A DNA stretch of 64,000 nt from Phycisphaeraceae bacterium D3-23 (lineage in GTDB: Bacteria > Planctomycetota > Phycisphaerae > Phycisphaerales > Phycisphaeraceae), in assembly GCA_039555135.1 (NCBI GenBank), contig CP114179.1, positions 3,224,001 through 3,288,000 on the forward strand. The letters are read 5' to 3'. The position numbers were made by a program, and so were the translations under genes. Shown here piece by piece: positions 1 through 64,000 of this stretch. Within the stretch, counting starts at the first letter, position 1. The number at the start of each line of letters is the position of its first letter. Under the pieces are notes generated by a model that ran no database searches, had not been told where the DNA came from, and saw only the letters and a program-made list of their open reading frames with translations.

Positions 1-378
1 CAACCCGCCACATCATCACCGCCCGAGTTTGTCTGGAACACATCCGGGGGCGGGGGCCGGGGCTGGTTCTTCCCCTCGCCCGGCAGTCGCAAGAACACCG
101 GCGGCGGCTGGTGGGACCCGGACAACTTCTCCGCCGACCTCCGCGACGCCAGCTGCGAAGCGGGCCTGCGTTGGTCCTGCCTAGACTTCCGCCACACCTT
201 CGGCAGCCAGCTCGCACAACGCGGCGTGAGCCTGTTCAAGATCGCGGCCCTGTTGGGTAACTCGCCAGAGATTTGCAGGCGGCACTATGCAAACTTAACT
301 CCCGAAGCGATGTGCAATGAGGTTGACTTTTCTGCGGGCAATAATTCTCCTAAACTTCTAACAGGGATGCGTCAATGA
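1..378 (+). CDS. Tyrosine recombinase/integrase, C-terminal part (5' end outside window)
   Basis: The frame is open from base 1 and ends at TGA 376-378, giving 125 codons of the catalytic C-terminus of a phage-type integrase. The recognisable block is LDFRHTFGSQLAQRG followed by LLGNSPEICRRHYANL, which contains the box II Arg, the second-box Arg and the nucleophile Tyr. The first His of the usual HxxR is Leu here and the His of LLGH is Asn. I recall this variant from planctomycete integrases, so loss of activity should not be assumed. The stop overlaps the ATG of the next gene as ATGA, so the recombinase is translationally coupled to the ParA-like gene. It suggests that the left part of the window is an integrated element. 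Confidence 0.85.
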   Translation, partial: QPATSSPPEFVWNTSGGGGRGWFFPSPGSRKNTGGGWWDPDNFSADLRDASCEAGLRWSCLDFRHTFGSQLAQRGVSLFKIAALLGNSPEICRRHYANLTPEAMCNEVDFSAGNNSPKLLTGMRQ

Positions 379-1184
379 CTAAAATTCTATCTTGCGTAAA
401 TTTGAAAGGTGGTGTCGGAAAGACAGCCATTTCTGTCAATTTCGCAGCATTCTGTGGAGAGCAAGGGCTCAATACGCTCTTGGTTGACCTAGACCCGCAA
501 ACCAATGCCACATTCTCTTGTATTAGTATCGAAGATTGGGAGAGCCATGCAACCGATCACGGCACAGCCGCGGACTTGTTGGGGGCGCGTGCCCATACAT
601 CCGCTGACGGTTCTTCGCGAGATGCCGCCGAAGTACTCGTTGAAGAAGTATTCTCTAACGTAGACCTGATTCCTTCTCATCTCGATCTCTTTACTGTAGA
701 CTTAGACCTCGCAGGTTCCTATGCTAGAGAAACTAAACTGAAACGCGCGTTAAGCCCGATCTTAGAGGATTACGATATCATCGTATGCGACTGTCCTCCA
801 AACCTGACGATCCCAACTCAAAATGCGCTTGCGATGAGTACGCATTTTGTAGTTCCAATCTCCCCTGACTTTCTATCTGGTATTGGGGTAGCACTGCTCA
901 TCAATCGTGTGGCTGAAATGGGCGCAGCTCTTGGGCAAGAACCAGAACATGTGGGCATTGTCATGTCTCGCGTCGGCAGGCCAGCCAAACATCGTTCCGA
1001 CACGGCTGCCGCCCTCCGGACGCAGTTTGGCGAGCTAGTACTTCGTCAAGAGATAAAAGAACGAGCATCAGTTGCCGCGTCTGCTGAAGCCCATACGCCG
1101 ATCTATGACATGGGGAACCGAGACGCCGCGGGCGAATTTCGTGCTGTTGGACGTGAACTCTTGCGCCGCATGGGAGTCAAGTAA
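375..1184 (+). CDS. ParA/Soj-type ATPase
   Basis: A 269-residue cytoplasmic ATPase of the ParA/MinD class. The deviant Walker A KGGVGKT is at residues 11-17, the switch region VDLDPQTNATFS follows at about 38-49, and the Walker B-like VCDCPPNLT lies near 138-146. ParA proteins dimerise on ATP and bind DNA non-specifically, usually to segregate plasmids or position cargo. No ParB or parS candidate is visible beside it. Here it is the second gene of a four-gene run in which each gene overlaps the next by 1-4 bases. The run is visibly richer in A and T than the DNA to its right, which fits horizontal origin. A role in maintaining an integrated element or in defence is inference. Confidence 0.85.
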   Translation: MTKILSCVNLKGGVGKTAISVNFAAFCGEQGLNTLLVDLDPQTNATFSCISIEDWESHATDHGTAADLLGARAHTSADGSSRDAAEVLVEEVFSNVDLIPSHLDLFTVDLDLAGSYARETKLKRALSPILEDYDIIVCDCPPNLTIPTQNALAMSTHFVVPISPDFLSGIGVALLINRVAEMGAALGQEPEHVGIVMSRVGRPAKHRSDTAAALRTQFGELVLRQEIKERASVAASAEAHTPIYDMGNRDAAGEFRAVGRELLRRMGVK

Positions 1185-1585
1185 TGAAATCACATGATTT
1201 AGCCAAAATTCTCATTCATTTGTCAGATATTCTGTATGCGGGACCTAATACCGATCTGGCCGACCTGAAAACAGGCAGCATAAAATCATCTCGAACTACC
1301 GACCGTGACAATAAGCCTGACTTGGCGATCAACTTGCACACACTCGCCACGCTGTCTAAAGTCGACAAGAGTGAGTGGATTGAGTTTAGTGAGCGATTTC
1401 ACCTACCTATCACCATTCGGCCCCGCGACGCTTCGCGAGACATTATTGGGAAACTCCTGACTTACTTGGACAATAATCCCGCAGAGCACAAGCGAATTGC
1501 CGAGAGTTCTCGCCCTGAATCTAGCGAGGGTTCGCCGGAGTTGCTTCGGGCACTTTCAGTTCTGCTCGGAGATAAAAATAAGTGA
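1184..1585 (+). CDS. Unknown small protein in ParA-coupled operon
   Basis: This 133-residue protein has no family I recognise. It starts at an ATG whose A is the last base of the ParA TAA stop, and its TGA overlaps the GTG of the following gene, so it is clearly co-translated with both. The sequence is hydrophilic with mixed charge, has no membrane segment or signal peptide, and contains a Ser/Glu-rich stretch near the C-terminus. By position it could be the partner or adaptor of the ParA ATPase, as small proteins encoded next to ParA often are, but no ParB, HTH or ribbon-helix-helix motif can be seen. Confidence 0.7.
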   Translation: MKSHDLAKILIHLSDILYAGPNTDLADLKTGSIKSSRTTDRDNKPDLAINLHTLATLSKVDKSEWIEFSERFHLPITIRPRDASRDIIGKLLTYLDNNPAEHKRIAESSRPESSEGSPELLRALSVLLGDKNK

Positions 1586-2331
1586 CAACCTTAATGAGAG
1601 AAGTTGATGCCAACTTCGAAAAATCCAAAAAGAAATTCCTGGACCAGATCACCAAAGCAGGTGGGATAACGTGTGCAGATGCATCGGTACTGCGGGATAG
1701 TTATAGGCGGATTGTTAGTTTTCAGGCTTGGCGATCCGAACTGCTGACAGGATTGATGTCGGCTGATGCGATAGCTTTCTTTCTAGAAGCGCAAAACGAC
1801 TTCGTTTCCTCACATGTCCTCGCAAGGTTTGGCTTACATCGGCCGGCTCTAAAGTCACTCCGTAGTGCGATTGAGAATGTTTATTGTTCACTCTATTACG
1901 CCGACCATCCAGTCGAGTTGCAAAAATGGCTCGAATCGAGGCATAGAATTGATAGGACAGAGCTTGAGAAATATTTGCGGTCGCACCCTACGGTTTACCC
2001 TTTGTTGAAGACTAAAGTAGACGGTATTGACGAGTTGTCTGCACAATACAAGAAACTTAATCTTGCAGTGCACGCCTCTACCGATTCAATGCGAATGACA
2101 GCAAATCTAAGAGACATTACAGTGTCTTCGGATGATTTAAGTAGCCTTCGCAAATGGGCTTCAACAGAGAGGCATGTAACACGAGCGGCAAACATGTTAC
2201 TGCTAAGTTTTTACCATACATACTTGCAGGGAAATTCACACACGAACCTTCGAAAAATAGTTGGACTTTCACTTACAGTGAAACAGAAAGATCTCGTGAA
2301 AAAGCACTTAGCCGTGTCGTTGCCTAGATAA
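1582..2331 (+). CDS. Unknown mostly helical protein, last gene of ParA-coupled operon
   Basis: A 249-residue protein starting at GTG 1582, which overlaps the upstream TGA as GTGA; an ATG at 1594 is the alternative. The sequence is predicted by eye to be almost all helical. It has a central block with HRPALKSLRSAIENVY that recalls HEPN-like or DUF5677-like helical proteins found in abortive-infection settings, but no RX4-6H RNase motif stands out. There is no signal peptide. Codon use is AT-rich like the two genes upstream and unlike the kamA locus. The function is unknown; cargo of the integrase-linked element is the most economical reading. Confidence 0.7.
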   Translation: MTTLMREVDANFEKSKKKFLDQITKAGGITCADASVLRDSYRRIVSFQAWRSELLTGLMSADAIAFFLEAQNDFVSSHVLARFGLHRPALKSLRSAIENVYCSLYYADHPVELQKWLESRHRIDRTELEKYLRSHPTVYPLLKTKVDGIDELSAQYKKLNLAVHASTDSMRMTANLRDITVSSDDLSSLRKWASTERHVTRAANMLLLSFYHTYLQGNSHTNLRKIVGLSLTVKQKDLVKKHLAVSLPR

Positions 2332-2391
2332 TGCCGCTCCGGCGGACTTGCTTCTCCGGGGCGGCCAGGTGATCTCATTTGCAGCGAGCGG

Positions 2392-2598
2392 TCAGGCCCG
2401 CCGACTTGCTTCATAGGCCTCGACCTCCTTCCTCAGGTACCGTACGATGCCGTTGCGGCCGTCGCCCAGGCAGACGCGGGTCAGGTTGGCGCGCTGGGCG
2501 ATGCGGTCCACGCTGGAGCGTGAGCAGCGCCAGCGGGCGGCTAGCTCATTGGGGGAGAAGTAGAGTGGTGGGGCGGTAGAAGATTCAGAAGGGGACAT
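2392..2598 (-). CDS. Small HTH/excisionase-like DNA-binding protein
   Basis: A 68-residue protein ending SRRA. It contains LYFSPNELAARWRCSRSSV, a winged-helix MerR/excisionase-type HTH, followed by a basic wing and the typical last helix RYLRKEVEAYEAS. I chose the ATG at 2598 because AAGGGGG lies just upstream, whereas longer readings run into the neighbouring gene. It overlaps the end of the 88-residue gene by 14 bases, so the two form a small operon. Such proteins direct excision by an integrase or regulate small islands. It converges on the ParA operon, with 60 bases between the two stops. Confidence 0.7.
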   Translation of the reverse strand: MSPSESSTAPPLYFSPNELAARWRCSRSSVDRIAQRANLTRVCLGDGRNGIVRYLRKEVEAYEASRRA

Positions 2599-2851
2599 CG
2601 TCGCCCCCTTCCGCGTCGGCCGGGAGGTTGCACTCAATCCGTTTGCAGCCGTAGGACTCGTCCCAATTCTTTTGCCCCCAGTATTCATCGGCCAGCAATG
2701 CAAACTCAGTCAGGGCCTCTTCAATCGTCGATACACCGAGCCGTGCAGCTAACGCGACCAAGCAGCCGGACATATGCGAGACGTACCAGTCAGGCGACAG
2801 AAGCGGCGGCTTCGGGTTCAGCGTGTTGTTGCCATTGGGGGCCTCAAACAA
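2585..2851 (-). CDS. Unknown 88-residue protein upstream of the HTH gene
   Basis: An 88-residue acidic protein that I do not recognise. It begins at a TTG (2851-2849); a later ATG gives a shorter form starting at MSGCLVALAARLG. A run of helices includes TIEEALTEFALLADEYW. The C-terminus overlaps the start of the excisionase-like gene by 14 bases, which argues for co-expression. Genes of this size and position are common next to excisionases in integrative elements. The start codon is uncertain. Confidence 0.5.
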   Translation of the reverse strand: MFEAPNGNNTLNPKPPLLSPDWYVSHMSGCLVALAARLGVSTIEEALTEFALLADEYWGQKNWDESYGCKRIECNLPADAEGGDDVPF

Positions 2852-3050
2852 GTCACCTGCGCCGTCGGGGTCCAGCCGGTTGCTGTACGTGCGCGCATGC
2901 CCGCGCCCGGCAGTGCCCCCGCACGCTTAGCTGGGTCGGCAAAGCATGCACCTGATCAGTGGTTGTCTTGATATGGAAGCAGCGATCGCTTTCATCAAAC
3001 TCGGTACTGGCAATCGAGCAGTCTTGGCGCCGCCGATTCATGGCAGCAGA

Positions 3051-3079
3051 TTCCAGTTCAATGCGAAAGCATGTATACT
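3051..3079 (+). promoter_or_regulatory. Candidate sigma70 promoter of the STAND cluster
   Basis: A good -10 box TATACT (3074-3079) lies 17 bases after a weak -35 TTCCAG (3051-3056), about 57 bases before the ATG of the 1107-residue gene, which has AAGGA as its ribosome site. The 285-base gap 2852-3136 holds this promoter and presumably that of the divergent minus-strand pair. I see no other gene in it. Confidence 0.45.
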
Positions 3080-3136
3080 GCGGTAACATTTGTGAGGGCC
3101 GAACTAGAAGTCAGTTGTAGCGCATAAGGAATCAAG

Positions 3137-6100
3137 ATGGTCAGAGTACGAGAGGTTGCAACTGCGGCATCCATACTTGGAACCTTGATCGTGATGGGCT
3201 GTGCATCTAGCGCCTGCCTGCCAGCCGCGGCAACGGGCGGTCTATTGGTGGGTTTGCTTCAGAACCTTTCTTTTGGGGCGGCAGGGAATGAAGTCCACCA
3301 GCTGATAAACGCCGTCTTCCGTAAACAAACAAGCCGTAAAGATGTCATGATCAACCATGATATCCATGCGCTGGTCGGCAAGGCGATCCTCTATGTCCTA
3401 GAAGGGGCGAAAAGCGATGCTAAGGGCACCCCCGCATCGCAGTTTTACCGAAAGCTCATTAAGTCCCTGACAGCACGGTGGTCGGACTACAATCCGACAG
3501 ACGAGTTTAGTGAGCTCACCGACGAGGGCATCCCCGCCTATTTTTCGGATGATCATTCCGGCAGGCTCGATGCAATCGAGTGGGTCAAGCTCCTAACCGT
3601 TTTGTCACAGGACATTCAGGACCCCGGCAAGGAGGAGTATCTGGGCGTTGCAGGCCAGTCGCTCCAGGAGCGCTTCGCCTACACCTTGCTTCAGCTGACG
3701 AAGGCGGATTTTGCGCCGGGCGAGACGAAGTCAGAGTTCGGTGGGAAGGCGTTCGCGGGTGTGAAGCTGGCGATCATCAAAGAGATTACCGGCCAGCTCT
3801 CGGGCCTGGATCGGGCCGTGAACGCCATCGGCATCAAGCAGGACGCGACGCATTCCGACATCAAGCGTTTGAATGCTACCGTCTTGCGGTTTGTTGAGCA
3901 GATTGGCCGCGACATTGTGGCGCATCGCGAGACGCTGATCAAAGAAATCAAGGCGGCGCAGGACCAGCAGACCGAAGTCCTGATGGCTGAGTTGTATGAA
4001 CTAACGGGCGAACTGGCACAGGTGCTCGGCACGATCCTGACTCGCCTGACCCAGCACAATGAGCAGCAGCAAGCGGAACACCTCAAGCTGAACGATGAGC
4101 TTCGCGCGATGCGATCCGAGATTCGTACGTTCCGTGCGATACATTTTCACCATCCGGACGACGTCGGCCTGGTCTCGCCCCTGATGCAGATCGTGGATCG
4201 GTCTGGCGACTCGTCCGCGAACCCGTCGTTGCACTATAAATTCGCATGGGACGCGTTCGTGGGGCGGGACGAGCTTGTTCAGGAGTTGATCCACGGGTTC
4301 CTGGCCTTTGATGCGCCGCGCCATGAGCAGATCGGCTTTAGCTGGACGCTGGTGTATGGCAAGGCGGGCTCGGGGAAGAGCCGGCTCGCCCTGGAGCTCG
4401 TTCGAGAGGCGTGTTCGCAGTACGAGGACATCTTGCCGCGGAGCGGATACTGCGGAAACGGGCTCCCCGCATGGTGGGGCGCGATTAAAAAAGAGAACCT
4501 CGAGGATACACTTCGCAGAGATGAACTGCGGCGATGGGACCTGGACGGCCCGGCGCTGATGGTCATCGATTATGCGGGGATGAGTGTCGACCTGCTCGCC
4601 GCTCTCACCGAGTTCAAGAAGCTTTCACACAAGTACAAGCAGATGGTGCGCGTCCTGCTCCTGGACCGTCGAAATGACAGCGAAGAAATCGAACGGCTGT
4701 CCAAGCAGACTCATGGGCTGATCGGCAGCATGTACATGCCCGAAACCTCGAGGGCGTCCGACCGTTTCGGCATTCAACTGGAGCCACTCAAGGACGACGA
4801 AGATGTCGTCGAGATCATGGTCAATCGCATCAAGAGCCGTCGGCCCCTGCGCGACCACGAGACGCCCCAATGGCTGCTGAAACAGCTTGACACAATCGAC
4901 GATTCGGGGCAGCGCCGCCCCCTTTTTGCCGGCATGGTGGGGCAGATCTTCGCCTCCGAGGTCGGCCCGGGCAACAACGGGAGTGACGACTGGCTGACCG
5001 CCAGGAGCGAGCTCTTAGATTCCGTGATCGAACTGGAGGAGTCGCACTGGAAGCAGCACAAAGAGTTTGTTCGGTCGGTATATCGGCAACACAAGAACCT
5101 GCTCGCGCTAAGCACGGGTTGCCGGGGGGTTCCGATTTGTGTCCATGATGAACTCGCAACCCTAGCCCCCTCGGAGGTGGCGAAGGTCGGGGTGCCGAAC
5201 CTCGACAGCCGGAATCTCGACCTCTTCGAACGGATGTGCTCTCCGGGGGCGGCGGCAGATGCTTATGGGATTCTTGAGCCCGATATCATCGGCGAGTGGT
5301 TCACGCTTCGGCAGCTACAAGCCAATGAAACGGACTCGATTCGGCTCGATGCGTTCGTCGAAATCGCATGGAAAGTTGCGCCGCAGGGCGTCTCCGACTT
5401 CATCTTTATGTGCGTGCAGGACCACGCGATGGAGGTGGATCGGCTTGGCATCGACAACCTGCTTCCACCGGCTGGCGACAGCACGCTCGAGGTGGTGCGG
5501 CTGCTGCGCGATGTTCTGCGCGAGTTGCTGAACATCCTGGCCGAGACTTCGGTAGCGAAGGAAGAGGCGCCCGACCTTGCGAGTGGCGCTGTCGTGGGTT
5601 TCGCCAAGAAGGTTTTTCACCTGCTCCAGGACCGTATCGATTCTGCAGGATGCAACGCCGCGGATGACGACGCATTGATCGGGGAGATTTCCGAGTCGGC
5701 GATGATCTATATCAATATCATCCTTTGGCTCGAATCGGCGGAGGTGCGGACGCTGACGCGGAAGGATTATGAAGAGACCCGGTCCGCGCTCGACAAGCCG
5801 GGGATGCTGGCGGCCGCCAATGCCACCTCCGGGCGGCGGCGCAACCGCGCCGCTTTTGCCCGTGCGATGGGGTATGCGGCCTTTAGCAAGGGCACGAGTG
5901 TGCCGTTCGATACGCAAGGCCGGACAACATCGACCGACGAGACACTTGCGGGCCACCTCGATGCGGCGAGCAACTCCCTGGCCCGTTCTTCGAGTGCCGA
6001 TGAGCCGCGTGAGAAGGGGCGGCCAAGTGGCATCGTCATGGACCAAGGCACCATTGTCAGCGCCTTCGGCCGCGGCAGGCGCAGGCACCTCGCGCCCCGC

Positions 6101-6460
6101 GACGCCGGCATCAAGTTCGGCAGCCAGCCGATCTATCGTCTGGCCGGTAAGCTGCTTGAAGACGCGGCGCAGTTCTTCCGGAATCTCGCCGAACAGAACG
6201 AAAAGATCGAGAAAGAAATGCAAGAGAATGCCGACGTGTTCGTCAAGATGGCCAAGCTCATCGGTGAAGACCCGATTGGCATCATCAACGAGAAATCGCA
6301 TAGCGAACTGGCGTCCCGGCTCCTGCAGGACTCGGCTAAGTTCTTCGAAACACTTGCAGATCAAAACCCCCCTATCAGTAAACAGATGCGAGAAAACGCG
6401 AACGTCTACCGCCATATCGGGGACCTTGTCGCGATCTCGCCGCTCGGGGAGATCGATTGA
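3137..6460 (+). CDS. Membrane-anchored STAND-like NTPase, candidate anti-phage sensor
   Basis: This is a 1107-residue protein. Residues about 10-55 are hydrophobic and rich in Gly/Ala (two likely membrane passes or a glycine-zipper-like segment), residues about 232-330 look coiled-coil, and a P-loop NTPase domain starts at FVGRDELVQEL (about 374). Walker A is GKAGSGKS at 408-415, Walker B is ALMVIDYAG at 473-481, and a sensor-like strand VRVLLLDRR is near 503. The IDYAG form of Walker B is what I recall from STAND-class ATPases, many of which sense phage proteins. The C-terminus carries two copies of a repeat of about 57 residues (from about 1001 and 1058). Its stop overlaps the next gene's start as TTGA. 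The anti-phage role is inference from architecture and genomic setting. Confidence 0.75.
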   Translation: MVRVREVATAASILGTLIVMGCASSACLPAAATGGLLVGLLQNLSFGAAGNEVHQLINAVFRKQTSRKDVMINHDIHALVGKAILYVLEGAKSDAKGTPASQFYRKLIKSLTARWSDYNPTDEFSELTDEGIPAYFSDDHSGRLDAIEWVKLLTVLSQDIQDPGKEEYLGVAGQSLQERFAYTLLQLTKADFAPGETKSEFGGKAFAGVKLAIIKEITGQLSGLDRAVNAIGIKQDATHSDIKRLNATVLRFVEQIGRDIVAHRETLIKEIKAAQDQQTEVLMAELYELTGELAQVLGTILTRLTQHNEQQQAEHLKLNDELRAMRSEIRTFRAIHFHHPDDVGLVSPLMQIVDRSGDSSANPSLHYKFAWDAFVGRDELVQELIHGFLAFDAPRHEQIGFSWTLVYGKAGSGKSRLALELVREACSQYEDILPRSGYCGNGLPAWWGAIKKENLEDTLRRDELRRWDLDGPALMVIDYAGMSVDLLAALTEFKKLSHKYKQMVRVLLLDRRNDSEEIERLSKQTHGLIGSMYMPETSRASDRFGIQLEPLKDDEDVVEIMVNRIKSRRPLRDHETPQWLLKQLDTIDDSGQRRPLFAGMVGQIFASEVGPGNNGSDDWLTARSELLDSVIELEESHWKQHKEFVRSVYRQHKNLLALSTGCRGVPICVHDELATLAPSEVAKVGVPNLDSRNLDLFERMCSPGAAADAYGILEPDIIGEWFTLRQLQANETDSIRLDAFVEIAWKVAPQGVSDFIFMCVQDHAMEVDRLGIDNLLPPAGDSTLEVVRLLRDVLRELLNILAETSVAKEEAPDLASGAVVGFAKKVFHLLQDRIDSAGCNAADDDALIGEISESAMIYINIILWLESAEVRTLTRKDYEETRSALDKPGMLAAANATSGRRRNRAAFARAMGYAAFSKGTSVPFDTQGRTTSTDETLAGHLDAASNSLARSSSADEPREKGRPSGIVMDQGTIVSAFGRGRRRHLAPRDAGIKFGSQPIYRLAGKLLEDAAQFFRNLAEQNEKIEKEMQENADVFVKMAKLIGEDPIGIINEKSHSELASRLLQDSAKFFETLADQNPPISKQMRENANVYRHIGDLVAISPLGEID

Positions 6461-8226
6461 TTAGTAAAGCGCCCCAACCCGAACCGGCCCCTTTCCCGCA
6501 GGCCATGGACGTCATGTCCTGGGCCCAGGAGGTCACGGGCGTCTCCTGGGTGCCCGGGGACCAATCGCCAAATCGCGAGACCCAATATGGGCTCTTGCAG
6601 TATGTGCTGGGTGCTCACCGCTTCCTCGCCGTTGCTGCGCTTGAAGTCGACGACTATGGCTTTGCGGTTCGTCTCGCTGCGGCGGTCAACGACGAGGTCC
6701 TGGAAGAACTGGCGACGAACCACGAGCAAAAGCGACCGGCGATCAAGAGTCTGCTGCAGCGGGCGCGGACGCACATGAAGCGAGCGCAGAATAGCGACCT
6801 GGCGTTTGCGAGCCGACTCGAGTCCTCCCGACTGGCCGATTGCCTGGGCCACGCTCTGATCGCTGGGCTGGTGCAGGATGCCTCCGAGGCCGAAGGGGCC
6901 GCCCGGTCCCAGTCGTTGAAGCATCTCGGGCTGGCGCTGGGCTACGCGACCTTCGCGCAGCGCGGCTTCGACCCCCTCCGCGCTCTTGAAATCACCCGTG
7001 ATTCGGTGGGCCTCCTTGCCAGGCACCCCGACTCCAGCGACCTGCTGGATGCGGTAGGTTGGGGGATCAATACCGCGCTGATCCCGGCTCATGAAGAGGC
7101 GCCGGCGATAGATGAAGAAGCTGTACCCAAAGCAGCCACGGTGTGGTCGGTGGTCCGCCAAGCGGTTCTAGCCGCCCTGGACAATCAGGGGGTGGAGGTC
7201 TGCTCCACCGCATTTGTTGGGTCGCTGGCGAACCTGGTCCCGATGCTTCCCCAGGCCGACTACGACGAAGTGTTAGGGCTGTGTTTAGCCGCGATCCGGC
7301 GTTGGGATACCGAAGACGAAGGCAAAAACGCCGCGTACGCTTTCTATACGGTTTGGCGCCTCTGTCAGAATATCTACAAGGAAGAGGAGCTCGACGCCTA
7401 TCGCCCACAGGCGGTCGAGTTGATGCGGGAGCTAGTAACCAAGGCCAAGCTGCTGCCCGAGAAGGTGCAGTTACTCAAGATGATCGTGGGGCAAAACGGC
7501 TACCCGATCGCCACCGGTTTCCCAATGCTTGAGCAGATTGTCGATAGCGAAACGCTCAAAAACTTCTTTGAGCTATTGAAGGAGTCGATCACTGAGGAGG
7601 CTGATGCAGCGGATACGCCGTGGATGGTGGTCGCGCTTAGAATCCTGGCAGACCGGTGTGGCATCGATTTAATCGCCGCCGCATGGCAGGCGACATCGAG
7701 TGCGGGTGAGACGATTCGGGCCTATTGGCTTGAAGAGATCGCGGCGCAAGCTCCTGGGGAGTGGTCGCGTGATCAGCTCGATGCACACGTCGATGCCCTG
7801 CTGGCGTCCTATGGTGGGTCCGCAGACTTCGCAGATGTACATAATGACAGCCGCCTCCACAGAGCGCTGGCGACACTGTCTGCTTCGGCCAATATGCTCG
7901 ACGATGTTGATGCGGCGGGCGCGCTGGTTGAGAAGGTCCGTACATGCGAGGCGTTTGGCTTCCGCGAACTTTGTCTCGCGATCGCGATGGCTGCCCCAGG
8001 CCTTGCAGGCCGGCACCCCGCGACACTCGAGGTGTGGAGTGGGCTAGTGCTAGATGGGACCCAAGCTGGACGCAACGGTCAGGGCACACCGAAACGCGAT
8101 GCCGAGATCGCTGCGCTTACTCTCCACACGCTGGCCATCGAGCACAGTAAGTCCGGCCCCGAACGTGCGGCGGCGTGTTACGACGCGGTGGAATCCCTAC
8201 TATCGACGACCGAGCCAGAGAGGTAG
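6457..8226 (+). CDS. Unknown large helical-repeat protein, STAND cluster gene 2
   Basis: A 589-residue soluble protein that appears helical throughout, with Ala/Leu-rich amphipathic stretches as in HEAT or TPR-like solenoids, but no consensus repeat I can assign. Translation would begin at TTG 6457, sharing four bases (TTGA) with the upstream stop, so it is strictly coupled to the NTPase. No catalytic motif, signal peptide or membrane segment is seen. In multi-gene STAND-type systems such a protein could be a target-recognition or scaffold subunit, but this is guesswork. The function is unknown. Confidence 0.7.
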   Translation: MISKAPQPEPAPFPQAMDVMSWAQEVTGVSWVPGDQSPNRETQYGLLQYVLGAHRFLAVAALEVDDYGFAVRLAAAVNDEVLEELATNHEQKRPAIKSLLQRARTHMKRAQNSDLAFASRLESSRLADCLGHALIAGLVQDASEAEGAARSQSLKHLGLALGYATFAQRGFDPLRALEITRDSVGLLARHPDSSDLLDAVGWGINTALIPAHEEAPAIDEEAVPKAATVWSVVRQAVLAALDNQGVEVCSTAFVGSLANLVPMLPQADYDEVLGLCLAAIRRWDTEDEGKNAAYAFYTVWRLCQNIYKEEELDAYRPQAVELMRELVTKAKLLPEKVQLLKMIVGQNGYPIATGFPMLEQIVDSETLKNFFELLKESITEEADAADTPWMVVALRILADRCGIDLIAAAWQATSSAGETIRAYWLEEIAAQAPGEWSRDQLDAHVDALLASYGGSADFADVHNDSRLHRALATLSASANMLDDVDAAGALVEKVRTCEAFGFRELCLAIAMAAPGLAGRHPATLEVWSGLVLDGTQAGRNGQGTPKRDAEIAALTLHTLAIEHSKSGPERAAACYDAVESLLSTTEPER

Positions 8227-8232
8227 ATCGAA

Positions 8233-9282
8233 ATGATTTCAAAGAACGTGCACAACCTCGACGCCATTCTCGCCGGAGCTGTATTCAGCCGTTGGCATCA
8301 ATCTGCCAACCCCGGAGATGCGGACCATGTTTCGACAACATACGACAAGCTCAAGGCCCTTGAGCTCCGCAACGCAGGGGTGGCCCGGACACAGCTGATC
8401 CGTCTATACACAGCGCTCAAGGATTCAGGCCAAGAGGAGCACCCGAGGTTTTCGGAGATCGAGCAATTCGTGATGCTGCTTCGGTCTGACCTCGCCGCTG
8501 AAGATCAGGATGCAGTCAGTGTGGCCGGCTCTCGCAGCCAAGCGCTCATCGAGCGGTCCGCTCAGCGGGAGGCAGAGATCGATGCAGAAACACTACAGCC
8601 ATTGAACCAAGCCGGGGAATCCGAGTGGGCGATGCCGCCCGTGACCCAAGGGGATTGGCGTCCTATGGCACCTGCAGACGAGGATGTCGTCAGGGCGATG
8701 TTATCTCTTTTGCCACAGGACACTCCGAAGCCCGAACTCTGCCGGCTGCAGGACCCACCATTTTACGACGGCGTCACCTTTGTTGAGTTGCAGGTCAGAG
8801 ACGCCGACTCAGATGAACCCCGCTCGGTGACGGGCATGGTGACGGAGGGCTCGGTCGGGCTCCTCAACGGGAACTCGCCCGTGATTCACGAGATAAACGG
8901 CAGGTACTCCGAGTGCTTGCAGATCACGACCGACAACGTATTCGACTATCTCTGGTTTTTTTGTGAAAACGTCCACGGCGAAGATGGCGCGTTCCATCTT
9001 CTGGAATCCGGGCCCGGCGAATCGCCCTATACACAGCACGAGATTGTCAAGAACGAAGTCGTTGCGTCGGCGCTAGCAGAGACTTCGCTCGCGTACGATG
9101 AAGACGAGGGGGTCTGGGTCATCAACACAGTAACCTACTATGCCCATCACCTGTTTAGGTCGTGTTTCAAGGTGAGGCCGACCGGGATGATCGAGATGGT
9201 GGACGACGATCAGATTGCCGAGATCGAGCATCTGCACAACATTAGATACCAGGGGGTTTGGCGCATGGATACCTCATCCTGA
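8233..9282 (+). CDS. Unknown protein, STAND cluster gene 3
   Basis: A 349-residue protein starting at ATG 8233, six bases after the previous stop and preceded by GAGAGG. The N-terminal third is helical. The C-terminal half is a mixed alpha/beta domain with FYDGVTFVELQVRD and a YSECLQITTDNVFDYLWFFC segment. I do not recognise the fold and see no nuclease or hydrolase motif. It closes the three-gene cluster that starts at 3137, and no further gene follows on this strand before 11066. It is a candidate effector or regulator of the NTPase by position only. Confidence 0.7.
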   Translation: MISKNVHNLDAILAGAVFSRWHQSANPGDADHVSTTYDKLKALELRNAGVARTQLIRLYTALKDSGQEEHPRFSEIEQFVMLLRSDLAAEDQDAVSVAGSRSQALIERSAQREAEIDAETLQPLNQAGESEWAMPPVTQGDWRPMAPADEDVVRAMLSLLPQDTPKPELCRLQDPPFYDGVTFVELQVRDADSDEPRSVTGMVTEGSVGLLNGNSPVIHEINGRYSECLQITTDNVFDYLWFFCENVHGEDGAFHLLESGPGESPYTQHEIVKNEVVASALAETSLAYDEDEGVWVINTVTYYAHHLFRSCFKVRPTGMIEMVDDDQIAEIEHLHNIRYQGVWRMDTSS

Positions 9283-9339
9283 GGCGGATTGTTCCTAAGC
9301 CAAGCCAATGGTTGGACTCTGCCTGCACTCGCGGCTACG

Positions 9340-9447
9340 TCACGGCTTCCAGGCGTCGCAGGTGTAGTTCCGGTCGTCGCCGGGCGTGTAGCCCTCCACC
9401 GCTCCGGGGTAGGGCAGCGGTTGCCATGATTCGTGATCGCGGATCAA
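9340..9447 (-). pseudogene. Possible C-terminal gene fragment between the STAND cluster and kamA
   Basis: In the 222-base gap 9283-9505 the minus strand has a 35-codon open stretch that reads like the end of a real protein (QPLPYPGAVEGYTPGDDRN) and stops with TGA at 9342-9340. It has no credible start of its own and begins right behind the kamA terminator, so it is most likely a truncated remnant at the island/core boundary. The family is not recognised. Confidence 0.25.
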
Positions 9448-9476
9448 AAACTCCGGCTACGTCTAAGTAGCCGGAG
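9446..9476 (-). terminator. Rho-independent terminator of kamA
   Basis: A perfect 10-base inverted repeat, CTCCGGCTAC (9451-9460) and GTAGCCGGAG (9467-9476), has a 6-base loop and is followed on the minus strand by TTTTTG. It lies 30 bases past the kamA stop and is a textbook intrinsic terminator for that gene. Confidence 0.85.
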
Positions 9477-9505
9477 ATCAGTTCATGGCGTAGGTATGTG
9501 AGTGC

Positions 9506-10963
9506 TCAGTTGCTTTGGGTCGAGGTGGCGGCTTCGAGGGCCTGCTTGGCCTTGATCTTCTCCTCCTTGTCGATCCGGGCGTAGTCGTAGAGACCCGCCT
9601 CGTCGAAGATGACGCGGTCTTCGTAGTCGTCGAACCAGATCGCCTCGGGGTTACGGCCGACGATGCAGACCTTGCCGCGGTCGGGTGCGTCCAGCGCGTT
9701 GCGCAGGATCTTGAAGATCAAGACACCGTTCTCGCCGCCCTTGACGCCGTGCATCGGCTCGTTCGTCACGGCCGCGACCTCGGTCTTGCCTTTGTAATGC
9801 GTGATCGAAAGGCGGGCATGGGCCTCGACGCCCGACAGCCCCTTCTGAGATTCGTTCAGCAGGTTCCATGCGGTCTCGATCGGCACGTTGAACGCGCGGT
9901 AGGCGACGATGTCGCGGCCGCAGAAGAAGTAGTGGTTGTTCGCGCCGACGCGGTAGAGCGCACGCTGCATAATGCGCAGCGCATCGGCGTCGTCGTTGAT
10001 GCCCTTGATGATCGGCGTCTGGTTCTCGACGTTGATCCAGCCCAGCCCGACCACGCCGTCCATCGCGCGCTGCGTGTCCTCGTGCCACTTGAGCGAGCCG
10101 TTGGCGTTCTCGATGTAGTTGCCGTCGGCATCTTTCGCGAGGAACTCGTCGGGGTGGTTGAAGTGGACCATCAGCCGCATGCCGACATCGGGGTAGGCCT
10201 TGTGGAAGTTGTCGAGCATCGCGATGAAGGTCTCGTCGAAGCGCTTGGGGTGGAAGGCCATCTCCTTGCTGCCGATGCGGATGGACTCGACCCCAGCTTC
10301 CGCAAGCGCAGCGAACCACTCGCCGAGCTTCTTGTTGGGCAGGACCATCGGGTCGCCGCCCGAGAGCAGGATCTCGCGCAGTTTTTCGCGGCCGGTCTCG
10401 GGGTGGCGTCCGCCGTTGTCTTCAACGAGCTGGTTGTGGGCGCGGATGTAGTCGGTGACCGCGCCGATCTTCGCGACACCCTTCTTGGCGACCGTGCCGT
10501 CCTGGCGTTCGACCTCCTTGCGGCCGATGAGCTCTTCGCGGTAGCAGAACCGGCAGTGGGCCGAGCAAGTCGCGACGGTGTAGAGCAGCCCCATCTCGTA
10601 CTTATGCAGCATGCCCTCGATCGGCGCGAAGTCCATCTGATGGCCCGGGTCTTCCGAGCCCGCGAGGTTGAGGGTCTCGTCCGCGCTGGCCTTCACGAGT
10701 TTCTGAAGGCGTTCGCTTTGCTGGGCTAGCTCGAAGTAGTGCCTGGTCATCTTCACCGGCATGCGCTTCTCGACGTCGCGCTCGCTGCCCTTGATGCTCA
10801 GCAGGACCTCGATCTCGTTCTCGGAGTAGAAGTTCTTCATCTCGGCCGGGGCCTTCTCTCTAAAGAAAGGGCCCAGGCCGTTAATGATCTCGCGGTCGTA
10901 GCGCGGGTCTTCGATCGTGTCCAGGAATGCCTGCTCGCGCGGGGTCTTGTCGCTTGCCATCAT
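9506..10963 (-). CDS. kamA: KamA-type lysine 2,3-aminomutase (radical SAM, PLP)
   Basis: A 485-residue KamA-family protein that interconverts L-lysine and L-beta-lysine using S-adenosylmethionine, a 4Fe-4S cluster and PLP. The cluster-binding CSAHCRFC (CxxxCxxC) is at residues 133-140, followed by family blocks such as EILLSGGDPMVL and RLMVHFNHPDEF. I chose the start at MMASDK because AGAGG sits 5-8 bases ahead of the two ATGs; the open frame continues upstream into the divergent gene but has no support there. It is divergent from an RpiR regulator and a CoA-transferase/thiolase/beta-transaminase operon. That context argues for lysine catabolism through beta-lysine rather than EF-P modification, whose enzyme (EpmB) is shorter. 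Confidence 0.88.
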   Translation of the reverse strand: MMASDKTPREQAFLDTIEDPRYDREIINGLGPFFREKAPAEMKNFYSENEIEVLLSIKGSERDVEKRMPVKMTRHYFELAQQSERLQKLVKASADETLNLAGSEDPGHQMDFAPIEGMLHKYEMGLLYTVATCSAHCRFCYREELIGRKEVERQDGTVAKKGVAKIGAVTDYIRAHNQLVEDNGGRHPETGREKLREILLSGGDPMVLPNKKLGEWFAALAEAGVESIRIGSKEMAFHPKRFDETFIAMLDNFHKAYPDVGMRLMVHFNHPDEFLAKDADGNYIENANGSLKWHEDTQRAMDGVVGLGWINVENQTPIIKGINDDADALRIMQRALYRVGANNHYFFCGRDIVAYRAFNVPIETAWNLLNESQKGLSGVEAHARLSITHYKGKTEVAAVTNEPMHGVKGGENGVLIFKILRNALDAPDRGKVCIVGRNPEAIWFDDYEDRVIFDEAGLYDYARIDKEEKIKAKQALEAATSTQSN

Positions 10964-11024
10964 CTTTACCTCTATGCGGGGTGCTGCTGGGGGTCTGTGC
11001 GTAGGTGATATCGGCCAGCTTTTC

Positions 11025-11064
11025 AATGTACCATATTGACCATGTGAAATCAATACTGTAACGT
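11025..11064. promoter_or_regulatory. Overlapping divergent promoters between kamA and the rpiR operon
   Basis: On the minus strand TTGATT (11053-11048) and TACATT (11030-11025) are 17 bases apart and sit correctly for kamA. On the plus strand TTGACC (11036-11041) and TAACGT (11059-11064) are also 17 apart, but this -10 abuts the GTG at 11066. It would therefore only serve a later start such as GTG 11075, or a different promoter is used. The shared core carries an imperfect inverted repeat with TTGA/TCAA ends, a possible operator for the neighbouring RpiR protein. Confidence 0.45.
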
Positions 11065-11065
11065 A

Positions 11066-11908
11066 GTGAACATCGTGGCCCATCATCCCAACATCTCCGA
11101 TTTGGTCGCCCAAGCGGGCAGTGGGCTGACCCCCACCGAGCGGAGTATCGCCGAGGTCGTGCTCCGCGAGCCGACACTGCTGGCGTTTGGCACGGTGTCC
11201 GACTTGGCTCAGCGGGTGGGCACCAGTCGGCCGTCGATCGTGCGTTTTGCCCACAAGCTCGGGCTCGACGGCTATACGGACCTGCAAGAGCGGGCCCAGG
11301 GCGAAGTCTCGCGTCAGCTCACCCGGCCCAGTGACCGTATCCGGCGGGCCGAGGAGTCCGACGACTCCGTGCGTGCGACGATCGAAAGCGCTCTGGATTC
11401 CGTGTTCGCACTCGTCGATTCGAAACAACTCACCGCGCTCGCGAAACCGATGGTCTCGGCCAAACGGGTCTGGGTCTTGTCGGGCGAGACGTCGCGGGCC
11501 GGGGCACACGCATTCCAAAGCGGTTTGTCGATCGTTCGGGCGGGTGTGCATTTGTTAGAAGACCGCTCGATCGGCGCGGACCTGGGCGAGGCCGGGCCGG
11601 GCGATGTTGCGGTCGTCTTCGACTTCTTCCGGTACCGTCGGCTCGTCGCCACGGCGACACAGGCGCTGGCCGACGCGGGGGCGCATATCATCGCGGTCAC
11701 CGATAGCCCGCTGTCGCCGTTGGTCGCGTTGGCGGATGCCTGGTGTGAGATTCAGGTGCCAGCGGTCGGGCCGTTCGATAGCTCGGTCCCGGTCGTCGCG
11801 ATCGCCGAGCTGCTGGTAGCCCGTGTGGCCAACGAGCTGCACGAAGCGGCAACCGCCCGTGTCGACCGGATCGAGTCGCTTTGGGAAAAAACCGAAGTCT
11901 TCCTCTAA
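11066..11908 (+). CDS. MurR/RpiR-family transcriptional regulator
   Basis: A 280-residue regulator with an N-terminal HTH_6 domain (LTPTERSIAEVVLREP, then TVSDLAQRVGTSRPSIVRF) and a C-terminal SIS-type effector domain (about residues 110-260, with WVLSGETSRAGAHAF and GDVAVVFDFFRYRR). Such proteins bind phosphosugars or other metabolites through the SIS domain and switch nearby catabolic genes. It begins the operon with the CoA-transferase genes and is divergent from kamA, so it is the natural candidate to control both. The GTG at 11066 gives the full HTH; no clear Shine-Dalgarno site precedes it and GTG 11075 is possible. Confidence 0.82.
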   Translation: MNIVAHHPNISDLVAQAGSGLTPTERSIAEVVLREPTLLAFGTVSDLAQRVGTSRPSIVRFAHKLGLDGYTDLQERAQGEVSRQLTRPSDRIRRAEESDDSVRATIESALDSVFALVDSKQLTALAKPMVSAKRVWVLSGETSRAGAHAFQSGLSIVRAGVHLLEDRSIGADLGEAGPGDVAVVFDFFRYRRLVATATQALADAGAHIIAVTDSPLSPLVALADAWCEIQVPAVGPFDSSVPVVAIAELLVARVANELHEAATARVDRIESLWEKTEVFL

Positions 11909-11935
11909 CGGCGAGTTTCCCAGGAGCCATATCAG

Positions 11936-12646
11936 GTGATTAGCAAAGTTGTTCCATCCATCCACGAATCGATCGCCGACATCCACGACGGCGCGGTGGT
12001 GATGATCGGCGGGTTCGGCGCGTCGGGCAGCCCGATCGAGTTGATCCACGCCCTGATCGATCATGGCGCAGCTGACCTGACCGTCATCAACAACAACACC
12101 GGCAACGGCGAGGTCGGGCTCGCGGCGCTGATCGGCAACGGCCAAGTCCGCAAGATGACCTGCTCGTTCCCAAGGTCGAGCCAGTCCAAGGTGTTCCCCG
12201 AGCTCTACCGCGCAGGGAAGGTCGAGCTCGAACTGGTCCCGCAGGGCACGCTGGCCGAGCGTATCCGCGCGGCGGGTGCGGGCATCCCGGCGTTCTACAC
12301 GCCGACGACCGTGGGGACGGTCCTCGCCAAGGGTAAAGAGACGCGGGAGTTTGAAGGGCGAACCTACGTGATGGAGCCCTGGCTCAAGGCGGATTTTGCA
12401 TTGATCAAGTGCGAACAGGCCGACCCACTGGGCAACCTGACGTTCAACAAGACGGCCCGGAATTTCAGCCCGCCGATGTGCATGGCCGCGGCGACGACGA
12501 TCGTGCAGGCCGGGAAACTTGTAGAGCGCGGCGGCATCGACCCCGAGCATGTCGTCACGCCTGGTATCTTTGTCGATCGAATCATCGAAGTCCCGGACCC
12601 GGTGCATGAAGACTCACTGATCGCAGCGGGAAGGAGCTACCCATGA
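11936..12646 (+). CDS. 3-oxoacid CoA-transferase subunit A (PcaI/ScoA-like)
   Basis: A 236-residue alpha subunit of a type I CoA-transferase. The GxGxxG-like motif IGGFGASGSPIELI, the block NNNTGNGEVGLAAL and LVPQGTLAERIRAAGAGIP match PcaI/ScoA sequences as I recall them. It activates a 3-oxo acid with succinyl-CoA or acetyl-CoA together with subunit B. It starts at GTG 11936, 27 bases after the regulator, with AGGAG upstream, and overlaps subunit B by four bases. Similarity is closest to 3-oxoadipate transferases, but the locus lacks other beta-ketoadipate genes, so the substrate may be 3-oxo-6-aminohexanoate or its acyl derivative. Confidence 0.88.
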   Translation: MISKVVPSIHESIADIHDGAVVMIGGFGASGSPIELIHALIDHGAADLTVINNNTGNGEVGLAALIGNGQVRKMTCSFPRSSQSKVFPELYRAGKVELELVPQGTLAERIRAAGAGIPAFYTPTTVGTVLAKGKETREFEGRTYVMEPWLKADFALIKCEQADPLGNLTFNKTARNFSPPMCMAAATTIVQAGKLVERGGIDPEHVVTPGIFVDRIIEVPDPVHEDSLIAAGRSYP

Positions 12647-13287
12647 GTGCCGGCTGGACGCGGGAACAGATGGCGGCGCGCACGGCCCGGGACATCCCCG
12701 ATGGGTCGTATGTCAACCTCGGGATCGGTATCCCGGAACTCGTGGCGCAGTACGTGCCCGAGGGCCGAGAATTTATCTACCACACCGAAAACGGTTTGCT
12801 TGGGATGGGCCCGCCGCCGGAAGAGACGGCACGCGACCTGGACCTGATGAATGCGGGGAAACGATATGTCACAGCCGTGCCGGGTGCTGCGTATTTTCAC
12901 CATGCCGACAGCTTCGCCATGATACGTGGCGGGCACATCGACGTGTGTGTCTTGGGCACGATGCAGGTCGCCTGCAATGGTGATATCGCGAACTGGTCGA
13001 CAGGCGAGCCCGACGCGATCCCTGCGGTAGGCGGCGCGATGGACCTGGTTCAAGGGGTCAAACGCATCTTCGTGATGACCCAGCACACCACCAAGACCGG
13101 CGCGCCCAAGCTGGTCGAGCGATGCACTTACCCGCTCACCGGGCAGGGTGTTGTCTCGCGTGTTTATACCAATTTAGCAGTGGTTGACGTTGCCGAAGAA
13201 CAGTTCAGACTCGTAGAATTGGCGCCGGACGTCAGTTTTGAAGAAGTCGAGCGTCAGACCGGCGCTGAAATCCTACCGCCAGCATGA
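12643..13287 (+). CDS. 3-oxoacid CoA-transferase subunit B (PcaJ/ScoB-like)
   Basis: A 214-residue beta subunit that begins at ATG 12643 inside the stop of subunit A (ATGA). It carries the family's catalytic Glu block [12 protein letters not shown] near residue 50, then [13 protein letters not shown] and the C-terminal [20 protein letters not shown]. The enzyme forms an acyl-glutamyl-CoA intermediate on that Glu. Length and motifs are complete. It lies 13 bases before the thiolase start, which fits sequential activation and cleavage of a 3-oxo acid. Confidence 0.88.
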
Positions 13288-13300
13288 AACGGCCCAAGCG

Positions 13301-14503
13301 ATGAATGATGTTTACTTGTGCGATGGCATCCGGACAGCGGTGGGGCGGTATGGGGGGGGCTTGGCCTCGATCCGTACCGATGACCTCGCGGCCGTGCCGA
13401 TCACGGCGTTGATGCAACGCAATCCCGGTGTCGACTGGGGGGCGTTGGATGAGGTCATGCTGGGCTGCGCGAACCAAGCGGGCGAAGATAACCGCAACGT
13501 CGCGCGCATGAGCAGTCTGCTCTCAGGCCTGCCCCAGGAGGTGCCCGCGGTCACGCTCAATCGGCTGTGCGGCTCCGGGCTCAACGCGGTGGGGAGCTGC
13601 GCCGCCGCGATCCGGGTGGGGGAGGGCGACCTGATGATCGCGGGGGGTGTGGAGAGCATGTCGCGCTCGCCTTTCGTCATCGGCAAGGCGGGGTCGGGCT
13701 ACGGGCGTGACCAGACGATGTACGACACGACGATGGGCTGGCGTTTCATCAACCCCAAGTTGCTGGCGATGTATGGCACCGACGCGATGCCGCAGACGGC
13801 GGAGCATTTGGCCCAGGAACGCTCGATTAGCCGGGAAGATCAGGACTGTTTCGCGTACTGGAGTCAATCCAAGGCGGCCGCGGCGTTGCAGGACGGCGGG
13901 CTTGCACGCGAGATCTGCCCCGTCAGTATTCCGCGCCGCAAGCAGGACCCCTGGGTGTTTGACACCGATGAACACCCGCGCGAGACAGTGCTGGAGAAGC
14001 TCGCACAGCTCAAGCCGATCATCCGGGGGGGCACGGTAACAGCCGGGAATGCATCGGGTATCAACGATGGCGCGGCCGCGTTGTTGCTTGCTTCGGAAGC
14101 GGGTGTGAAGCGTCATAACCTCGAACCCAAGGCGCGTGTTTTGGGGATGGCGGTCGCCGGGGTGCCGCCGCGCATCATGGGTATCGGCCCGGTGGCTGCG
14201 ACGAACAAGCTGCTGATGCGGTTGGGACTGACACTGGACGACTTCGACATCCTCGAACTCAACGAGGCCTTCGCGGCGCAAGCGCTGGCTTGTTCGCGTG
14301 AACTGGGCTTGGCCGACGACGACCCACGGATCAACCCGCGTGGCGGCGCGATCGCGCTGGGCCACCCGCTGGGCATGAGCGGTGCCCGCTTGGCGGTTAC
14401 CGCGATGGACCAGCTTCGGCTGGGCGGTGCTCAGCGTGCGCTGTGCACCATGTGTATCGGAGTCGGGCAGGGGATCGCGATTGCGATCGAGCGTCTGATG
14501 TAA
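13301..14503 (+). CDS. Acyl-CoA thiolase (PcaF/acetyl-CoA acyltransferase family)
   Basis: A 400-residue degradative thiolase. The acylation Cys is C90 in [11 protein letters not shown], the His block is [10 protein letters not shown], and the second Cys is in the C-terminal TMCIGVGQG. The start [19 protein letters not shown] matches the usual thiolase N-terminus; upstream in-frame codons belong to the end of the CoA-transferase gene. It splits a 3-oxoacyl-CoA into acetyl-CoA and a shortened acyl-CoA. PcaF-type proteins are the closest I can recall, but in this locus the substrate could be a 3-oxo-6-aminohexanoyl-CoA. Confidence 0.88.
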
Positions 14504-14513
14504 GCGAATAGTT

Positions 14514-15830
14514 ATGAAAGCAGTCCATCAAGCGATAGAGAACGCTCGCAAGCGGTACGCCGCCGCGAACCCGAAGAGTTTGGCGGCGCATCAGGCCGCT
14601 GCGAGATACCTCCCCGGCGGCAACACCCGGACGGTGCTGCACTACGAGCCGTTTCCCCTGACGATGGTCGGTGGGGAAGGCGCGGAACTCATCGATCTTG
14701 ACGGCCACCGGTACGTCGATTTTGTCAGCGAGTTTTCCGCAGGTCTGTTTGGGCATTCCGACAAAACGATTAAAACTGCGATTTCCGAAGTACTCGATCA
14801 AGGCATTGTTTTAGGCGGCCCGACAAGCTACGAGCGGGAGCTCGCCGGGCTGCTCTGCGGTCGATTCCCCGCGATCGAGCAGGTTCGTTTTTGTAACTCG
14901 GGGACCGAAGCGAATTTGTTGGCGCTGACCACGGCCAAGATGGTGACGGGTCGCGAAAAGATACTCGTCTTCCGTGGGGCGTACCACGGCGGGGTGATTA
15001 AGTTTTCGATCGAGGGCTCGGCGTTCAATGTGCCGTACGACTTTGTGCTTGCGGACTACAACGATACCGAGGCCACCGCCGCGCTAATCCGGCAGCAGGG
15101 CGACGGGCTCGCGGCGGTGATGGTCGAGCCGATCCTCGGCGTCGGCGGCAATATCGTGGGTAGCGCAGAGTTCATGGCGATGCTGCGGCAATCGACGCAA
15201 GATGTCGGGGCGATGCTGATCTTCGACGAGGTCAAGACCGCGCGGCTCGGCCATGCGGGGATGCAGGGCCGGCTGGGTATCAAGCCCGACCTGGTCACGC
15301 TGGGCAAGATCATCGCGGGGGGGCTTCCGACGGGTGCGTTTGGCGGCAGTGCAGAGATTATGGGGCACTACAACCCGCATACCCAAGGCGCGCTCAATCA
15401 CGCCGGCACATTCAACAACAACGTCTGCTCGATGGCCGCGGGCTGCGCGGCGATGGGCAAAATTTTCACGCCGCAGTGTGCCGACGACTTCTTCGACACG
15501 TCCGAGCGCTTCCGCGATTCACTCAACCAGATGTTTGCCGCGCACCGGGTGCCTATGTTCTGCAACGGCTTGGGCTCGATCTTTGCGATCCACTTCTCGG
15601 CCCAGCCCCTTGACCGCATCGTGGAGCGCACCGATGCCACTAAGGCGCTGAACACCCTGCTGCATCTTGAGCTGTTGTTAGACGGCGTGTTGATCATCAG
15701 CCGGGGCGACCTGTTCCTCTCGCTGCCGATGACCGAGAGCCACTTTGCCAAGGCGCGTTCTGCGCTGGAGTCGTTTGTCAAACAATTCAAGCCGTTGATT
15801 TGTGATGATTTGGTAGCACCATCACCGTAG
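14514..15830 (+). CDS. Class III aminotransferase, beta-amino-acid transaminase type
   Basis: A 438-residue PLP enzyme of fold type I. The cofactor Lys is K265 in VTLGKIIAGGLPTGAFGG, and GTEANLLALTTAKMVTGR and FDEVKTARLG are typical of the HemL-like branch. The N-terminal RYLPGGNTRTVLHYEPFPLT and the block AHSGTFNNNV-like HAGTFNNNVCSMAAG match, from memory, the beta-phenylalanine aminotransferase of Variovorax rather than glutamate-1-semialdehyde mutase. That points to removal of a beta-amino group, exactly what is needed after KamA makes beta-lysine. It sits 10 bases after the thiolase and ends the operon. Confidence 0.82.
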   Translation: MKAVHQAIENARKRYAAANPKSLAAHQAAARYLPGGNTRTVLHYEPFPLTMVGGEGAELIDLDGHRYVDFVSEFSAGLFGHSDKTIKTAISEVLDQGIVLGGPTSYERELAGLLCGRFPAIEQVRFCNSGTEANLLALTTAKMVTGREKILVFRGAYHGGVIKFSIEGSAFNVPYDFVLADYNDTEATAALIRQQGDGLAAVMVEPILGVGGNIVGSAEFMAMLRQSTQDVGAMLIFDEVKTARLGHAGMQGRLGIKPDLVTLGKIIAGGLPTGAFGGSAEIMGHYNPHTQGALNHAGTFNNNVCSMAAGCAAMGKIFTPQCADDFFDTSERFRDSLNQMFAAHRVPMFCNGLGSIFAIHFSAQPLDRIVERTDATKALNTLLHLELLLDGVLIISRGDLFLSLPMTESHFAKARSALESFVKQFKPLICDDLVAPSP

Positions 15831-15835
15831 CGATG

Positions 15836-15938
15836 TCGATGTATCGCCGGCCCGCCCCGCGCCGGAAGCGCGAGCGAGCCGGGCTCGGGGACGTTGCCGC
15901 CGGGGGTACCTTTGCCGAAGTTCGCCGTCGATGAATAC
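15836..15938 (-). pseudogene. Decayed C-terminus of a PEP-CTERM protein
   Basis: The minus strand between 15938 and 15836 reads NFGKGTPGGNVPEPGSLAL and continues with a degraded tail in which the hydrophobic helix has Pro, Arg and His substitutions (LPARGGPAIHRHRY). An intact homologous end, QFGNGTPGGTVPEPGSLA, is present in the gene at 57326-58900. No open gene joins it upstream, so it is a remnant. The rest of the 362-base gap 15831-16192 shows nothing else I can support. Confidence 0.45.
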
Positions 15939-16192
15939 GCTTGCGCCGCGGGTGATCGAGGCCACGCCGCTGACCTCGCCCGAGATTAGCGCCGCAGACA
16001 CGAAGAGCCCCGCCGACGCGCTTGACATCTACGCACAGTGGCCTACGATCTATAAGCACCCGCCTTCGTACAACCCATCGCCCCCGGAAGCTGCCCGGCT
16101 GAGTCCTCGGATTCGCCGGGCGGTTTTACTATCCAACCGACGCCGCCAACACCCCCTGAATCCCGATCCCCCGCAGCGACGAACGCGCCCTC

Positions 16193-16443
16193 ATGACTCA
16201 GCGCATCCTCGTCACCGGCGCGACCGGCGACATCGGCGGTCGCCTCGTCCCCCGGCTCCTCGAGCGCGGCGACACCGTCCGCGAGTTCCGACGCGTCCGC
16301 GCCGACTGCTCCCAAGAAGCACTCTTCGCCGCCCCCACGGCCTGCCCGGCCTCCTCTACGGGTGGGCCCTCTACCCCCTGCACCTGATCATCTTCACCCG
16401 CCTCGCCAAACGCATCACCCAACACGCCAAGACGCTCGAATAG
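16193..16443 (+). pseudogene. Remnant of an NAD(P)-binding SDR/DUF2867-type protein
   Basis: The first 31 codons (from ATG 16193) read MTQRILVTGATGDIGGRLVP, the Rossmann start of an extended SDR. In another frame, ending at TAG 16443, follows GLLYGWALYPLHLIIF and TRLAKRI, which resembles the extreme C-terminus of SDR proteins with a DUF2867 tail. The middle of the gene (several hundred codons) is missing, so this is an internal-deletion pseudogene. Confidence 0.55.
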
Positions 16444-16460
16444 CCCCGCCCCATCCGCCC

Positions 16461-16502
16461 GTAGGGTGGGTGGAGCGAGCCCCGAGCGATACCCACCGCT
16501 CC
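16461..16502. repeat. GTAGGGTGGGT / ACCCACC inverted-repeat element
   Basis: GGTGGGT (16465-16471) and ACCCACC (16491-16497) form a 7-base inverted repeat around a GAGCGAGCCCCGAGCGAT spacer. Short elements with this wording are scattered in many bacterial genomes. It lies in the 218-base gap before the methylase gene, which also holds CACAGAGACGCAAAGGCGC, another low-complexity motif of the repeated type. Confidence 0.4.
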
Positions 16503-16661
16503 GACACCACCAACCACCAGAGATTCCTCTCCCCTCCCCCAATCATCATTCCGCAATCAGAGATCAGAAATTCCGCTCCTTCTCCTCACACAGAGACGCA
16601 AAGGCGCAACGATTCCGACAGAACGCTATCCTGCGTGGCTCTCTAAACGCAAATCGTTTCC

Positions 16662-17564
16662 ATGCCGCCAAGCCGTCTCATCCCCCAGATCGATGTCTTC
16701 GCTGGCCCCGGCGGATTGTGCGAGGGCTTCGCCGCGTACCGAGACCACGGCCGGCGTGTGATGTCACCCGCGCTTTCGATCGAGATGGACCCCGCCGCCC
16801 ACCGCACGCTCAAACTCCGCGCGTTTTTCCGCGCCTTCCCCGACGGAAAAGCCCCGCAGGACTACTACGACTACCTCGCGGGTCGGCTCACCCTCGACGA
16901 ACTCTACGACCGCCATTCTTGGCAGGCCGAACAGGCCGCGCAAGAGGCCTGGTGCGCCGAACTCGGCAAAAACAACATCAAAGAGGTGCGACAGCGAATT
17001 GGCGACGCCCTGGGCGACGCCGACCCCTGGGTCCTGCTCGGCGGCCCGCCGTGCCAACCGTTCTCCCTCGCCGGTCGATCCCGTAACCGCCCCGGGACAA
17101 ACACGCTTTACTCCGACGGCAAAGACACACGCCACCAGCTCTATAACGAGTACCTCCAGATCATCGCCGACTTCTGGCCCGCCGTCTTCGTCATGGAAAA
17201 CGTACGCGGCATGCTCTCCGCCAAGTACAACGGCGAGCCCATGTTCGAACGCATCTGCGACGACCTCCGCGACCCCGCCGCCGTCGTCGGCCGAAACCGT
17301 CGAAAGACCGGCCGGCGTCACACCTACACGCTCCACGCCATCGGCCCGAGCGATTCATTGTTCGACGATGCCCCAAGGCCTAACGACTTCATCATCCAAT
17401 GCGAACGCCACGGCATCCCCCAGGCCCGCCACAGACTTATCCTGATCGGCGTCCGCCCCCCGGAAGTAGCTGTCCGCGTACAGTCCTTCCCAGGCAGCGA
17501 TCGCTTCGACTCCGGGAATGGCCGACTCAATCGAATCACTTACACTCATCGTCTCGCTGCCTGA
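16662..17564 (+). CDS. C5-cytosine DNA methyltransferase, C-terminally truncated
   Basis: A 300-residue Dcm-type enzyme. Motif I is DVFAGPGGLCEGF, motif IV is GGPPCQPFSLAG with catalytic C131, motif VI is MENVRG and motif VIII is QARHRL. After motif VIII the protein ends within about 40 residues, so the target-recognition domain and motifs IX and X are missing. Complete family members are generally longer. It would normally protect host DNA from the adjacent HNH nuclease by methylating cytosine at the recognition site; as it stands it is probably inactive. The break falls just before the nuclease start (17575), as if a deletion joined the two genes. Confidence 0.82.
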   Translation: MPPSRLIPQIDVFAGPGGLCEGFAAYRDHGRRVMSPALSIEMDPAAHRTLKLRAFFRAFPDGKAPQDYYDYLAGRLTLDELYDRHSWQAEQAAQEAWCAELGKNNIKEVRQRIGDALGDADPWVLLGGPPCQPFSLAGRSRNRPGTNTLYSDGKDTRHQLYNEYLQIIADFWPAVFVMENVRGMLSAKYNGEPMFERICDDLRDPAAVVGRNRRKTGRRHTYTLHAIGPSDSLFDDAPRPNDFIIQCERHGIPQARHRLILIGVRPPEVAVRVQSFPGSDRFDSGNGRLNRITYTHRLAA

Positions 17565-17574
17565 AAGTGTACGT

Positions 17575-18351
17575 ATGCCCAACGCGAACCACTGGACCTA
17601 CGAACAAACGCTGATCGCGCTCCGCGTCTATCTCGACACGCGGTACGGACGACTCAACCTGAGCAATCACCGTCTCGCCGAGATCGGCAAGATGATCGGC
17701 CGCTCCCATTCGGCGGTCGTCATGAAATGCTGCAACTTCGCCAGCATGGACCCATTCCATGCGGCTCGCGGTGTCAAAGGCCTACCAAACGCCGGAGGAG
17801 TCCAGGAAAAACTATGGGACGAGTTTCAGGCGGACAGTGATGCGGTGGCGGAGAAGATGGAAGCCGAATGGGAGAAACTCACTCAGACGCATTCTATTAC
17901 ACCCACAACTTTCGAGGATGTTGTCTCCATTCCCGATGGCCCTAGCGAAGTCGAGAGAACGGTACGAACACGACGGCTTCAACGCGCGTTCCGAATCGCC
18001 GTATTGGTCGGGTATGACGGCCGCTGTGCGTTGACGGGGCTCAGCATCCCCGCGCTGCTCAATGCAAGCCACATCATCCCATGGAGTAAGTCGGAAGGAA
18101 AAAGGGCGGACCCCCGCAATGGCTTGTGTCTGAATGCCCTGCACGACCGCGCGTTTGATCGCGGCCTCTTATCGTTCGACGAGGATTTTCGAGTAATGAT
18201 CGCACCAGGCCTGAATGATGATGAATGCCTCGGCAAGCTGGCCAAGCACCTCAAGGGAATCGAAGGCAAGCCACTAGCGATGCCAGAACGCTTTGGTCCA
18301 TTGCCCGAAGCGATGGCGTATCACCGAGAGAATATCTTTCAATCCGCTTGA
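17575..18351 (+). CDS. HNH endonuclease, restriction type
   Basis: A 258-residue protein. The N-terminus (HWTYEQTLIALRVYLDTRYG, then a Myb/SANT-like helix set ending in IGRSHSAVVMKCCNFA) looks DNA-binding. The C-terminal half is an HNH nuclease with RCALTGLSIPALLNASHIIP, PRNGLCLNALHDRAFDRG and a closing SFDE strand. This is the HNH_2-like domain of type II restriction enzymes. I start it at ATG 17575; an in-frame ATG at 17518 lies inside the methylase gene. It converges on and overlaps by 13 bases the minus-strand operon. All active-site residues appear intact even though the methylase is truncated. Confidence 0.8.
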   Translation: MPNANHWTYEQTLIALRVYLDTRYGRLNLSNHRLAEIGKMIGRSHSAVVMKCCNFASMDPFHAARGVKGLPNAGGVQEKLWDEFQADSDAVAEKMEAEWEKLTQTHSITPTTFEDVVSIPDGPSEVERTVRTRRLQRAFRIAVLVGYDGRCALTGLSIPALLNASHIIPWSKSEGKRADPRNGLCLNALHDRAFDRGLLSFDEDFRVMIAPGLNDDECLGKLAKHLKGIEGKPLAMPERFGPLPEAMAYHRENIFQSA

Positions 18352-19064
18352 AATGCTGAAAACTCATTGGGGAGCAGCTCAAGGATTCCATCTGTTCCGC
18401 GAAGGTGGAGGTCCCAGACTCGATCAAACTGATTGAGTACCTTGACAAAGCGGAAAATACTACCTGGCTTATTCGTAGAGACTGACCCGACCTTAGGTTT
18501 CATCTTCCTCTGATTGAAATAGAGTCGGGTCGCCGCACTTACAATCGAGGGGTTGCCGATTAAATCTTGACGCGAAACGATTTGATACCAGAAGTGCCCC
18601 AAAGTTGTGAGCGAATTAGAGAGAAATACATCAGCATTACTGGGGTTCTCTTCATACAAAGAATAGATCATATGGCTACCGTACAATACATGGCGATAGT
18701 TACGTCTTCTATCCTCGAATGCTGGAATGTACCAAGCAACTTCGTGAGCTTTTCGCTCGCCGTTACCATTTGTTGGACAGACTTGATCGAATAGTGCGAG
18801 ACTCAGCCACGCCCAGAAGTGGGTGTCTGTACGTTCGATTTTGGAACCCGCTTCGGTCACCGCGTCGTGCAGCCAGCAGGCGAAATCCATGCGGCGCGGG
18901 AACGGTTGGGGCTCCGCCTCGATCGAATGTTTCAGCGGCTCGGAATAGCGGTCTTCTTCCAGCAGGGTCCACGGCGGATCGAGCTTCGGGTCTTCCTGTT
19001 TGAGTCGTTCGAGGTAATCTCGGAACTGTGAAAGGCCTTAATCGGTAAAACGTCGGAACTTCAT
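18339..19064 (-). pseudogene. DUF6339-like protein with an early in-frame stop
   Basis: The frame starts at ATG 19064, overlapping the upstream stop as ATGA, and reads MKFRRFTD, then TAA (19040-19038), then GLSQFRDYLERLKQEDPKLD and onward to the stop at 18339. Apart from codon 9 the frame is open for 241 codons. The sequence FWAWLSLALFDQVCP near the front and ILELLPNEF at the end resemble the DUF6339 family I recall beside GHKL/Z1-type restriction systems. Either the gene is inactivated by one substitution or translation restarts internally, for example at MDFACWLHDAV (18890), giving 183 residues. Confidence 0.6.
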
Positions 19065-19858
19065 TGGTCTTCGTCCTCCCCTTGCGGGGCGATCAGTTTG
19101 CAGAAACCCGCGTTCAGGGCGCAGTGATTGACAGCGCCTCTAATCCAGTCGCGCTTCACGTCGGGGTCCGCGTCGGTCGTCGGAGGCGTGTCGGTGTAGC
19201 CGAAGGCGTCGCGCGGGAAGTACAGCCAGCGTTTGGGCCAGTCGAGCGTCTCGTCGTGCAGTTCGCCCTCGCCGCCGTCCTCCTCACCAAAGAGCAGGCG
19301 GGTCAGAACTTTACGGATGATCTCGGGGTACACCAAGGCCCGAAACTCCTTGCGAAGTGGCAACTGATGGTCGGGGTCGGCCTTTTCATCGATGACCAGT
19401 TGCGGCCCCTCGTGGTACTCAAAATCAACCACCCAGACCGGCCCGTCGTTGTTCCCCCACACGGTGTAGAGGATGCCGCGTTTCGTGTCGGGCGTCTCAT
19501 CCGGGTCGGTCGCCTTGATCTGCGAACCGTCGGCGAGCAGACGTCCGGGGTGTTCGGACACGTCGGTCACCTTGACGCGGAACAGTGGCGGCCGGGGGTC
19601 GTTGGCGAAGTCGGTAAGCCGACGGTTTTCGGGCTGGGTCGGTTCGGCGACGGTGCCCCAATCGAAGCGCATCCGTGCGGGCGGGCTGCCTCGGTAGGCC
19701 TCGACAAAGACGCGGGCGTCGGCAGGGAGTTTGTCAGGCAGTTCGAGCTGTGCCTCGAAGCTGCGGACACCGTCCTCCGCCGCCTTAGCCGGTGTGAGGG
19801 CGATCTGTGTTTGTTTTCGGTGCAGGGGCTTACGGTGTGTGTAGTTAAAGCTGGGCAA
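19061..19858 (-). CDS. Unknown protein in GHKL-ATPase operon
   Basis: A 265-residue protein starting at ATG 19858, 14 bases inside the end of the GHKL gene, and ending in a 4-base overlap with the DUF6339-like frame. It is soluble, acidic and rich in aromatic residues, with VVDFEYHEGPQLVID in the middle and a C-terminal LYFPRDAFGYTDTPP. I recognise no domain. Tight coupling on both sides makes it a core component of the same system as the ATPase. Confidence 0.75.
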   Translation of the reverse strand: MPSFNYTHRKPLHRKQTQIALTPAKAAEDGVRSFEAQLELPDKLPADARVFVEAYRGSPPARMRFDWGTVAEPTQPENRRLTDFANDPRPPLFRVKVTDVSEHPGRLLADGSQIKATDPDETPDTKRGILYTVWGNNDGPVWVVDFEYHEGPQLVIDEKADPDHQLPLRKEFRALVYPEIIRKVLTRLLFGEEDGGEGELHDETLDWPKRWLYFPRDAFGYTDTPPTTDADPDVKRDWIRGAVNHCALNAGFCKLIAPQGEDEDQ

Positions 19859-21791
19859 CGGCGGGCTCCTCCTCGGCGGCTTCGGCGTCCGGCTCGGCGC
19901 TCAATGTGACCTCGACCTTCTTGACCTTCAGGTCACGGTTCGTGTCGAAGCCCGTGACATAGACCTCGTAGTCGTCGCCGGTGAAGGTGAGGCGGATACG
20001 GTTGGGGCCGCGCACCTCGAATGCCGCGCTGCCGCCCGCAACGATCTCGATGCCCGACCGGCCGTTACGGGTCAGGTCGAAGTCGGCTGGTTCGTACTGA
20101 CTCCACGGGCTCTTGTTGAATACGTCATAGGCCATCCGTATATCCAGCACGTCGTAGCGATCGGCGTCCGGGTGGCCGGGCCTGACGACGAAGCCCCCCT
20201 TGACATCGGAAATCGTGACGCGGGCAAGATTCGATTGGATGTCGAGGTCGGGCTCTTTGGTCTTATCGCCCGGCTTCTTGGTCTTCTTTTTCTTCTTCGC
20301 CGGGGTCTTTTCATCGTGCTCTGTCACGGCAAAGAAGTCCATGGTGACGGTGGGGTCGGGCTTTTCCTCACCGGCACGGACGGCGGCGATGAGGTTCTGA
20401 ACGCATTTCTTGACATACGTCAGGATATGTGTGGACCCTTTGTATTGTCGCTGAAAGTTAGCGGTGTCTGCCGCCCAGTCGTTGTGGCTGGGCGGCTCGG
20501 CGGCACCCAGCACGTCCGCCAGATGGCCCGAGCCGATCACCACAAGGGAGCGGATGCGGGCGGTAGCCGAGAGCCCTTTTACACCACTGATCGCGAGGCA
20601 TTCGCGGATGAAGCGCGGACGCAGAGAGCCGCCCTCGTGATGTTCAAGGTACACATCGAAATACGACGGCGCGGTTTCTTTCGACCCCGACTTTGGTACA
20701 TGGAGCGGGAACCGCACGGCGACCGGCTTTCGTTCGGCCAACGCTTCCTTGATCTGCTGGCGCATGGATTCGGGCAGAAGGCCGGGGGTCCACTTCTGCT
20801 TTTCGTCGGCTGGGGGGGCGACCAGTGCGAGGTGGTCCGCTTCTTGTACCCCCAAGGACCATGCGATAAGTCGAACCGATGCCGCATCTTCCTCGCTCAG
20901 CTCCGCGGTATGCTGCTCCAAAGAGTCGGCATCCAGATCGATTGTTGTAGAGCCGTCGTCGAGCGTCACGGCTAACTGACCGGCTAGTATCGCGTAGGCG
21001 TACTTCTCGACGACGGCTCGAAGCAAAAACTCAAACTCAATCCCGGGGTCGAGCCAAGGTACGACGATCGACAAACCGGGCTGATCCTCGCGTGTGATGT
21101 CGAACGCCTCTTGCATCTGCGAGATATGCTCGGCATCATCGATTGGAAGCGGAACGCCTTCGTTATCCCACGATTTTCCGTAGTAGCACGGTGGCTGGTA
21201 TTGGTGATCGTGTAGGCGGCGGTTCTTAAGGATGACCTTTCCCATCGCAAGGCGTTGGCTATCATCCTCACGCACGGTGTAGGCGAGAAACCCATTGATT
21301 CGGCTTGAGCGGGGGAAGACTATCTTGCCGACGCCCCAGCTTCCGCGATCGCCCGCCGACTTGTGCGTGCGTCCGTCACTGCGCATGAAATCCACGAAGT
21401 TATTGCCGGCGCTCGTGGTGTCGTCGCTTTTAATCTCGCCGGTCAGGCCGCAGGTGCCGAAGTCTTCGACGATCAATAGGTCGCAGGGTTCAGACGGGTC
21501 AGGGACATTCTTGATGCCCGAGCCATCGCTGGTGAGGTGGTGCCATACGTCGGCAAACCATTTACTGGCAGTATCGCCGGGCATGGCGTAGTCGCCTCGT
21601 CGCAATGCTATTCGTACCCGAACGGGATCACCATTGCGATCGATCTTGCGGCCTGCATCCAGGGCATTTTGTAACGACTCCGCAACTAAGGCCGTCGCCG
21701 GGTTGTCGGTACTGCCGTCGGCGAAGAACTCGCCGCTGATCGGGTCGCTGAAATCGTCGCCTGTTCTTTTTTCGCGGAAATGCCATGTCAC
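19845..21791 (-). CDS. GHKL-fold (MutL/MORC-like) ATPase
   Basis: A 648-residue protein whose first 160 residues contain the GHKL Bergerat nucleotide site: the N-box ALVAESLQNALDAG (E38, N42), the G1 box IVEDFGTCGLTG (D110, G112) and the G2 box AGDRGSWGVGK (147-156). A Lys-rich linker (about residue 500) separates it from a C-terminal beta-rich domain. Such ATPases act as clamps or gates and occur with methylases and nucleases in restriction-like operons described for MORC/MutL relatives. Here it is encoded opposite a C5 methylase and HNH nuclease, and no Z1 helicase or PD-(D/E)XK gene is present. ATPase residues look intact. Confidence 0.8.
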   Translation of the reverse strand: MTWHFREKRTGDDFSDPISGEFFADGSTDNPATALVAESLQNALDAGRKIDRNGDPVRVRIALRRGDYAMPGDTASKWFADVWHHLTSDGSGIKNVPDPSEPCDLLIVEDFGTCGLTGEIKSDDTTSAGNNFVDFMRSDGRTHKSAGDRGSWGVGKIVFPRSSRINGFLAYTVREDDSQRLAMGKVILKNRRLHDHQYQPPCYYGKSWDNEGVPLPIDDAEHISQMQEAFDITREDQPGLSIVVPWLDPGIEFEFLLRAVVEKYAYAILAGQLAVTLDDGSTTIDLDADSLEQHTAELSEEDAASVRLIAWSLGVQEADHLALVAPPADEKQKWTPGLLPESMRQQIKEALAERKPVAVRFPLHVPKSGSKETAPSYFDVYLEHHEGGSLRPRFIRECLAISGVKGLSATARIRSLVVIGSGHLADVLGAAEPPSHNDWAADTANFQRQYKGSTHILTYVKKCVQNLIAAVRAGEEKPDPTVTMDFFAVTEHDEKTPAKKKKKTKKPGDKTKEPDLDIQSNLARVTISDVKGGFVVRPGHPDADRYDVLDIRMAYDVFNKSPWSQYEPADFDLTRNGRSGIEIVAGGSAAFEVRGPNRIRLTFTGDDYEVYVTGFDTNRDLKVKKVEVTLSAEPDAEAAEEEPAVAQL

Positions 21792-21812
21792 CGGAATGAT
21801 CCCCTTTCTTAA

Positions 21813-22448
21813 TCAGGTGGTAGATGGTAGCTGTTTCCAAGCCTGCGCCAAGGATTTCTCGGTCAGTGCCGTTGGCTTGGCGCTGTAGCCGTCGCGGCCG
21901 TGTTTGTCGACGGTGCCGAGGTCGCGGAGCCAGGCCAGGACGAGATAGACCTGATAGGCCGGGAGATCGCCTTCGTTGCTGGGGTCGGGGACCGGGAGCA
22001 GGTCGTCGATCTTGAAGATGCGGTCGGCCTTGGTGTGTTTGCGGAGGTGGGCGATGAACGTGTCCACGGCCGAGCGAGGGGCCTTGTGCTGGTACTCCGT
22101 GCGGGTGCGCTTGGACCAGCCGATCTTGATGAGCTTGTCATCCTCGCGAGCAAACTTGGGGTAGGCCTTGCCACCGGAAGTGGATCGCGCGGTTTTTGCC
22201 TGGGTTTTACGGGGTTTCGATCCAGCGGCGGGCTTTGCGGGTTTGCCGGGGCTGGGGGCGGGCAGGGTCTGGGCGATTGCCGATGCTTCCAGGCCGGCGC
22301 GTGCCCGCTGGTCGGCGATCCCCTCGGCCAGTTCCAGCCCGGCCCGGGCGGTGGCGTAGTCGCCGCTGGCCATCGCTTCGGCCGCGACCCGCTGGAGGTC
22401 GGCCTCGCAGCGCGAGAGGGCGTCGGACAGGGGGTTGGGACGGGCCAT
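21813..22448 (-). CDS. Unknown protein, first gene of the GHKL operon
   Basis: A 211-residue protein beginning MARPNPLSDALSRCEADL. Residues 1-60 are helical, residues 65-95 form a Pro/Lys/Ala-rich linker, and the C-terminal 110 residues (YPKFAREDDKLIKIGW, then a winged-helix-like block with AYQVYLVLAWLRDLG) may bind DNA. The frame could extend five codons to 22463, but the promoter at 22483-22455 predicts transcription starting at this ATG, so I use 22448. It precedes the GHKL gene by 22 bases. It may be a specificity or regulatory subunit; the family is not recognised. Confidence 0.7.
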   Translation of the reverse strand: MARPNPLSDALSRCEADLQRVAAEAMASGDYATARAGLELAEGIADQRARAGLEASAIAQTLPAPSPGKPAKPAAGSKPRKTQAKTARSTSGGKAYPKFAREDDKLIKIGWSKRTRTEYQHKAPRSAVDTFIAHLRKHTKADRIFKIDDLLPVPDPSNEGDLPAYQVYLVLAWLRDLGTVDKHGRDGYSAKPTALTEKSLAQAWKQLPSTT

Positions 22449-22454
22449 ACACAT

Positions 22455-22483
22455 ACAATACACATACGGATACAGGCAGTCAA
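22455..22483 (-). promoter_or_regulatory. Promoter of the GHKL operon, likely leaderless transcript
   Basis: Reading the minus strand, TTGACT (22483-22478) and TATTGT (22460-22455) are separated by exactly 17 bases. The expected start point, six or seven bases on, falls at 22449-22448, which is the first base of the MARPNP ATG. No Shine-Dalgarno site could exist on such a message. Confidence 0.5.
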
Positions 22484-22563
22484 GAGGTGATTGCGTTGGC
22501 AGGTGTAGTCACAAAGAGCCACTGCGATCTCGCTTGCTTCCGAGGCAGGGGCGTAGTATCCCT

Positions 22564-22626
22564 GTGCGCCCGCGCACACGGGGCGTGCGCCAGTGCACAG
22601 CGGACGTGCGCCGGCGCACGTCGTGG
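22564..22626. repeat. Array A: three 21-base repeats with palindromic cores
   Basis: GTGCGCC recurs at 22564, 22585 and 22606, exactly 21 bases apart. Each copy is followed by its mirror half: TGTGCGC..GCGCACA, GTGC..GCAC and a perfect 18-base palindrome ACGTGCGCCGGCGCACGT at 22604-22621. It lies in the 760-base gap between the GHKL operon and the membrane-protein gene. Minus-strand translation gives a heptad AxAHxxC pattern, but no convincing gene covers it. Confidence 0.6.
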
Positions 22627-22767
22627 AAAACACGCGGGTAAGTCGCGGATGGACGTAGTTTGAGGGGGATCGGACTTGCGGGGCGGCAAGATGCAAGGCG
22701 GAAGCGGTCCATTCGTCAGCGACTTCAGTACGTTGGCCTCCGAAGCCGGAATCTCCGTCCCCGCCCC

Positions 22768-22890
22768 CGCCCCCGGAACCTTCTGACGAAACTTCGGCGC
22801 GTTTGCCCCGGCCCCCGGAACCTTTGTACCCGACCTCGGTACGCGCGTACGCAACTTGGGCGTTTGTCCAAGGCCTTGGTACGTTTGTCC
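22768..22890. repeat. Array B: degenerate 21-base repeats with varied palindromes
   Basis: Units of 21 bases (one of 18) repeat from about 22768 to 22890, each carrying a TTTG(T/C)-type edge. Three units have different perfect palindromes: GTACGCGCGTAC (22839-22850), CCAAGGCCTTGG (22868-22879) and TCCCGAA-G-TTCGGGA (22888-22902, running just past the last unit). The units differ in sequence while staying self-complementary. In one minus frame the array encodes heptads such as TKVPGAG and QKVPGAG, but neither a start nor a domain supports a protein. Confidence 0.5.
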
Positions 22891-23208
22891 CGAAGTTCGG
22901 GACTTCGGCGCGCGGGGCGGTTTTATCGGTGCGGTGCGGGGGGATCGGGAGGGGCGACGGGCGGCCGGGGAGGTTGGGTGGCTTTGGGGACGGTTTCGCA
23001 GGAAACAGGAAAGCTTCATGGAGAAGCGTTGCGATTCAACGGGGGTTGCTCGTTGGTTCCCCGGGGGATTGTTGTGAGGGCCCGGGTCGTAGGCGCGGCG
23101 GGGTGGGGGCTAAGTATGTCGAGGTGTTTGCTGGGGCGGGCCTGATAGGACGGACGGCGGTGGCTTTGGGCGGGGGGGATGCGGGGATCGGCGGTATGCT
23201 GGCGTTGT

Positions 23209-24159
23209 ATGTTTCTGCACCCATGGCTGTTGCTCTTTTGGTTGTTGATCGTGTTGACGGTGTTCTGGCTGCCGCCGTTGTTGGCGATCGGTGTGCCGGT
23301 GCTGATTCTGCGGCTTCGGCAGACGGTTTGGCAGTGGCGTGGGCTGGAGCGGGGCGGGGTGTTTTGTGCGGGCTGCCGGATGGACCTGCGGGGCGCGGCG
23401 GGCGGCAAGTGTGCGGAGTGTGGGCGTCCGCTCAAACCTGATACGGTCCTGACGCCGGGTATTACGCGGCCGATGTCGAGTGGGGTGACGATACTCTTGA
23501 CGATGCTGCTGAGTTCGGCGGGTCTGCTGGTGGCTGGGGTGTTGTTGATGATGGCGCTGCCGATGAACTACACGATTGATCGTGCGCTGCACCTGACGCC
23601 GAGGAACTCGGTGGAGAAATACGACACCGTTGTGGTGGCGTCGCGCCGCGAGGCGACGTGGTGGGGAGGGCGAAAGCCGGCTCAGGTCCGCACTTATCAG
23701 GGTGATGGCTACCCGACGGGCAAGCGGCTCAGCTATTCGATGGACGATCCGACATACGCCGCGCCCTTGCCGGCTGACGATGATGTGCTATTGCCGGATT
23801 TGTATTGGCGCGTGGTCGTGAGCAACCACTATTATTGGCAACGAACTCCCGGGTTCAGCTATACCGATGCGCGGTTGCAGGTGGCGACGGCCATCCGCTT
23901 TCTGGCGGAGGAGCGGCCGGGGGAGTTGCCGGCGCTGGAGGGCTTAGATGTTGTTGAACACGAGATGCGTGACTACGAGCCGGCGGGGTGGTTCGTGATT
24001 GCGCTGTGCTCGGTGTCGGTTTTGTTTTGGATCGGGTCGATTGATTGGGCGCAGCGTCGGCAGAAACGCGCGCTGCGATACTACGCCGCGCAACGGAGGC
24101 GGGCGATGCGTCGGCTGGCGCGGTGGGTTGCGGCGAACCGTGCGCAGGCCGGGCTGTAG
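23209..24159 (+). CDS. Membrane protein with zinc-ribbon
   Basis: A 316-residue protein. A long hydrophobic N-terminal segment (residues 3-35) is followed by a CAGC..CAEC zinc-ribbon (about 51-71) facing the cytoplasm, a second membrane pair-length segment (GVTILLTMLLSSAGLLVAGV), a soluble domain of about 140 residues, and a last membrane helix (WFVIALCSVSVLFWIGSI) with an Arg-rich tail. I start at the ATG 23209 directly before the first helix; ATG 23179 would add ten residues. Proteins with a zinc-ribbon between membrane helices are common in Phycisphaerae but have no known role. Confidence 0.65.
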   Translation: MFLHPWLLLFWLLIVLTVFWLPPLLAIGVPVLILRLRQTVWQWRGLERGGVFCAGCRMDLRGAAGGKCAECGRPLKPDTVLTPGITRPMSSGVTILLTMLLSSAGLLVAGVLLMMALPMNYTIDRALHLTPRNSVEKYDTVVVASRREATWWGGRKPAQVRTYQGDGYPTGKRLSYSMDDPTYAAPLPADDDVLLPDLYWRVVVSNHYYWQRTPGFSYTDARLQVATAIRFLAEERPGELPALEGLDVVEHEMRDYEPAGWFVIALCSVSVLFWIGSIDWAQRRQKRALRYYAAQRRRAMRRLARWVAANRAQAGL

Positions 24160-24197
24160 CGCATGGGCTGTTGCTGCGTTGATTGTTGGGTGGGCTG

Positions 24198-25130
24198 TTA
24201 GTCCAGCGGGTAGGGGCGGGGGTTGGCGTATAGGGACCACTCTTCGTTGCCCTGGACAGGGTTGACGACGCCGACGCCGGGGACGAAGGTGCCCTGGGTG
24301 CGCAGCGAGTCGCGGTCCTGGGTGACGGTGCTGACGCTGCCGTCCCAGAAGGCGACGTTGTGGAGGCCTTCTTCGCCGTGGAACCCGAGTGCGGGGCCGC
24401 CGCCGTGGGCGGTGCGGTGTGTCATGGCATAGGTGAACATGATCTCGGCGTAGAGGACGATGTCGGAGGCGCTGCCTGACCCGGAGAGGTGTCGGTAGAG
24501 TCGTTTTCGGGTGTCGGTGATCTGTGCGATGGAGTTTGGGCTGCGGACGCCGAGGCGTGGGTCGTGCAGCGCGATGCCGGTGACGTCGCCGTAGCTGGTG
24601 CCCATCACGTTGTAGGCGGTGTCGTCGGGGTTGGGTGCGCTGAAGAAGGCGTCGAACTGTCCGCCGGCGCCGGCGATTTCGGAGGGGCACTGGAAGAGTG
24701 GGATCTCCATCCGGTCGTCGCCGCCGGTGTCGAGGGTGGGGTTGGCCTGGAGGACGTACTCGGTCAGGGGGCGTTCGCTGGCGGAGACGTTTTCGACGAC
24801 GTTGGCGCCGAGCTCGGCGATTTTGCCGCTCTTGCCGCCGAAGGAGTTGGCGGCGGTCCAGTTGTAGGTGCCCCCGCCGTAGACGGAGTGAGCGATCGAG
24901 CCGGTGAGGTTGTGGCCGGCCGGCAGGTCGTTGTTGTCGGTGGAGAAGGCTTCGGAGGCGATCGCCTGCTGGTGGAGGTTGGATCGGCACTGGCTCTGCC
25001 GCGCGGACTCGCGGGCGGCGCCGAGGACGGGCAGGAGGATGCCGATGAGCAGGGCGATGATAGAGATGACGACGAGGAGTTCGATGAGCGTGAAGGCGCG
25101 GGCTTGTCGTTTGGCGGGGTGGTTAGGCAT
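24198..25130 (-). CDS. Type II secretion-like pseudopilin (H-x9-DG family)
   Basis: A 310-residue protein with a prepilin cleavage site and helix: [19 protein letters not shown] after a basic leader of about 11 residues. The Glu at position 5 of the mature form is present. The C-terminal HNVAFWDGSVSTV is the H-x-x-F-x-DGS block of planctomycete pseudopilins. It would be processed by a prepilin peptidase and inserted in the inner membrane with a periplasmic body. The start at 25130 is chosen because it puts a normal leader before the cleavage site. The 190 bases between it and the next gene (25131-25320) hold no gene. Confidence 0.85.
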   Translation of the reverse strand: MPNHPAKRQARAFTLIELLVVISIIALLIGILLPVLGAARESARQSQCRSNLHQQAIASEAFSTDNNDLPAGHNLTGSIAHSVYGGGTYNWTAANSFGGKSGKIAELGANVVENVSASERPLTEYVLQANPTLDTGGDDRMEIPLFQCPSEIAGAGGQFDAFFSAPNPDDTAYNVMGTSYGDVTGIALHDPRLGVRSPNSIAQITDTRKRLYRHLSGSGSASDIVLYAEIMFTYAMTHRTAHGGGPALGFHGEEGLHNVAFWDGSVSTVTQDRDSLRTQGTFVPGVGVVNPVQGNEEWSLYANPRPYPLD

Positions 25131-25320
25131 GTGGGATGCTCCACGTGTTGGGCTGCGGCGTTGTCTGTTGGGCACGCGTTCTTTTCCCTCGCGTGAGGCG
25201 TCGGCTGCTGGGGGTGCCCCGAGCCGCCCCCCCTATGCTAGGCATCGGGCAACAGCTCGGGGCGAATCCCCGCCGGCACCGTTGGGTGTCGGCGGAGAAG
25301 AGACATTGAAGCTTTTGTCA

Positions 25321-26076
25321 TTAGCGTCGTCGGCGAAGCAGCGCGAGTCCGCCCAGGCCCAGGAGGGCGAGGGAGGTGGGCTCGGGGACTTCGGTGCCTT
25401 CGATGCGGATAGCGAAGTCGGTCGAGGTGTTGGACTGGTCGGGATCGATCGCGGCATACCAGCCACCGGTGTTACCGGCCGGGGGTGCGTAGTTCTGCGA
25501 TGAGGCGACATCGGTGCCGTCGAAGGTCCAGATGGCGCCTTCGGCGGCGGTGCCGTGCTGGCCAGGGGCGGCCATGTAGATGTTGCCAGCGCCGCCTGCG
25601 AACAGGCTTGGCTGAACGGACGGGGTGATGCCGACCCAGTAGGCGGTATTGGCGTTAAGCGTGAGGCCCAAGCTAGACACATCCACGGTGATTTCATTAG
25701 TGCTGAAGTCGATCGCGGTGACCGTCGTGGTGTTCAGGACGGGCGAAGTGGTCGGATCGACCGTGGGCAGCCCGCCGGTGATTTCCTGAACGGTCACGTA
25801 GACGTCCATGCCGCTGGCGGTGGGGTTGCCGGGGGTGGGGCTGCGAGCATGCCAGACGGTGATGGAGTCGAGGGCCCAGTCGTTGGGGCCTACGACCACG
25901 TCCGTTGCAGTGTGGACGCGCGGCTGCGCGCCGAACTGCGCGACCGGCTGGTGGTTGTTGGGCGGGCCGGTCTGGGTCGCGCCGGGGTCGACCGCTTGGT
26001 CGAGTAGCACGTCGCCGGCTGCGGGGAAGGCCATCGCGGCCAGGCCAAAGAGAAGAGCGGTCGTTGCAAGTTTCAT
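25321..26076 (-). CDS. Secreted PEP-CTERM protein
   Basis: A 251-residue protein with a signal peptide (KLATTALLFGLAAMAFPAAG), a beta-rich body and a C-terminal VPEPTSLALLGLGGLALLRR sorting signal. PEP-CTERM proteins are exported by Sec and processed by an exosortase. The body function is unknown. The start is supported by GGAG ten bases ahead. A stem-loop and CTTCCT block in its leader also precede the PEP-CTERM gene at 41351. Confidence 0.82.
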   Translation of the reverse strand: MKLATTALLFGLAAMAFPAAGDVLLDQAVDPGATQTGPPNNHQPVAQFGAQPRVHTATDVVVGPNDWALDSITVWHARSPTPGNPTASGMDVYVTVQEITGGLPTVDPTTSPVLNTTTVTAIDFSTNEITVDVSSLGLTLNANTAYWVGITPSVQPSLFAGGAGNIYMAAPGQHGTAAEGAIWTFDGTDVASSQNYAPPAGNTGGWYAAIDPDQSNTSTDFAIRIEGTEVPEPTSLALLGLGGLALLRRRR

Positions 26077-26113
26077 CGTGTTTATCTCCACCGATGAGGA
26101 AGGGAAGAAGCCC

Positions 26114-26132
26114 CGGCCGCACGCTGCGGCCG
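26114..26132 (-). promoter_or_regulatory. Leader stem-loop of PEP-CTERM gene (copy 1)
   Basis: On the minus strand CGGCCGCA-GCG-TGCGGCCG forms a perfect 8-base stem with a 3-base loop, ending 37 bases before the ATG at 26076. Downstream it is followed by CTTCCTCAT and GGAGAT. A close match in sequence and spacing lies ahead of the ATG at 41351. It could be a terminator for the upstream gene (stop at 26153) or a leader element. Confidence 0.5.
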
Positions 26133-26152
26133 AAGCAACAGGGGTCAATGCG

Positions 26153-27865
26153 TTAGGCGGTGCGTCGTCGGCGTCGCAGCAGGGCCATGCCGCCCAGCGC
26201 GAGCAGGGCGAGGGAGGTCGGCTCGGGCACGGTGCCCGGGTTGACGCCGCTGCCCCAGTTGGCTTGGACGATCTGGTAGTCGAGTTCGTTGACGACGCCG
26301 TCGTTGTTGGCGTCGCCGTCGATGAGCGAGCCGGGGGTGACGCTGTCGCCCCAGTTGGCCAGGAGGATGTCGAGGTCGGCCGCGCCGACGAAGAGGTCGC
26401 CGTTGAGGTCGCCGGTGACGCCGTCGATGATGGCGCCGATGATGTCGAGGTCTTCCTGGGTGACGAGGCCGTCGTGGTTCCAGTCGCCGTAGTAGGTGTC
26501 GCCGGCGTAGGTCGCGGCGGTGCCGAGGTTGGCGATGGCGGTGTTGCGGAGGTCTTCGTCGGCTTCGGGGTTGAGGGGGGTGTCGCTGACGTCGATGATG
26601 AGGCCGGTGATGGACTCGATCGTCGGGCCGGTGAAGGCCCAGGCGAGGAGCGTTTCGCCATCGGGCGAGACGCCTTGGATCGAAGCGATCTCGAGGCCGG
26701 TGAGGTCGAGGCCGCGTGCGGAGAGGAAGTCTTCGAGCTGGACGAGCCCGGTGTACTGCGACCAGAAGGTGGCTTCGCCGGTGTTGTTAGAGCCGGCGAT
26801 GCCGCCGCCCTGGATGAGGGTGCGGCTGAGGTCGTAGCCGACGATGAGTTCGCCGTCGCCGGAGATGCCGGTGACTTCGGACGCGCCCATGTCGTTGCCG
26901 TTGATCCGGCCGAGGACAGTTTGGTTCCACTGGTTGGTGCCCGCGTTGAAGTCCCAGATGACCTGCGATTGGGTGGTTGCACCGGTCGATTCATCAAGCG
27001 CGAACTGGTAGCCCGCGACGCGGGTGCCGTCGTCGCTGACCGCGGTCGCGCGGCCGGAATCCCCAGTTGATCCGGGGAGCTGGGTCATTACGCCGTTGAC
27101 CCAGACGGTCGGAATGAAGGGGTTGTCGGTGTAGCCCGCGACGACGCTGCCGTCAAAGTTTGATGCGAGGACCTGCCCCTTCTCGCCGACGCCGGGCCCC
27201 GCGAGGTCGATCGCGGTGTTCGTCGACAGGTTGAAGCTCAACGGCATGCCGCCGCCCTGCACCAGGATTTCGTTGGTCTGTGGGTCGCGGACTTGTCGGC
27301 GGAAGTAGCCGCCCGAGACGACATTGCCGTCACCCGAGACGACGATACCCGAGCCGAGGTTGCGGTCAAAAGCGGTCGGCGGGTTGACCATATCGACGTA
27401 GTTTTCGTGGGCGTAGCTATTGACGGGTGTATTGATGGCGAGGAGGTCGGTGATGGTCCCGGTACCGACGGGCATGCCGGCGTCCTGTGTCCAGACGCCG
27501 GTGGTCTGGTAGGGGCCGTCGAAGGTGGTTTCGGGGTCGCCGCCGAAGTCGGGCGAGAGGATGGTGCCGGCGACGGTCGTAGCGTCGTAGGAGACCTGCG
27601 GCCGGGTGCCCGGTCCGCCGAAGTCGGAAAAGCCGAGGTTGAAGAAGTTGTTGTTGGGCGCGTCGTAGATGAATGCGTCGGTGAATGCCAGCCCGCCGAA
27701 GAAGGTGGTCTGTGCGGCGTAGCCGACGACGGCGTCGCCGCCGAGCGAAGCGTCGGTGGGCAACTGGAGGCCGGTGAAGGTGATATCGCCGAAGTCGATC
27801 GCGGCGGCGGGGCTCGCGGCGGCGAGTGTGAGCGTGAGGGCGGTGAGCAGGCGGCGGGTCGTCAT
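26153..27865 (-). CDS. Secreted PEP-CTERM protein with beta repeats and dockerin-like domain
   Basis: A 570-residue protein. A signal peptide (residues 1-22, ending SPAAA) precedes a body of repeated beta units with GDGNVVSGG, DDGTRVAGY and GDGELIVGY motifs, which resemble HAF-type extracellular repeats. About residues 460-545 contain calcium-binding dockerin-like loops (GDWNHDGLVTQEDLD, GDLNGDLFVGAADLDILLA, GDANNDGVVNELDYQ). The end VPEPTSLALLALGGMALLRR is the PEP-CTERM signal. ATG 27865 is preceded by AAGGA at a normal distance. It is likely a surface or exopolymer-matrix protein; the ligand is unknown. Confidence 0.82.
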   Translation of the reverse strand: MTTRRLLTALTLTLAAASPAAAIDFGDITFTGLQLPTDASLGGDAVVGYAAQTTFFGGLAFTDAFIYDAPNNNFFNLGFSDFGGPGTRPQVSYDATTVAGTILSPDFGGDPETTFDGPYQTTGVWTQDAGMPVGTGTITDLLAINTPVNSYAHENYVDMVNPPTAFDRNLGSGIVVSGDGNVVSGGYFRRQVRDPQTNEILVQGGGMPLSFNLSTNTAIDLAGPGVGEKGQVLASNFDGSVVAGYTDNPFIPTVWVNGVMTQLPGSTGDSGRATAVSDDGTRVAGYQFALDESTGATTQSQVIWDFNAGTNQWNQTVLGRINGNDMGASEVTGISGDGELIVGYDLSRTLIQGGGIAGSNNTGEATFWSQYTGLVQLEDFLSARGLDLTGLEIASIQGVSPDGETLLAWAFTGPTIESITGLIIDVSDTPLNPEADEDLRNTAIANLGTAATYAGDTYYGDWNHDGLVTQEDLDIIGAIIDGVTGDLNGDLFVGAADLDILLANWGDSVTPGSLIDGDANNDGVVNELDYQIVQANWGSGVNPGTVPEPTSLALLALGGMALLRRRRRTA

Positions 27866-28064
27866 TTCAACATCCTTGAGGGTAAGACGGCGGGTACTAC
27901 TGTGCCTGTTTGAGGCCTGTTTTTTTGGCGTCGCAGGCTCTTCGATGGGTATCAAGTCTTGTCGTGAAAACCACGAGTTATTGGCCCAATGTCCGCCATC
28001 TTACTGGACGTCTTGGGCGCGTCAAGTTTCCAGTTGGAAAATTGATGGAAATTTTCACTGGGGC

Positions 28065-28093
28065 TTTCCACACCCTCCATGACATGCTACACT
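28065..28093 (+). promoter_or_regulatory. Candidate promoter for the gene at 28131
   Basis: TTTCCA (28065-28070) and TACACT (28088-28093) are 17 bases apart, about 38 bases before the GTG at 28131. The -35 match is weak. The 265-base divergent gap also contains an AT-rich stretch around 28031-28058. Confidence 0.35.
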
Positions 28094-28130
28094 TCGAGCG
28101 TCCTCCACCATCCAACCCTTGGGGTCCGCC

Positions 28131-29336
28131 GTGTCGCAGCTGTTTGAAGATGAATGCACCGCCGCGATTTCTTCGCTAACTGCAGCGTTTATTGATCTTT
28201 ACGACAGCGCTTCTGTGGACCCGAACCGTCCCCAGGACGCCGCACGCCACCTGGGCGTCAACAAGACCCTGACCTGGAACATCTCCCGCCTGATCCAATC
28301 CGACCAAGGGGTGAGCGCCGCGGTCCATGTCCCCGGCCCGCAGTCGGTCGAACGCATGCTCAAGGCCGTGAAAAAGCACGGGGCCTGCCCCGAGAAAGTC
28401 GACCGCGTCCGCCTGGCGGTGCGCAGCTTCGATGCAACCATCGAGACGCACATCGGCGATCGGGCCGATCTGGAATTGATGCTCGACAGCATGGGCAACG
28501 GCAAGAGCACCGGGCTCGACCTTAGCCGGAAGATGTCGTACCGCGGCAACAGCGGGGTGTTCGGCGTGCAAGCAAAAACGCGAACCAGTTCGGTCTTCCT
28601 CGCGCCCAATCCGTCTGCCCCGGACCTGCTCGATGTCGCGATCGTCAGCGGCTACACCGGGCTGCGTCGGCTGCGCGCCAACACGCGCTGGCCGATCTTC
28701 CGCATGCAGAGCTGGGGGGCCGACGCCGCCAGCCCTACCGGCTGGCAGCCGCTCGAAGGCGACGGCGATGTTGAACACGTCGGCTTGCTTCCCGCGTTCA
28801 CCACGGGCGCATCCCCCAAGATCACGCGCAACGATACCACCGGCGGGATCGATTACATCCTCGAGCCCGGCCCGGTCGGCAACGTCGGCGCGATGGATTG
28901 TTTCCGCGGACAGAAGCACCTCGCCGACCTGCCGCGCTACGCGACGGAGTCGGACGACGCGGGCGAGTTTGGTGTCCCGATCATTACGCCGTGCCAGAAT
29001 TTGGTCTTCGACCTGATCGTCCATCGGGACCTCGACTACCTGCAGGAGGTCGAGGGTGTGGTGATGGGCAAAATCTTTTCGCAGGGCGACGACCAGAGCT
29101 TCAGTGATTCGCAGGCCGTCTTACCGATCCAGGCCGAGCCGATGAAGCTGGCCGGTAGCCCGCCGGCGATCGCGACTCCGCTGGTGCCGCGCTACCCCGA
29201 GCTCTTCGGGTACGTCGGCGAGTGCATGGGCTGGGACTTCTCTGAGTTTGCGGCGGTGCGTCTCCAGGTCTTGTACCCGCCGCTGGGCTCGACGGTGCTG
29301 CTGCGTTTCCCGCTTTCGGCGCCGCCTGCGCGTTAG
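28131..29336 (+). CDS. Conserved unknown protein with N-terminal HTH-like segment
   Basis: A protein of about 401 residues. Near residues 35-60 DAARHLGVNKTLTWNISRLI looks like a helix-turn-helix, and the rest is a mixed alpha/beta domain with no motif I can name. There is no signal peptide or membrane helix. The start is uncertain: GTG 28131 (MSQLFEDE) or TTG 28119 four codons earlier. It is divergent from the PEP-CTERM gene and stands alone. It may be a transcriptional regulator with a large sensor domain. Confidence 0.6.
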   Translation: MSQLFEDECTAAISSLTAAFIDLYDSASVDPNRPQDAARHLGVNKTLTWNISRLIQSDQGVSAAVHVPGPQSVERMLKAVKKHGACPEKVDRVRLAVRSFDATIETHIGDRADLELMLDSMGNGKSTGLDLSRKMSYRGNSGVFGVQAKTRTSSVFLAPNPSAPDLLDVAIVSGYTGLRRLRANTRWPIFRMQSWGADAASPTGWQPLEGDGDVEHVGLLPAFTTGASPKITRNDTTGGIDYILEPGPVGNVGAMDCFRGQKHLADLPRYATESDDAGEFGVPIITPCQNLVFDLIVHRDLDYLQEVEGVVMGKIFSQGDDQSFSDSQAVLPIQAEPMKLAGSPPAIATPLVPRYPELFGYVGECMGWDFSEFAAVRLQVLYPPLGSTVLLRFPLSAPPAR

Positions 29337-29527
29337 GCCAAGTCCATGCCGTCTATGCGCAATGCCTTTCTCGATACGGGTGAGGCATCGATGCCTGGGC
29401 TGTCCTGATACCCACGACACATGCCCAATGCAAAGCCCGCTGGGTTTCGCGTTTTTGGGGTTCTTTACGCGTAATCTGCTTGGCTGCCCGCAGTCCTTGC
29501 TCTACACTGAGGGCCTGTTGCGCGTAA

Positions 29528-29552
29528 AAAACGGGGGGATCCGCCTCGTTTT
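29528..29552 (+). promoter_or_regulatory. Stem-loop before the giant PEP-CTERM gene
   Basis: AAAACG (29528-29533) and CGTTTT (29547-29552) can pair, with two more G-C pairs inside, 30 bases ahead of the ATG at 29583. Position resembles the leader stem-loops at 26114 and 41298, although the sequence differs. It might instead end transcription from 28131-29336. The 246-base gap 29337-29582 holds no gene. Confidence 0.3.
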
Positions 29553-29582
29553 ATGCCTCATACCTTTTTCCGGAGTCTCACT

Positions 29583-32500
29583 ATGCCCCTGCGTTTCCCG
29601 ACCCGACTGCTCCTCGCCGCCGCTGCGGTCGGCTGCGCCGCCACCGCCCAAAGCCAGGTCTTGTCCGAGTGGCTTGGCCCCGCCAACGGCGACTGGAACG
29701 ACGCCGCGAACTGGTCGACGGTCGATGCCCCGGTGAACGGCGGAGGCACGACTTATGACGCGCTCATCGCGGCGGGGGGTAGCAGCACCTACTTCGTCAA
29801 CCTATTCGCCAATGTCACGATCGACGTTGACTCGATCACGCTCAACGACCCACGAGCACGCCTCCAGCTATACGGCAGCCCACTCACGACCGATGTGATT
29901 GATGTGATGGCCGGGCGGATCATCACCCGGGGCTCGCATCTTCAAAACCTGCAATTGATGGGCACCGGCGCGACTTCGCCGGCGATCTGGTCGATCGCGG
30001 ATACCAGGACAACACTCGAAGACTTCCGCCTGTCGACGGATGTGCGATTCATCAGCGGTAATTCGCAGGATGTCGTGGTCGCCGGGACGCTGCTGATGGA
30101 CGACGGCGTCGATCTCCGGCTTGAGACCGGCATGATGTTCGATATCGATGCCGAGCTGACGGCGACCGGGCAGGCAACGGTAAGTCTGGCCGAGATCATG
30201 CGGACCCAGAACATCACGCTGACGCCGGTCGTCTCCGAGATCGGCGCGGGCGTCACGATCAATGCGGCGGCGTCCTTCGCCGAGATGGAGGGCGGCTTTG
30301 ATCTCTATGGCACCTTCCGCGCCCGACGGCGCGGGCAACATCGGCAGGGTCGGGGCGCGGGACGTCAACACGTTTACGAACTACGGCACGATCGAAGCCG
30401 TCAACGGCGGGTCCGTGGTCCTGGGCGACAACTTTGTCAACGCGGGGACGCTCCATGTCGGGGCGGGCTCGACCCTCACCATCGATGGCGACACGATCTT
30501 CGCGGCCGGCTCGCAACTGACCGGCAGTGGCGGGGCTTTGGTCGTCCAGAGCGACCGGCTCGACCTGTTCGGCAGCGCGCTCGATATCGACCAGTTCGCA
30601 TCGATCAATCACACCGGCGGGACCCTCGCCAACGGCACGATCACCGCCTCGCTGGGCTCGGTCTTTCGCCCTGACGCGGTCAGCTCGAACCGGGCGGCAT
30701 TCGAGGCGATGGCCTTTGATACCGACGTGCAGCTCGATGACAACGAGTACAACGTCCACGGCGGGCTGACCCTGCTCAACAATGCTGAAATCTTGACGAC
30801 GCCCAGCAACGACACGCTCGAGATCTTGTTCTCCGAGGGCCAGACGATCGGCGGCACGGGACGCTTGACCTTCGGGCTGCACTTCAATGACAACGCACTC
30901 AACATCTACTCGGAGAACGGCGCACCAGTCATCTTCGACACCGGCATCTTCATCGATGCGCTCTCCGGCGGCGGGACCATCGGCGGGTTCTCATCCTTCG
31001 GCGACAACAACGCGACCTGGATCAACCGCGGCACGATCGCCGTGGGCTCGGGCCAGGAGGTCGAGCTGTTGGGGGCCTGGTCTAATGAGGGCACGATCGT
31101 TATCGAGAACAACGCCACGATCGCGCTGGGCGGCACGTTCACCACCGATGACCTGGGCACCGTCCTCAACCAGGGCGGCGACATCTTCATCACCGGGGAA
31201 CTCGACAACACCGGCGAGGTGTTCGACCTGCTCTTCCTCCCCGGCGCGGTGACGCTGCGCCACGGCTCCACCGTCCGGGGCGGCACGATCCAGAGCAGCG
31301 GCACCTCCACCATCGCGCTGCAGACCAATGGCACCGTCACCCTCGACCGCGTCACGCTCGACGTGACGCCCGAGAGTGTCGGTCAGATTAACATCATCGA
31401 ATCCCTCACGGTCAATGAGGGACTCGGGATCGGTCGGGGCGACCAACTCTTTGCCATAGACGACTCGGGCGACGACATCGCGCACCTGCTGGGCAACGGC
31501 ACGATACGCACGATCGACGAGGGCGGGGCCAACGGCCTCACCGATATCAGCCCGTTCAACAACTCCGACACGACACTCCTCATCGGCCCGGGCATCACCG
31601 TCATCCACGAGGAGCCCACGGTCGAGCTCTACATCGGCCGCTTTGGAGACGTCGTCAACCAGGGCACCCTCGACCTCCGCCGCGGCTACACCGAGTTCCG
31701 CAACAACTGGAGCAACCAGGGCTCAATCATCATCGGCGGCACCGCCGAGGTCTTCTTCCGGGGTGCCTACACCACCGCCGACCTGCAGTCCATCACCTAT
31801 ATCAACGGCGATGTCATCGTCGGCGGCACCATCGACAACACCGGCGCGGTGCTCCGAAAGGACGCCACCACCGCATGGATTCAGGTCGATGAGATCAACG
31901 GGCTCTATATCAACGGTGGCCGTGTCGAGACCGGCGACAGCCGGACCTTGCGATATGTCCGCGGCCTTGACGCCGTGACCCTCGCGGGCGACCTCTGGCT
32001 CGACGATGGCAATGTCGATATCACCAACGGGCTCGTGTTCGACGGTGGGACACTTCACATCCTTGATGAAGACAACCAACTGGCTTCGGGTGAACTCACC
32101 GGCACCGGCACGATCCGATTTGACGTCGGCCGATACAGCGCACCGATCCTCGGGTTCGACCACAGCATCACACTTGCCGCAGGCCTCACGGTCCAGACCG
32201 GCGCCTCGGGCGGCACGATCGGACGCGCCGGCGTCGTATGGACCAATGACGCGGCGCTGCAATCGCTCAACAACGGCCTCGACCTGCGCATCGCAGGTGA
32301 TGTATCGCACAACGGAACCGCCCGCGCCGCGAACGGCGGCACGCTCACATTTGAAAACCTCAACAACCACGGCACACTGCTTGCCGAGGACGGCGGCACC
32401 CTCCGACTCGAAGCCGGCTGGGTCAACCCCGACGGCGCGATCACCGCCCAGAACGCCGGTGTCATCGCGCTCGAATCATGGTCCCCCACGCCGGGCACGT

Positions 32501-34038
32501 TCGCATTGAACAACGGCGTGGTCCGCGTCGAGTTCGACACCGACCTCGCGCAGCTCGGCACACTGCCCCAGGCCAGCGGCTCAACGATCGAGATCGCGAA
32601 CGAACTCGACCTGGGCGGTGGGACGCTTGACCTCGACGCTTTGACCTCCATGTTCCGACTCAACGGTGGGACGCTGCGCGATGGCAGTGTCGTCGGATCG
32701 TCGCCGCTGCTCCTGCTCAACACCACACTCGCGGATGTCAACGTGCTTGACGGCGTCGATGTCTTCACCGACGTGATACTCGCCGACGATGGTACGACGC
32801 AACTGCGTAACGCCACCGCGTTCCATGGCGGCACGATCACCGGCGACGGGACGCTGCTGGTGGCAACCCTGCAGACCGCCTCTTTCGACGCCGCCACGAT
32901 CGAGAGCGATGTTGTGGTCAACGGCGGCGCGACGATGGCCGTCACCAACGGCCTCACGCTCGACGGCGTCATCGCATCGGGCGTCGGCGCACCACGCCCG
33001 CAGGTCCGCTTCAACGGAACGCAGGCGGTCACCGGCACCGGCAGCTTCCAGTCGGCGACCCCCGCGGGGCTCAACCTCCGCCACACCGGCGACCTGACGC
33101 TTGGCGCTGACATCCAACTCCAAGCAGTCCAAGGCGTCTTGTCCTTCAACGGCGTCGGCCAAACCCTGACGATCGACGGCCGACTCGATGTCGCCGGCGT
33201 GAGCAGGGCGAACATCAATGCCGATACCGTGGTCAACAACGGCACGCTCGCGCTCAACCTCGGCGGCGAGATCGATATCACCGCCAACACCGTGTCCAAC
33301 CACGGCACGATCGACCTGAACAACGGCCTGATCCGGGCGACCGATACCGATATTGACAACACGTTGGGGTCGCTCGTCCTCGCACGCGGCACGGCCGACC
33401 TGGGCGGCGACGGCACGTTCCGCATCGCGGGCGATGTCCAAAACCCAACCACTCCCGGAAGCCGACTCGTCGTGCTCGGTCACGTCGCGCTGGAAAACAC
33501 AGCGCAGACCACCCTGACCGTGTTCGATGGCCGCAGCGAATCCCTCGCATTCCTGCACGCCACAGGCGACGTGACGCTCGACGGCGAACTGGTGCTCGAC
33601 AGCGAGACACTCACCGAGGTCGCCGCGGGTCAGGTGCAGGCGCTGATTCTTGCCGAGGGGGCGTTGAGCGGCGCATTCGATAGCGTGCTGGGCCTGCAGA
33701 TCGACCCGATACACAGCTGGCACCTGAGCTACGTGGACGACTCACTTGTGGCCGAGGTCCGTGTCGCGGGCGATGCGACCGGCGATGGTTTTGTTGGCGC
33801 AGCGGACCTCGACCTGATCCTCGCGAACTGGGGCGACGCCGTGGTCGCGGGTGACGCCGCCGCAGGCGACTGGACCGGCGACGGCGCGGTCGGGCAGCAA
33901 GACCTGCAGGTCGTCCTCGACCACTGGGGCCAGTCCGCCGCCGCCCCGGAGGGTGGCGATGTCCCCGAGCCCGGTACACTGGCGATGCTCGCACTAATCG
34001 GCATGGGCCTCACCCGACGCCGTCGCAACGCCTGCTGA
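29583..34038 (+). pseudogene. Giant beta-helix-like dockerin/PEP-CTERM surface protein, frameshifted
   Basis: The gene starts at ATG 29583 (CGGAG upstream) with a signal peptide (LLLAAAAVGCAATAQSQ) and an autotransporter-like WLGPANGDWNDAANWS opening. The frame is lost near 30322-30324, where the +1 frame continues exactly on theme (GNIGRVGARDVNTFTNYGTI) to 34038. One extra base in a CCC run would explain it; the repaired product has about 1485 residues. The long body is made of repeated NNGTL/GGTL beta-helix units, then dockerin-like loops (GDATGDGFVGAADLD), then VPEPGTLAMLALIGMGLTRR. It is either a recent pseudogene, a sequence error or a phase-variable gene. Confidence 0.75.
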
Positions 34039-34066
34039 TCGAAGACGCCGGAATGTTGGGATGCCA

Positions 34067-34090
34067 TAGCGCGCAAGCCTGTGCGCGCTA
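34067..34090. terminator. Stem-loop between convergent genes
   Basis: A perfect 9-base stem, TAGCGCGCA (34067-34075) and TGCGCGCTA (34082-34090), has a 6-base loop and lies midway between the stops at 34038 and 34175. There is no T-run, so it may be a bidirectional terminator of the stem-only type. Confidence 0.5.
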
Positions 34091-34174
34091 ACGATGCTAT
34101 TGATTCAAAGCCCCCCCGCCTCGGCGTGGGTTGGGGCGGGTGGGTTGTGCGTTTTGGTGTAGGGACCTTGAGGC

Positions 34175-37100
34175 TTAGCGTAGTGCCATGGCGTTGAAGC
34201 GGGGTTTGGGTGGGGGGGTCGCGGCGGCGGGCTGGGGCGTCTGGTCGGTGGGTTTGGGTTTGACGAGGTCGAGGACGCTGGGGGTGCGTTGGGCGTTGGC
34301 GGCTTGCTGTTGGGCGGGGGTGAGGGGGGTGTTGGCGTTGGCGTGGATGTTGGCGTTGGGTCTGTCGGCCGCGTTGGCGTTGGCGTGGCGTGTGGCGGGT
34401 GGGGTGGCTGGGGGCGTGGCGGGTTCGGGTTGGCGTTGGGGGGTGGGCTGGTCGGGGCGGGGGCGTTGGCTGGGGAAGGGGGTTTCGTTGCCTGCGTCGT
34501 TGTTGTTGCCGGGGGCGCCGCCGTCGTTGCCTGCGTTGTTGTTGTTCCCTGCGTCCGCGTCGGCGCTGCTACCGGGGTTTCCGGGGGTTCCGGGGGTGTC
34601 GTTATCGTCGGCGACGTCACCGTTGCTGGTGGGGTTGTTGGGTGTTGTGCCGTTGCCGAAGTTGTTGATGACGATGTTGAGGTCGCCGCTGCCGACGGTG
34701 CCGCTGTTGTCGAGGTCGGCGGCGGCGGCTTGCGGGCTTGATGCTGCGGCGTCGCCCCAGAGCGCGAGGAGTGCGTCGAGGTCTTCGGTGCCGACGAATC
34801 CGTCGCCGGTGATATCGCCCAGGACGCCGGCGGCTTCGTCGCTGCCGGGTGTGCCGTGGTTAGTGAGCGATGCGCGCCAGTTGTTGCCGTCGCTGTAGTC
34901 GGCCTCGGTGTCGTTGACGACGAGGGAGGGGCCGTCGCCGTCGGGGGAGGTGGGCCAGTCGGCTTCGCCGGGGCCGGTGCCGTCTTCGTAGGCGAAGTCG
35001 AGGATGGTGGAGCCGTTGGCGTCGTTGAGCTTGAGTGATTCGCCGCCGTTGGCGAGGTTGCCGGTGTACTGGGCGATGGCGTCGACGCTGTCGACGACCT
35101 GCTGGCCGTAGCGCTGGGTGAACGCGGCGAGGTCGGCGACGAGCAGTGCGCGTTGTCCGGGCGCGAGGGGGACGGGGCCGGCGGCGGTGACGGCGAGGTT
35201 GTCGAACCAGGCGGTGACGCCTTCGTCGTCGAAGGTGGAGCGGAGGTAGTACGCCCAGCGACAGGGTGTGGACCCCGGCGTCGAGGTCGAGCGTGATGCT
35301 GAAGTTCTGCCAGCCGGTGTCGCTGGCCGGGCCGTTGTTGCCGTCGCCGGTGTAGGACTTGAGCGACCCGTCGACGTCGCTGCCCAGGCGGACGCCGTCG
35401 AGCTCGGCGATGGCCTGGCCGATTTCCGAGGCCTCGAACCCGCCGTCGTAGAGGAAGCGGAAGTCGAAGCTGAGTGTGACGGGTCCGGCCGAATCGACTG
35501 TAAATGAGCGTGAAAACGCGCCCGAGGACGGGCCGTGGTCCGGCCCGCCGTCGGCCGACGCGAGGTCGACGCGTAATGCCCCGCCGCCGCCGTTGCCGCC
35601 GGTGACATCCTGCAGGCCCGACGCGACGCCGGACTCGCCGGTGTTGTTGAACGTGTTTTCGCCGAACGTGAACCCGCCCTGCCCGCCGTTGAACGTCGCT
35701 GGCGAGGGTGGTCGAGGTGCCGACGAACAAGGCGTCGCCGAGCCCGGTGTCGATCGACACGCCGGCGAGGTCGAGCGTCTGCGTGGCCGACGTGTTGATG
35801 AGCTCGATGAACTCGAACTGGTCGCCGTCGGTGAAGCCGGCCAGCTGCTCGGCCGGCGTCGGGCCGGTGGGGTTGTAGTGCAGCTCGACGATGCGCAGGT
35901 GTTCCTGCTCGGGCGACGGGTCGCCGACGTAGGCCTTTGATGCGGCGGTCGTGCCGTTGGCGCGTTTGATCGTGACGGTCTCGCCAAACGACGAGAGGTG
36001 GCCGCTGTCCCACTGCTGGACGAACAAACCCTGTCCGCCCGAAGGCCCGGTCGCGCGTGCGCGGAACGCGCTGCTCGACGGCGTGATGTACAGCGTCGCC
36101 CCCGCCGCGACGACGGTGCCCGGTGCGAACGTGTGCGTGATCGCCCCCTCGACCGTCCAGCCGGTGAGGTCGACGGCGAAGGCGTTGGGGTTGATGACCT
36201 GGATGTACTCCTGGTCCTGGTCGCCGAAGGGCGTGTGCTCGATCGTGCCGATGGACAGGGCAGGGTTGGCGGGCTGGGCGCCGGGGATCAGCCCGGAGCC
36301 GGCGGGGCCGTAGATATTGAAGAGCTGGTTGCGTCGAGTCGGCAGTGAGATGTTGAGGATCTCGTTGAGCCCGTCGTCGATATCACCCGCGCCCCAGATC
36401 AGGTCGTCGGCCTCGGCATCCGCGCGGATCTGTGACGCGAGGGTGTTGACCAGGTTCTCGAAGTAGCCCGTCGAAACGTCGAGGTAGGTGTCCATCAGTG
36501 TGCGCAGCCGACGGAGGTACATCTCGCGTGTGGTCGGGTTGTCGAGGATCGCGTCGTAGAGGTGGTTGTAGATGTCGCTGCCGCCCTGGTTGTGTTCGCT
36601 GTCGCCGTAGAGCGGGTTGTTGTAGTTCTCGCTGGTGAGCAGTCCGCCGACGGCGAAGGGCATGTCGAAGTCCCAGGGGATGCGGGTCCACTCCTGGGTC
36701 TCGGGGTCGAGGTACATGTAGTAGTTTTTGGGCAGGCGGTCGTGATGGATGATCGTGGCGTGGGCGGCCATCTCGTTGATGAGCGCGGGGAGATTGATGC
36801 GGTCGAAGAGGTAGAGGTCGCGGTTGGGGTTGCTTTCGTTGATGCCGTCGGTGAGGTCGATCAGTTCGGCGAACGTGCCGTTGTCGGGCTGAGCGATGTT
36901 GTATCCCTGCTCGGTCGGGTTGGGCCTGAGGTTGCCGACCGAGCTTGAGCCGGCGGCTTTGTAGAGCACGCCGTCGGGGTCGAAGCCGTTGCGTTCGAGG
37001 AAGGTGTCGTCGACCTGCTCGACGAAGGAGTAGAGCCCGAAGAACCCGCCGTTTTGTTCGATATGGATGTGGAAGGCGTTGGACGCGGCGACGCCGACCT

Positions 37101-38871
37101 CCTGCATGAAGGCGAAGCCCAGGACCTCACGCATGTAGGAGGTGTGGGGCGAGCCGCCGACTTCGAGGAAGTGGGACTGGAGGTTGATCTCGGTGACGCG
37201 TGGGGCGTCGTCGCTGTAGCGGAAGTCGTCGCCCTTGTTAAAGTCGATCTTGAACTTGCGTTTATTCCAGTTGGCGGTGGTGAACCCGCGTCGTCGGATG
37301 TAGACGTTGTCGTAGAACTCGCCGTCGTAGAAGACCGAGGCGCGGGTGCCGGCGTCGGTGCGGGCGGCGTTGGGGTCTTCGACAAAGATCGTGAACACGG
37401 GCAGCACGGTTGTGACTGACGGGTCGGTGACGACGGTGCCGAAGTACTGGGCGGACTGGTCGTTTCCGACTTGGTCATCGAAGAACGGTGCGCGGGAGGT
37501 CTGCCCGCTGGTATCCTCGGCGGTGATGTTCCAGCGGACCATGTCGCCGGCGGTGTAGAGCGAGCTGCTGATCGTCGCGGTGTAGATGCCGTCACCGGCG
37601 AGCGCATCGTTGCCGACGCCGTTGTCGAACATCTGGAGCGTGAGTTCGCTATCGAAGTTGATGCGGTAGTGCAGGTCGACGCGGTCGATGCCGTTTCCCG
37701 CGTTTTCGCTGACGGACGCCTCGATGATGAGGTCTTGGTTCGCGCCCGGCTGGGGCGGGTTTTTCGTAACGGACTCGATGATCGGGCCGGCGAAGAAGTT
37801 CGCGGCCCCGGGGGTGGGCACGACCATGAACGCGACGGTCGATGGATCGGCTGCGGTCGCCGAGGCGGTGAGGACGGGCTCGATGAGCAGGTCGGAGCTC
37901 TGCGCATCGTCGTTCATGACCTGGATGGCGAGGACGTTGTTGCCGACGAGCAGGCTGTCAAGGTGGTCGGACAGGTCGAAGGGTTCGAGTTCTGCGGCCT
38001 GAGCGTCGCTGTGGTTTTCGGAGCCGACGGCGAAGGAGTTCCACTGCGGGCTGCCCGGCGCGAACATCTCGGCGACCTGCACGCCGTTGAGGTAGGCGAC
38101 AAAGCCGTCGTCGTAGCGGAGCCCGAGCGAGAGGGTGTCGAAGGCGTCAGGATCGGCGACGTTGAATGTCTGTCGGAGGTAGAGCGAGCCCGTGGCCGTA
38201 GGCACCGCGGTCTCGATGAGCGAGGCGTAGTCTGCGGGCGCGGTCTCGTAGCCGATCGCGGTGGGGCCCAGCGACCAGCCGTTGTCGTTGAAGCCGACTG
38301 TGTTCCAGCCCACGATTAGGCCGGTGGGAATCGTGTAGCGCGCATCATCCCCCTCAGCGATGAGCGTGGTCGTCGCCGCCTCCATCGCGATGCCGTACGA
38401 GACATCGGTCGACTGGGCCGGGTATTCGGGCGCATACTCGTCGGCCACCGTGGTGCCGTCGGCTTCGACGAGCGCGAGGTACTCGCCGCCCGCGCTCAGC
38501 GCGAAGTTGGTGTGCAGCTCGGTGCCGTCCGCGTCGGCGCGGTCTTTGTTGGACGCGAAGACGACGAGGTACTCGCCGGGGTCCAGCGAGACCGAGGGGA
38601 AGGCCCACTGCGTGAGGTCGTCGGCGTCGTCGGTGAGGTGCCAGCCGTCGAGGTCGAGCGCGGTGTCGCCGGCGTTGTAGATCTCGATCCAGTCGGAGCT
38701 GTCGCCGTCCTCGTCGTCGAGCACGCTGTCGTTAGACGCGAGGAACTCGGTGATCAGCGGCACGGCCGTGAACAGCAGCCGGGGCTCGAGGGTTTCGAGG
38801 GGCTGGGTGCGGTTTTGGCTGATAGAAAGCAGACCGGCGTGCCGGTCAGGGGCGGAAAAAATAGGGAACAA
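34175..38871 (-). pseudogene. CotH/lamin-tail/dockerin secreted protein, two frameshifts
   Basis: This is the minus-strand homologue of the intact 1408-residue protein at 46248-50474. The order is LEPR-XLL start (LEPRLLFTAVP), lamin-tail domain (DSSDWIEIYNAGDTALDLDG), CotH-like kinase domain (RRRGFTTANWNKRKFKIDFN, IPWDFDMPF), second lamin-tail domain, dockerin-like loops and an Asn/Ala/Pro-rich tail. The frame shifts near 35697-35705 and again near 35249-35255. Between them lies a concanavalin-like module (FNGGQGGFTFGENTF) absent from the intact copy. The start I prefer is TTG 38871 with AGGAG seven bases ahead; GTG 38895 is the alternative. Calling it inactive depends on the read quality at both sites. 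Confidence 0.7.
34253..34996 (-). repeat. Inverted-repeat arm 1 (3' end of CotH gene copy)
   Basis: About 744 bases covering the end of the lamin-tail domain, the dockerin-like loops and the low-complexity tail are nearly identical, in inverted orientation, to 49618-50366. Scattered single-base differences are visible (for example GGCCCC versus GGCCCG near the start of the shared part), plus a few codons' length difference in the tail. Confidence 0.8.
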
Positions 38872-39146
38872 CGTAAGTCTCCTGCCGCCCTTCACTCCTT
38901 CAAGGTGAACTGCGTTGCCCGGTGACGGGCATGGAAAGTGTATTCCAGTGTCACTACCGCGGCAAGAGTTTCGGGTTGCACTTTCTGTTGCTTACACGGC
39001 GATGACCCGTCCATTCACCAAACGCCCGGCCTTTCTCATCGCTTGGATGAAGAAAAACTGTGGCGTGGGCAGATTGCCTGTAATGGGCGGCGATCCCCTG
39101 CGAGTAGTGTGTCGGCACCCGTGCGTCCCCTGACCGCAAATGCTCC

Positions 39147-39689
39147 ATGAATGACTCCGCTCCCGATCCTGTGGGCCTTTCCGAAGAGCTTGCGGTCCGT
39201 TGGACCCGCGCTCAGCCGGTGGTCGCTTCGTTTATCGGGGCGGTGGTGCGTGACTACAACGACGCGGAGGATGTGCTGCAGGAGGTCGCCGCGGCCGCCG
39301 CACGGAACTACGCCAAGTCCGACCGGGATCGGCCTTTCCTGGGCTGGGCGATGGGGATCGCGCGGCACAAGATCGCGGACTACCAGCGTCGCTACTACCG
39401 CGAGAAACTCGTGTTCAACAGCGAGGTGCTTGAGCGGATCGGGGATGCGTGCGAGTCGATCGCGGACGAGCGCTCGGAGCGGAAGCAGGCGCTAGACGTC
39501 TGTGTCGAGAAGCTACAACCCCGGGGCAAGCAGATGCTTGAGATGCGCTATACGCACGGGCTTTCGCCGACGGAGATCGGCGACCATGTCGGGATGTCGG
39601 CCAACGCCGTGGCGGTCTCGCTGCACCGGCTGCGCACGGCGCTGGGTGAGTGTGTGAAGCGGTTCCTCGCACGGGAGGGGCAGCGATGA
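39147..39689 (+). CDS. ECF-type RNA polymerase sigma factor
   Basis: A 180-residue sigma70-family protein. The region 2 block is DYNDAEDVLQEVAAAAARNY with FLGWAMGIARHKIADYQRR, and the region 4 HTH is GLSPTEIGDHVGMSANAVAV followed by SLHRLRTALGECV. It lacks regions 1 and 3, as ECF factors do. It overlaps the following FecR-like gene as ATGA, which marks that protein as its membrane partner. The likely role is switching on surface/PEP-CTERM or pilin genes that follow, though targets cannot be read from the sequence. The 251-base divergent gap 38896-39146 holds no further gene. Confidence 0.88.
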   Translation: MNDSAPDPVGLSEELAVRWTRAQPVVASFIGAVVRDYNDAEDVLQEVAAAAARNYAKSDRDRPFLGWAMGIARHKIADYQRRYYREKLVFNSEVLERIGDACESIADERSERKQALDVCVEKLQPRGKQMLEMRYTHGLSPTEIGDHVGMSANAVAVSLHRLRTALGECVKRFLAREGQR

Positions 39690-41278
39690 GCCACGAAACC
39701 CCCCGCGATTTCGAGGCACTGATCGACGCCCATCTGGACGGCGTGTTGACCGACGAGCAGGCGCAGCAGTTACATGATTGGCTATTGGCCGACCCCGAGC
39801 ATCCGGTCGTGTTTGCCCGGCGGTCGCAAGACCACATGCAGCTTCGTCAGATCTTCTCGGGCGATGCGCTCGCGCGATTGGCTGAGAGCGTGAGCGAAGG
39901 ATTCGCGCAGGAAGAGCCCGAGCAGATCACCCTCGACATGCTGTCGCTGCTTGAGGACCCGTCGGACGATATCCACCTGGTTGACCTGACCAAGCGTCTG
40001 GACCGCGAACGCCGCAGCAAGCACGACCCACGCCTGATCCACCCCAACGGCCGGCCCCAGCCCGCGCCCCAGCCGCGGCCGCTGGTGAACACGGGCGGGC
40101 TGGTCATCGCTATGGGGCTCGCCGCCGCGGCTGTGGTTGCGCTGCTGATCTACCCGGTCTTGACGGCGAATACGACGTCCTCACCGATCACGCCCCCGAT
40201 CACCCTGAACCGGACGCCCTCGCCCGACAGCGACACGCTCGCCGCGCCGCCCGCCCCGGCGGTATTGGTCGCCTCGCACCGTGCCGAGTGGCACCGCGGG
40301 ACCGGCAACGTGCAGGCCGACGGCTCGATGAGCCCGGGCGTCTACACGCTCCACGCGGGCTACGCCAACATCACGATGGCGGATGGCGCTTCACTCATCA
40401 TCGAAGGCCCGGCCCAGTTCGAGGTCGCCTCGGCTTCTCAGGTCGTCATGACGCGCGGCCGACTGTCCGCCTATGTCCCCGAGGGGGCCGAGGGCTTTAT
40501 CGTCGATACCCCGGCCGGCCGGGTGCTGGACCTGGGCACCGAGTTTGGTGTCGAGGTGCTGGAGGACAAGGCGATCGAGGTCCACGTGATGGACGGCGAA
40601 GTGGTCGCCACCCTGGCTAGCGGTGCCGAGTCGCGCTCGCTGCGTGCGGGCGATGCGGGCCGGATGGATGCGGCCCACGAACAGATCCAGACGGTCCCTG
40701 CGCATGGCGTGAAGTTCGCCCGTGACTGGGGCCAGGTCGAGCGTGCGGTCCGCGTGTCCGATGCGGTGCGTTACCTCTACGACACGCCCGAGTCCGTGGC
40801 CGCCAGTGCGCTGGAAGACAACCACGTGTTGTTCCTGCTGCCCGAGCGGCGCGGCGTCGTGATCCCGGCGCTGGAGGTTCTGTGTGACTTCATGCAGCCT
40901 GGCCGATACGACCGCCTGCCGCGCTCTGTCGGCGCGGCACCCGGTGGTGCGGTGGTTGACAGCTACCTGTTGCACTACGACCGGGTCGGCACGCCGGGCG
41001 AACTGATCGCGGTCAACGGCACCATCCACTTCGACCGCCCGATCGTCGGCGTTATCGCGGACGCGAAGTGGATCACTGCAAGCGATTCGTACTTCGCCAA
41101 ACCGGGGACGGCTTACCCGCGTCCGACCTATCAGGGCCGGGGCTTTGAAGGCCTGAACCGTTTCGCGGTGACGCAGGACGTCATCGAAATCAGCGAAGAC
41201 CGCCGGACACTGATCGTTCGGCTGGCGACCTCGACCAACATCGACCAACTCCGCGTGCTCGTGGAGGCGTCGCCCTAG
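39686..41278 (+). CDS. FecR-domain membrane protein, presumed anti-sigma factor
   Basis: A 530-residue protein. The cytoplasmic N-terminus (residues 1-130) begins with LIDAHLDGVLTDEQAQQLHDW, a planctomycete anti-sigma-like helical region. One membrane helix (about 137-160, GLVIAMGLAAAAVVALLIYPV) leads to a periplasmic FecR domain (about 220-320, with ASLIIEGPAQFEVASA and GRVLDLGTEFGVEV) and a C-terminal beta domain. It starts four bases before the end of the sigma gene. In the FecIR paradigm such a protein holds or activates its sigma factor in response to an outer signal; the signal here is unknown. Confidence 0.85.
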   Translation: MSHETPRDFEALIDAHLDGVLTDEQAQQLHDWLLADPEHPVVFARRSQDHMQLRQIFSGDALARLAESVSEGFAQEEPEQITLDMLSLLEDPSDDIHLVDLTKRLDRERRSKHDPRLIHPNGRPQPAPQPRPLVNTGGLVIAMGLAAAAVVALLIYPVLTANTTSSPITPPITLNRTPSPDSDTLAAPPAPAVLVASHRAEWHRGTGNVQADGSMSPGVYTLHAGYANITMADGASLIIEGPAQFEVASASQVVMTRGRLSAYVPEGAEGFIVDTPAGRVLDLGTEFGVEVLEDKAIEVHVMDGEVVATLASGAESRSLRAGDAGRMDAAHEQIQTVPAHGVKFARDWGQVERAVRVSDAVRYLYDTPESVAASALEDNHVLFLLPERRGVVIPALEVLCDFMQPGRYDRLPRSVGAAPGGAVVDSYLLHYDRVGTPGELIAVNGTIHFDRPIVGVIADAKWITASDSYFAKPGTAYPRPTYQGRGFEGLNRFAVTQDVIEISEDRRTLIVRLATSTNIDQLRVLVEASP

Positions 41279-41297
41279 CTTTTTGCACTTACGCCAC

Positions 41298-41323
41298 GCC
41301 GCACGTTGCGGCCGGCATTTTTT
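41298..41323 (+). promoter_or_regulatory. Stem-loop with T-run: terminator or PEP-CTERM leader (copy 2)
   Basis: GCCGC-ACGTT-GCGGC (41298-41312) is followed by CGGCA and six T residues (41318-41323), so it can terminate the sigma/FecR operon. The same GCCGCA..GCGGCCGG hairpin with CTTCCT and GGAG downstream occurs before the PEP-CTERM gene starting at 26076, at nearly the same distance from the ATG (38 against 37 bases), so a leader role is also possible. Confidence 0.55.
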
Positions 41324-41350
41324 CACCTTCCTTATTGAGGAGGAATCATC

Positions 41351-42067
41351 ATGTTTGCTCAAGTTTCGAAGAAGGCCCTGCTGGCTGCGGCGTGTGCCGT
41401 GACTGTCGGTGCGGGCGCTAATGCGGATGTCATCTGGACCGGCGGTAGCGGCAACGTCAACGTCTTTGACGACGCCAACTACGACTTCAGTGGTTCGGCG
41501 CTGACAGCTATCGACCCCGCACCCGCGACGGTGGGTGACAACGTCACCTACACCGGCGTGAACATTACGGCCGATGACAACGCCGCCTTCAACCTGTTTC
41601 TGATCGAAGATGGCTTCACCGTGACCTTCGACGGCACCTCCTACACCACCCCGAGCAGCGGCGGCCTCAACGGCCTGGACACCTTCTCGAGCTTCGTTGA
41701 CATCGTCAACGGCAGCTCGGTAAGCCTCCAGTACGTCGCGGTTGGCCTCACGGTCAACGTCGATGGCACGAGCTCGCTGACCATCCGCGGCGGTGGCGAC
41801 GGCATCAACTCGCAGGTCGAAGCGACCTCCGTCATCCTCGCGCAGGGCGGCCAGCTCACACTGCCCACCCTTGCCGAGTTCACCGAGCAAGGCGGCGAGA
41901 TCTTCGCGGCCAACGCTAGCGGTGTGTTGACGGCTTACAACGACGACAACTCGATCCTGTCGTTCAATGGCACGACGGCCACCGCCGTCAATGACGTCCC
42001 CGAGCCCGGCTCCCTCGCGCTGCTGGCGCTGGGTGGCCTGGCCATGCTGCGTCGACGACGCGCGTAA
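41351..42067 (+). CDS. Small secreted PEP-CTERM protein
   Basis: A 238-residue protein with signal peptide (KKALLAAACAVTVGAGANA), a beta-strand body of VIWTGGSGNVNVFDDANYDF type as in autotransporter-like repeats, and the sorting signal VPEPGSLALLALGGLAMLRR. AGGAGG stands ahead of the ATG, a strong ribosome site. It directly follows the sigma/FecR pair, so it is a likely target of that switch. The function is probably surface or matrix attachment. Confidence 0.85.
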   Translation: MFAQVSKKALLAAACAVTVGAGANADVIWTGGSGNVNVFDDANYDFSGSALTAIDPAPATVGDNVTYTGVNITADDNAAFNLFLIEDGFTVTFDGTSYTTPSSGGLNGLDTFSSFVDIVNGSSVSLQYVAVGLTVNVDGTSSLTIRGGGDGINSQVEATSVILAQGGQLTLPTLAEFTEQGGEIFAANASGVLTAYNDDNSILSFNGTTATAVNDVPEPGSLALLALGGLAMLRRRRA

Positions 42068-42196
42068 GTCTGTCCTCCTTCGCCTCGGGTCGTGCTCGTC
42101 ACGGCCCGGGGTTTTCTCGGCCGTGTTGTGGATCGGCCTACCCCTCTGCCGCCCTTTTGTGCGTGGTGGCGTCCTCAGTTTTTGGAGTCCCATCTC

Positions 42197-42964
42197 ATGC
42201 GACGCAGACCCGGCTTCACCCTCATCGAACTCCTCGTCGTCATCTCAATCATCGCGCTGCTGATCGGAATCCTCTTGCCCGCGCTTGGCGCAGCAAGGCA
42301 GTCTGCCCGGCGGGCGCAGTGCTCTTCCAACGCCCGCTCTTACGGGCAAAGCATCATCATCATGGGCGAAGACAACAAGAGCTCCTTCCGTCTTGCCAAC
42401 CGCAACCTGCCCAAGTCCCAGGCGTACGCCAAACGCTATAGCGACACGACCGTCGCCGGCGTCATCGACCATATCAGCTGGATCCCTTCGCACATGGGCG
42501 AAGACATGCAGGAAGTCGGGATGTCGATCGACGACTTTACATGCCCCGAACGAGGCGACGAGTATGTCCGATTCGACAACAACGGCGTCACCACGCAGTG
42601 GCGTATGGGCTACTACATGATGGCCGGTCGCGACACCGACTACTACGCGACCGTCGGTGGTAAACGCTGGGACTCGCCCCTGTCCCTAGATGAGCCTGCC
42701 GACATGGTTCTCGTCTCTGACATCGCCGAACGCGGCACTTTCGTCCCACCTAACGCCACCGCCTCGCATGGAACCAAAGGTTTAGTCAGCGGCGACCGTT
42801 TCGCCACACCTGAACAGATGGGCGTCTTGGGTAACAACGTCGGACGTGTCGATGGATCGGTCGCCTTCGAGCAGACCGGAGAACTCACGGAGTTCGCCGC
42901 ATCGACAGGCGGGATCGTCACCGGCTACTGGATCGATGCCGAGTCCTACGAAAACACCCCCTGA
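42197..42964 (+). CDS. Pseudopilin (H-x9-DG type)
   Basis: A 255-residue protein starting [20 protein letters not shown], that is a short basic leader, cleavage after Gly and Glu at mature position 5. The C-terminal block [15 protein letters not shown] holds the family's DGS. GGAG lies nine bases before ATG 42197. It is the second pseudopilin of the window and sits between a PEP-CTERM gene and a sulfatase/PEP-CTERM fusion, an arrangement seen in Phycisphaerae secretome clusters. Confidence 0.85.
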
Positions 42965-43163
42965 ATCGAACCCACACCCGGCCACGGCTAACGCCGAGGC
43001 CGGGCATTCCGTCGGCACGATGCCGACAGAGCCAACCCAACCCTCCGCCGCGCCACCCCTCCTTGGCGTCCCTCGGCGGCGCGGCCAAGGTCGGCTTGGA
43101 GAAACCCGGTCCTGTGCCCGGCCTACCGTCGGCACACCACAACCTAAGCGCGAGTACATCGAC

Positions 43164-46100
43164 ATGCTGCTGAAGTTTCCATGCTGTGTTGTCCTGCTGG
43201 CCGTCATCCTCCTCGGTCCGACACCGTCACAGGCTCAGAGCGAACCCGCCGCCCAGCCCAACATCGTCTTCATCATGGTCGACGACATGGGCTACGGCGA
43301 GCTCGGTGTCACCGGCCAGCAGCACCTTGTCGATACCGGCCAGCCCGCGATCCTGACGCCCAACATCGACGCCCTCGCCCACCAGGGCCTCATGATCGAG
43401 AACTTCTACGCCACGCCTATCTGCGCCTCGACACGCGGGTCGCTGCTCACCGGGTTCCACAACGGCCACTCCTCAATCGACCGCAACGGCGGCAACAACG
43501 GCGGCAACGCGCTCCGCGCCGTCGATACCACCTGGGGCGAAACCCTCCAAGACGCGGGCTACACCACCGGCGCTTACGGCAAGTGGGGCGTGGGTGGGTT
43601 CGACCACACCGTCCTGGGCATCGGTGTCGACGACCAGGACAACGCCGCCATCACACACGCCGACGCGACGCCATCCTCCCGCGGCTTCGACGAGTTCTAC
43701 GGCTACCTCAATCAAGTCCACGCCCACGACTACTACGTCGACTTCCTCTGGGAACACGACACCGACAACTCGGGCGACGTCGGCGGGATGCAGGTCGACC
43801 TCGTGAGCAGCAGCGACTACGCGCACGACCTGATGGCCGACCGCTCGCTGCAGTTCATCACCGACCACGCGGGCGACGACCCGTTCATGCTTTATCTGCC
43901 GTACACGATCCCGCATGCCGCCTTCAACCCGCCCCAGGACGAGGTCTGGCAGACGTTCCGCGACGCGGGATATTCCACCGCCCAGGCGAACTACGCGGCG
44001 ATGATGGCACGCATGGACAGCAGTGTCGGCGACGTCGTCGCGCGACTCCAAGACCCCAACCAGGACGGCGACACCAGCGACAGCGTCTACGACAACACCG
44101 TCATCATGTTCATGTCCGACAACGGCGGCACGCCCGGCGAAAACAACCTCTTCGGCGGGGACGTCGGCCTCCGCGGCGTCAAGGGCAGCGTCTACGAGGG
44201 CGGCACCGCCTCCCCCTTCATCGCCCACTGGAACGGCACGATCGCGCCGGGGCAGATCGACAGTACGACCATCGCCGGGCTCGACGACCTCTTCGCGACC
44301 TTCGCCGACCTCGCCGGGGCCGACACGCCCGTCGGGCTCGACGGCACCTCCATCGCGGGGCTCTTCACCGGCGGCGAGCGCGATGAACGCGATGTCTTCA
44401 TCTTCGAAGGCAACGGCACCTCGTGGGCCATCCGCATCGACGACTGGAAACTCGTGGGCGGCAACGAGCTCTACAACCTCGTGACCGACCGCGATGAGTC
44501 CAGCAACGTCGCCGGCGCCAACCCCGCGATTCGCGCCCTCCTCAACCAGATCGCGCTGGATGAGGGGGTGCTCTCCGATGCGGGCAGCGGCGGGTCGCAG
44601 ACGACACACATCGTGCAGTACAAGCAGTGGGCCCCGGCCGGCGGCTCGACCGACTTCGCCGCCAACGGCAACTGGTCGGGCGGCACGCAGTTCAACACCC
44701 GCGGCACCGCCGTGAACAACTTCGCCGGTGGCCCGGCGAACAACTGGATCACAACGATCGACAACACGACCGGCAACGCACTGCAGGCCCGCGTGCAGTC
44801 GAACACCGAAGTCCTCGCGTTCGAGCTGCGCGGCTCAAACGCCCAGATGGACCTGCATATCGAGTCCGGCGCCACGCTCACCGCCCGAAACGGCGCACGC
44901 ATCGAGACCGGTGGCCGCGTCGTCCTCGAAGGCGGATCACTCAACACCCTGCGCACCATCGAGGTCCGGCAGGGCGGCGAGCTCATGGGCCACGGCACGA
45001 TCGGCCAGATCTACGACACCGCCGGCACGCCCTTCCGCCTCGAAGCCGACCTCAACAACGCCGGCCGCATCACTATCGGCGGCGAAGGCATCCAGACCGG
45101 CGGCGGTACGCAGCTCAACGAACTGGTCTCCAATGGCGGATTCGAGCAGGGCACCGGCCAGGACTTCGACGACATCACCGACTGGTTCAACTTCACCTCA
45201 AACCAGGGCGACATCAGCGGGCGTAACACCTCCGACCCCGCGGCCGGCAGCTACCGCGCGGTCGTCGGCATCAACACCAACGGCAACGCCCCCGCCCCCG
45301 CGCAGGACACCGGCCACACCATCGCGCTGGGCGAGGAATACACCCTCGCCTTCGAGCACGCCGGCGCATCGGGCTGGGACCTGAGCGAAGACCAGATCCG
45401 CGCAACCATCTACTACCTCGACGCAAGCAGCGTGGTTGACCTCGACAGCATCACTGTGTCGCCCCAGCAGGACTTCGGCAGCGGGTACTCGAGCGCCTCG
45501 ACCACCTTCGACGCGATCACCGACAACGACGCCGTGGGCGAGAACCTCTTCGTGCGTTTTGAAGCCCTCGTCCCTTCGCCGACGGCGTTCGCCGCGCTCG
45601 ACAGCGTCTCGCTCGCGCTGACCGAGTTCATCGCCGGCGGGATGGCCCGGCTCACCGTCGAGGGCGACTACACCCAGCAATCCACCGGCACGCTCGCCAT
45701 CGACCTGTTCGACGAGGCCAATGGCCAGCCCGGGCATGACCAGCTCGTCGTTGAAGGCCTCGCGACCCTGGCGGGGGCGCTCGACATCCAGCTCGGCGAT
45801 GGCTACGCCCCCGACGCGGGTGACTCGTTCTTAGTCATCGATGCGCAGGACTACGCCGGCGCGTTCGATTCGGTCGCACTGCCCGAGTTGCTCGCTGGCC
45901 GGTTCTGGGACCTATCCGAGCTTGACAGCGCGGGCAAGCTGAACGTCACCGACGAGCTGCGTGGCGACCTCAATGCCGACGGCTTCATCGGCGTCGCCGA
46001 CCTGGATATCCTCCTCGCCAACTGGGGCCAATCCACGGCGGTAGGTGATGCGAGCGGCGATGGGCTGGTCTCGCAGGCCGACCTCGACATCGTCCGGGCC

Positions 46101-46205
46101 AACTGGGGGCTGGGCACCGACCCCGGCGCAGGCGTCCCCGAACCCGGCACGCTCGCCGCGATCCAGGTCGGCCTCCTATTGTTTGGAAACCGCCGCCGCG
46201 GCTGA
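43164..46205 (+). CDS. Sulfatase-like protein fused to dockerin and PEP-CTERM
   Basis: A 1013-residue protein. After a signal peptide (ending about residue 25) comes a sulfatase domain with the metal Asp pair D40-D41 (VDDMGYGELG), DNGGTPGENN, IPHAAFNPP and RGVKGSVYEGG. The formylglycine site reads C87-A-S-T-R, with Ser where Pro or Ala is normal, and the usual GKWH is G-K140-W-G. A beta-repeat region, a carbohydrate-binding-like NGGFEQGTGQDF domain, dockerin-like loops (GDLNADGFIGVADLD) and VPEPGTLAAIQVGLLLFG with NRRRG follow. I start at ATG 43164 just before the signal peptide. It is exported and anchored by exosortase; sulfatase activity is doubtful. Confidence 0.82.
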   Translation: MLLKFPCCVVLLAVILLGPTPSQAQSEPAAQPNIVFIMVDDMGYGELGVTGQQHLVDTGQPAILTPNIDALAHQGLMIENFYATPICASTRGSLLTGFHNGHSSIDRNGGNNGGNALRAVDTTWGETLQDAGYTTGAYGKWGVGGFDHTVLGIGVDDQDNAAITHADATPSSRGFDEFYGYLNQVHAHDYYVDFLWEHDTDNSGDVGGMQVDLVSSSDYAHDLMADRSLQFITDHAGDDPFMLYLPYTIPHAAFNPPQDEVWQTFRDAGYSTAQANYAAMMARMDSSVGDVVARLQDPNQDGDTSDSVYDNTVIMFMSDNGGTPGENNLFGGDVGLRGVKGSVYEGGTASPFIAHWNGTIAPGQIDSTTIAGLDDLFATFADLAGADTPVGLDGTSIAGLFTGGERDERDVFIFEGNGTSWAIRIDDWKLVGGNELYNLVTDRDESSNVAGANPAIRALLNQIALDEGVLSDAGSGGSQTTHIVQYKQWAPAGGSTDFAANGNWSGGTQFNTRGTAVNNFAGGPANNWITTIDNTTGNALQARVQSNTEVLAFELRGSNAQMDLHIESGATLTARNGARIETGGRVVLEGGSLNTLRTIEVRQGGELMGHGTIGQIYDTAGTPFRLEADLNNAGRITIGGEGIQTGGGTQLNELVSNGGFEQGTGQDFDDITDWFNFTSNQGDISGRNTSDPAAGSYRAVVGINTNGNAPAPAQDTGHTIALGEEYTLAFEHAGASGWDLSEDQIRATIYYLDASSVVDLDSITVSPQQDFGSGYSSASTTFDAITDNDAVGENLFVRFEALVPSPTAFAALDSVSLALTEFIAGGMARLTVEGDYTQQSTGTLAIDLFDEANGQPGHDQLVVEGLATLAGALDIQLGDGYAPDAGDSFLVIDAQDYAGAFDSVALPELLAGRFWDLSELDSAGKLNVTDELRGDLNADGFIGVADLDILLANWGQSTAVGDASGDGLVSQADLDIVRANWGLGTDPGAGVPEPGTLAAIQVGLLLFGNRRRG

Positions 46206-46247
46206 GTCCATCGAGCCAGACGCCCCGTAGCTGCGGGATGGAGTGAT

Positions 46248-49200
46248 ATGTTGTTGAATCCAGACCGATCGATACGCGGTAGTGACCACGCACCGAGCCC
46301 GCTCGAAGCGCTCGAGCCTCGGCTGTTATTTACTGCCGTCCCACTCATCACCGAGTTCCTCGCGTCCAACGACACCGTTCTGGACGACGAAGACGGCGAC
46401 AGCTCCGACTGGATCGAGATCTACAACGCCGGCGACACCGCGCTCGACCTCGACGGCTGGCACCTCACCGACGACGCCGACGACCTCACGCAGTGGACCT
46501 TCCCCGATGTTTCGCTCGAACCAGGGCAGTACCTCGTCGTCTTCGCGTCGAACAAAGACCGCGCCGACGCGGACGGCACCGAGCTGCACACCAACTTCGC
46601 GCTGAGCGCGGGCGGCGAGTACATTGCGCTCGTCGAGCAAGACGGCACGACGGTCGCCCACGCCTACATGCCCGAGTACCCCGCGCAGACCACCGACATC
46701 TCCTACGGCCTCGCGCAGTCCGCCACGCAGACGCCACTGATCGCCGAGGGCGCTGACGCGCGCTACATCGTGCCATCCGCCCCGATCGTCGGGTGGAACA
46801 CGCTGGGCTTCAACGACACAAGTTGGGCGCAGGGGCCCACCGGCATCGGCCACGAACAGACCGGCACCGACTACGCGGGCCACCTCGAAACCATCCTCCC
46901 CGACAACACCGCGAGCGTCTACCTACGCCAGTCGTTCAGCGTCGCCGACCCCAACGCGCTCACTTCGCTGACACTCGGGCTCCGCTACGACGATGGGTTC
47001 CTCGCCTACCTCAACGGCACGCTCGTCGCCGCCGACAACGCCCCCAGCAACCCGCAGTACAACAGCACCGCCACCGCCGGCCACGGCGACGCGCTCGCGG
47101 TCGAGTTCCAACCCTTCGACCTCACGGCATTCCGCAACGAACTGGTCGCCGGCAACAACGTCCTCGCGATCCAGGCGATGAACCGCACGACCGGCAATTC
47201 CGACATGCTCATCGAGGCAACGCTAACCGCGACGCAAGACACCGGCGGCGCGCCCGGCGCCGCCGGGTACATGACCCAGCCCACGCCGGGCGCGGTCAAC
47301 ATTATCACCGGCCCGCTCATCGCGTCCGTCACCGAGAACCCGCCCGCGCCTGGCGCGAACCAGAACCTCATCATCGAGGCCGAGGTCGCCGACAACGCGG
47401 GCAACGGCATCGACCGCGTCGACCTGCACTACCGCATCAACTTCAATGGCGAACTCACGCTCCAGATGTTCGACAACGGCGTCGGCAATGATGCGCTCGC
47501 CGGTGACGGCATCTACACCGCGACGATCAGCAGCGGCCTCTACGCCGCCGGCGACATGGTCCGGTGGTACGTCACCGCCGAGGACGATCAGGGCACGGCA
47601 TCCCGCGCCCCCCTAATCGTCGACGACACCGGCCAGGACCAGGACCCCGAGTACTTCGGCACGGTCGTCGTCGATCCGTCGATCACCAGCAACCTGCCGG
47701 TGTTCCAGTGGTTTGTTCAGGACCCCAACGCTGCGGAGACCACCGGCGGGACGCGCGCCTCCGTCTACTTCGACGGCCGATTCTACGACGACGTCTTCGT
47801 GCGACGACGGGGCAACTCGAGCGCCTCGCTCAACAAGAAGAGCTTCAAGATCGAGTTTAACAAGGGCCACGACTTTGTCTGGGAAGCAGGACAGGCCGGC
47901 GTCAATGAGATCAACCTCAACACGACCTATACCGACAAGAGCTACCTCCGCCAGCAACTCGGCTTCGAGGTCTACGACCTGGCCGGGGCGTACGGCTCCG
48001 AGTCCCGGCTGTGGCGCGTGGAGCAGAACGGGGACTTCTTCTCCGTCGCCGCGTTTATCGAGCAGGTCGACGAGGATATGCTCGAGCGCGAGGGGCTCGA
48101 CCCCGACGGCGCGCTTTACAAGATGTTCAACGCCTTCACCTCCGGCACCTCCGGCGTCGAGAAGAAGACCCGGCTCCACGAAAACAACAACGACCTCAGC
48201 GACTTCGTCGGCAGCATCAACGGCCTCTCGGGGCAGGCGCTCACCGACTACATCTTCGACCACGTCGATATCCCCGCGACGCTGAACTACCTCGCTGCCA
48301 CCGCGTTGATCCAGCACAGCGACTCGATGAAGAAGAACTACTACCTGTACCGCGACACCGAAGGGACGGGCGAGTGGACGTTTATCCCCTGGGACCTCGA
48401 CCTGTCGTTTGGCCGACACTTTATGGGCGGCGGCCTCACAGGCGATACGATCTGGGCAGACAAAGACAACTTCACGGTGAGCGGGACCGTCATCTCCCCG
48501 TCTCACCCGCTGGTCGGCGAGGAGGAGCACTACGGCAACCGGTCGTTTAATAACCTGATCGATGCGCTCTATGAATCGCCCGAGTTTGTCGAGCTCTACC
48601 TGCGTCGGCTGCGGACGTTGATGGATGAGATCCTCGGTGCGCCCGGGACGCCGGCGCAGAATCTCGTCCTCGAAAACCGGATCGCCGAGATCCAAACTCA
48701 GATCGGCAACGACGCCGTGCTCGACGTCAACGAATGGGGACAGTACGGCCAATCACAGACACTCCAGCAGGCGATCGACATCCTCGTCGACGACTTCCTT
48801 GCGGTACACCGCCAGCACTACTTCGTCAGCCATTCGGTCAACAACCCCGGCTTCCCCGACAACGCGGGCATCCCCAACGCGCAGACGGCCAACCCGGTGG
48901 TCTCCATCGGCGCGATCGACTTCAACCCCGCCGGCGGCAATCAGGACCAGGAATACATCGAGATCGTCAACAGCAGCGCCTTCGCGATCGACATCTCCGG
49001 CTGGACTGTCGAGGGCGCGATCACACATACCTTCCGGCCCGGCACAGTGGTCGGGGCTGGGGCGTCGCTCTACATCACACCCGACAGCAGCGCCTTCCGC
49101 GCCCGCGCCGCGGGCCCCAGCGGGGGGCAGGGGCTTCAGGTCCAGCAGTGGGATGACGGCCATCTCTCCTCCTTCGGCGAGACCATCACACTCAAACGCG

Positions 49201-50474
49201 GCAACGGCACAACCGCCGCGACGAAAATCTACACCGGCAATCCGTCGCTGGCGCAGCAGTTCCTGCGTATCACCGAACTGCACTACAACCCGGCCGGGCC
49301 TACCCCGGCCGAGCAGTCGGCGGGATTCACCGACGGCGACCAGTTCGAGTTCATCGAACTGCAAAATACCTCGCCTACCCAGACGCTCAACCTCAATAAC
49401 GTCCACTTCGACACAAACAACGGCGGCGTGGCATTCGACTTCGGCAGCGGTACGACGCTATCGCCCGGCCAGTACGGCGTCCTCGTCAGCAACCTCGCCG
49501 CGTTCCAGGAACGCTACGGCACGGGCATCAACATCTTGGGCATCTACACCGGCAACCTCGCCAACAGCGGCGAACAGGTCAAGCTGGAAGACGCGACCAA
49601 CTCTACTATCGCACAGTTCGCCTACGAAGACGGCACCGGCCCGGGCGAAGCCGACTGGCCCACCTCCCCCGACGGCGACGGCCCATCGCTCGTCGTCAAC
49701 GACACCGAGGCCGACTACAGCGACGGCAACAACTGGCGCGCATCGCTCACTAACCACGGCACACCCGGCAGCGACGAAGCCGCCGGCGTCCTGGGCGATA
49801 TCACCGGCGACGGATTCGTCGGCACCGAAGACCTCGACGCACTCCTCGCGCTCTGGGGCGACGCCGCAGCATCAAGCCCGCAAGCCGCCGCCGCCGACCT
49901 CGACAACAGCGGCACCGTCGGCAGCGGCGACCTCAACATCGTCATCAACAACTTCGGCAACGGCACAACACCCAACAACCCCACCAGCAACGGTGACGTC
50001 GCCGACGATAACGACACCCCCGGAACCCCCGGAAACCCCGGTAGCAGCGCCGACGCGGACGCAGGGAACAACAACAACGCAGGCAACGACGGCGGCGCCC
50101 CCGGCAACAACAGCGGCGCAGGCAACGAAACCCCCTTCCCCAGCCAACGCCCGCGCCCCGACCAGCCCACCCCCCAACGCCAACCCGAACCCGCCACGCC
50201 CCCGGCCACCCCACCCGCCACACGCCAGGCCAACGCCAACGCGGCCGACAGACCCAACACCAACACCGACATCCACGCCAACGCCAACACCCCCCTCACC
50301 CCCGCCCAACAGCAAGCCGCCAACGCCCAACGCACCCCCAGCGCCCTCGACCTCGTCAAGCCCAAAACGCCCACGGCGACAGATACCACCACAACCCCCG
50401 CCACTCAAGCATCCCCCCTCACCGCCACCGCGACAATAACCAAACCCCGCTTCGACGCGATGATGCTGCGATAA
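46248..50474 (+). CDS. CotH/lamin-tail/dockerin secreted protein, intact copy
   Basis: A 1408-residue protein with GGAG before ATG 46248. The order is LEPR-XLL motif (LEALEPRLLFTAVP, residues about 19-32), a lamin-tail domain (DSSDWIEIYNAGDTALDLDG), a beta domain, a Fn3-like stretch (NPPAPGANQNLIIEAEVADN), a CotH-like kinase domain (RRRGNSSASLNKKSFKIEFN, FIPWDLDLSFGR), a second lamin-tail domain, dockerin-like loops (GDITGDGFVGTEDLDALLAL) and an Asn/Ala/Pro/Gln-rich tail with no PEP-CTERM. CotH proteins phosphorylate spore-coat proteins in Bacillus; here the substrate is unknown. It is homologous to the minus-strand gene 34175-38871, very closely at both ends and less in the middle. Confidence 0.85.
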   Translation: MLLNPDRSIRGSDHAPSPLEALEPRLLFTAVPLITEFLASNDTVLDDEDGDSSDWIEIYNAGDTALDLDGWHLTDDADDLTQWTFPDVSLEPGQYLVVFASNKDRADADGTELHTNFALSAGGEYIALVEQDGTTVAHAYMPEYPAQTTDISYGLAQSATQTPLIAEGADARYIVPSAPIVGWNTLGFNDTSWAQGPTGIGHEQTGTDYAGHLETILPDNTASVYLRQSFSVADPNALTSLTLGLRYDDGFLAYLNGTLVAADNAPSNPQYNSTATAGHGDALAVEFQPFDLTAFRNELVAGNNVLAIQAMNRTTGNSDMLIEATLTATQDTGGAPGAAGYMTQPTPGAVNIITGPLIASVTENPPAPGANQNLIIEAEVADNAGNGIDRVDLHYRINFNGELTLQMFDNGVGNDALAGDGIYTATISSGLYAAGDMVRWYVTAEDDQGTASRAPLIVDDTGQDQDPEYFGTVVVDPSITSNLPVFQWFVQDPNAAETTGGTRASVYFDGRFYDDVFVRRRGNSSASLNKKSFKIEFNKGHDFVWEAGQAGVNEINLNTTYTDKSYLRQQLGFEVYDLAGAYGSESRLWRVEQNGDFFSVAAFIEQVDEDMLEREGLDPDGALYKMFNAFTSGTSGVEKKTRLHENNNDLSDFVGSINGLSGQALTDYIFDHVDIPATLNYLAATALIQHSDSMKKNYYLYRDTEGTGEWTFIPWDLDLSFGRHFMGGGLTGDTIWADKDNFTVSGTVISPSHPLVGEEEHYGNRSFNNLIDALYESPEFVELYLRRLRTLMDEILGAPGTPAQNLVLENRIAEIQTQIGNDAVLDVNEWGQYGQSQTLQQAIDILVDDFLAVHRQHYFVSHSVNNPGFPDNAGIPNAQTANPVVSIGAIDFNPAGGNQDQEYIEIVNSSAFAIDISGWTVEGAITHTFRPGTVVGAGASLYITPDSSAFRARAAGPSGGQGLQVQQWDDGHLSSFGETITLKRGNGTTAATKIYTGNPSLAQQFLRITELHYNPAGPTPAEQSAGFTDGDQFEFIELQNTSPTQTLNLNNVHFDTNNGGVAFDFGSGTTLSPGQYGVLVSNLAAFQERYGTGINILGIYTGNLANSGEQVKLEDATNSTIAQFAYEDGTGPGEADWPTSPDGDGPSLVVNDTEADYSDGNNWRASLTNHGTPGSDEAAGVLGDITGDGFVGTEDLDALLALWGDAAASSPQAAAADLDNSGTVGSGDLNIVINNFGNGTTPNNPTSNGDVADDNDTPGTPGNPGSSADADAGNNNNAGNDGGAPGNNSGAGNETPFPSQRPRPDQPTPQRQPEPATPPATPPATRQANANAADRPNTNTDIHANANTPLTPAQQQAANAQRTPSALDLVKPKTPTATDTTTTPATQASPLTATATITKPRFDAMMLR
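49618..50366 (+). repeat. Inverted-repeat arm 2
   Basis: This is the inverted near-identical partner of 34253-34996, covering the last lamin-tail strands, the dockerin-like loops and the Asn/Ala/Pro-rich tail. The arms bracket about 14.6 kb. Confidence 0.8.
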
Positions 50475-50619
50475 AACGTATCCCGAAAGACATCGGTGCA
50501 TCGAACGTGCCACGGTCGAGCCGCTTCAGCGGTCGCCCGTGAGCCCGGAACACGACACTCGGCCGACCGCTCCGAGCAGCGGAGTCATACACATCCCAGT
50601 TGATTCGCGCGCGTTTCTT

Positions 50620-50729
50620 CCGGGGTGCCACGCAACTGCCCGCAGGGCTGCTGTGTGCGACAACCCGATGCCATCTTTCGTCCCGGCACACAGCAGGCCT
50701 GCGGACAGGCCAGTTGTGTGGCACCCCGG
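50620..50729. repeat. Imperfect long inverted repeat in a 537-base gap
   Basis: CCGGGGTGCCACGCAACTG at 50620 and its downstream bases to 50658 pair with 50686-50729, whose reverse complement reads CCGGGGTGCCACACAACTGG and continues through CCTGCTGTGTGC. The arms are about 40 bases with small insertions and a 27-base loop. I recall similar GGTGCCAC..AACTG wording as dispersed repeats in planctomycete genomes. The gap 50475-51011 has no credible gene. Confidence 0.55.
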
Positions 50730-51011
50730 AGCGCGTGTGCTTTCTGGGATGTGTATCAACCGTGGCATAGCGATAAACGCAAAACGTCAAAGCGCCAACC
50801 CGTCCGGACCTCCGCCAGACTCAGACCTCGGCGTGGGGGGAGAGTTGCGAGTGCATGTTGTTGGGTCAGGCGTCGATGGATTGGCATGCCGACTTTCGTC
50901 GAGCACGAGACAACAGCCGTCTTTCGCGCGTAATATCTACGCAGATTGGTAGTCCCAAGGGGATGCTCGGCGATGTCGGCGTGATGTTTTTGGATTTGCA
51001 GGAGACTCGCA

Positions 51012-53306
51012 ATGGTGGCTGCAAGGGTTTGGCGCGGTGTGTGGTTTGGTCTGTTGGCGTGCGTGGCTGGGCTGTTTTCTACGCCTGTGTGTGCGCAGGG
51101 TTCGCAAGCGGATTACGAGCGTTCGCTGGCCATCTCACAGGCGTGGAACGGCAAGGTCTTTGGTGAGACATTGACGCCGTATTGGATTGATGGCGGTGAC
51201 TGGTTTTGGTACACGCGGTTTGATTCGGACCGCACTTGGGCCGTGATGCTCGTCGAAAGCGCGACGGGCGAGCAGCGGCCTGCGTTTGACCATGCGAAGT
51301 TGGCGGCTGCGTTGGCGGAAGCGACAGGGCAGGACGTCTCGGAGGGGCGGGTCTCGCTGCGGCGGTTAGTGATCGACGCCACACTGGACCTGATTCACTT
51401 TGGGGCCGGGGGTCGGCGATGGTCTTATGTACCCTCGACGGACACGCTGACCGAAGTGATGGACGGTGCCGCCGAGCCCGAACCGAATGTCGAAGGCAAC
51501 GCTCCACACCGGCGAGCCCCGGCTTTCCCCGGGCGGCGCGACGCGGTTTCGCCCGATGGGCATTGGCGGGCCTCGATCGACAGCCACAACGTTGTTCTGA
51601 CGGAGGTCGCGACCGAGACCCGCTACGTTTTGACACAGGACGGCACGGCCGAAGATGCTTACATCCCGCCGTTCTACTGGTCGCCGCAAAGCACGAAGCT
51701 CATCGCGATGCGCCGTGAGCGGGGCGACCGGCGTGAAGTGACGATTATCGATACCGCACCGGACGACCAGCTTCAGCCTGAATCGATTCGGTACCGTTAT
51801 CTGAAACCGGGCGACCAGGTTTCGATCAACAGGCCCCGGCTATTCGACATTGCTACGCGGGAGCAGGTCGCGGTCGATGATGCGCACGCCTCGAATCCGT
51901 ACGATACGCGCGAGGTGCGTTGGCGAGCCGACGGCCGGGGGTTTACATACGAGTACAACCAGCGTGGCCACCAGTGCTACCGCGTGATCGAGATTGATGC
52001 CGAGACGGGCGCGTCGCGCATCGTGATTGACGAGTCCCCCGAGACGTTCTTCTGTTATTCGAGCAAGTATTTTTCATACTACCGTGATGCGCCTGGTGAG
52101 ATCGTCTGGATGTCGGAGCGCAGCGGGTGGAATCATCTGTACCTTTATGACTGGGCGTCGGGGGAAGAACTGCACGCGATCACGGGCGGCGACTGGGCCG
52201 TACGTTCGATCGATCGTATCGACGAAGAGCGGGGGGTGGTGTGGTTCTGGGCTGGCGGCATACATGCGGGGCAGGACCCCTACTACCGCCACTACTGCCG
52301 GGCCGCGCTCGATGGGTCGGGTGTTTCTGCGCTGACAGCGTCGAATGGGACCCACACCGCTGTGCAGGTTTCGCCCAATGGCAAGTATCTGGTGACGACC
52401 TGGTCGCGGGTTGATCACGCGCCGGTCCACGAGCTGCGCAGCGCCGAGACGGGCGAGTTGATCGTGGAGTTGGGGCGGGCGGATGATAGCGCGCTGCGTG
52501 CGACGGGTTGGCGGCCGATGGAGCCGTTCGTGGCGAAGGGGCGTGACGGGGAGACGGACATTTACGGCGTGATTGTTCGGCCGAGCAACTTCGACTCCGA
52601 TCGCCAGTACCCGGTGATCGAGCATATCTACGCGGGCCCGCACAGCGCGTTTGTGCCCAAGCGTTTTTCGCCGTTCAATTGGACGATGCACCCGATGGCG
52701 GAGCTGGGGTTCATCGTCGTGATGATCGATGGGATGGGGACTTCGCATCGGTCCAAGGCGTTTCACGATGTGTGCTGGCAGGACCTGGCCGACAGCGGTT
52801 TCCCGGACCGGGTCGCGTGGATGCGGGCGGCGGCGGAGCATGAGCCGGCGATGGACCTGTCGCGTGTCGGCATCTTCGGCGGCTCGGCGGGCGGGCAGAG
52901 CGCGATGCGTGCGCTGCTGGATCATGGCGACTTTTATCACGCGGCGGCGGCGGACTGCGGCTGCCACGACAACCGGATGGACAAGATATGGTGGAACGAG
53001 CAGTGGATGGGCTGGCCGATCGGCGACCACTACGCTGCAAGTTCCAACGTGGTGGACGCCCACAAGCTGCGGGGCCATCTGCTGCTGACCGTGGGCGAGT
53101 TGGACCGTAATGTCGATCCGGCCTCGACGATGCAGGTTGTTGACGCGCTGATCGCGGCGGATAAGGATTTTGAGCTGATCGTCTTTCCTGGTACGGGGCA
53201 TGGGGCGTGTGAGTCGCCGTATGGCCGTCGCCGGCGGGCCGACTTCTTTGTGCGTCACCTGCTCGGTGTTGAGCCGAGGTGGGAGGCTGACGACACGGAC
53301 CAATAA
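51012..53306 (+). CDS. Secreted S9 (dipeptidyl-peptidase IV-like) serine peptidase
   Basis: A 764-residue protein with signal peptide (WFGLLACVAGLFSTPVCA), an N-terminal beta-propeller with repeated strand pairs such as YDTREVRWRADGRGF, and a C-terminal alpha/beta hydrolase. The nucleophile is S625 in FGGSAGGQS, the acid D698 in GELDRNVDP and the base H730 in GTGHGACE. S9 enzymes cleave after Pro or Ala near peptide N-termini. It is a stand-alone gene after the CotH protein and probably acts in the periplasm on scavenged peptides. Confidence 0.88.
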   Translation: MVAARVWRGVWFGLLACVAGLFSTPVCAQGSQADYERSLAISQAWNGKVFGETLTPYWIDGGDWFWYTRFDSDRTWAVMLVESATGEQRPAFDHAKLAAALAEATGQDVSEGRVSLRRLVIDATLDLIHFGAGGRRWSYVPSTDTLTEVMDGAAEPEPNVEGNAPHRRAPAFPGRRDAVSPDGHWRASIDSHNVVLTEVATETRYVLTQDGTAEDAYIPPFYWSPQSTKLIAMRRERGDRREVTIIDTAPDDQLQPESIRYRYLKPGDQVSINRPRLFDIATREQVAVDDAHASNPYDTREVRWRADGRGFTYEYNQRGHQCYRVIEIDAETGASRIVIDESPETFFCYSSKYFSYYRDAPGEIVWMSERSGWNHLYLYDWASGEELHAITGGDWAVRSIDRIDEERGVVWFWAGGIHAGQDPYYRHYCRAALDGSGVSALTASNGTHTAVQVSPNGKYLVTTWSRVDHAPVHELRSAETGELIVELGRADDSALRATGWRPMEPFVAKGRDGETDIYGVIVRPSNFDSDRQYPVIEHIYAGPHSAFVPKRFSPFNWTMHPMAELGFIVVMIDGMGTSHRSKAFHDVCWQDLADSGFPDRVAWMRAAAEHEPAMDLSRVGIFGGSAGGQSAMRALLDHGDFYHAAAADCGCHDNRMDKIWWNEQWMGWPIGDHYAASSNVVDAHKLRGHLLLTVGELDRNVDPASTMQVVDALIAADKDFELIVFPGTGHGACESPYGRRRRADFFVRHLLGVEPRWEADDTDQ

Positions 53307-53472
53307 CGCAATCTATCGCCTTGCCTGCTTGGCCCGAGTCATACAGGCGGGACAATCCCATTATCTTCCAGCGGCGATCCCGGCCCCCTGTGCGGCTACT
53401 TATGTTTGTCGAAGTGCCCCCCGATACTAGCGGTGCGTTGTAACTTTTACACCCAAGACCCAGGGGATTCAG

Positions 53473-53949
53473 ATGGCTCATCCACGACCCGTATCGGCCC
53501 GCGCATTTTCACTCATCGAGATCATCATTGTCGTTTCAATCCTCGCGATCCTCGCAGCGATGGTCATCCCGAGGTTTGCCAACAGCAAAGACCAGGCGGC
53601 CGAGTCGGCGCTGATGACGAGTGTCAACAGCGTCAACACGAAGCTGACCGATGTGTTCGCGTCGAGCGGGGATTGGCCGACGACGATCGAATCGTCGTGG
53701 TTTATCGGCGGCGAGCCCAACCACATGCAGAATGTGTTCGGTGTGCCGATGATCGAGATCGTCGATACCGATGGCCTGACGCACCCCGCCAACAAGACGC
53801 TGAAGGCCGGTGTCGGCGGGGCGTATTGGTACAACTCGGCGACGGGCGTGTTCCGCGCGAGGATCTCGGACCAGGGGAGCGAGGCCGCGACGCTGGCGCA
53901 GTACAACAAGGTGAACAACGCTGAGGAATCTTCGCTGGGTAACTACTAA
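53473..53949 (+). CDS. Type IV pilin-like / pseudopilin protein
   Basis: A 158-residue protein. The leader MAHPRPVSARA is followed by FSLIEIIIVVSILAILAAMV, a class III prepilin helix with Glu5. The short C-terminal domain (GVGGAYWYNSATGVFRARIS) resembles GspG/PilE-like minor pilins found in planctomycetes. AGGGG is placed ahead of ATG 53473. It has no operon partner apart from the selenoprotein-like gene 78 bases downstream. Confidence 0.85.
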   Translation: MAHPRPVSARAFSLIEIIIVVSILAILAAMVIPRFANSKDQAAESALMTSVNSVNTKLTDVFASSGDWPTTIESSWFIGGEPNHMQNVFGVPMIEIVDTDGLTHPANKTLKAGVGGAYWYNSATGVFRARISDQGSEAATLAQYNKVNNAEESSLGNY

Positions 53950-54027
53950 GCCGGGACGGCTGATTCTCTAGAAAATGCTTGCTTCCAAGACGCGGCGAAG
54001 GAACAATGGGGCGATAGGAGCTCCCCG

Positions 54028-55218
54028 ATGACGATTGCCTTCGCTTTAGCCCGGCCATTCAGCGCTTTGATGGCCATTCTGCTGGTGTCCTGCTCGGTGT
54101 GTTGGCAGGCGTCGGCGTTTGCGGGTGAGCTGACGCAGGCGCGTTTCGAGGTGCTGCTGGATGAGCTGACACCGGCGGCGGATGAGCCGTGGCGGACGGT
54201 GCCCTGGCAGGTGTCGGTGCTGGCCGCGCAGCGGATCGCCGTGGAGGAAGGCAAGCCGATCTTTATCTGGGCGATGGACGGGCACCCGCTGGGGTGTGTG
54301 TGAAACAACGGCGTGTTCGACCGTGCGTCGACCTTTGCCGACCCCGAGATTGTTGAGATGCTGCAGACCGAGTTTGTCCCGGTCGCGATCGACCAGGCGT
54401 ACCAGCGTCGCCAGCAAGACGCGGAGGGCGCGTTCTACCGCCGGATCGCGTCGCAGGGTCCACGCAATGATTTCGCCAACGGCACGAGCCAGGGCTTCTA
54501 CATTGCGCAGGCCGACGGCACGATGCTGCTGTTCAACAACAACCGAAACCCCGAGCGTCTGCGTCGGCTGATGCGTGAGGCGTTGACGCGGCACCGCGCG
54601 GCGGACGAGATCGAGGCCGATCCACTCGAAGACGGCGAGCCGGACGAGCGGTTCAACCCGTCGCCGCCCGAGGGCGGGCTGGTCGTGCGTGTGCGTGCGA
54701 AGGTGATGGATGGCTACGCCCCGAGCGACGACGGGGTCAAGACGATGTTCCAGAACGCGTTGTCGCGGGACAACCTGTGGGTCTCGGGTGACGAGCACGA
54801 AGCGTTGGTGCGGGGTGAGGTGCCGCAGTCGTTGGTGATGCGGTTGGCCCGGTTCCATCTGGTTGACAACACGCGGGGCGAGCCGCCGATGTGGCGAGAG
54901 GGTGAAGTCCTTGAGGCCGAGCTGATGCTGAGCGAGGGTGTGTTGCGGGGCTCGGTCGAGCTCGAAACCGCTGATGGTGAGCGTGGATATGCCGCCGAGC
55001 TGTTGGGGCGTGTCACGGTCGATGACGGCGCGGTGGTCGGGCTGGAGCTGGTCGCGCTGGGAACGTTCCACGGCGAAGGCCGGTATACCCGCGGCGCACC
55101 TGAGGGTGATTTCACCCTGGCCGTCGCGTTTACACTCGCGGACGGCGGCGATGTCGCGGACGCCATCCCGCCGCAGGGATCGCGCGGGTGGGTGCGGGGC
55201 TACATGGAGCTGCGTTGA
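54028..55218 (+). CDS. Probable selenoprotein: thioredoxin-like exported protein with in-frame UGA
   Basis: The frame from ATG 54028 is open except for TGA at 54301-54303 and continues to 55218, giving 396 residues if UGA is read as selenocysteine at position 92. The start has a signal sequence or anchor (ALMAILLVSCSVCWQASAFA). The thioredoxin-like core runs RIAVEEGKPIFIWAMDGHPL, then G-C90-V-Sec92, then NNGVFDRASTFADPEIVEML. The UGA thus falls in the redox motif (C-x-U), where a Cys would be expected in relatives. Codon usage and homology theme continue unbroken after it. A second domain (residues about 210-396) is unknown. The alternative is a nonsense mutation. Confidence 0.65.
54310..54340 (+). 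promoter_or_regulatory. Candidate bacterial SECIS hairpin
   Basis: Directly after the UGA, GGC (54310-54312) and GCC (54337-54339) close a hairpin whose upper stem is TCGAC (54317-54321) and GTCGA (54327-54331) with the loop CGTGC (54322-54326). The loop begins 18 bases after the UGA and contains a G-U step, within the spacing known for bacterial SECIS elements. Short stems like this occur by chance in GC-rich DNA. Confidence 0.45.
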
Positions 55219-55233
55219 GCGCGTCGGCTCCGG

Positions 55234-57210
55234 TTACTCGACGGGGAAGATGTTGATCGCGAAGGCATGATCGATCGTGCCCTGCTGCATCTGCACCACT
55301 GCGAGGTCGTATTGCACGGCCGCGCCGCCCGCCGCGCCCGGCACCCTGAAGTAGGCCGCCTCGGCGCTGAGTTCGAGGTAGTCGTTGGCCCGGGCCTCGA
55401 TGTTGTCGCCCCGCGTGATGAGCAGGCCGATATCGAGCAGCCCGCCGGTGGCGACGGCGGCGATGTAATCGCCGGGCTTGAGCTCGAGGGGGAAGGTGAT
55501 CATTTCTTCGTTGTGGCGCAGGGTGTCGGTACCGGACTCGCGCTGTGCGATGTTGAGCGAAGTGCTGCCGGGGAGCATGTCGCCGTCTTGTAAGTACTGG
55601 AGCAGGTTGCGTGCGGCGTAGAGGCAGCGGACTTTGGCGCGGTCTTCGTCGTTGACCAGGTCGAGCCCGGCGAACTGGCGCCGCACCTCTTCTTCACGCA
55701 GGCGTCGGGCTTCTTTAACTTCTGCGCCGGCGAGGAGGTCGCGGAGCATGGTGACGCGCTGGCCGTAGTTGAACCCGAGCCCGATGCGGGTGCGGTTGCC
55801 GGCCTGGTCGTTGAGCTGCATGATCGAGCCGTGCGAGATGAGGCCGATGACCTTGCCGTCCTTGGAGAAGATCGGGCTGCCGCTGGAACCGCCGACGGTG
55901 GGCAGGCTGTGCGTAAGGATGAGCGCGGTCTCGAAGCGGTCGGCCTCGGAGGCGAAGTTGGTCATACTGCTGAGCCGACCGATGTGCATATCGGCGGGGG
56001 TGTTGATGCGTGCGCCGATGAGCCCCTCGGCGGGGTAGCCGATGTAGGCGATCTCGGTGCCCTGGCCCAGGGCGCGCAGGTCGTCTTCCTTGGCGAGCGG
56101 CAGCGGGGGGCCGGCGACCTCGAAGGTGGGCAGCAGTCCGACGTCGTAGGCGTTGCCGACCTGGAAGAAGCCGACCTGCCCGCCGGGGGTGTAGCGTGCG
56201 AGCGAGCCGGTCTGCGGATCGACCATGTGTGACGCGAGGAACTCGAAGAAGTAGGCGTAGCCGGGGTGGGACTTAGCGTTTTCAAGGTCGATCTCGACGT
56301 CGCGTGCCGACTCGCCGGAGAACCGCGCGACGGCGCGGAGGTTGGCGTTGGCCCCGCCCAAAGCGTTGTACATATCGCGGAGCCCCTCGACGACGTGTGC
56401 GTTGGTCGCGAGTGTTTTTTCTTCGACGACCCAGCCGGTCCCGCCGGGGGTGAACAGCCCGTCGCTATCGATCAGCCCGACGGAGGCGACCGACTTGGTG
56501 TGCTCGCGCAGCACGGTGGTGAAGTCGCTGCGCACCTCGGCGTCGATCTCGCGGATCGTCGTCTGCATCGCGGTCATCTCATCGAGGTTCTCGTCCATCG
56601 CGCGGTTCAGACGGCGCAGGTCCCGCTCGTGGTCCTCGGCCTGGTCGTCGATCTCGTCTTCGAGCGCGCTGATCGTGTCGTCGGCCTTCTTGCCTGCGGA
56701 ACGAAACGCGAAGAAGCTGCCCACCGCGACGGCGGCTACGAGCACAAACGCGACGAGCCCGACGGTCAGGATCCGGTGCGAGGACTGCTCGGCCTTATGC
56801 ACGGTCGCGCTGCTCACTTCGGACACCGGCATCTGCTCACGCGCACCCGGCGCGAGCTGTGTAACCGTGGCGGGGATGTCGCTGGCGATCGCGATGCAGC
56901 GGATGCGCGGGCCGTCCTTGCCCAGAACGAGGTCGGCGTCGTGGGTGAAACGTATCTGTTCGCCTTGGCCAAGCTGGGTGGTCTTCCCGCCGGTGATGAC
57001 GGTCAGGCCGTTGTCGTGCTGGCAGTGGACGACGAAGCCGTCGCCATCGCGGACGACTTTGACGTGTTGCTGAGATCCGACCTGCAGGTCCTTGGTCGGG
57101 TGGAGCTGGAGGTCGGCCTTCTCGTCTCGGCTGATGAGGACCGTGTCACGGTCCAGCTCGCGGTCCAGTCCGGCCTGATACCCCGAAACGACCTTGCAGT
57201 GCAGCTTCAT
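55234..57210 (-). CDS. FHA-like / transmembrane / trypsin-like protease protein
   Basis: A 658-residue protein. Residues 1-105 resemble an FHA-type beta sandwich (VLISRDEKADLQL, then FVVHCQHDNGLTV). One membrane helix (148-170) and a charged coiled coil (175-230) follow, then a trypsin-like domain with H272 in ATNAHVVEG, D356 in NAYDVGLL and S443 in GGSSGSPIF, and a C-terminal helical plus beta domain. The FHA faces the cytoplasm and could read Ser/Thr phosphorylation while the protease lies outside, a DegS/HtrA-like layout without a PDZ domain. ATG 57210 is chosen because the FHA strand begins there. It converges on the selenoprotein-like gene with 15 bases between stops. Confidence 0.82.
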   Translation of the reverse strand: MKLHCKVVSGYQAGLDRELDRDTVLISRDEKADLQLHPTKDLQVGSQQHVKVVRDGDGFVVHCQHDNGLTVITGGKTTQLGQGEQIRFTHDADLVLGKDGPRIRCIAIASDIPATVTQLAPGAREQMPVSEVSSATVHKAEQSSHRILTVGLVAFVLVAAVAVGSFFAFRSAGKKADDTISALEDEIDDQAEDHERDLRRLNRAMDENLDEMTAMQTTIREIDAEVRSDFTTVLREHTKSVASVGLIDSDGLFTPGGTGWVVEEKTLATNAHVVEGLRDMYNALGGANANLRAVARFSGESARDVEIDLENAKSHPGYAYFFEFLASHMVDPQTGSLARYTPGGQVGFFQVGNAYDVGLLPTFEVAGPPLPLAKEDDLRALGQGTEIAYIGYPAEGLIGARINTPADMHIGRLSSMTNFASEADRFETALILTHSLPTVGGSSGSPIFSKDGKVIGLISHGSIMQLNDQAGNRTRIGLGFNYGQRVTMLRDLLAGAEVKEARRLREEEVRRQFAGLDLVNDEDRAKVRCLYAARNLLQYLQDGDMLPGSTSLNIAQRESGTDTLRHNEEMITFPLELKPGDYIAAVATGGLLDIGLLITRGDNIEARANDYLELSAEAAYFRVPGAAGGAAVQYDLAVVQMQQGTIDHAFAINIFPVE

Positions 57211-57325
57211 CGTGTGTCTCGCACGGGTTGCGGAAGTGTTTCCTGCGAGAAAGATTATCACGAAACCGTGTTTCGGCCTAACGCACTACCGCGGAGCTCC
57301 GAGACGGGCGTGCGTTGGGGCTCGA

Positions 57326-58900
57326 TCACTCGCGCATCCCGGCGGCGATGTGCCCGCGTCGCCGGCGTGCGACGATGAGCAGCCCGATACCGATCGCCGC
57401 GAGTGAGCCGGGCTCGGGGACGGTGCCGCCCGGGGTGCCGTTGCCAAACTGGGCGATGACGATCTGCAGATCGGCGTCGCCGACGACGCCGTCACCCGAC
57501 GCGTCGCCTGCGCTGTAGTCGTAGGCAAAGACGTCCCGGCCCCAGTGGGCGAGGAGGAGGTCGAGGTCGGCCGCGCCGACGAAGCCGTCGGTGTTCAGGT
57601 CGCCCAGCAGGTCGACGCGGACCTCGCCGGTGGTGCCCAGGTCCTGGAGGTTCCATCCCAGCCCGCCGTCAAGCGCGGGCAGGGATGCTCGGCCGAACGT
57701 GCCGGTCTGCGTGCCGCCAACGTCGAGAATCTGGAACGCGTCGCCGAGCTCGGGCTCGAAGTCATCGACGAGCGTGACCAGGAGGAAGGCACGGTTGTCG
57801 AGGTCGGCGTCGCCGGTGATGCGTAGCTGGTCGTGTCGTGAGCCGACGGAGCGTCCGCCGATCTCGATGTCGAGTTTTGCGCTTCGGTCGAAACTGACGC
57901 TGCCGTAGGTAAGGACGCCGGTGCCGCTGTCGCCGGGGCGGGTGGTGGATTGGATGGCGGCGTTGACGTGTCCGCCGATCGTGCCGGTGCCGTAGATCGT
58001 CGCGCCGGTCATGAGCTCGACGACGCCACTGCCGGTGGCGGAGCCGGTGGTGTTGTCCAGGCGTAGCGATCCGCCTTCGATGAATGTGCCACCGCTGTAG
58101 GTGCTCGCGCCGGTCAGCCGGAGGTCCGCGCCGTCGGTTCGGGTGAGCGAGCCGGTGCCCGAGATCGATCCGGCGTAGTCGCCGCGGGTGACGGTGAGGT
58201 TTTGTGCGCCCAGGTTCAGGTCGCCCGTGCCCGCGATGCCGCCGAGGTTCGCGTCGACGCCGAAGGTCGCGAAGTCGAGGCCTAGGTCAACGTTGATCTG
58301 CACCGTGCTGTTCTGCAAGGCGTCGGCGTGTGCGAGTTGTAGCGTGCCGCCGCTAATGAAGGTAAGCGTGCTGAAGGCGTTCGCCGTCGAGAGGACGAGC
58401 GTCCCTGTGCCGATCTTGGTGAAGGAGAAGAAGCCGGCGTCGTCGATGCCGCCCGCGAGGTGGACCGTAGCGGAGCCGTCGATGTCGGCGAAGGCAGGCC
58501 CCAGCCCCGGGCTGAACGGCTGGCTGCTGAAGGCGACAGGCGCGTTGATCGTGTGGGTCGCGCTGCCCGTTGCATTGAGCCGGCGAGCGACGAGTTGCAG
58601 CGTCCCGTTGTTGAGTGTGAAGCCGGTGCTTCCGGAGAAGGTGAGTTCTTCGACGGCCCGATTGACGCCGCCGAGGTCGAGCGTGAAGCCGGCGGGCGAG
58701 CCCGGGCCCAGCAGGGCGGTGTCGGCCTCGTCGGGCACGGCGGTACCCGACCAGTTGGTGGGTTCGCCCCATAGCCCTGTCGCGTTGGCATCGGTCCAAG
58801 TCTGGTCTGCCGCGAACGCGGGTGTCACCATGAGGCACGACAGCACCAGCCCAGTGGACAGCGCACGGGCAGACGCGCATTGGATCGATTGCTTAGACAT
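57326..58900 (-). CDS. Secreted autotransporter-repeat PEP-CTERM protein
   Basis: A 524-residue protein with signal peptide (ALSTGLVLSCLMVTPAFA). A beta-helix body of autotransporter-associated repeats has motifs such as GTGTLVLSTANAFSTLTF, SGGTLQLAHADAL and TGASTYSGGTFIEGG. Dockerin-like loops follow (GDLNTDGFVGAADLDLLLAH, GDASGDGVVGDADLQ) and then VPEPGSLAAIGIGLLIVARR. The start MSKQSIQ (58900) has GGGGAGGAG upstream; earlier in-frame codons lack support. It is probably a cell-surface or matrix protein. Confidence 0.85.
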   Translation of the reverse strand: MSKQSIQCASARALSTGLVLSCLMVTPAFAADQTWTDANATGLWGEPTNWSGTAVPDEADTALLGPGSPAGFTLDLGGVNRAVEELTFSGSTGFTLNNGTLQLVARRLNATGSATHTINAPVAFSSQPFSPGLGPAFADIDGSATVHLAGGIDDAGFFSFTKIGTGTLVLSTANAFSTLTFISGGTLQLAHADALQNSTVQINVDLGLDFATFGVDANLGGIAGTGDLNLGAQNLTVTRGDYAGSISGTGSLTRTDGADLRLTGASTYSGGTFIEGGSLRLDNTTGSATGSGVVELMTGATIYGTGTIGGHVNAAIQSTTRPGDSGTGVLTYGSVSFDRSAKLDIEIGGRSVGSRHDQLRITGDADLDNRAFLLVTLVDDFEPELGDAFQILDVGGTQTGTFGRASLPALDGGLGWNLQDLGTTGEVRVDLLGDLNTDGFVGAADLDLLLAHWGRDVFAYDYSAGDASGDGVVGDADLQIVIAQFGNGTPGGTVPEPGSLAAIGIGLLIVARRRRGHIAAGMRE

Positions 58901-59177
58901 CTCGTTGTTTTCTCCTCCCCGACGCCCTGGCCAGATCGCAAGGACCATGGTGTGTCTGGGAAGACCCAGTATAGACCACACACGTGGACGCACCAAGAGC
59001 ACGGGTCCGTTTCGGCCACGCCAATCCAGTGGACGTGCTCGCCCATCCTACGCAGACCCGCCAGGTTGAACCACACGCCATCGAACCAGCCAGCGGCAGC
59101 GCGGTATCCATCTAGATAGTCGGATTACCAAACGGGCTGCGGTGCGAAAATCGTCGGCTCGGCTAAGATAGGGGGCT

Positions 59178-60434
59178 ATGGTTTTCCCTGAGTCCAACAT
59201 CGACGAACAGGCACTGCGGTGGCTGGAAACCCAGTCGGGCGAGATGCTCGACCGGCTGGTCGATTGGGCCAGCATCAACACCGGTTCGGAGAATCTGCAC
59301 GGGCTTTCGGCGATGCTCGGCAAGGTTGAGCAGGTGGCCGGGAGTCTGGGCGGCTCGATGCGCCGGGTCGATCTGCCACCGCATGAAACCGTGGACGATG
59401 CGGGTGAAATCTCGCAGACAAAGTTCGGCCAATCGCTGCATTTTTCCAAGCATCCGGAGGCCGATCGGCGTGTCTTCCTCTGTATCCATATGGATACGGT
59501 GTTCGGCGTCGACCACCCGTTTCAAGGGGTCCGCCACGAGGGCGACACGCTGTTTGGCCCTGGCGTCGCCGACGCCAAGGGCGGGCTGGTCGTGCTGCTC
59601 GCGGCGCTCGAAGCGCTCGAGCGCAGCCACCTCGCCGGGCGGGTCGGCTGGGAGGTGCTCATCAACTCGGACGAGGAGGTCGGCTCGCACGGGTCGGACG
59701 CGATGATCGCCGGGCTCGCGTCGCGATGCGACCTCGCGCTGCTTTATGAGCCCGCGCTGCCCGATGGGACCCTCGTCGGAGCGCGCAAAGGCTCTGGCAA
59801 CTTCGCCATCGTGGTGCGCGGCAAAGCAGCTCACGCGGGGCGGGACTTTCTTGCAGGACGCAACGCCATCACAGCGGCGGCCCGACTGACGGCCCGGCTT
59901 GATGCGGTGAACGATGTTGAACCCGGCGATGGGCTGACGCTGAACATCGGCAAGATCGCGGGCGGCGGGCCTGTGAATATTGTCCCTGAGATGGCCGTCG
60001 TACGCTACAACGTGCGCTACGAGACCGCGGCGCAGCGCGGCGGTGTCGAGCAGGCCGTCGCCCAGGCCGTCGCAGAAGTGAACGCCCAAGACGGCCTGTC
60101 GGCCGAGCCGTTTGGCGCATTCACCGCGCCGCCCAAGCCGGTCGGGCCGGGTAGCCAGGCCTTGCAGGGGCTGGTCGAACACAGCGCGTCGCAGCTCGGC
60201 ATGCCCGCGGTGACGTGGCGATCGACCGGTGGGGTGTGTGATGGCAACCGTACCGCGGCGCTGGGTGTGCCGACGATCGACACGATGGGCGTACGCGGGG
60301 GCGCGATCCACAGCGACATGGAGTTCATGCAGGTCGACAGCCTGGTCGAACGCGCCAAGCTGTCCGCGCACCTGCTGATGTCCCTCGCGTCGGGTGCCGC
60401 CGACTGGCCCGCGCGCGATACGCCCGCCGATTGA
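59178..60434 (+). CDS. M20-family metallohydrolase in AST operon
   Basis: A 418-residue member of the peptidase M20/ArgE/DapE/carboxypeptidase G2 family. The metal-site blocks are LCIHMDTVFG (His-x-Asp), GPGVADAKGG (bridging Asp), INSDEEVGS (catalytic and metal Glu) and a C-terminal GGAIHSDMEF (His). M20 enzymes remove acyl or peptide groups from amino acids. It is first in a run with an aminotransferase, astA and astD. The known AST pathway ends with AstE, an M14-like succinylglutamate desuccinylase, which is not seen here, so this protein may do that job. AGGGGG precedes ATG 59178. Confidence 0.82.
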   Translation: MVFPESNIDEQALRWLETQSGEMLDRLVDWASINTGSENLHGLSAMLGKVEQVAGSLGGSMRRVDLPPHETVDDAGEISQTKFGQSLHFSKHPEADRRVFLCIHMDTVFGVDHPFQGVRHEGDTLFGPGVADAKGGLVVLLAALEALERSHLAGRVGWEVLINSDEEVGSHGSDAMIAGLASRCDLALLYEPALPDGTLVGARKGSGNFAIVVRGKAAHAGRDFLAGRNAITAAARLTARLDAVNDVEPGDGLTLNIGKIAGGGPVNIVPEMAVVRYNVRYETAAQRGGVEQAVAQAVAEVNAQDGLSAEPFGAFTAPPKPVGPGSQALQGLVEHSASQLGMPAVTWRSTGGVCDGNRTAALGVPTIDTMGVRGGAIHSDMEFMQVDSLVERAKLSAHLLMSLASGAADWPARDTPAD

Positions 60435-60481
60435 TACGGTTAGACTTTTCAACGCAAGCGACCACGAAACCAAGGAACGCC

Positions 60482-61894
60482 ATGCCTGACCTCGCCTCCG
60501 AAACACTTTCAGCCGACCCCCGCGTCGCGCAGGCCAAGCAGCTCATCGCCGCCGCGCTCGCCGATGCGCAAAACGCGCTCGACGGCGTACGCCCCGCCGA
60601 CCCGGGGCGGGCCCAGTCGTTCGCCACGATGCTCGAAGACTTCGGCAAGCTGCGTGGCAAGCTGTGGTACCCCTACATCGGGTCGGGCGTCGGCAAGGGC
60701 CCGCTTGTCGAGCTGATGGACGGCTCGGTCAAGTTCGACATGATCAACGGTATCGGCGTCCACGGGCTGGGCCACTCCGATCCCGCACTGATCGCGGCCG
60801 GGATCGATGGCGCGATGGGCGACACCGTCATGCAGGGCAACCTCCAGGCCAACACCGACGCGATGCGCCTGTGCGACGACATGCTCCAGCTCGCCAACGC
60901 CCACGGCGCTTCGCTCGACCACTGCTTCCTCACCACCTCGGGCGCGATGGCGAACGAGAACGCGCTCAAGATCATCTTCCAAAAACACGCCCCGGCCGAC
61001 CGCATCGTCGCCTTCAGCAAGTGCTTCACCGGCCGAACCCTCGCGCTCGCATCGGTCACCGACAAGGCCGCCTACCGCGACGGCATCCCCGAAGCATTGA
61101 GCGTCAACTACCTGCCGTTCGTCGACCTCGCCAATATCGATAAGAGCATCGACAGCGCGCTCAAGCACCTGCACCTGCACCTCAATCGTCACAAGGGCAA
61201 AGTCGCGGCCGTGATGTTCGAGCTTGTGCAGGGCGAGGGCGGCTACAACGCGGGGGATGCCAAGTTCCACCGGGCGTTGATGGCCGAGTGTAAAGAGCAG
61301 GGGCTCGCCGTGTTCGTCGACGAGATCCAGACCTTTGGGCGGACGCTGCGCCCCTTCGCGTTCCAGCACTACGGGCTCGATGAGTTTGTCGATGTCGTCT
61401 CCGTCGGCAAGATGAGCCAGGTCTGCGCGACGCTCTACAAGGCCGACTACGCGCCTAGGCCCGGCCTCGTAAGCCAGACGTTTACGGGTTCGACCCCGCA
61501 GATCCACGCGGCGATCGAGGTGCTGGGCCGGATGAAATCGGGCAAGTGGTTCGGCGACGACGGCTGCAACGCCACGATCCGCGCCGCGTTCGCCCAGGGC
61601 ATCGCCGACCTCAGCGCCAAGCATCCGGGACTGATCGACAGCAAGCTGCACGGCCTGGGCACGATGATGGCGTTCCAGGTCTTCGACGGCAGCGCCGACA
61701 AGACCCGCGCCACACTCAACGCGCTTTTCGACAACGGCGTCATCGCCTTTGTCTGCGGCGGCGGGCCCTACCGTGTCCGCTTCCTTCCGCCGGCGTCGGT
61801 GATGACGCAAAACGATGTCGCCGAGGTGTGCAAAATCCTCGGCGAAACCCTCGTGCAGGTCGACCGCGAGCTGGCCCAGAAGCAGGAGGCGTAG
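60482..61894 (+). CDS. Class III aminotransferase, putative succinylornithine transaminase
   Basis: A 470-residue PLP enzyme with K310 in VVSVGKMSQVC as the cofactor Lys, EIQTFGRTLRPF for the pyridine contact and TTSGAMANENALKIIF upstream. It belongs to the ornithine/acetylornithine/lysine aminotransferase class but is not especially close to E. coli AstC. Its place between the M20 gene and astA suggests it converts N2-succinylornithine to succinylglutamate semialdehyde. ATG 60482 has AAGGA five to seven bases upstream; the longer in-frame start lacks one. It is separated from astA by two bases after the stop. Confidence 0.8.
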   Translation: MPDLASETLSADPRVAQAKQLIAAALADAQNALDGVRPADPGRAQSFATMLEDFGKLRGKLWYPYIGSGVGKGPLVELMDGSVKFDMINGIGVHGLGHSDPALIAAGIDGAMGDTVMQGNLQANTDAMRLCDDMLQLANAHGASLDHCFLTTSGAMANENALKIIFQKHAPADRIVAFSKCFTGRTLALASVTDKAAYRDGIPEALSVNYLPFVDLANIDKSIDSALKHLHLHLNRHKGKVAAVMFELVQGEGGYNAGDAKFHRALMAECKEQGLAVFVDEIQTFGRTLRPFAFQHYGLDEFVDVVSVGKMSQVCATLYKADYAPRPGLVSQTFTGSTPQIHAAIEVLGRMKSGKWFGDDGCNATIRAAFAQGIADLSAKHPGLIDSKLHGLGTMMAFQVFDGSADKTRATLNALFDNGVIAFVCGGGPYRVRFLPPASVMTQNDVAEVCKILGETLVQVDRELAQKQEA

Positions 61895-61896
61895 CG

Positions 61897-62973
61897 ATGC
61901 TGGTCATCAAGCCCGTCACGATCGAGGATGTCGATGCGCTGCTCGACCTCGCGAACCTGAGTACCTACGGCCTCACGACGCTGCCCAAGGACCGCGACCT
62001 GCTCGAACGCCGCACCCGGCACGCCGCGCGCTGCTTCAAGACGGTGGCCGACGATGCGCATCCCAACGCGAGCGGCGCGGAGGGTCAGTCGTACCTCTTC
62101 GCGCTGCACGACACCGACGCGCAGAAACTCGTCGGAATCAGCGGGCTCGAGTCCAAGCTTGGCGGGTTCCACCCGTTCTATTACTACAAGGTCGAGACGA
62201 GTGTCCACGAGTCCAAGGCGCTCGATACACGCAAGGAGATCCCGACGCTCCAGCTTGTCGCCGAACACGACGGGCCTTCCGAACTGTGCAGCCTGTTCCT
62301 GCACCCGGCTTACCGGCAGGGCGGCACGGGCCGGGTCCTGTCGGTCTCGCGATTCCTCTACATGGCGCAGTACCCGACGCTCTTCGACCCGACGGTGATC
62401 GCGGAGATGCGCGGTGTGATCGATGACTCGGGGCGCAGCCCGTTCTGGGATGCGGTGGGAACGCACTTCTTCGGCATGGACTTCCCGATGGCGGACTACC
62501 TGTCGATCAAGGTGAAGGAACTCACCGGCGAGCTCTTGCCGCGCCACCCGATCTATGTGCCGCTGCTACCGAAGACGGCGCAGGCAGTGGTGGGCAAGGT
62601 CCACCCCAAGACCGAGCCGGCGCTCGCGATCCTGCGGCGCGAGGGTTTCGACTACAACGGCTGGGTGAACATCTTCGAGGGCGGGCCGGTCATCACAAGT
62701 CAGCGCGACTCGATCCGCGGTGTGCGCGAGAGCAAAGAGACGATCATCGCGTCGGTCGTGGACCGTGAGATCGAGAGTGAGCAGTACGTCGTCAGCGTGA
62801 GCGATCACGACCGGGTGTTCGCTGCGTGTGAGGCCCGGCTCAGGATCGAGGACGGCTGCGTTACATTGACCCATGAAGTGGCGAAGGCTTTGCAGGTCGG
62901 CGTGGGCGATACGGTGCGCTATGTGAAGCTTAGGCCTGATAAGCCGGGTGAAACGCAAGGGGCTAAGCCGTGA
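61897..62973 (+). CDS. astA: Arginine N-succinyltransferase
   Basis: A 358-residue AstA-type acyltransferase that transfers succinyl from succinyl-CoA to the alpha-amino group of arginine, the first step of the AST pathway. Recognisable blocks are YLFALHDTDAQKLVGISGLE, ELCSLFLHPAYRQGGTGRVL, FWDAVGTHFFGMDFPMADYL and NGWVNIFEGGP. The length matches the family. It starts two bases after the aminotransferase stop (GTAGCG ATG) and its TGA overlaps the GTG of astD. All family motifs I remember are intact. Confidence 0.92.
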   Translation: MLVIKPVTIEDVDALLDLANLSTYGLTTLPKDRDLLERRTRHAARCFKTVADDAHPNASGAEGQSYLFALHDTDAQKLVGISGLESKLGGFHPFYYYKVETSVHESKALDTRKEIPTLQLVAEHDGPSELCSLFLHPAYRQGGTGRVLSVSRFLYMAQYPTLFDPTVIAEMRGVIDDSGRSPFWDAVGTHFFGMDFPMADYLSIKVKELTGELLPRHPIYVPLLPKTAQAVVGKVHPKTEPALAILRREGFDYNGWVNIFEGGPVITSQRDSIRGVRESKETIIASVVDREIESEQYVVSVSDHDRVFAACEARLRIEDGCVTLTHEVAKALQVGVGDTVRYVKLRPDKPGETQGAKP

Positions 62974-64000
62974 GTGATGCCAAGGGACACCACATCGCCG
63001 GCGTGTGGGTGCGGGGCGAAGGCGAGGTCTTCGCCGCCACCAACCCCGCGACGGGCGAGGCGTATTGGCGCGGCCCAGCCGCGACCGAGGGGGAGGTCGA
63101 TCGCGCGGTGAAGGCGGCGCGCGGCGCGCTGCCGGGGTGGTCCATGCTCGCGTTTGCCGACCGCGTCGCGGTGCTGGGACGCTACCGGGACGTGTTGGAA
63201 AAACGCAAAGACGCGATCGCCCGCATCATCAGCGACGAGACGGGCAAGCCGCTGTGGGAGGCGGCGACCGAGGCCGGGGCGATGGTGGGCAAGGTTGGGC
63301 TGACGCTGGCCGCGTTCGAGCAGCGGCAGGGCGCACAGTCGTTCGCGATGGGCGACGCGACGGGCGCGCTGCGCTACAAGCCACACGGCGTGTTGGCGGT
63401 GTTTGGCCCGTTCAACCTCCCGGGCCACCTGCCCAACGGACACATCGTCCCCGCGCTGCTCGCGGGCAACACCATCGTCCTCAAACCCAGTGAGCAGACG
63501 CCGGTGATCGGTGAAGTCATGGCCGACGCCTGGCAAGACGCGGGCCTGCCCGACGGCGCACTCAACTTGGTGCAAGGCGCACGCGACACCGGCGTCGCGC
63601 TTGCCAATCACCCGGGGCACGACGGGATCCTCTTCACGGGCAGCTACAACGTCGGCGCGGCGCTGCACCGCACGCTGGTCGATGCGCCGCAGAAGATCCT
63701 CGCGCTCGAGATGGGCGGCAATAACCCGCTGGTCGTCCACCGGACGCCCGACATCGACGCCGCGTGCTACACGATCATCAACTCGGCCTACATCACCGCC
63801 GGCCAGCGGTGCACCGATGCGCGGCGGTTGATCCTGATCGAGGGTGATGAGGCCGACGCGGTCCTCAAACGCCTGGTCGAGATGGTCGGCCTGATCCGTT
63901 TTGGACTGCCCAGCGACACGCCCGAGCCGTACTACGGCCCGCTCATCAACGCCGCGGCCGCCGACGCGCTGCTAAAGGCGCAGGACGACCTTGTCGCGCG
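62970..64000 (+). CDS. astD: Succinylglutamate-semialdehyde dehydrogenase (3' end outside window)
   Basis: The first 343 codons, starting at GTG 62970 with a GTGA overlap, encode an NAD-dependent aldehyde dehydrogenase of the AstD type. FGPFNLPGHLPNGHIVPALL and TIVLKPSEQTP mark the nucleotide-binding half. LALEMGGNNPLVV holds the general-base Glu and ITAGQRCTDARR the catalytic Cys, where many AstD proteins have CTCARR. It oxidises succinylglutamate semialdehyde to succinylglutamate. The frame is open to the last base of the window. Confidence 0.9.
   Translation, partial: MSDAKGHHIAGVWVRGEGEVFAATNPATGEAYWRGPAATEGEVDRAVKAARGALPGWSMLAFADRVAVLGRYRDVLEKRKDAIARIISDETGKPLWEAATEAGAMVGKVGLTLAAFEQRQGAQSFAMGDATGALRYKPHGVLAVFGPFNLPGHLPNGHIVPALLAGNTIVLKPSEQTPVIGEVMADAWQDAGLPDGALNLVQGARDTGVALANHPGHDGILFTGSYNVGAALHRTLVDAPQKILALEMGGNNPLVVHRTPDIDAACYTIINSAYITAGQRCTDARRLILIEGDEADAVLKRLVEMVGLIRFGLPSDTPEPYYGPLINAAAADALLKAQDDLVA

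Follow-up and report, generated by a model that had tools for sequence, protein, structure and literature searches.

The question raised by this locus is whether a TGA codon within a long reading frame terminates translation or is read as selenocysteine (Sec). The window analysed here, a stretch of 64,000 nucleotides, corresponds to C1:3224001-3288000 of a genome that consists of a single contig of 4,619,879 bases. The gene and the codon concerned are as follows.

54028 to 55218, plus strand: candidate selenoprotein gene of 396 residues when translated with TGA as U, with the UGA predicted to be read as Sec at residue 92 and the stop TGA at 55216
54301 to 54303, plus strand: UGA codon for the predicted selenocysteine 92, shared at this column by 183 of 192 distinct homologues

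Translation bore out the coordinates of the original prediction: the frame runs for 396 codons from the ATG at 54028 to the stop TGA at 55216-55218, interrupted only by codon 92, a TGA at 54301-54303. The predicted position of the UGA, two residues past Cys90 in the motif GHPLGCV-U-NNG, was also found in the translation. Local GC content is approximately 0.65, and a frame of 341 codons is likewise open on the opposite strand. Given that GC-rich DNA yields long open frames by chance, frame openness by itself is weak evidence, and we rejected it as proof of a selenoprotein. A UGA and a hairpin in one sequence are likewise at chance level; it is the comparative data, with UGA in 183 of 192 genes and a hairpin kept relative to recoded sequences, that lift the case above chance. 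On these data, we consider it very likely that the UGA at 54301 is read as selenocysteine in the gene at 54028-55218.

A homologue from the same genus shares 62% identity across query residues 21-393 and likewise contains one UGA. Downstream of the UGA, 190 of 302 residues are identical between the two proteins, and changes at the third codon position (135) dominate over those at the other two positions (71 and 69). Upstream of the UGA, changes in 60 codons are distributed as 16, 16 and 18 over the three positions, with no third-position excess. The latter result would fit a true stop, with either a broken gene or two genes and re-initiation at the GTG at 54313, the downstream part then being a remnant or a separate product; a 301-codon open reading frame does begin at this GTG, 9 nt past the UGA. 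Such a stop is difficult to reconcile with the pattern of change downstream of the UGA or with the occurrence of UGA at the same column in 183 of 192 distinct genes, and it would split a predicted thioredoxin fold within the active site. We therefore regard it as highly improbable.

Reading of the UGA as Sec would require the corresponding machinery, and the original prediction had proposed a search of the genome for selA, selB, the selC tRNA and selD. All four were present, with selB, selA and the tRNA-Sec gene adjoining. The genome search yielded a SelA match of 450.3 bits. At one locus (L021), selB (TIGR00475, 361.5 bits) and selA (TIGR00474, 522.5 bits) share a 4-base overlap and are followed by tRNA-Sec, which was the only one of 15 matches above the Rfam cut-off (65.3 bits) and was also called by ARAGORN, with the anticodon tca. 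Upstream of selB and selA lies a transporter whose binding protein scores above the cut-off for TIGR04553 (putative selenate ABC transporter). The selD gene (L022, C1:3621249-3622178; 360.8 bits, above cut-off) is located directly upstream of the putative selenate ABC transporter and has an in-frame TGA of its own, read as CGG-U-AGK, so that selD itself would be a selenoprotein gene. Given this TGA together with the Sec machinery, decoding of UGA as Sec very probably extends to a second gene of this organism, selD.

Among 151 relatives searched, 8 genomes yielded 11 matches in total. In each of the 7 strongest, a single in-frame TGA is present and aligns with U92; the remaining 4 have no TGA. 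The 7 TGA-bearing homologues (alignment A1) served as a profile for 392 genomes of the phylum, of which 155 had a match at E <= 0.001 with at most 4 candidates scored per genome. Among the 107 matches listed at E <= 1e-60, a single TGA is the only stop in 101, a TAG accompanies the TGA in 2, and 4 are free of stops. In addition, a DNA motif pattern that accepted TGA, TGC or TGT was run over the genome contigs of 84,980 species and found at least 118 stretches, with at least 117 TGA sites and at least 2 TGC sites; one of the TGC sites (L130, genome G513) falls outside the family set. That set was assembled from the profile and pattern searches by removal of exact repeats and of rows with no letter at the column, leaving 192 distinct genes from 185 loci.

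The residue at the U92 column of these 192 genes is specified by UGA in 183, and is Ser in 6 and Cys, Asp or Pro in 1 each. An in-frame UGA at one conserved column, our test for a bacterial selenoprotein, is thus found in 183 of 192 genes, and the alignment of homologues proposed with the original prediction favours Sec. For the genes kept under profile-found loci, in whose detection the codon played no part, the count was 82 of 90, a figure that probably understates the share of UGA because non-UGA matches were fetched by preference. Judged by record title, the 101 UGA genes under contig-pattern loci fall in Planctomycetota (54), Verrucomicrobiota (18), Armatimonadota (9), Latescibacterota (3), Fidelibacterota (2) and four other phyla with 1 each, one of them archaeal, and 11 are unplaced; binning errors may account for the lone records from unexpected phyla. 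As judged from these sequences, the gene belongs to a large family, mainly of Planctomycetes, Verrucomicrobia and Armatimonadetes, that has UGA at the predicted active site almost exclusively.

Around the UGA, the 183 UGA members have T (149), V (27), C (6) or G (1) immediately before U, and Pro at -2 in 1 case. A Cys at -2, giving CxU, is present in 170 of the 183 and absent from 13, and Gly occupies +3 in 179. In an alignment of 63 members (A2), the invariant columns are W60, G85, P87, U92, R99, G164, D280, G284, G327 and G349, with the invariance of U92 being a result of selection, given that all A2 members were picked with UGA. Three loci (L214, L127, which is probably on the same contig as L108, and L227) contain more than one family copy or family-like part, that is, tandem duplications.

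The original prediction had placed a hairpin with its loop 18 bases after the UGA, at the spacing of a bacterial SECIS element (bSECIS). RNA folding confirmed this arrangement in the window, with the following elements.

54309 to 54340, plus strand: predicted bSECIS hairpin, with a lower stem of 54309-54313 paired to 54336-54340 in the minimum free energy (MFE) fold
54317 to 54321 paired to 54327 to 54331, plus strand: predicted bSECIS upper stem in the MFE fold, kept relative to synonymous recoding and showing covariation
54322 to 54326, plus strand: predicted bSECIS apical loop, CGUGC, separated from the UGA by 18 nt

The folding energy of this hairpin was -13 kcal/mol. When the 50 nt starting at the UGA were dinucleotide-shuffled 200 times, 39 of the shuffled sequences folded equally well or better (z -0.86), and we rejected the folding energy of a single sequence as proof of a SECIS element. 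The energy in the window being nonsignificant on its own, we applied a family-wide test in which the real sequences of 181 of the 183 UGA genes were compared with random synonymous recodings, with positions numbered so that the UGA is 1-3. The stem from 17-31 to 21-27 had a mean pair probability of 0.33-0.35, compared with 0.02 in the recodings, and a second register around 25-31 had one of 0.24, compared with 0.03. A hairpin with the loop and spacing of a bSECIS, regardless of stem length and energy, was found in 148 of the 181 genes versus 84 expected from the recodings. This loop-and-spacing test was also passed by 5 of the 9 non-UGA genes, and by itself was therefore rejected as weak. Mean folding energy was -14.0 kcal/mol, compared with -11.4 to -11.9 kcal/mol in control stretches, and its mean z relative to synonymous recoding (-0.57) exceeded that of the controls (-0.12 to -0.34) just modestly, so that we did not adopt this general measure as evidence for a SECIS element.

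Base-pair covariation differed between subgroups defined by the residue at +11. In the subgroup with Phe at this position, to which the window gene belongs (n = 78), positions 18 and 30 form a standard pair in 77 of 78 genes versus 39.2 expected for independent columns (CG 45, GC 26, TA 5), and positions 17 and 31 do so in 73 versus 55.9 expected (TA 47, CG 22). Two-sided compensatory changes within this subgroup thus map to 54318-54330 and 54317-54331 of the window. In the SVW-like subgroup with Trp at +11 (n = 91 of 181), the stem of the second register showed almost no covariation past invariance, the exception being the pair 26-30 (57 versus 47.3), and the first-register stem showed a weak excess that was largest for the pair 18-30 (54 versus 41.9). 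The remaining 12 genes have neither Phe nor Trp at +11.

Codon choice in and beside the loop was also unusual. The Arg codon at +7, which lies in the loop, is CGC in 6% and CGU in 40% of 177 genes, compared with 44% and 12%, respectively, at Arg codons elsewhere in these genes. Codon +8 ends in G in 93%, where 44% would be expected. C21 and G27 occur together in 159 of the 183 UGA genes, as against 2 of the 9 non-UGA genes. These comparisons indicate that the hairpin is kept beyond the demands of the protein.

DNA alone does not reveal the meaning of a codon, and a UGA might also be decoded as a residue other than Sec, by insertion of Trp or by general readthrough. The gene itself ends with TGA, however, the genome encodes the full Sec machinery, and a hairpin of bSECIS geometry is kept relative to synonymous recoding. 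Furthermore, none of the 9 non-UGA letters is Trp, and the replacement by Cys occurs in a genome without a SelA match. A decoding of this type therefore seems to us barely credible in comparison with Sec insertion.

The Cys form in question (L157, TGC, 274 bits to the profile) is from a metagenome-assembled genome titled uncultured Schlesneria and is the sole Cys form in the set, so that the Sec/Cys pair sought at the UGA column is provided by this gene alone. No SelA match was found in this draft genome, whereas the other 9 genomes of the same search had SelA matches; those in one of the nine (G517, L156) were weak, with a best E of 2.3e-9, and may represent other enzymes. Another of the nine, G513, is the genome of L130, the TGC gene outside the family. 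Two of the Ser forms (L055-L060), namely L056 and L058, are from genomes without a SelA match (G318 and G243). The genomes of the other four have SelA, and two of these (G256 and G315) also contain a UGA copy, which suggests that the Ser forms there are duplicated, perhaps non-redox paralogues. The Asp form is in a genome (G306) with both SelA and a UGA copy.

SelA was detected in 93 of 101 family genomes versus 153 of 291 others (Fisher p = 4.8e-14, for related and hence non-independent genomes). A UGA member and SelA were also found together on the complete chromosomes of Planctomycetes bacterium Pla163 (CP036290) and K23_9 (CP036526). The 8 family genomes counted as SelA negative comprise G229 (a match without the column), G243 and G318 (Ser), G431 (Pro), and the four genomes G416, G309, G356 and G402. 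The first of these four, with a UGA form, has a SelA match of just E 2.9e-16. No SelA match was found in G309, G356 or G402, which have UGA forms and completeness values of 84, 67 and 91%, respectively, and the absence may perhaps be attributable to incomplete or mixed assemblies.

To describe the protein, we combined sequence analysis with an AF2 model, which had a pLDDT of 94.1 and a pTM of 0.89. Three regions were distinguished.

54028 to 54120, plus strand: N-terminal hydrophobic segment, a probable export signal on the basis of the hydrophobicity of the window protein
54178 to 54615, plus strand: predicted thioredoxin-fold domain, residues 51-196, from the AF2 model and a structural match to 3f9u
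54673 to 55143, plus strand: predicted C-terminal antiparallel beta domain, residues 216-372, from an AF2 model of residues 205-396 alone

A crude Kyte-Doolittle test detected a 12-residue hydrophobic stretch at the N-terminus of 143 of the 171 UGA members that could be tested, and the family proteins are thus probably exported. Residues 51-196 of the predicted model matched 3f9u with a Z of 14.1 (rmsd of 2.1 over 114 aligned residues). This region also has its fold in common with proteins of the Thioredoxin_7 and Thioredox_DsbH (PF13899, PF03190), DsbD-gamma and AGR/ERp18 types, with Z scores of 12.8 for AGR3 (3ph9), 12.4 for 1sen and 11.2 for DsbH (2ju5). The window protein differs from the Thioredoxin_7 and DsbH folds in that it lacks their CxxC, having CxU followed by UNNG, and in that it has an extra C-terminal beta domain. 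In the AF2 model, Sec92 directly precedes a helix at 93-100. Profile alignments placed Sec92 opposite the first Cys and Gly95 opposite the second Cys of WCxPC in two generic thioredoxin-like proteins (L016 and L017), a pairing that is favoured by the presence of C in place of U in the profile.

Neither a Foldseek search with the whole model (best E of 0.045) nor one with the C-terminal beta domain gave a match at E <= 0.001, and a sequence search of the PDB gave nothing significant (best E of 0.19). The C-terminal domain was modelled alone with a pLDDT of 95.5. Its best VIA match was to OmpA (Z 5.9), which may reflect merely a common barrel-like arrangement, and comparison with Pfam gave nothing convincing (best E of 0.036, in 1 of 63 members). 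Weak structural matches of this kind do not establish a new fold.

The original prediction did not know this family as a described one, and the curated resources are consistent with that position: no model of Pfam or NCBIfam (June 2026 release) reached its cut-off on the window protein. Among 63 members scanned, the VPGUxxT model of NCBIfam matched 5, with a best E of 0.0013, and Thioredoxin_7 (PF13899) of Pfam matched 8, with a best E of 0.00054; these were the lowest E values in the two databases. For the window protein itself, the Pfam scan at E <= 0.01 gave no Thioredoxin_7 or DsbH match, and its score for PF03190 (15.3 of 27 bits) was below the Pfam cut-off. Identification as a DsbH or VPGUxxT protein was rejected because the scores were below the model cut-offs (15.3 of 27 and 16.4 of 275 bits, respectively).

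The VPGUxxT family (NF041383/NF041382; OS_HP5 in Table 1 of PMC13188914) is likewise a thioredoxin-like selenoprotein; of 149 genomes from the window's phylum, 13 have matches above its cut-off, several of which contain an in-frame TGA. If the window protein were a divergent member, there would be no new family, and the weak similarity in the thioredoxin part (E of 0.0056 for the window protein; 5 of 63 members matching, with a best E of 0.0013) might be read in this way. The match to NF041383, however, covers only positions 4-68 of 287, at 16.4 bits against a cut-off of 275, and leaves the C-terminal domain unmatched. The motif is GHPLGC[TV]U, and the test for VPG before Sec found GCV before U in the window protein. 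In addition, the same genome holds a separate VPGUxxT homologue. Membership of this family is accordingly very unlikely in our view. In the separate homologue (L244, C1:4525718-4526571), VPG is followed by an in-frame TGA, another TGA occurs farther downstream, and the coding sequence is distributed across three reading frames, as in a decayed gene or one with assembly errors.

We also compared the window protein with published catalogues. Table 1 of PMC13188914, a 2026 catalogue said to cover 119 families and subfamilies, has no entry with the motif GHPLGC[TV]U, the nearest entries being VPGUxxT and other thioredoxin-like proteins. One of these, the thioredoxin-like selenoprotein Sec.1 (PF13192), shares the CxU motif according to its table entry; PF13192 was not among the Pfam matches of the 63 members at E <= 0.01, which suggests that the two families are distinct. 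A literature search by title and abstract start found no paper describing the family, and the motif strings matched one plant paper. According to PMC12013277, all of the new selenoprotein families of that study have Cys-containing homologues, an illustration of how a family dominated by Sec could escape notice. The family is apparently unnamed, and priority is not certain.

As a clue to function, the genomic neighbourhood gave no neighbour family shared by more than 9 loci among 729 neighbouring open reading frames, counts that are limited to a flank of approximately 1.5 kb for most profile-found loci. The informative neighbours were the sel genes: in four loci (L114, L122, L186 and L205), the strand opposite the family gene carries selD and selA at a distance of about 0.2-3.3 kb, and three of these loci also have selB, 3.8-4.7 kb away; in L173, selD is 1.9 kb from the family gene. 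The same four loci encode, beside selA, proteins of 715-717 amino acids that match SelD over approximately 270-300 residues and resemble fusions of SelD with a second enzyme. In eight loci of one subgroup (L042, L045, L046, L050, L076, L079, L083 and L085), a long uncharacterized open reading frame (238-503 amino acids) is located upstream on the same strand and either ends where the family gene could first start or extends past that point by as much as 34 nt, an arrangement like that of a translationally coupled pair; one example has a proline-rich stretch. In the window, a pseudopilin-like protein is encoded at 53473-53949 on the plus strand, 78 nt upstream of the candidate selenoprotein gene, with a score of 22.6 bits for PF07963 (prokaryotic N-terminal methylation motif; cut-off of 21.2).

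Taken together, the Sec machinery, the UGA column (183 of 192) and the conservation and covariation of the hairpin support the original prediction of a likely selenoprotein. On the basis of the machinery and the element seen in the sequence, a ribosome that meets the UGA at codon 92 would be served by SelB with GTP and Sec-tRNA(Sec), bound to the hairpin whose loop begins 18 nt downstream, and Sec would be inserted in place of termination. Sec92, just ahead of the first active-site helix, would take the place of the nucleophilic Cys of CxxC in thioredoxin-like proteins. Cys90 of CxU, rather than the Gly site at +3, would likely be the resolving thiol and form a selenenylsulfide. An extracytoplasmic thiol or selenol oxidoreductase or a peroxide-reducing enzyme appears most likely, with the C-terminal beta domain possibly choosing the substrate or partner. 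We put the chances of a redox role with Cys90 as the resolving residue at about even.

If this reading is correct, a large family is added to the bacterial selenoproteome, in phyla whose selenoproteins have seemingly been little catalogued. Automatic annotation probably ends members of the family early at the UGA, and searches seeded with Cys homologues would tend to miss it because only one Cys homologue was found. The preponderance of 183 UGA forms over 1 Cys form, together with Ser in 6 of the 9 non-UGA forms, is the basis for a further, tentative proposal, to which we give rather less credence than to its negation: the family would be exported and selenium obligate, with loss of function on replacement of Sec by Cys, would combine a CxU site with a C-terminal domain of new fold, and would be a leading reason for the retention of the Sec system in many Planctomycetota, Verrucomicrobiota and Armatimonadota. 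The Ser forms may be inactive or altered in function. Both the reason for near-exceptionless Sec in a thioredoxin-fold protein and the question of what maintains the Sec trait in Planctomycetota, Verrucomicrobiota and Armatimonadota are now testable.
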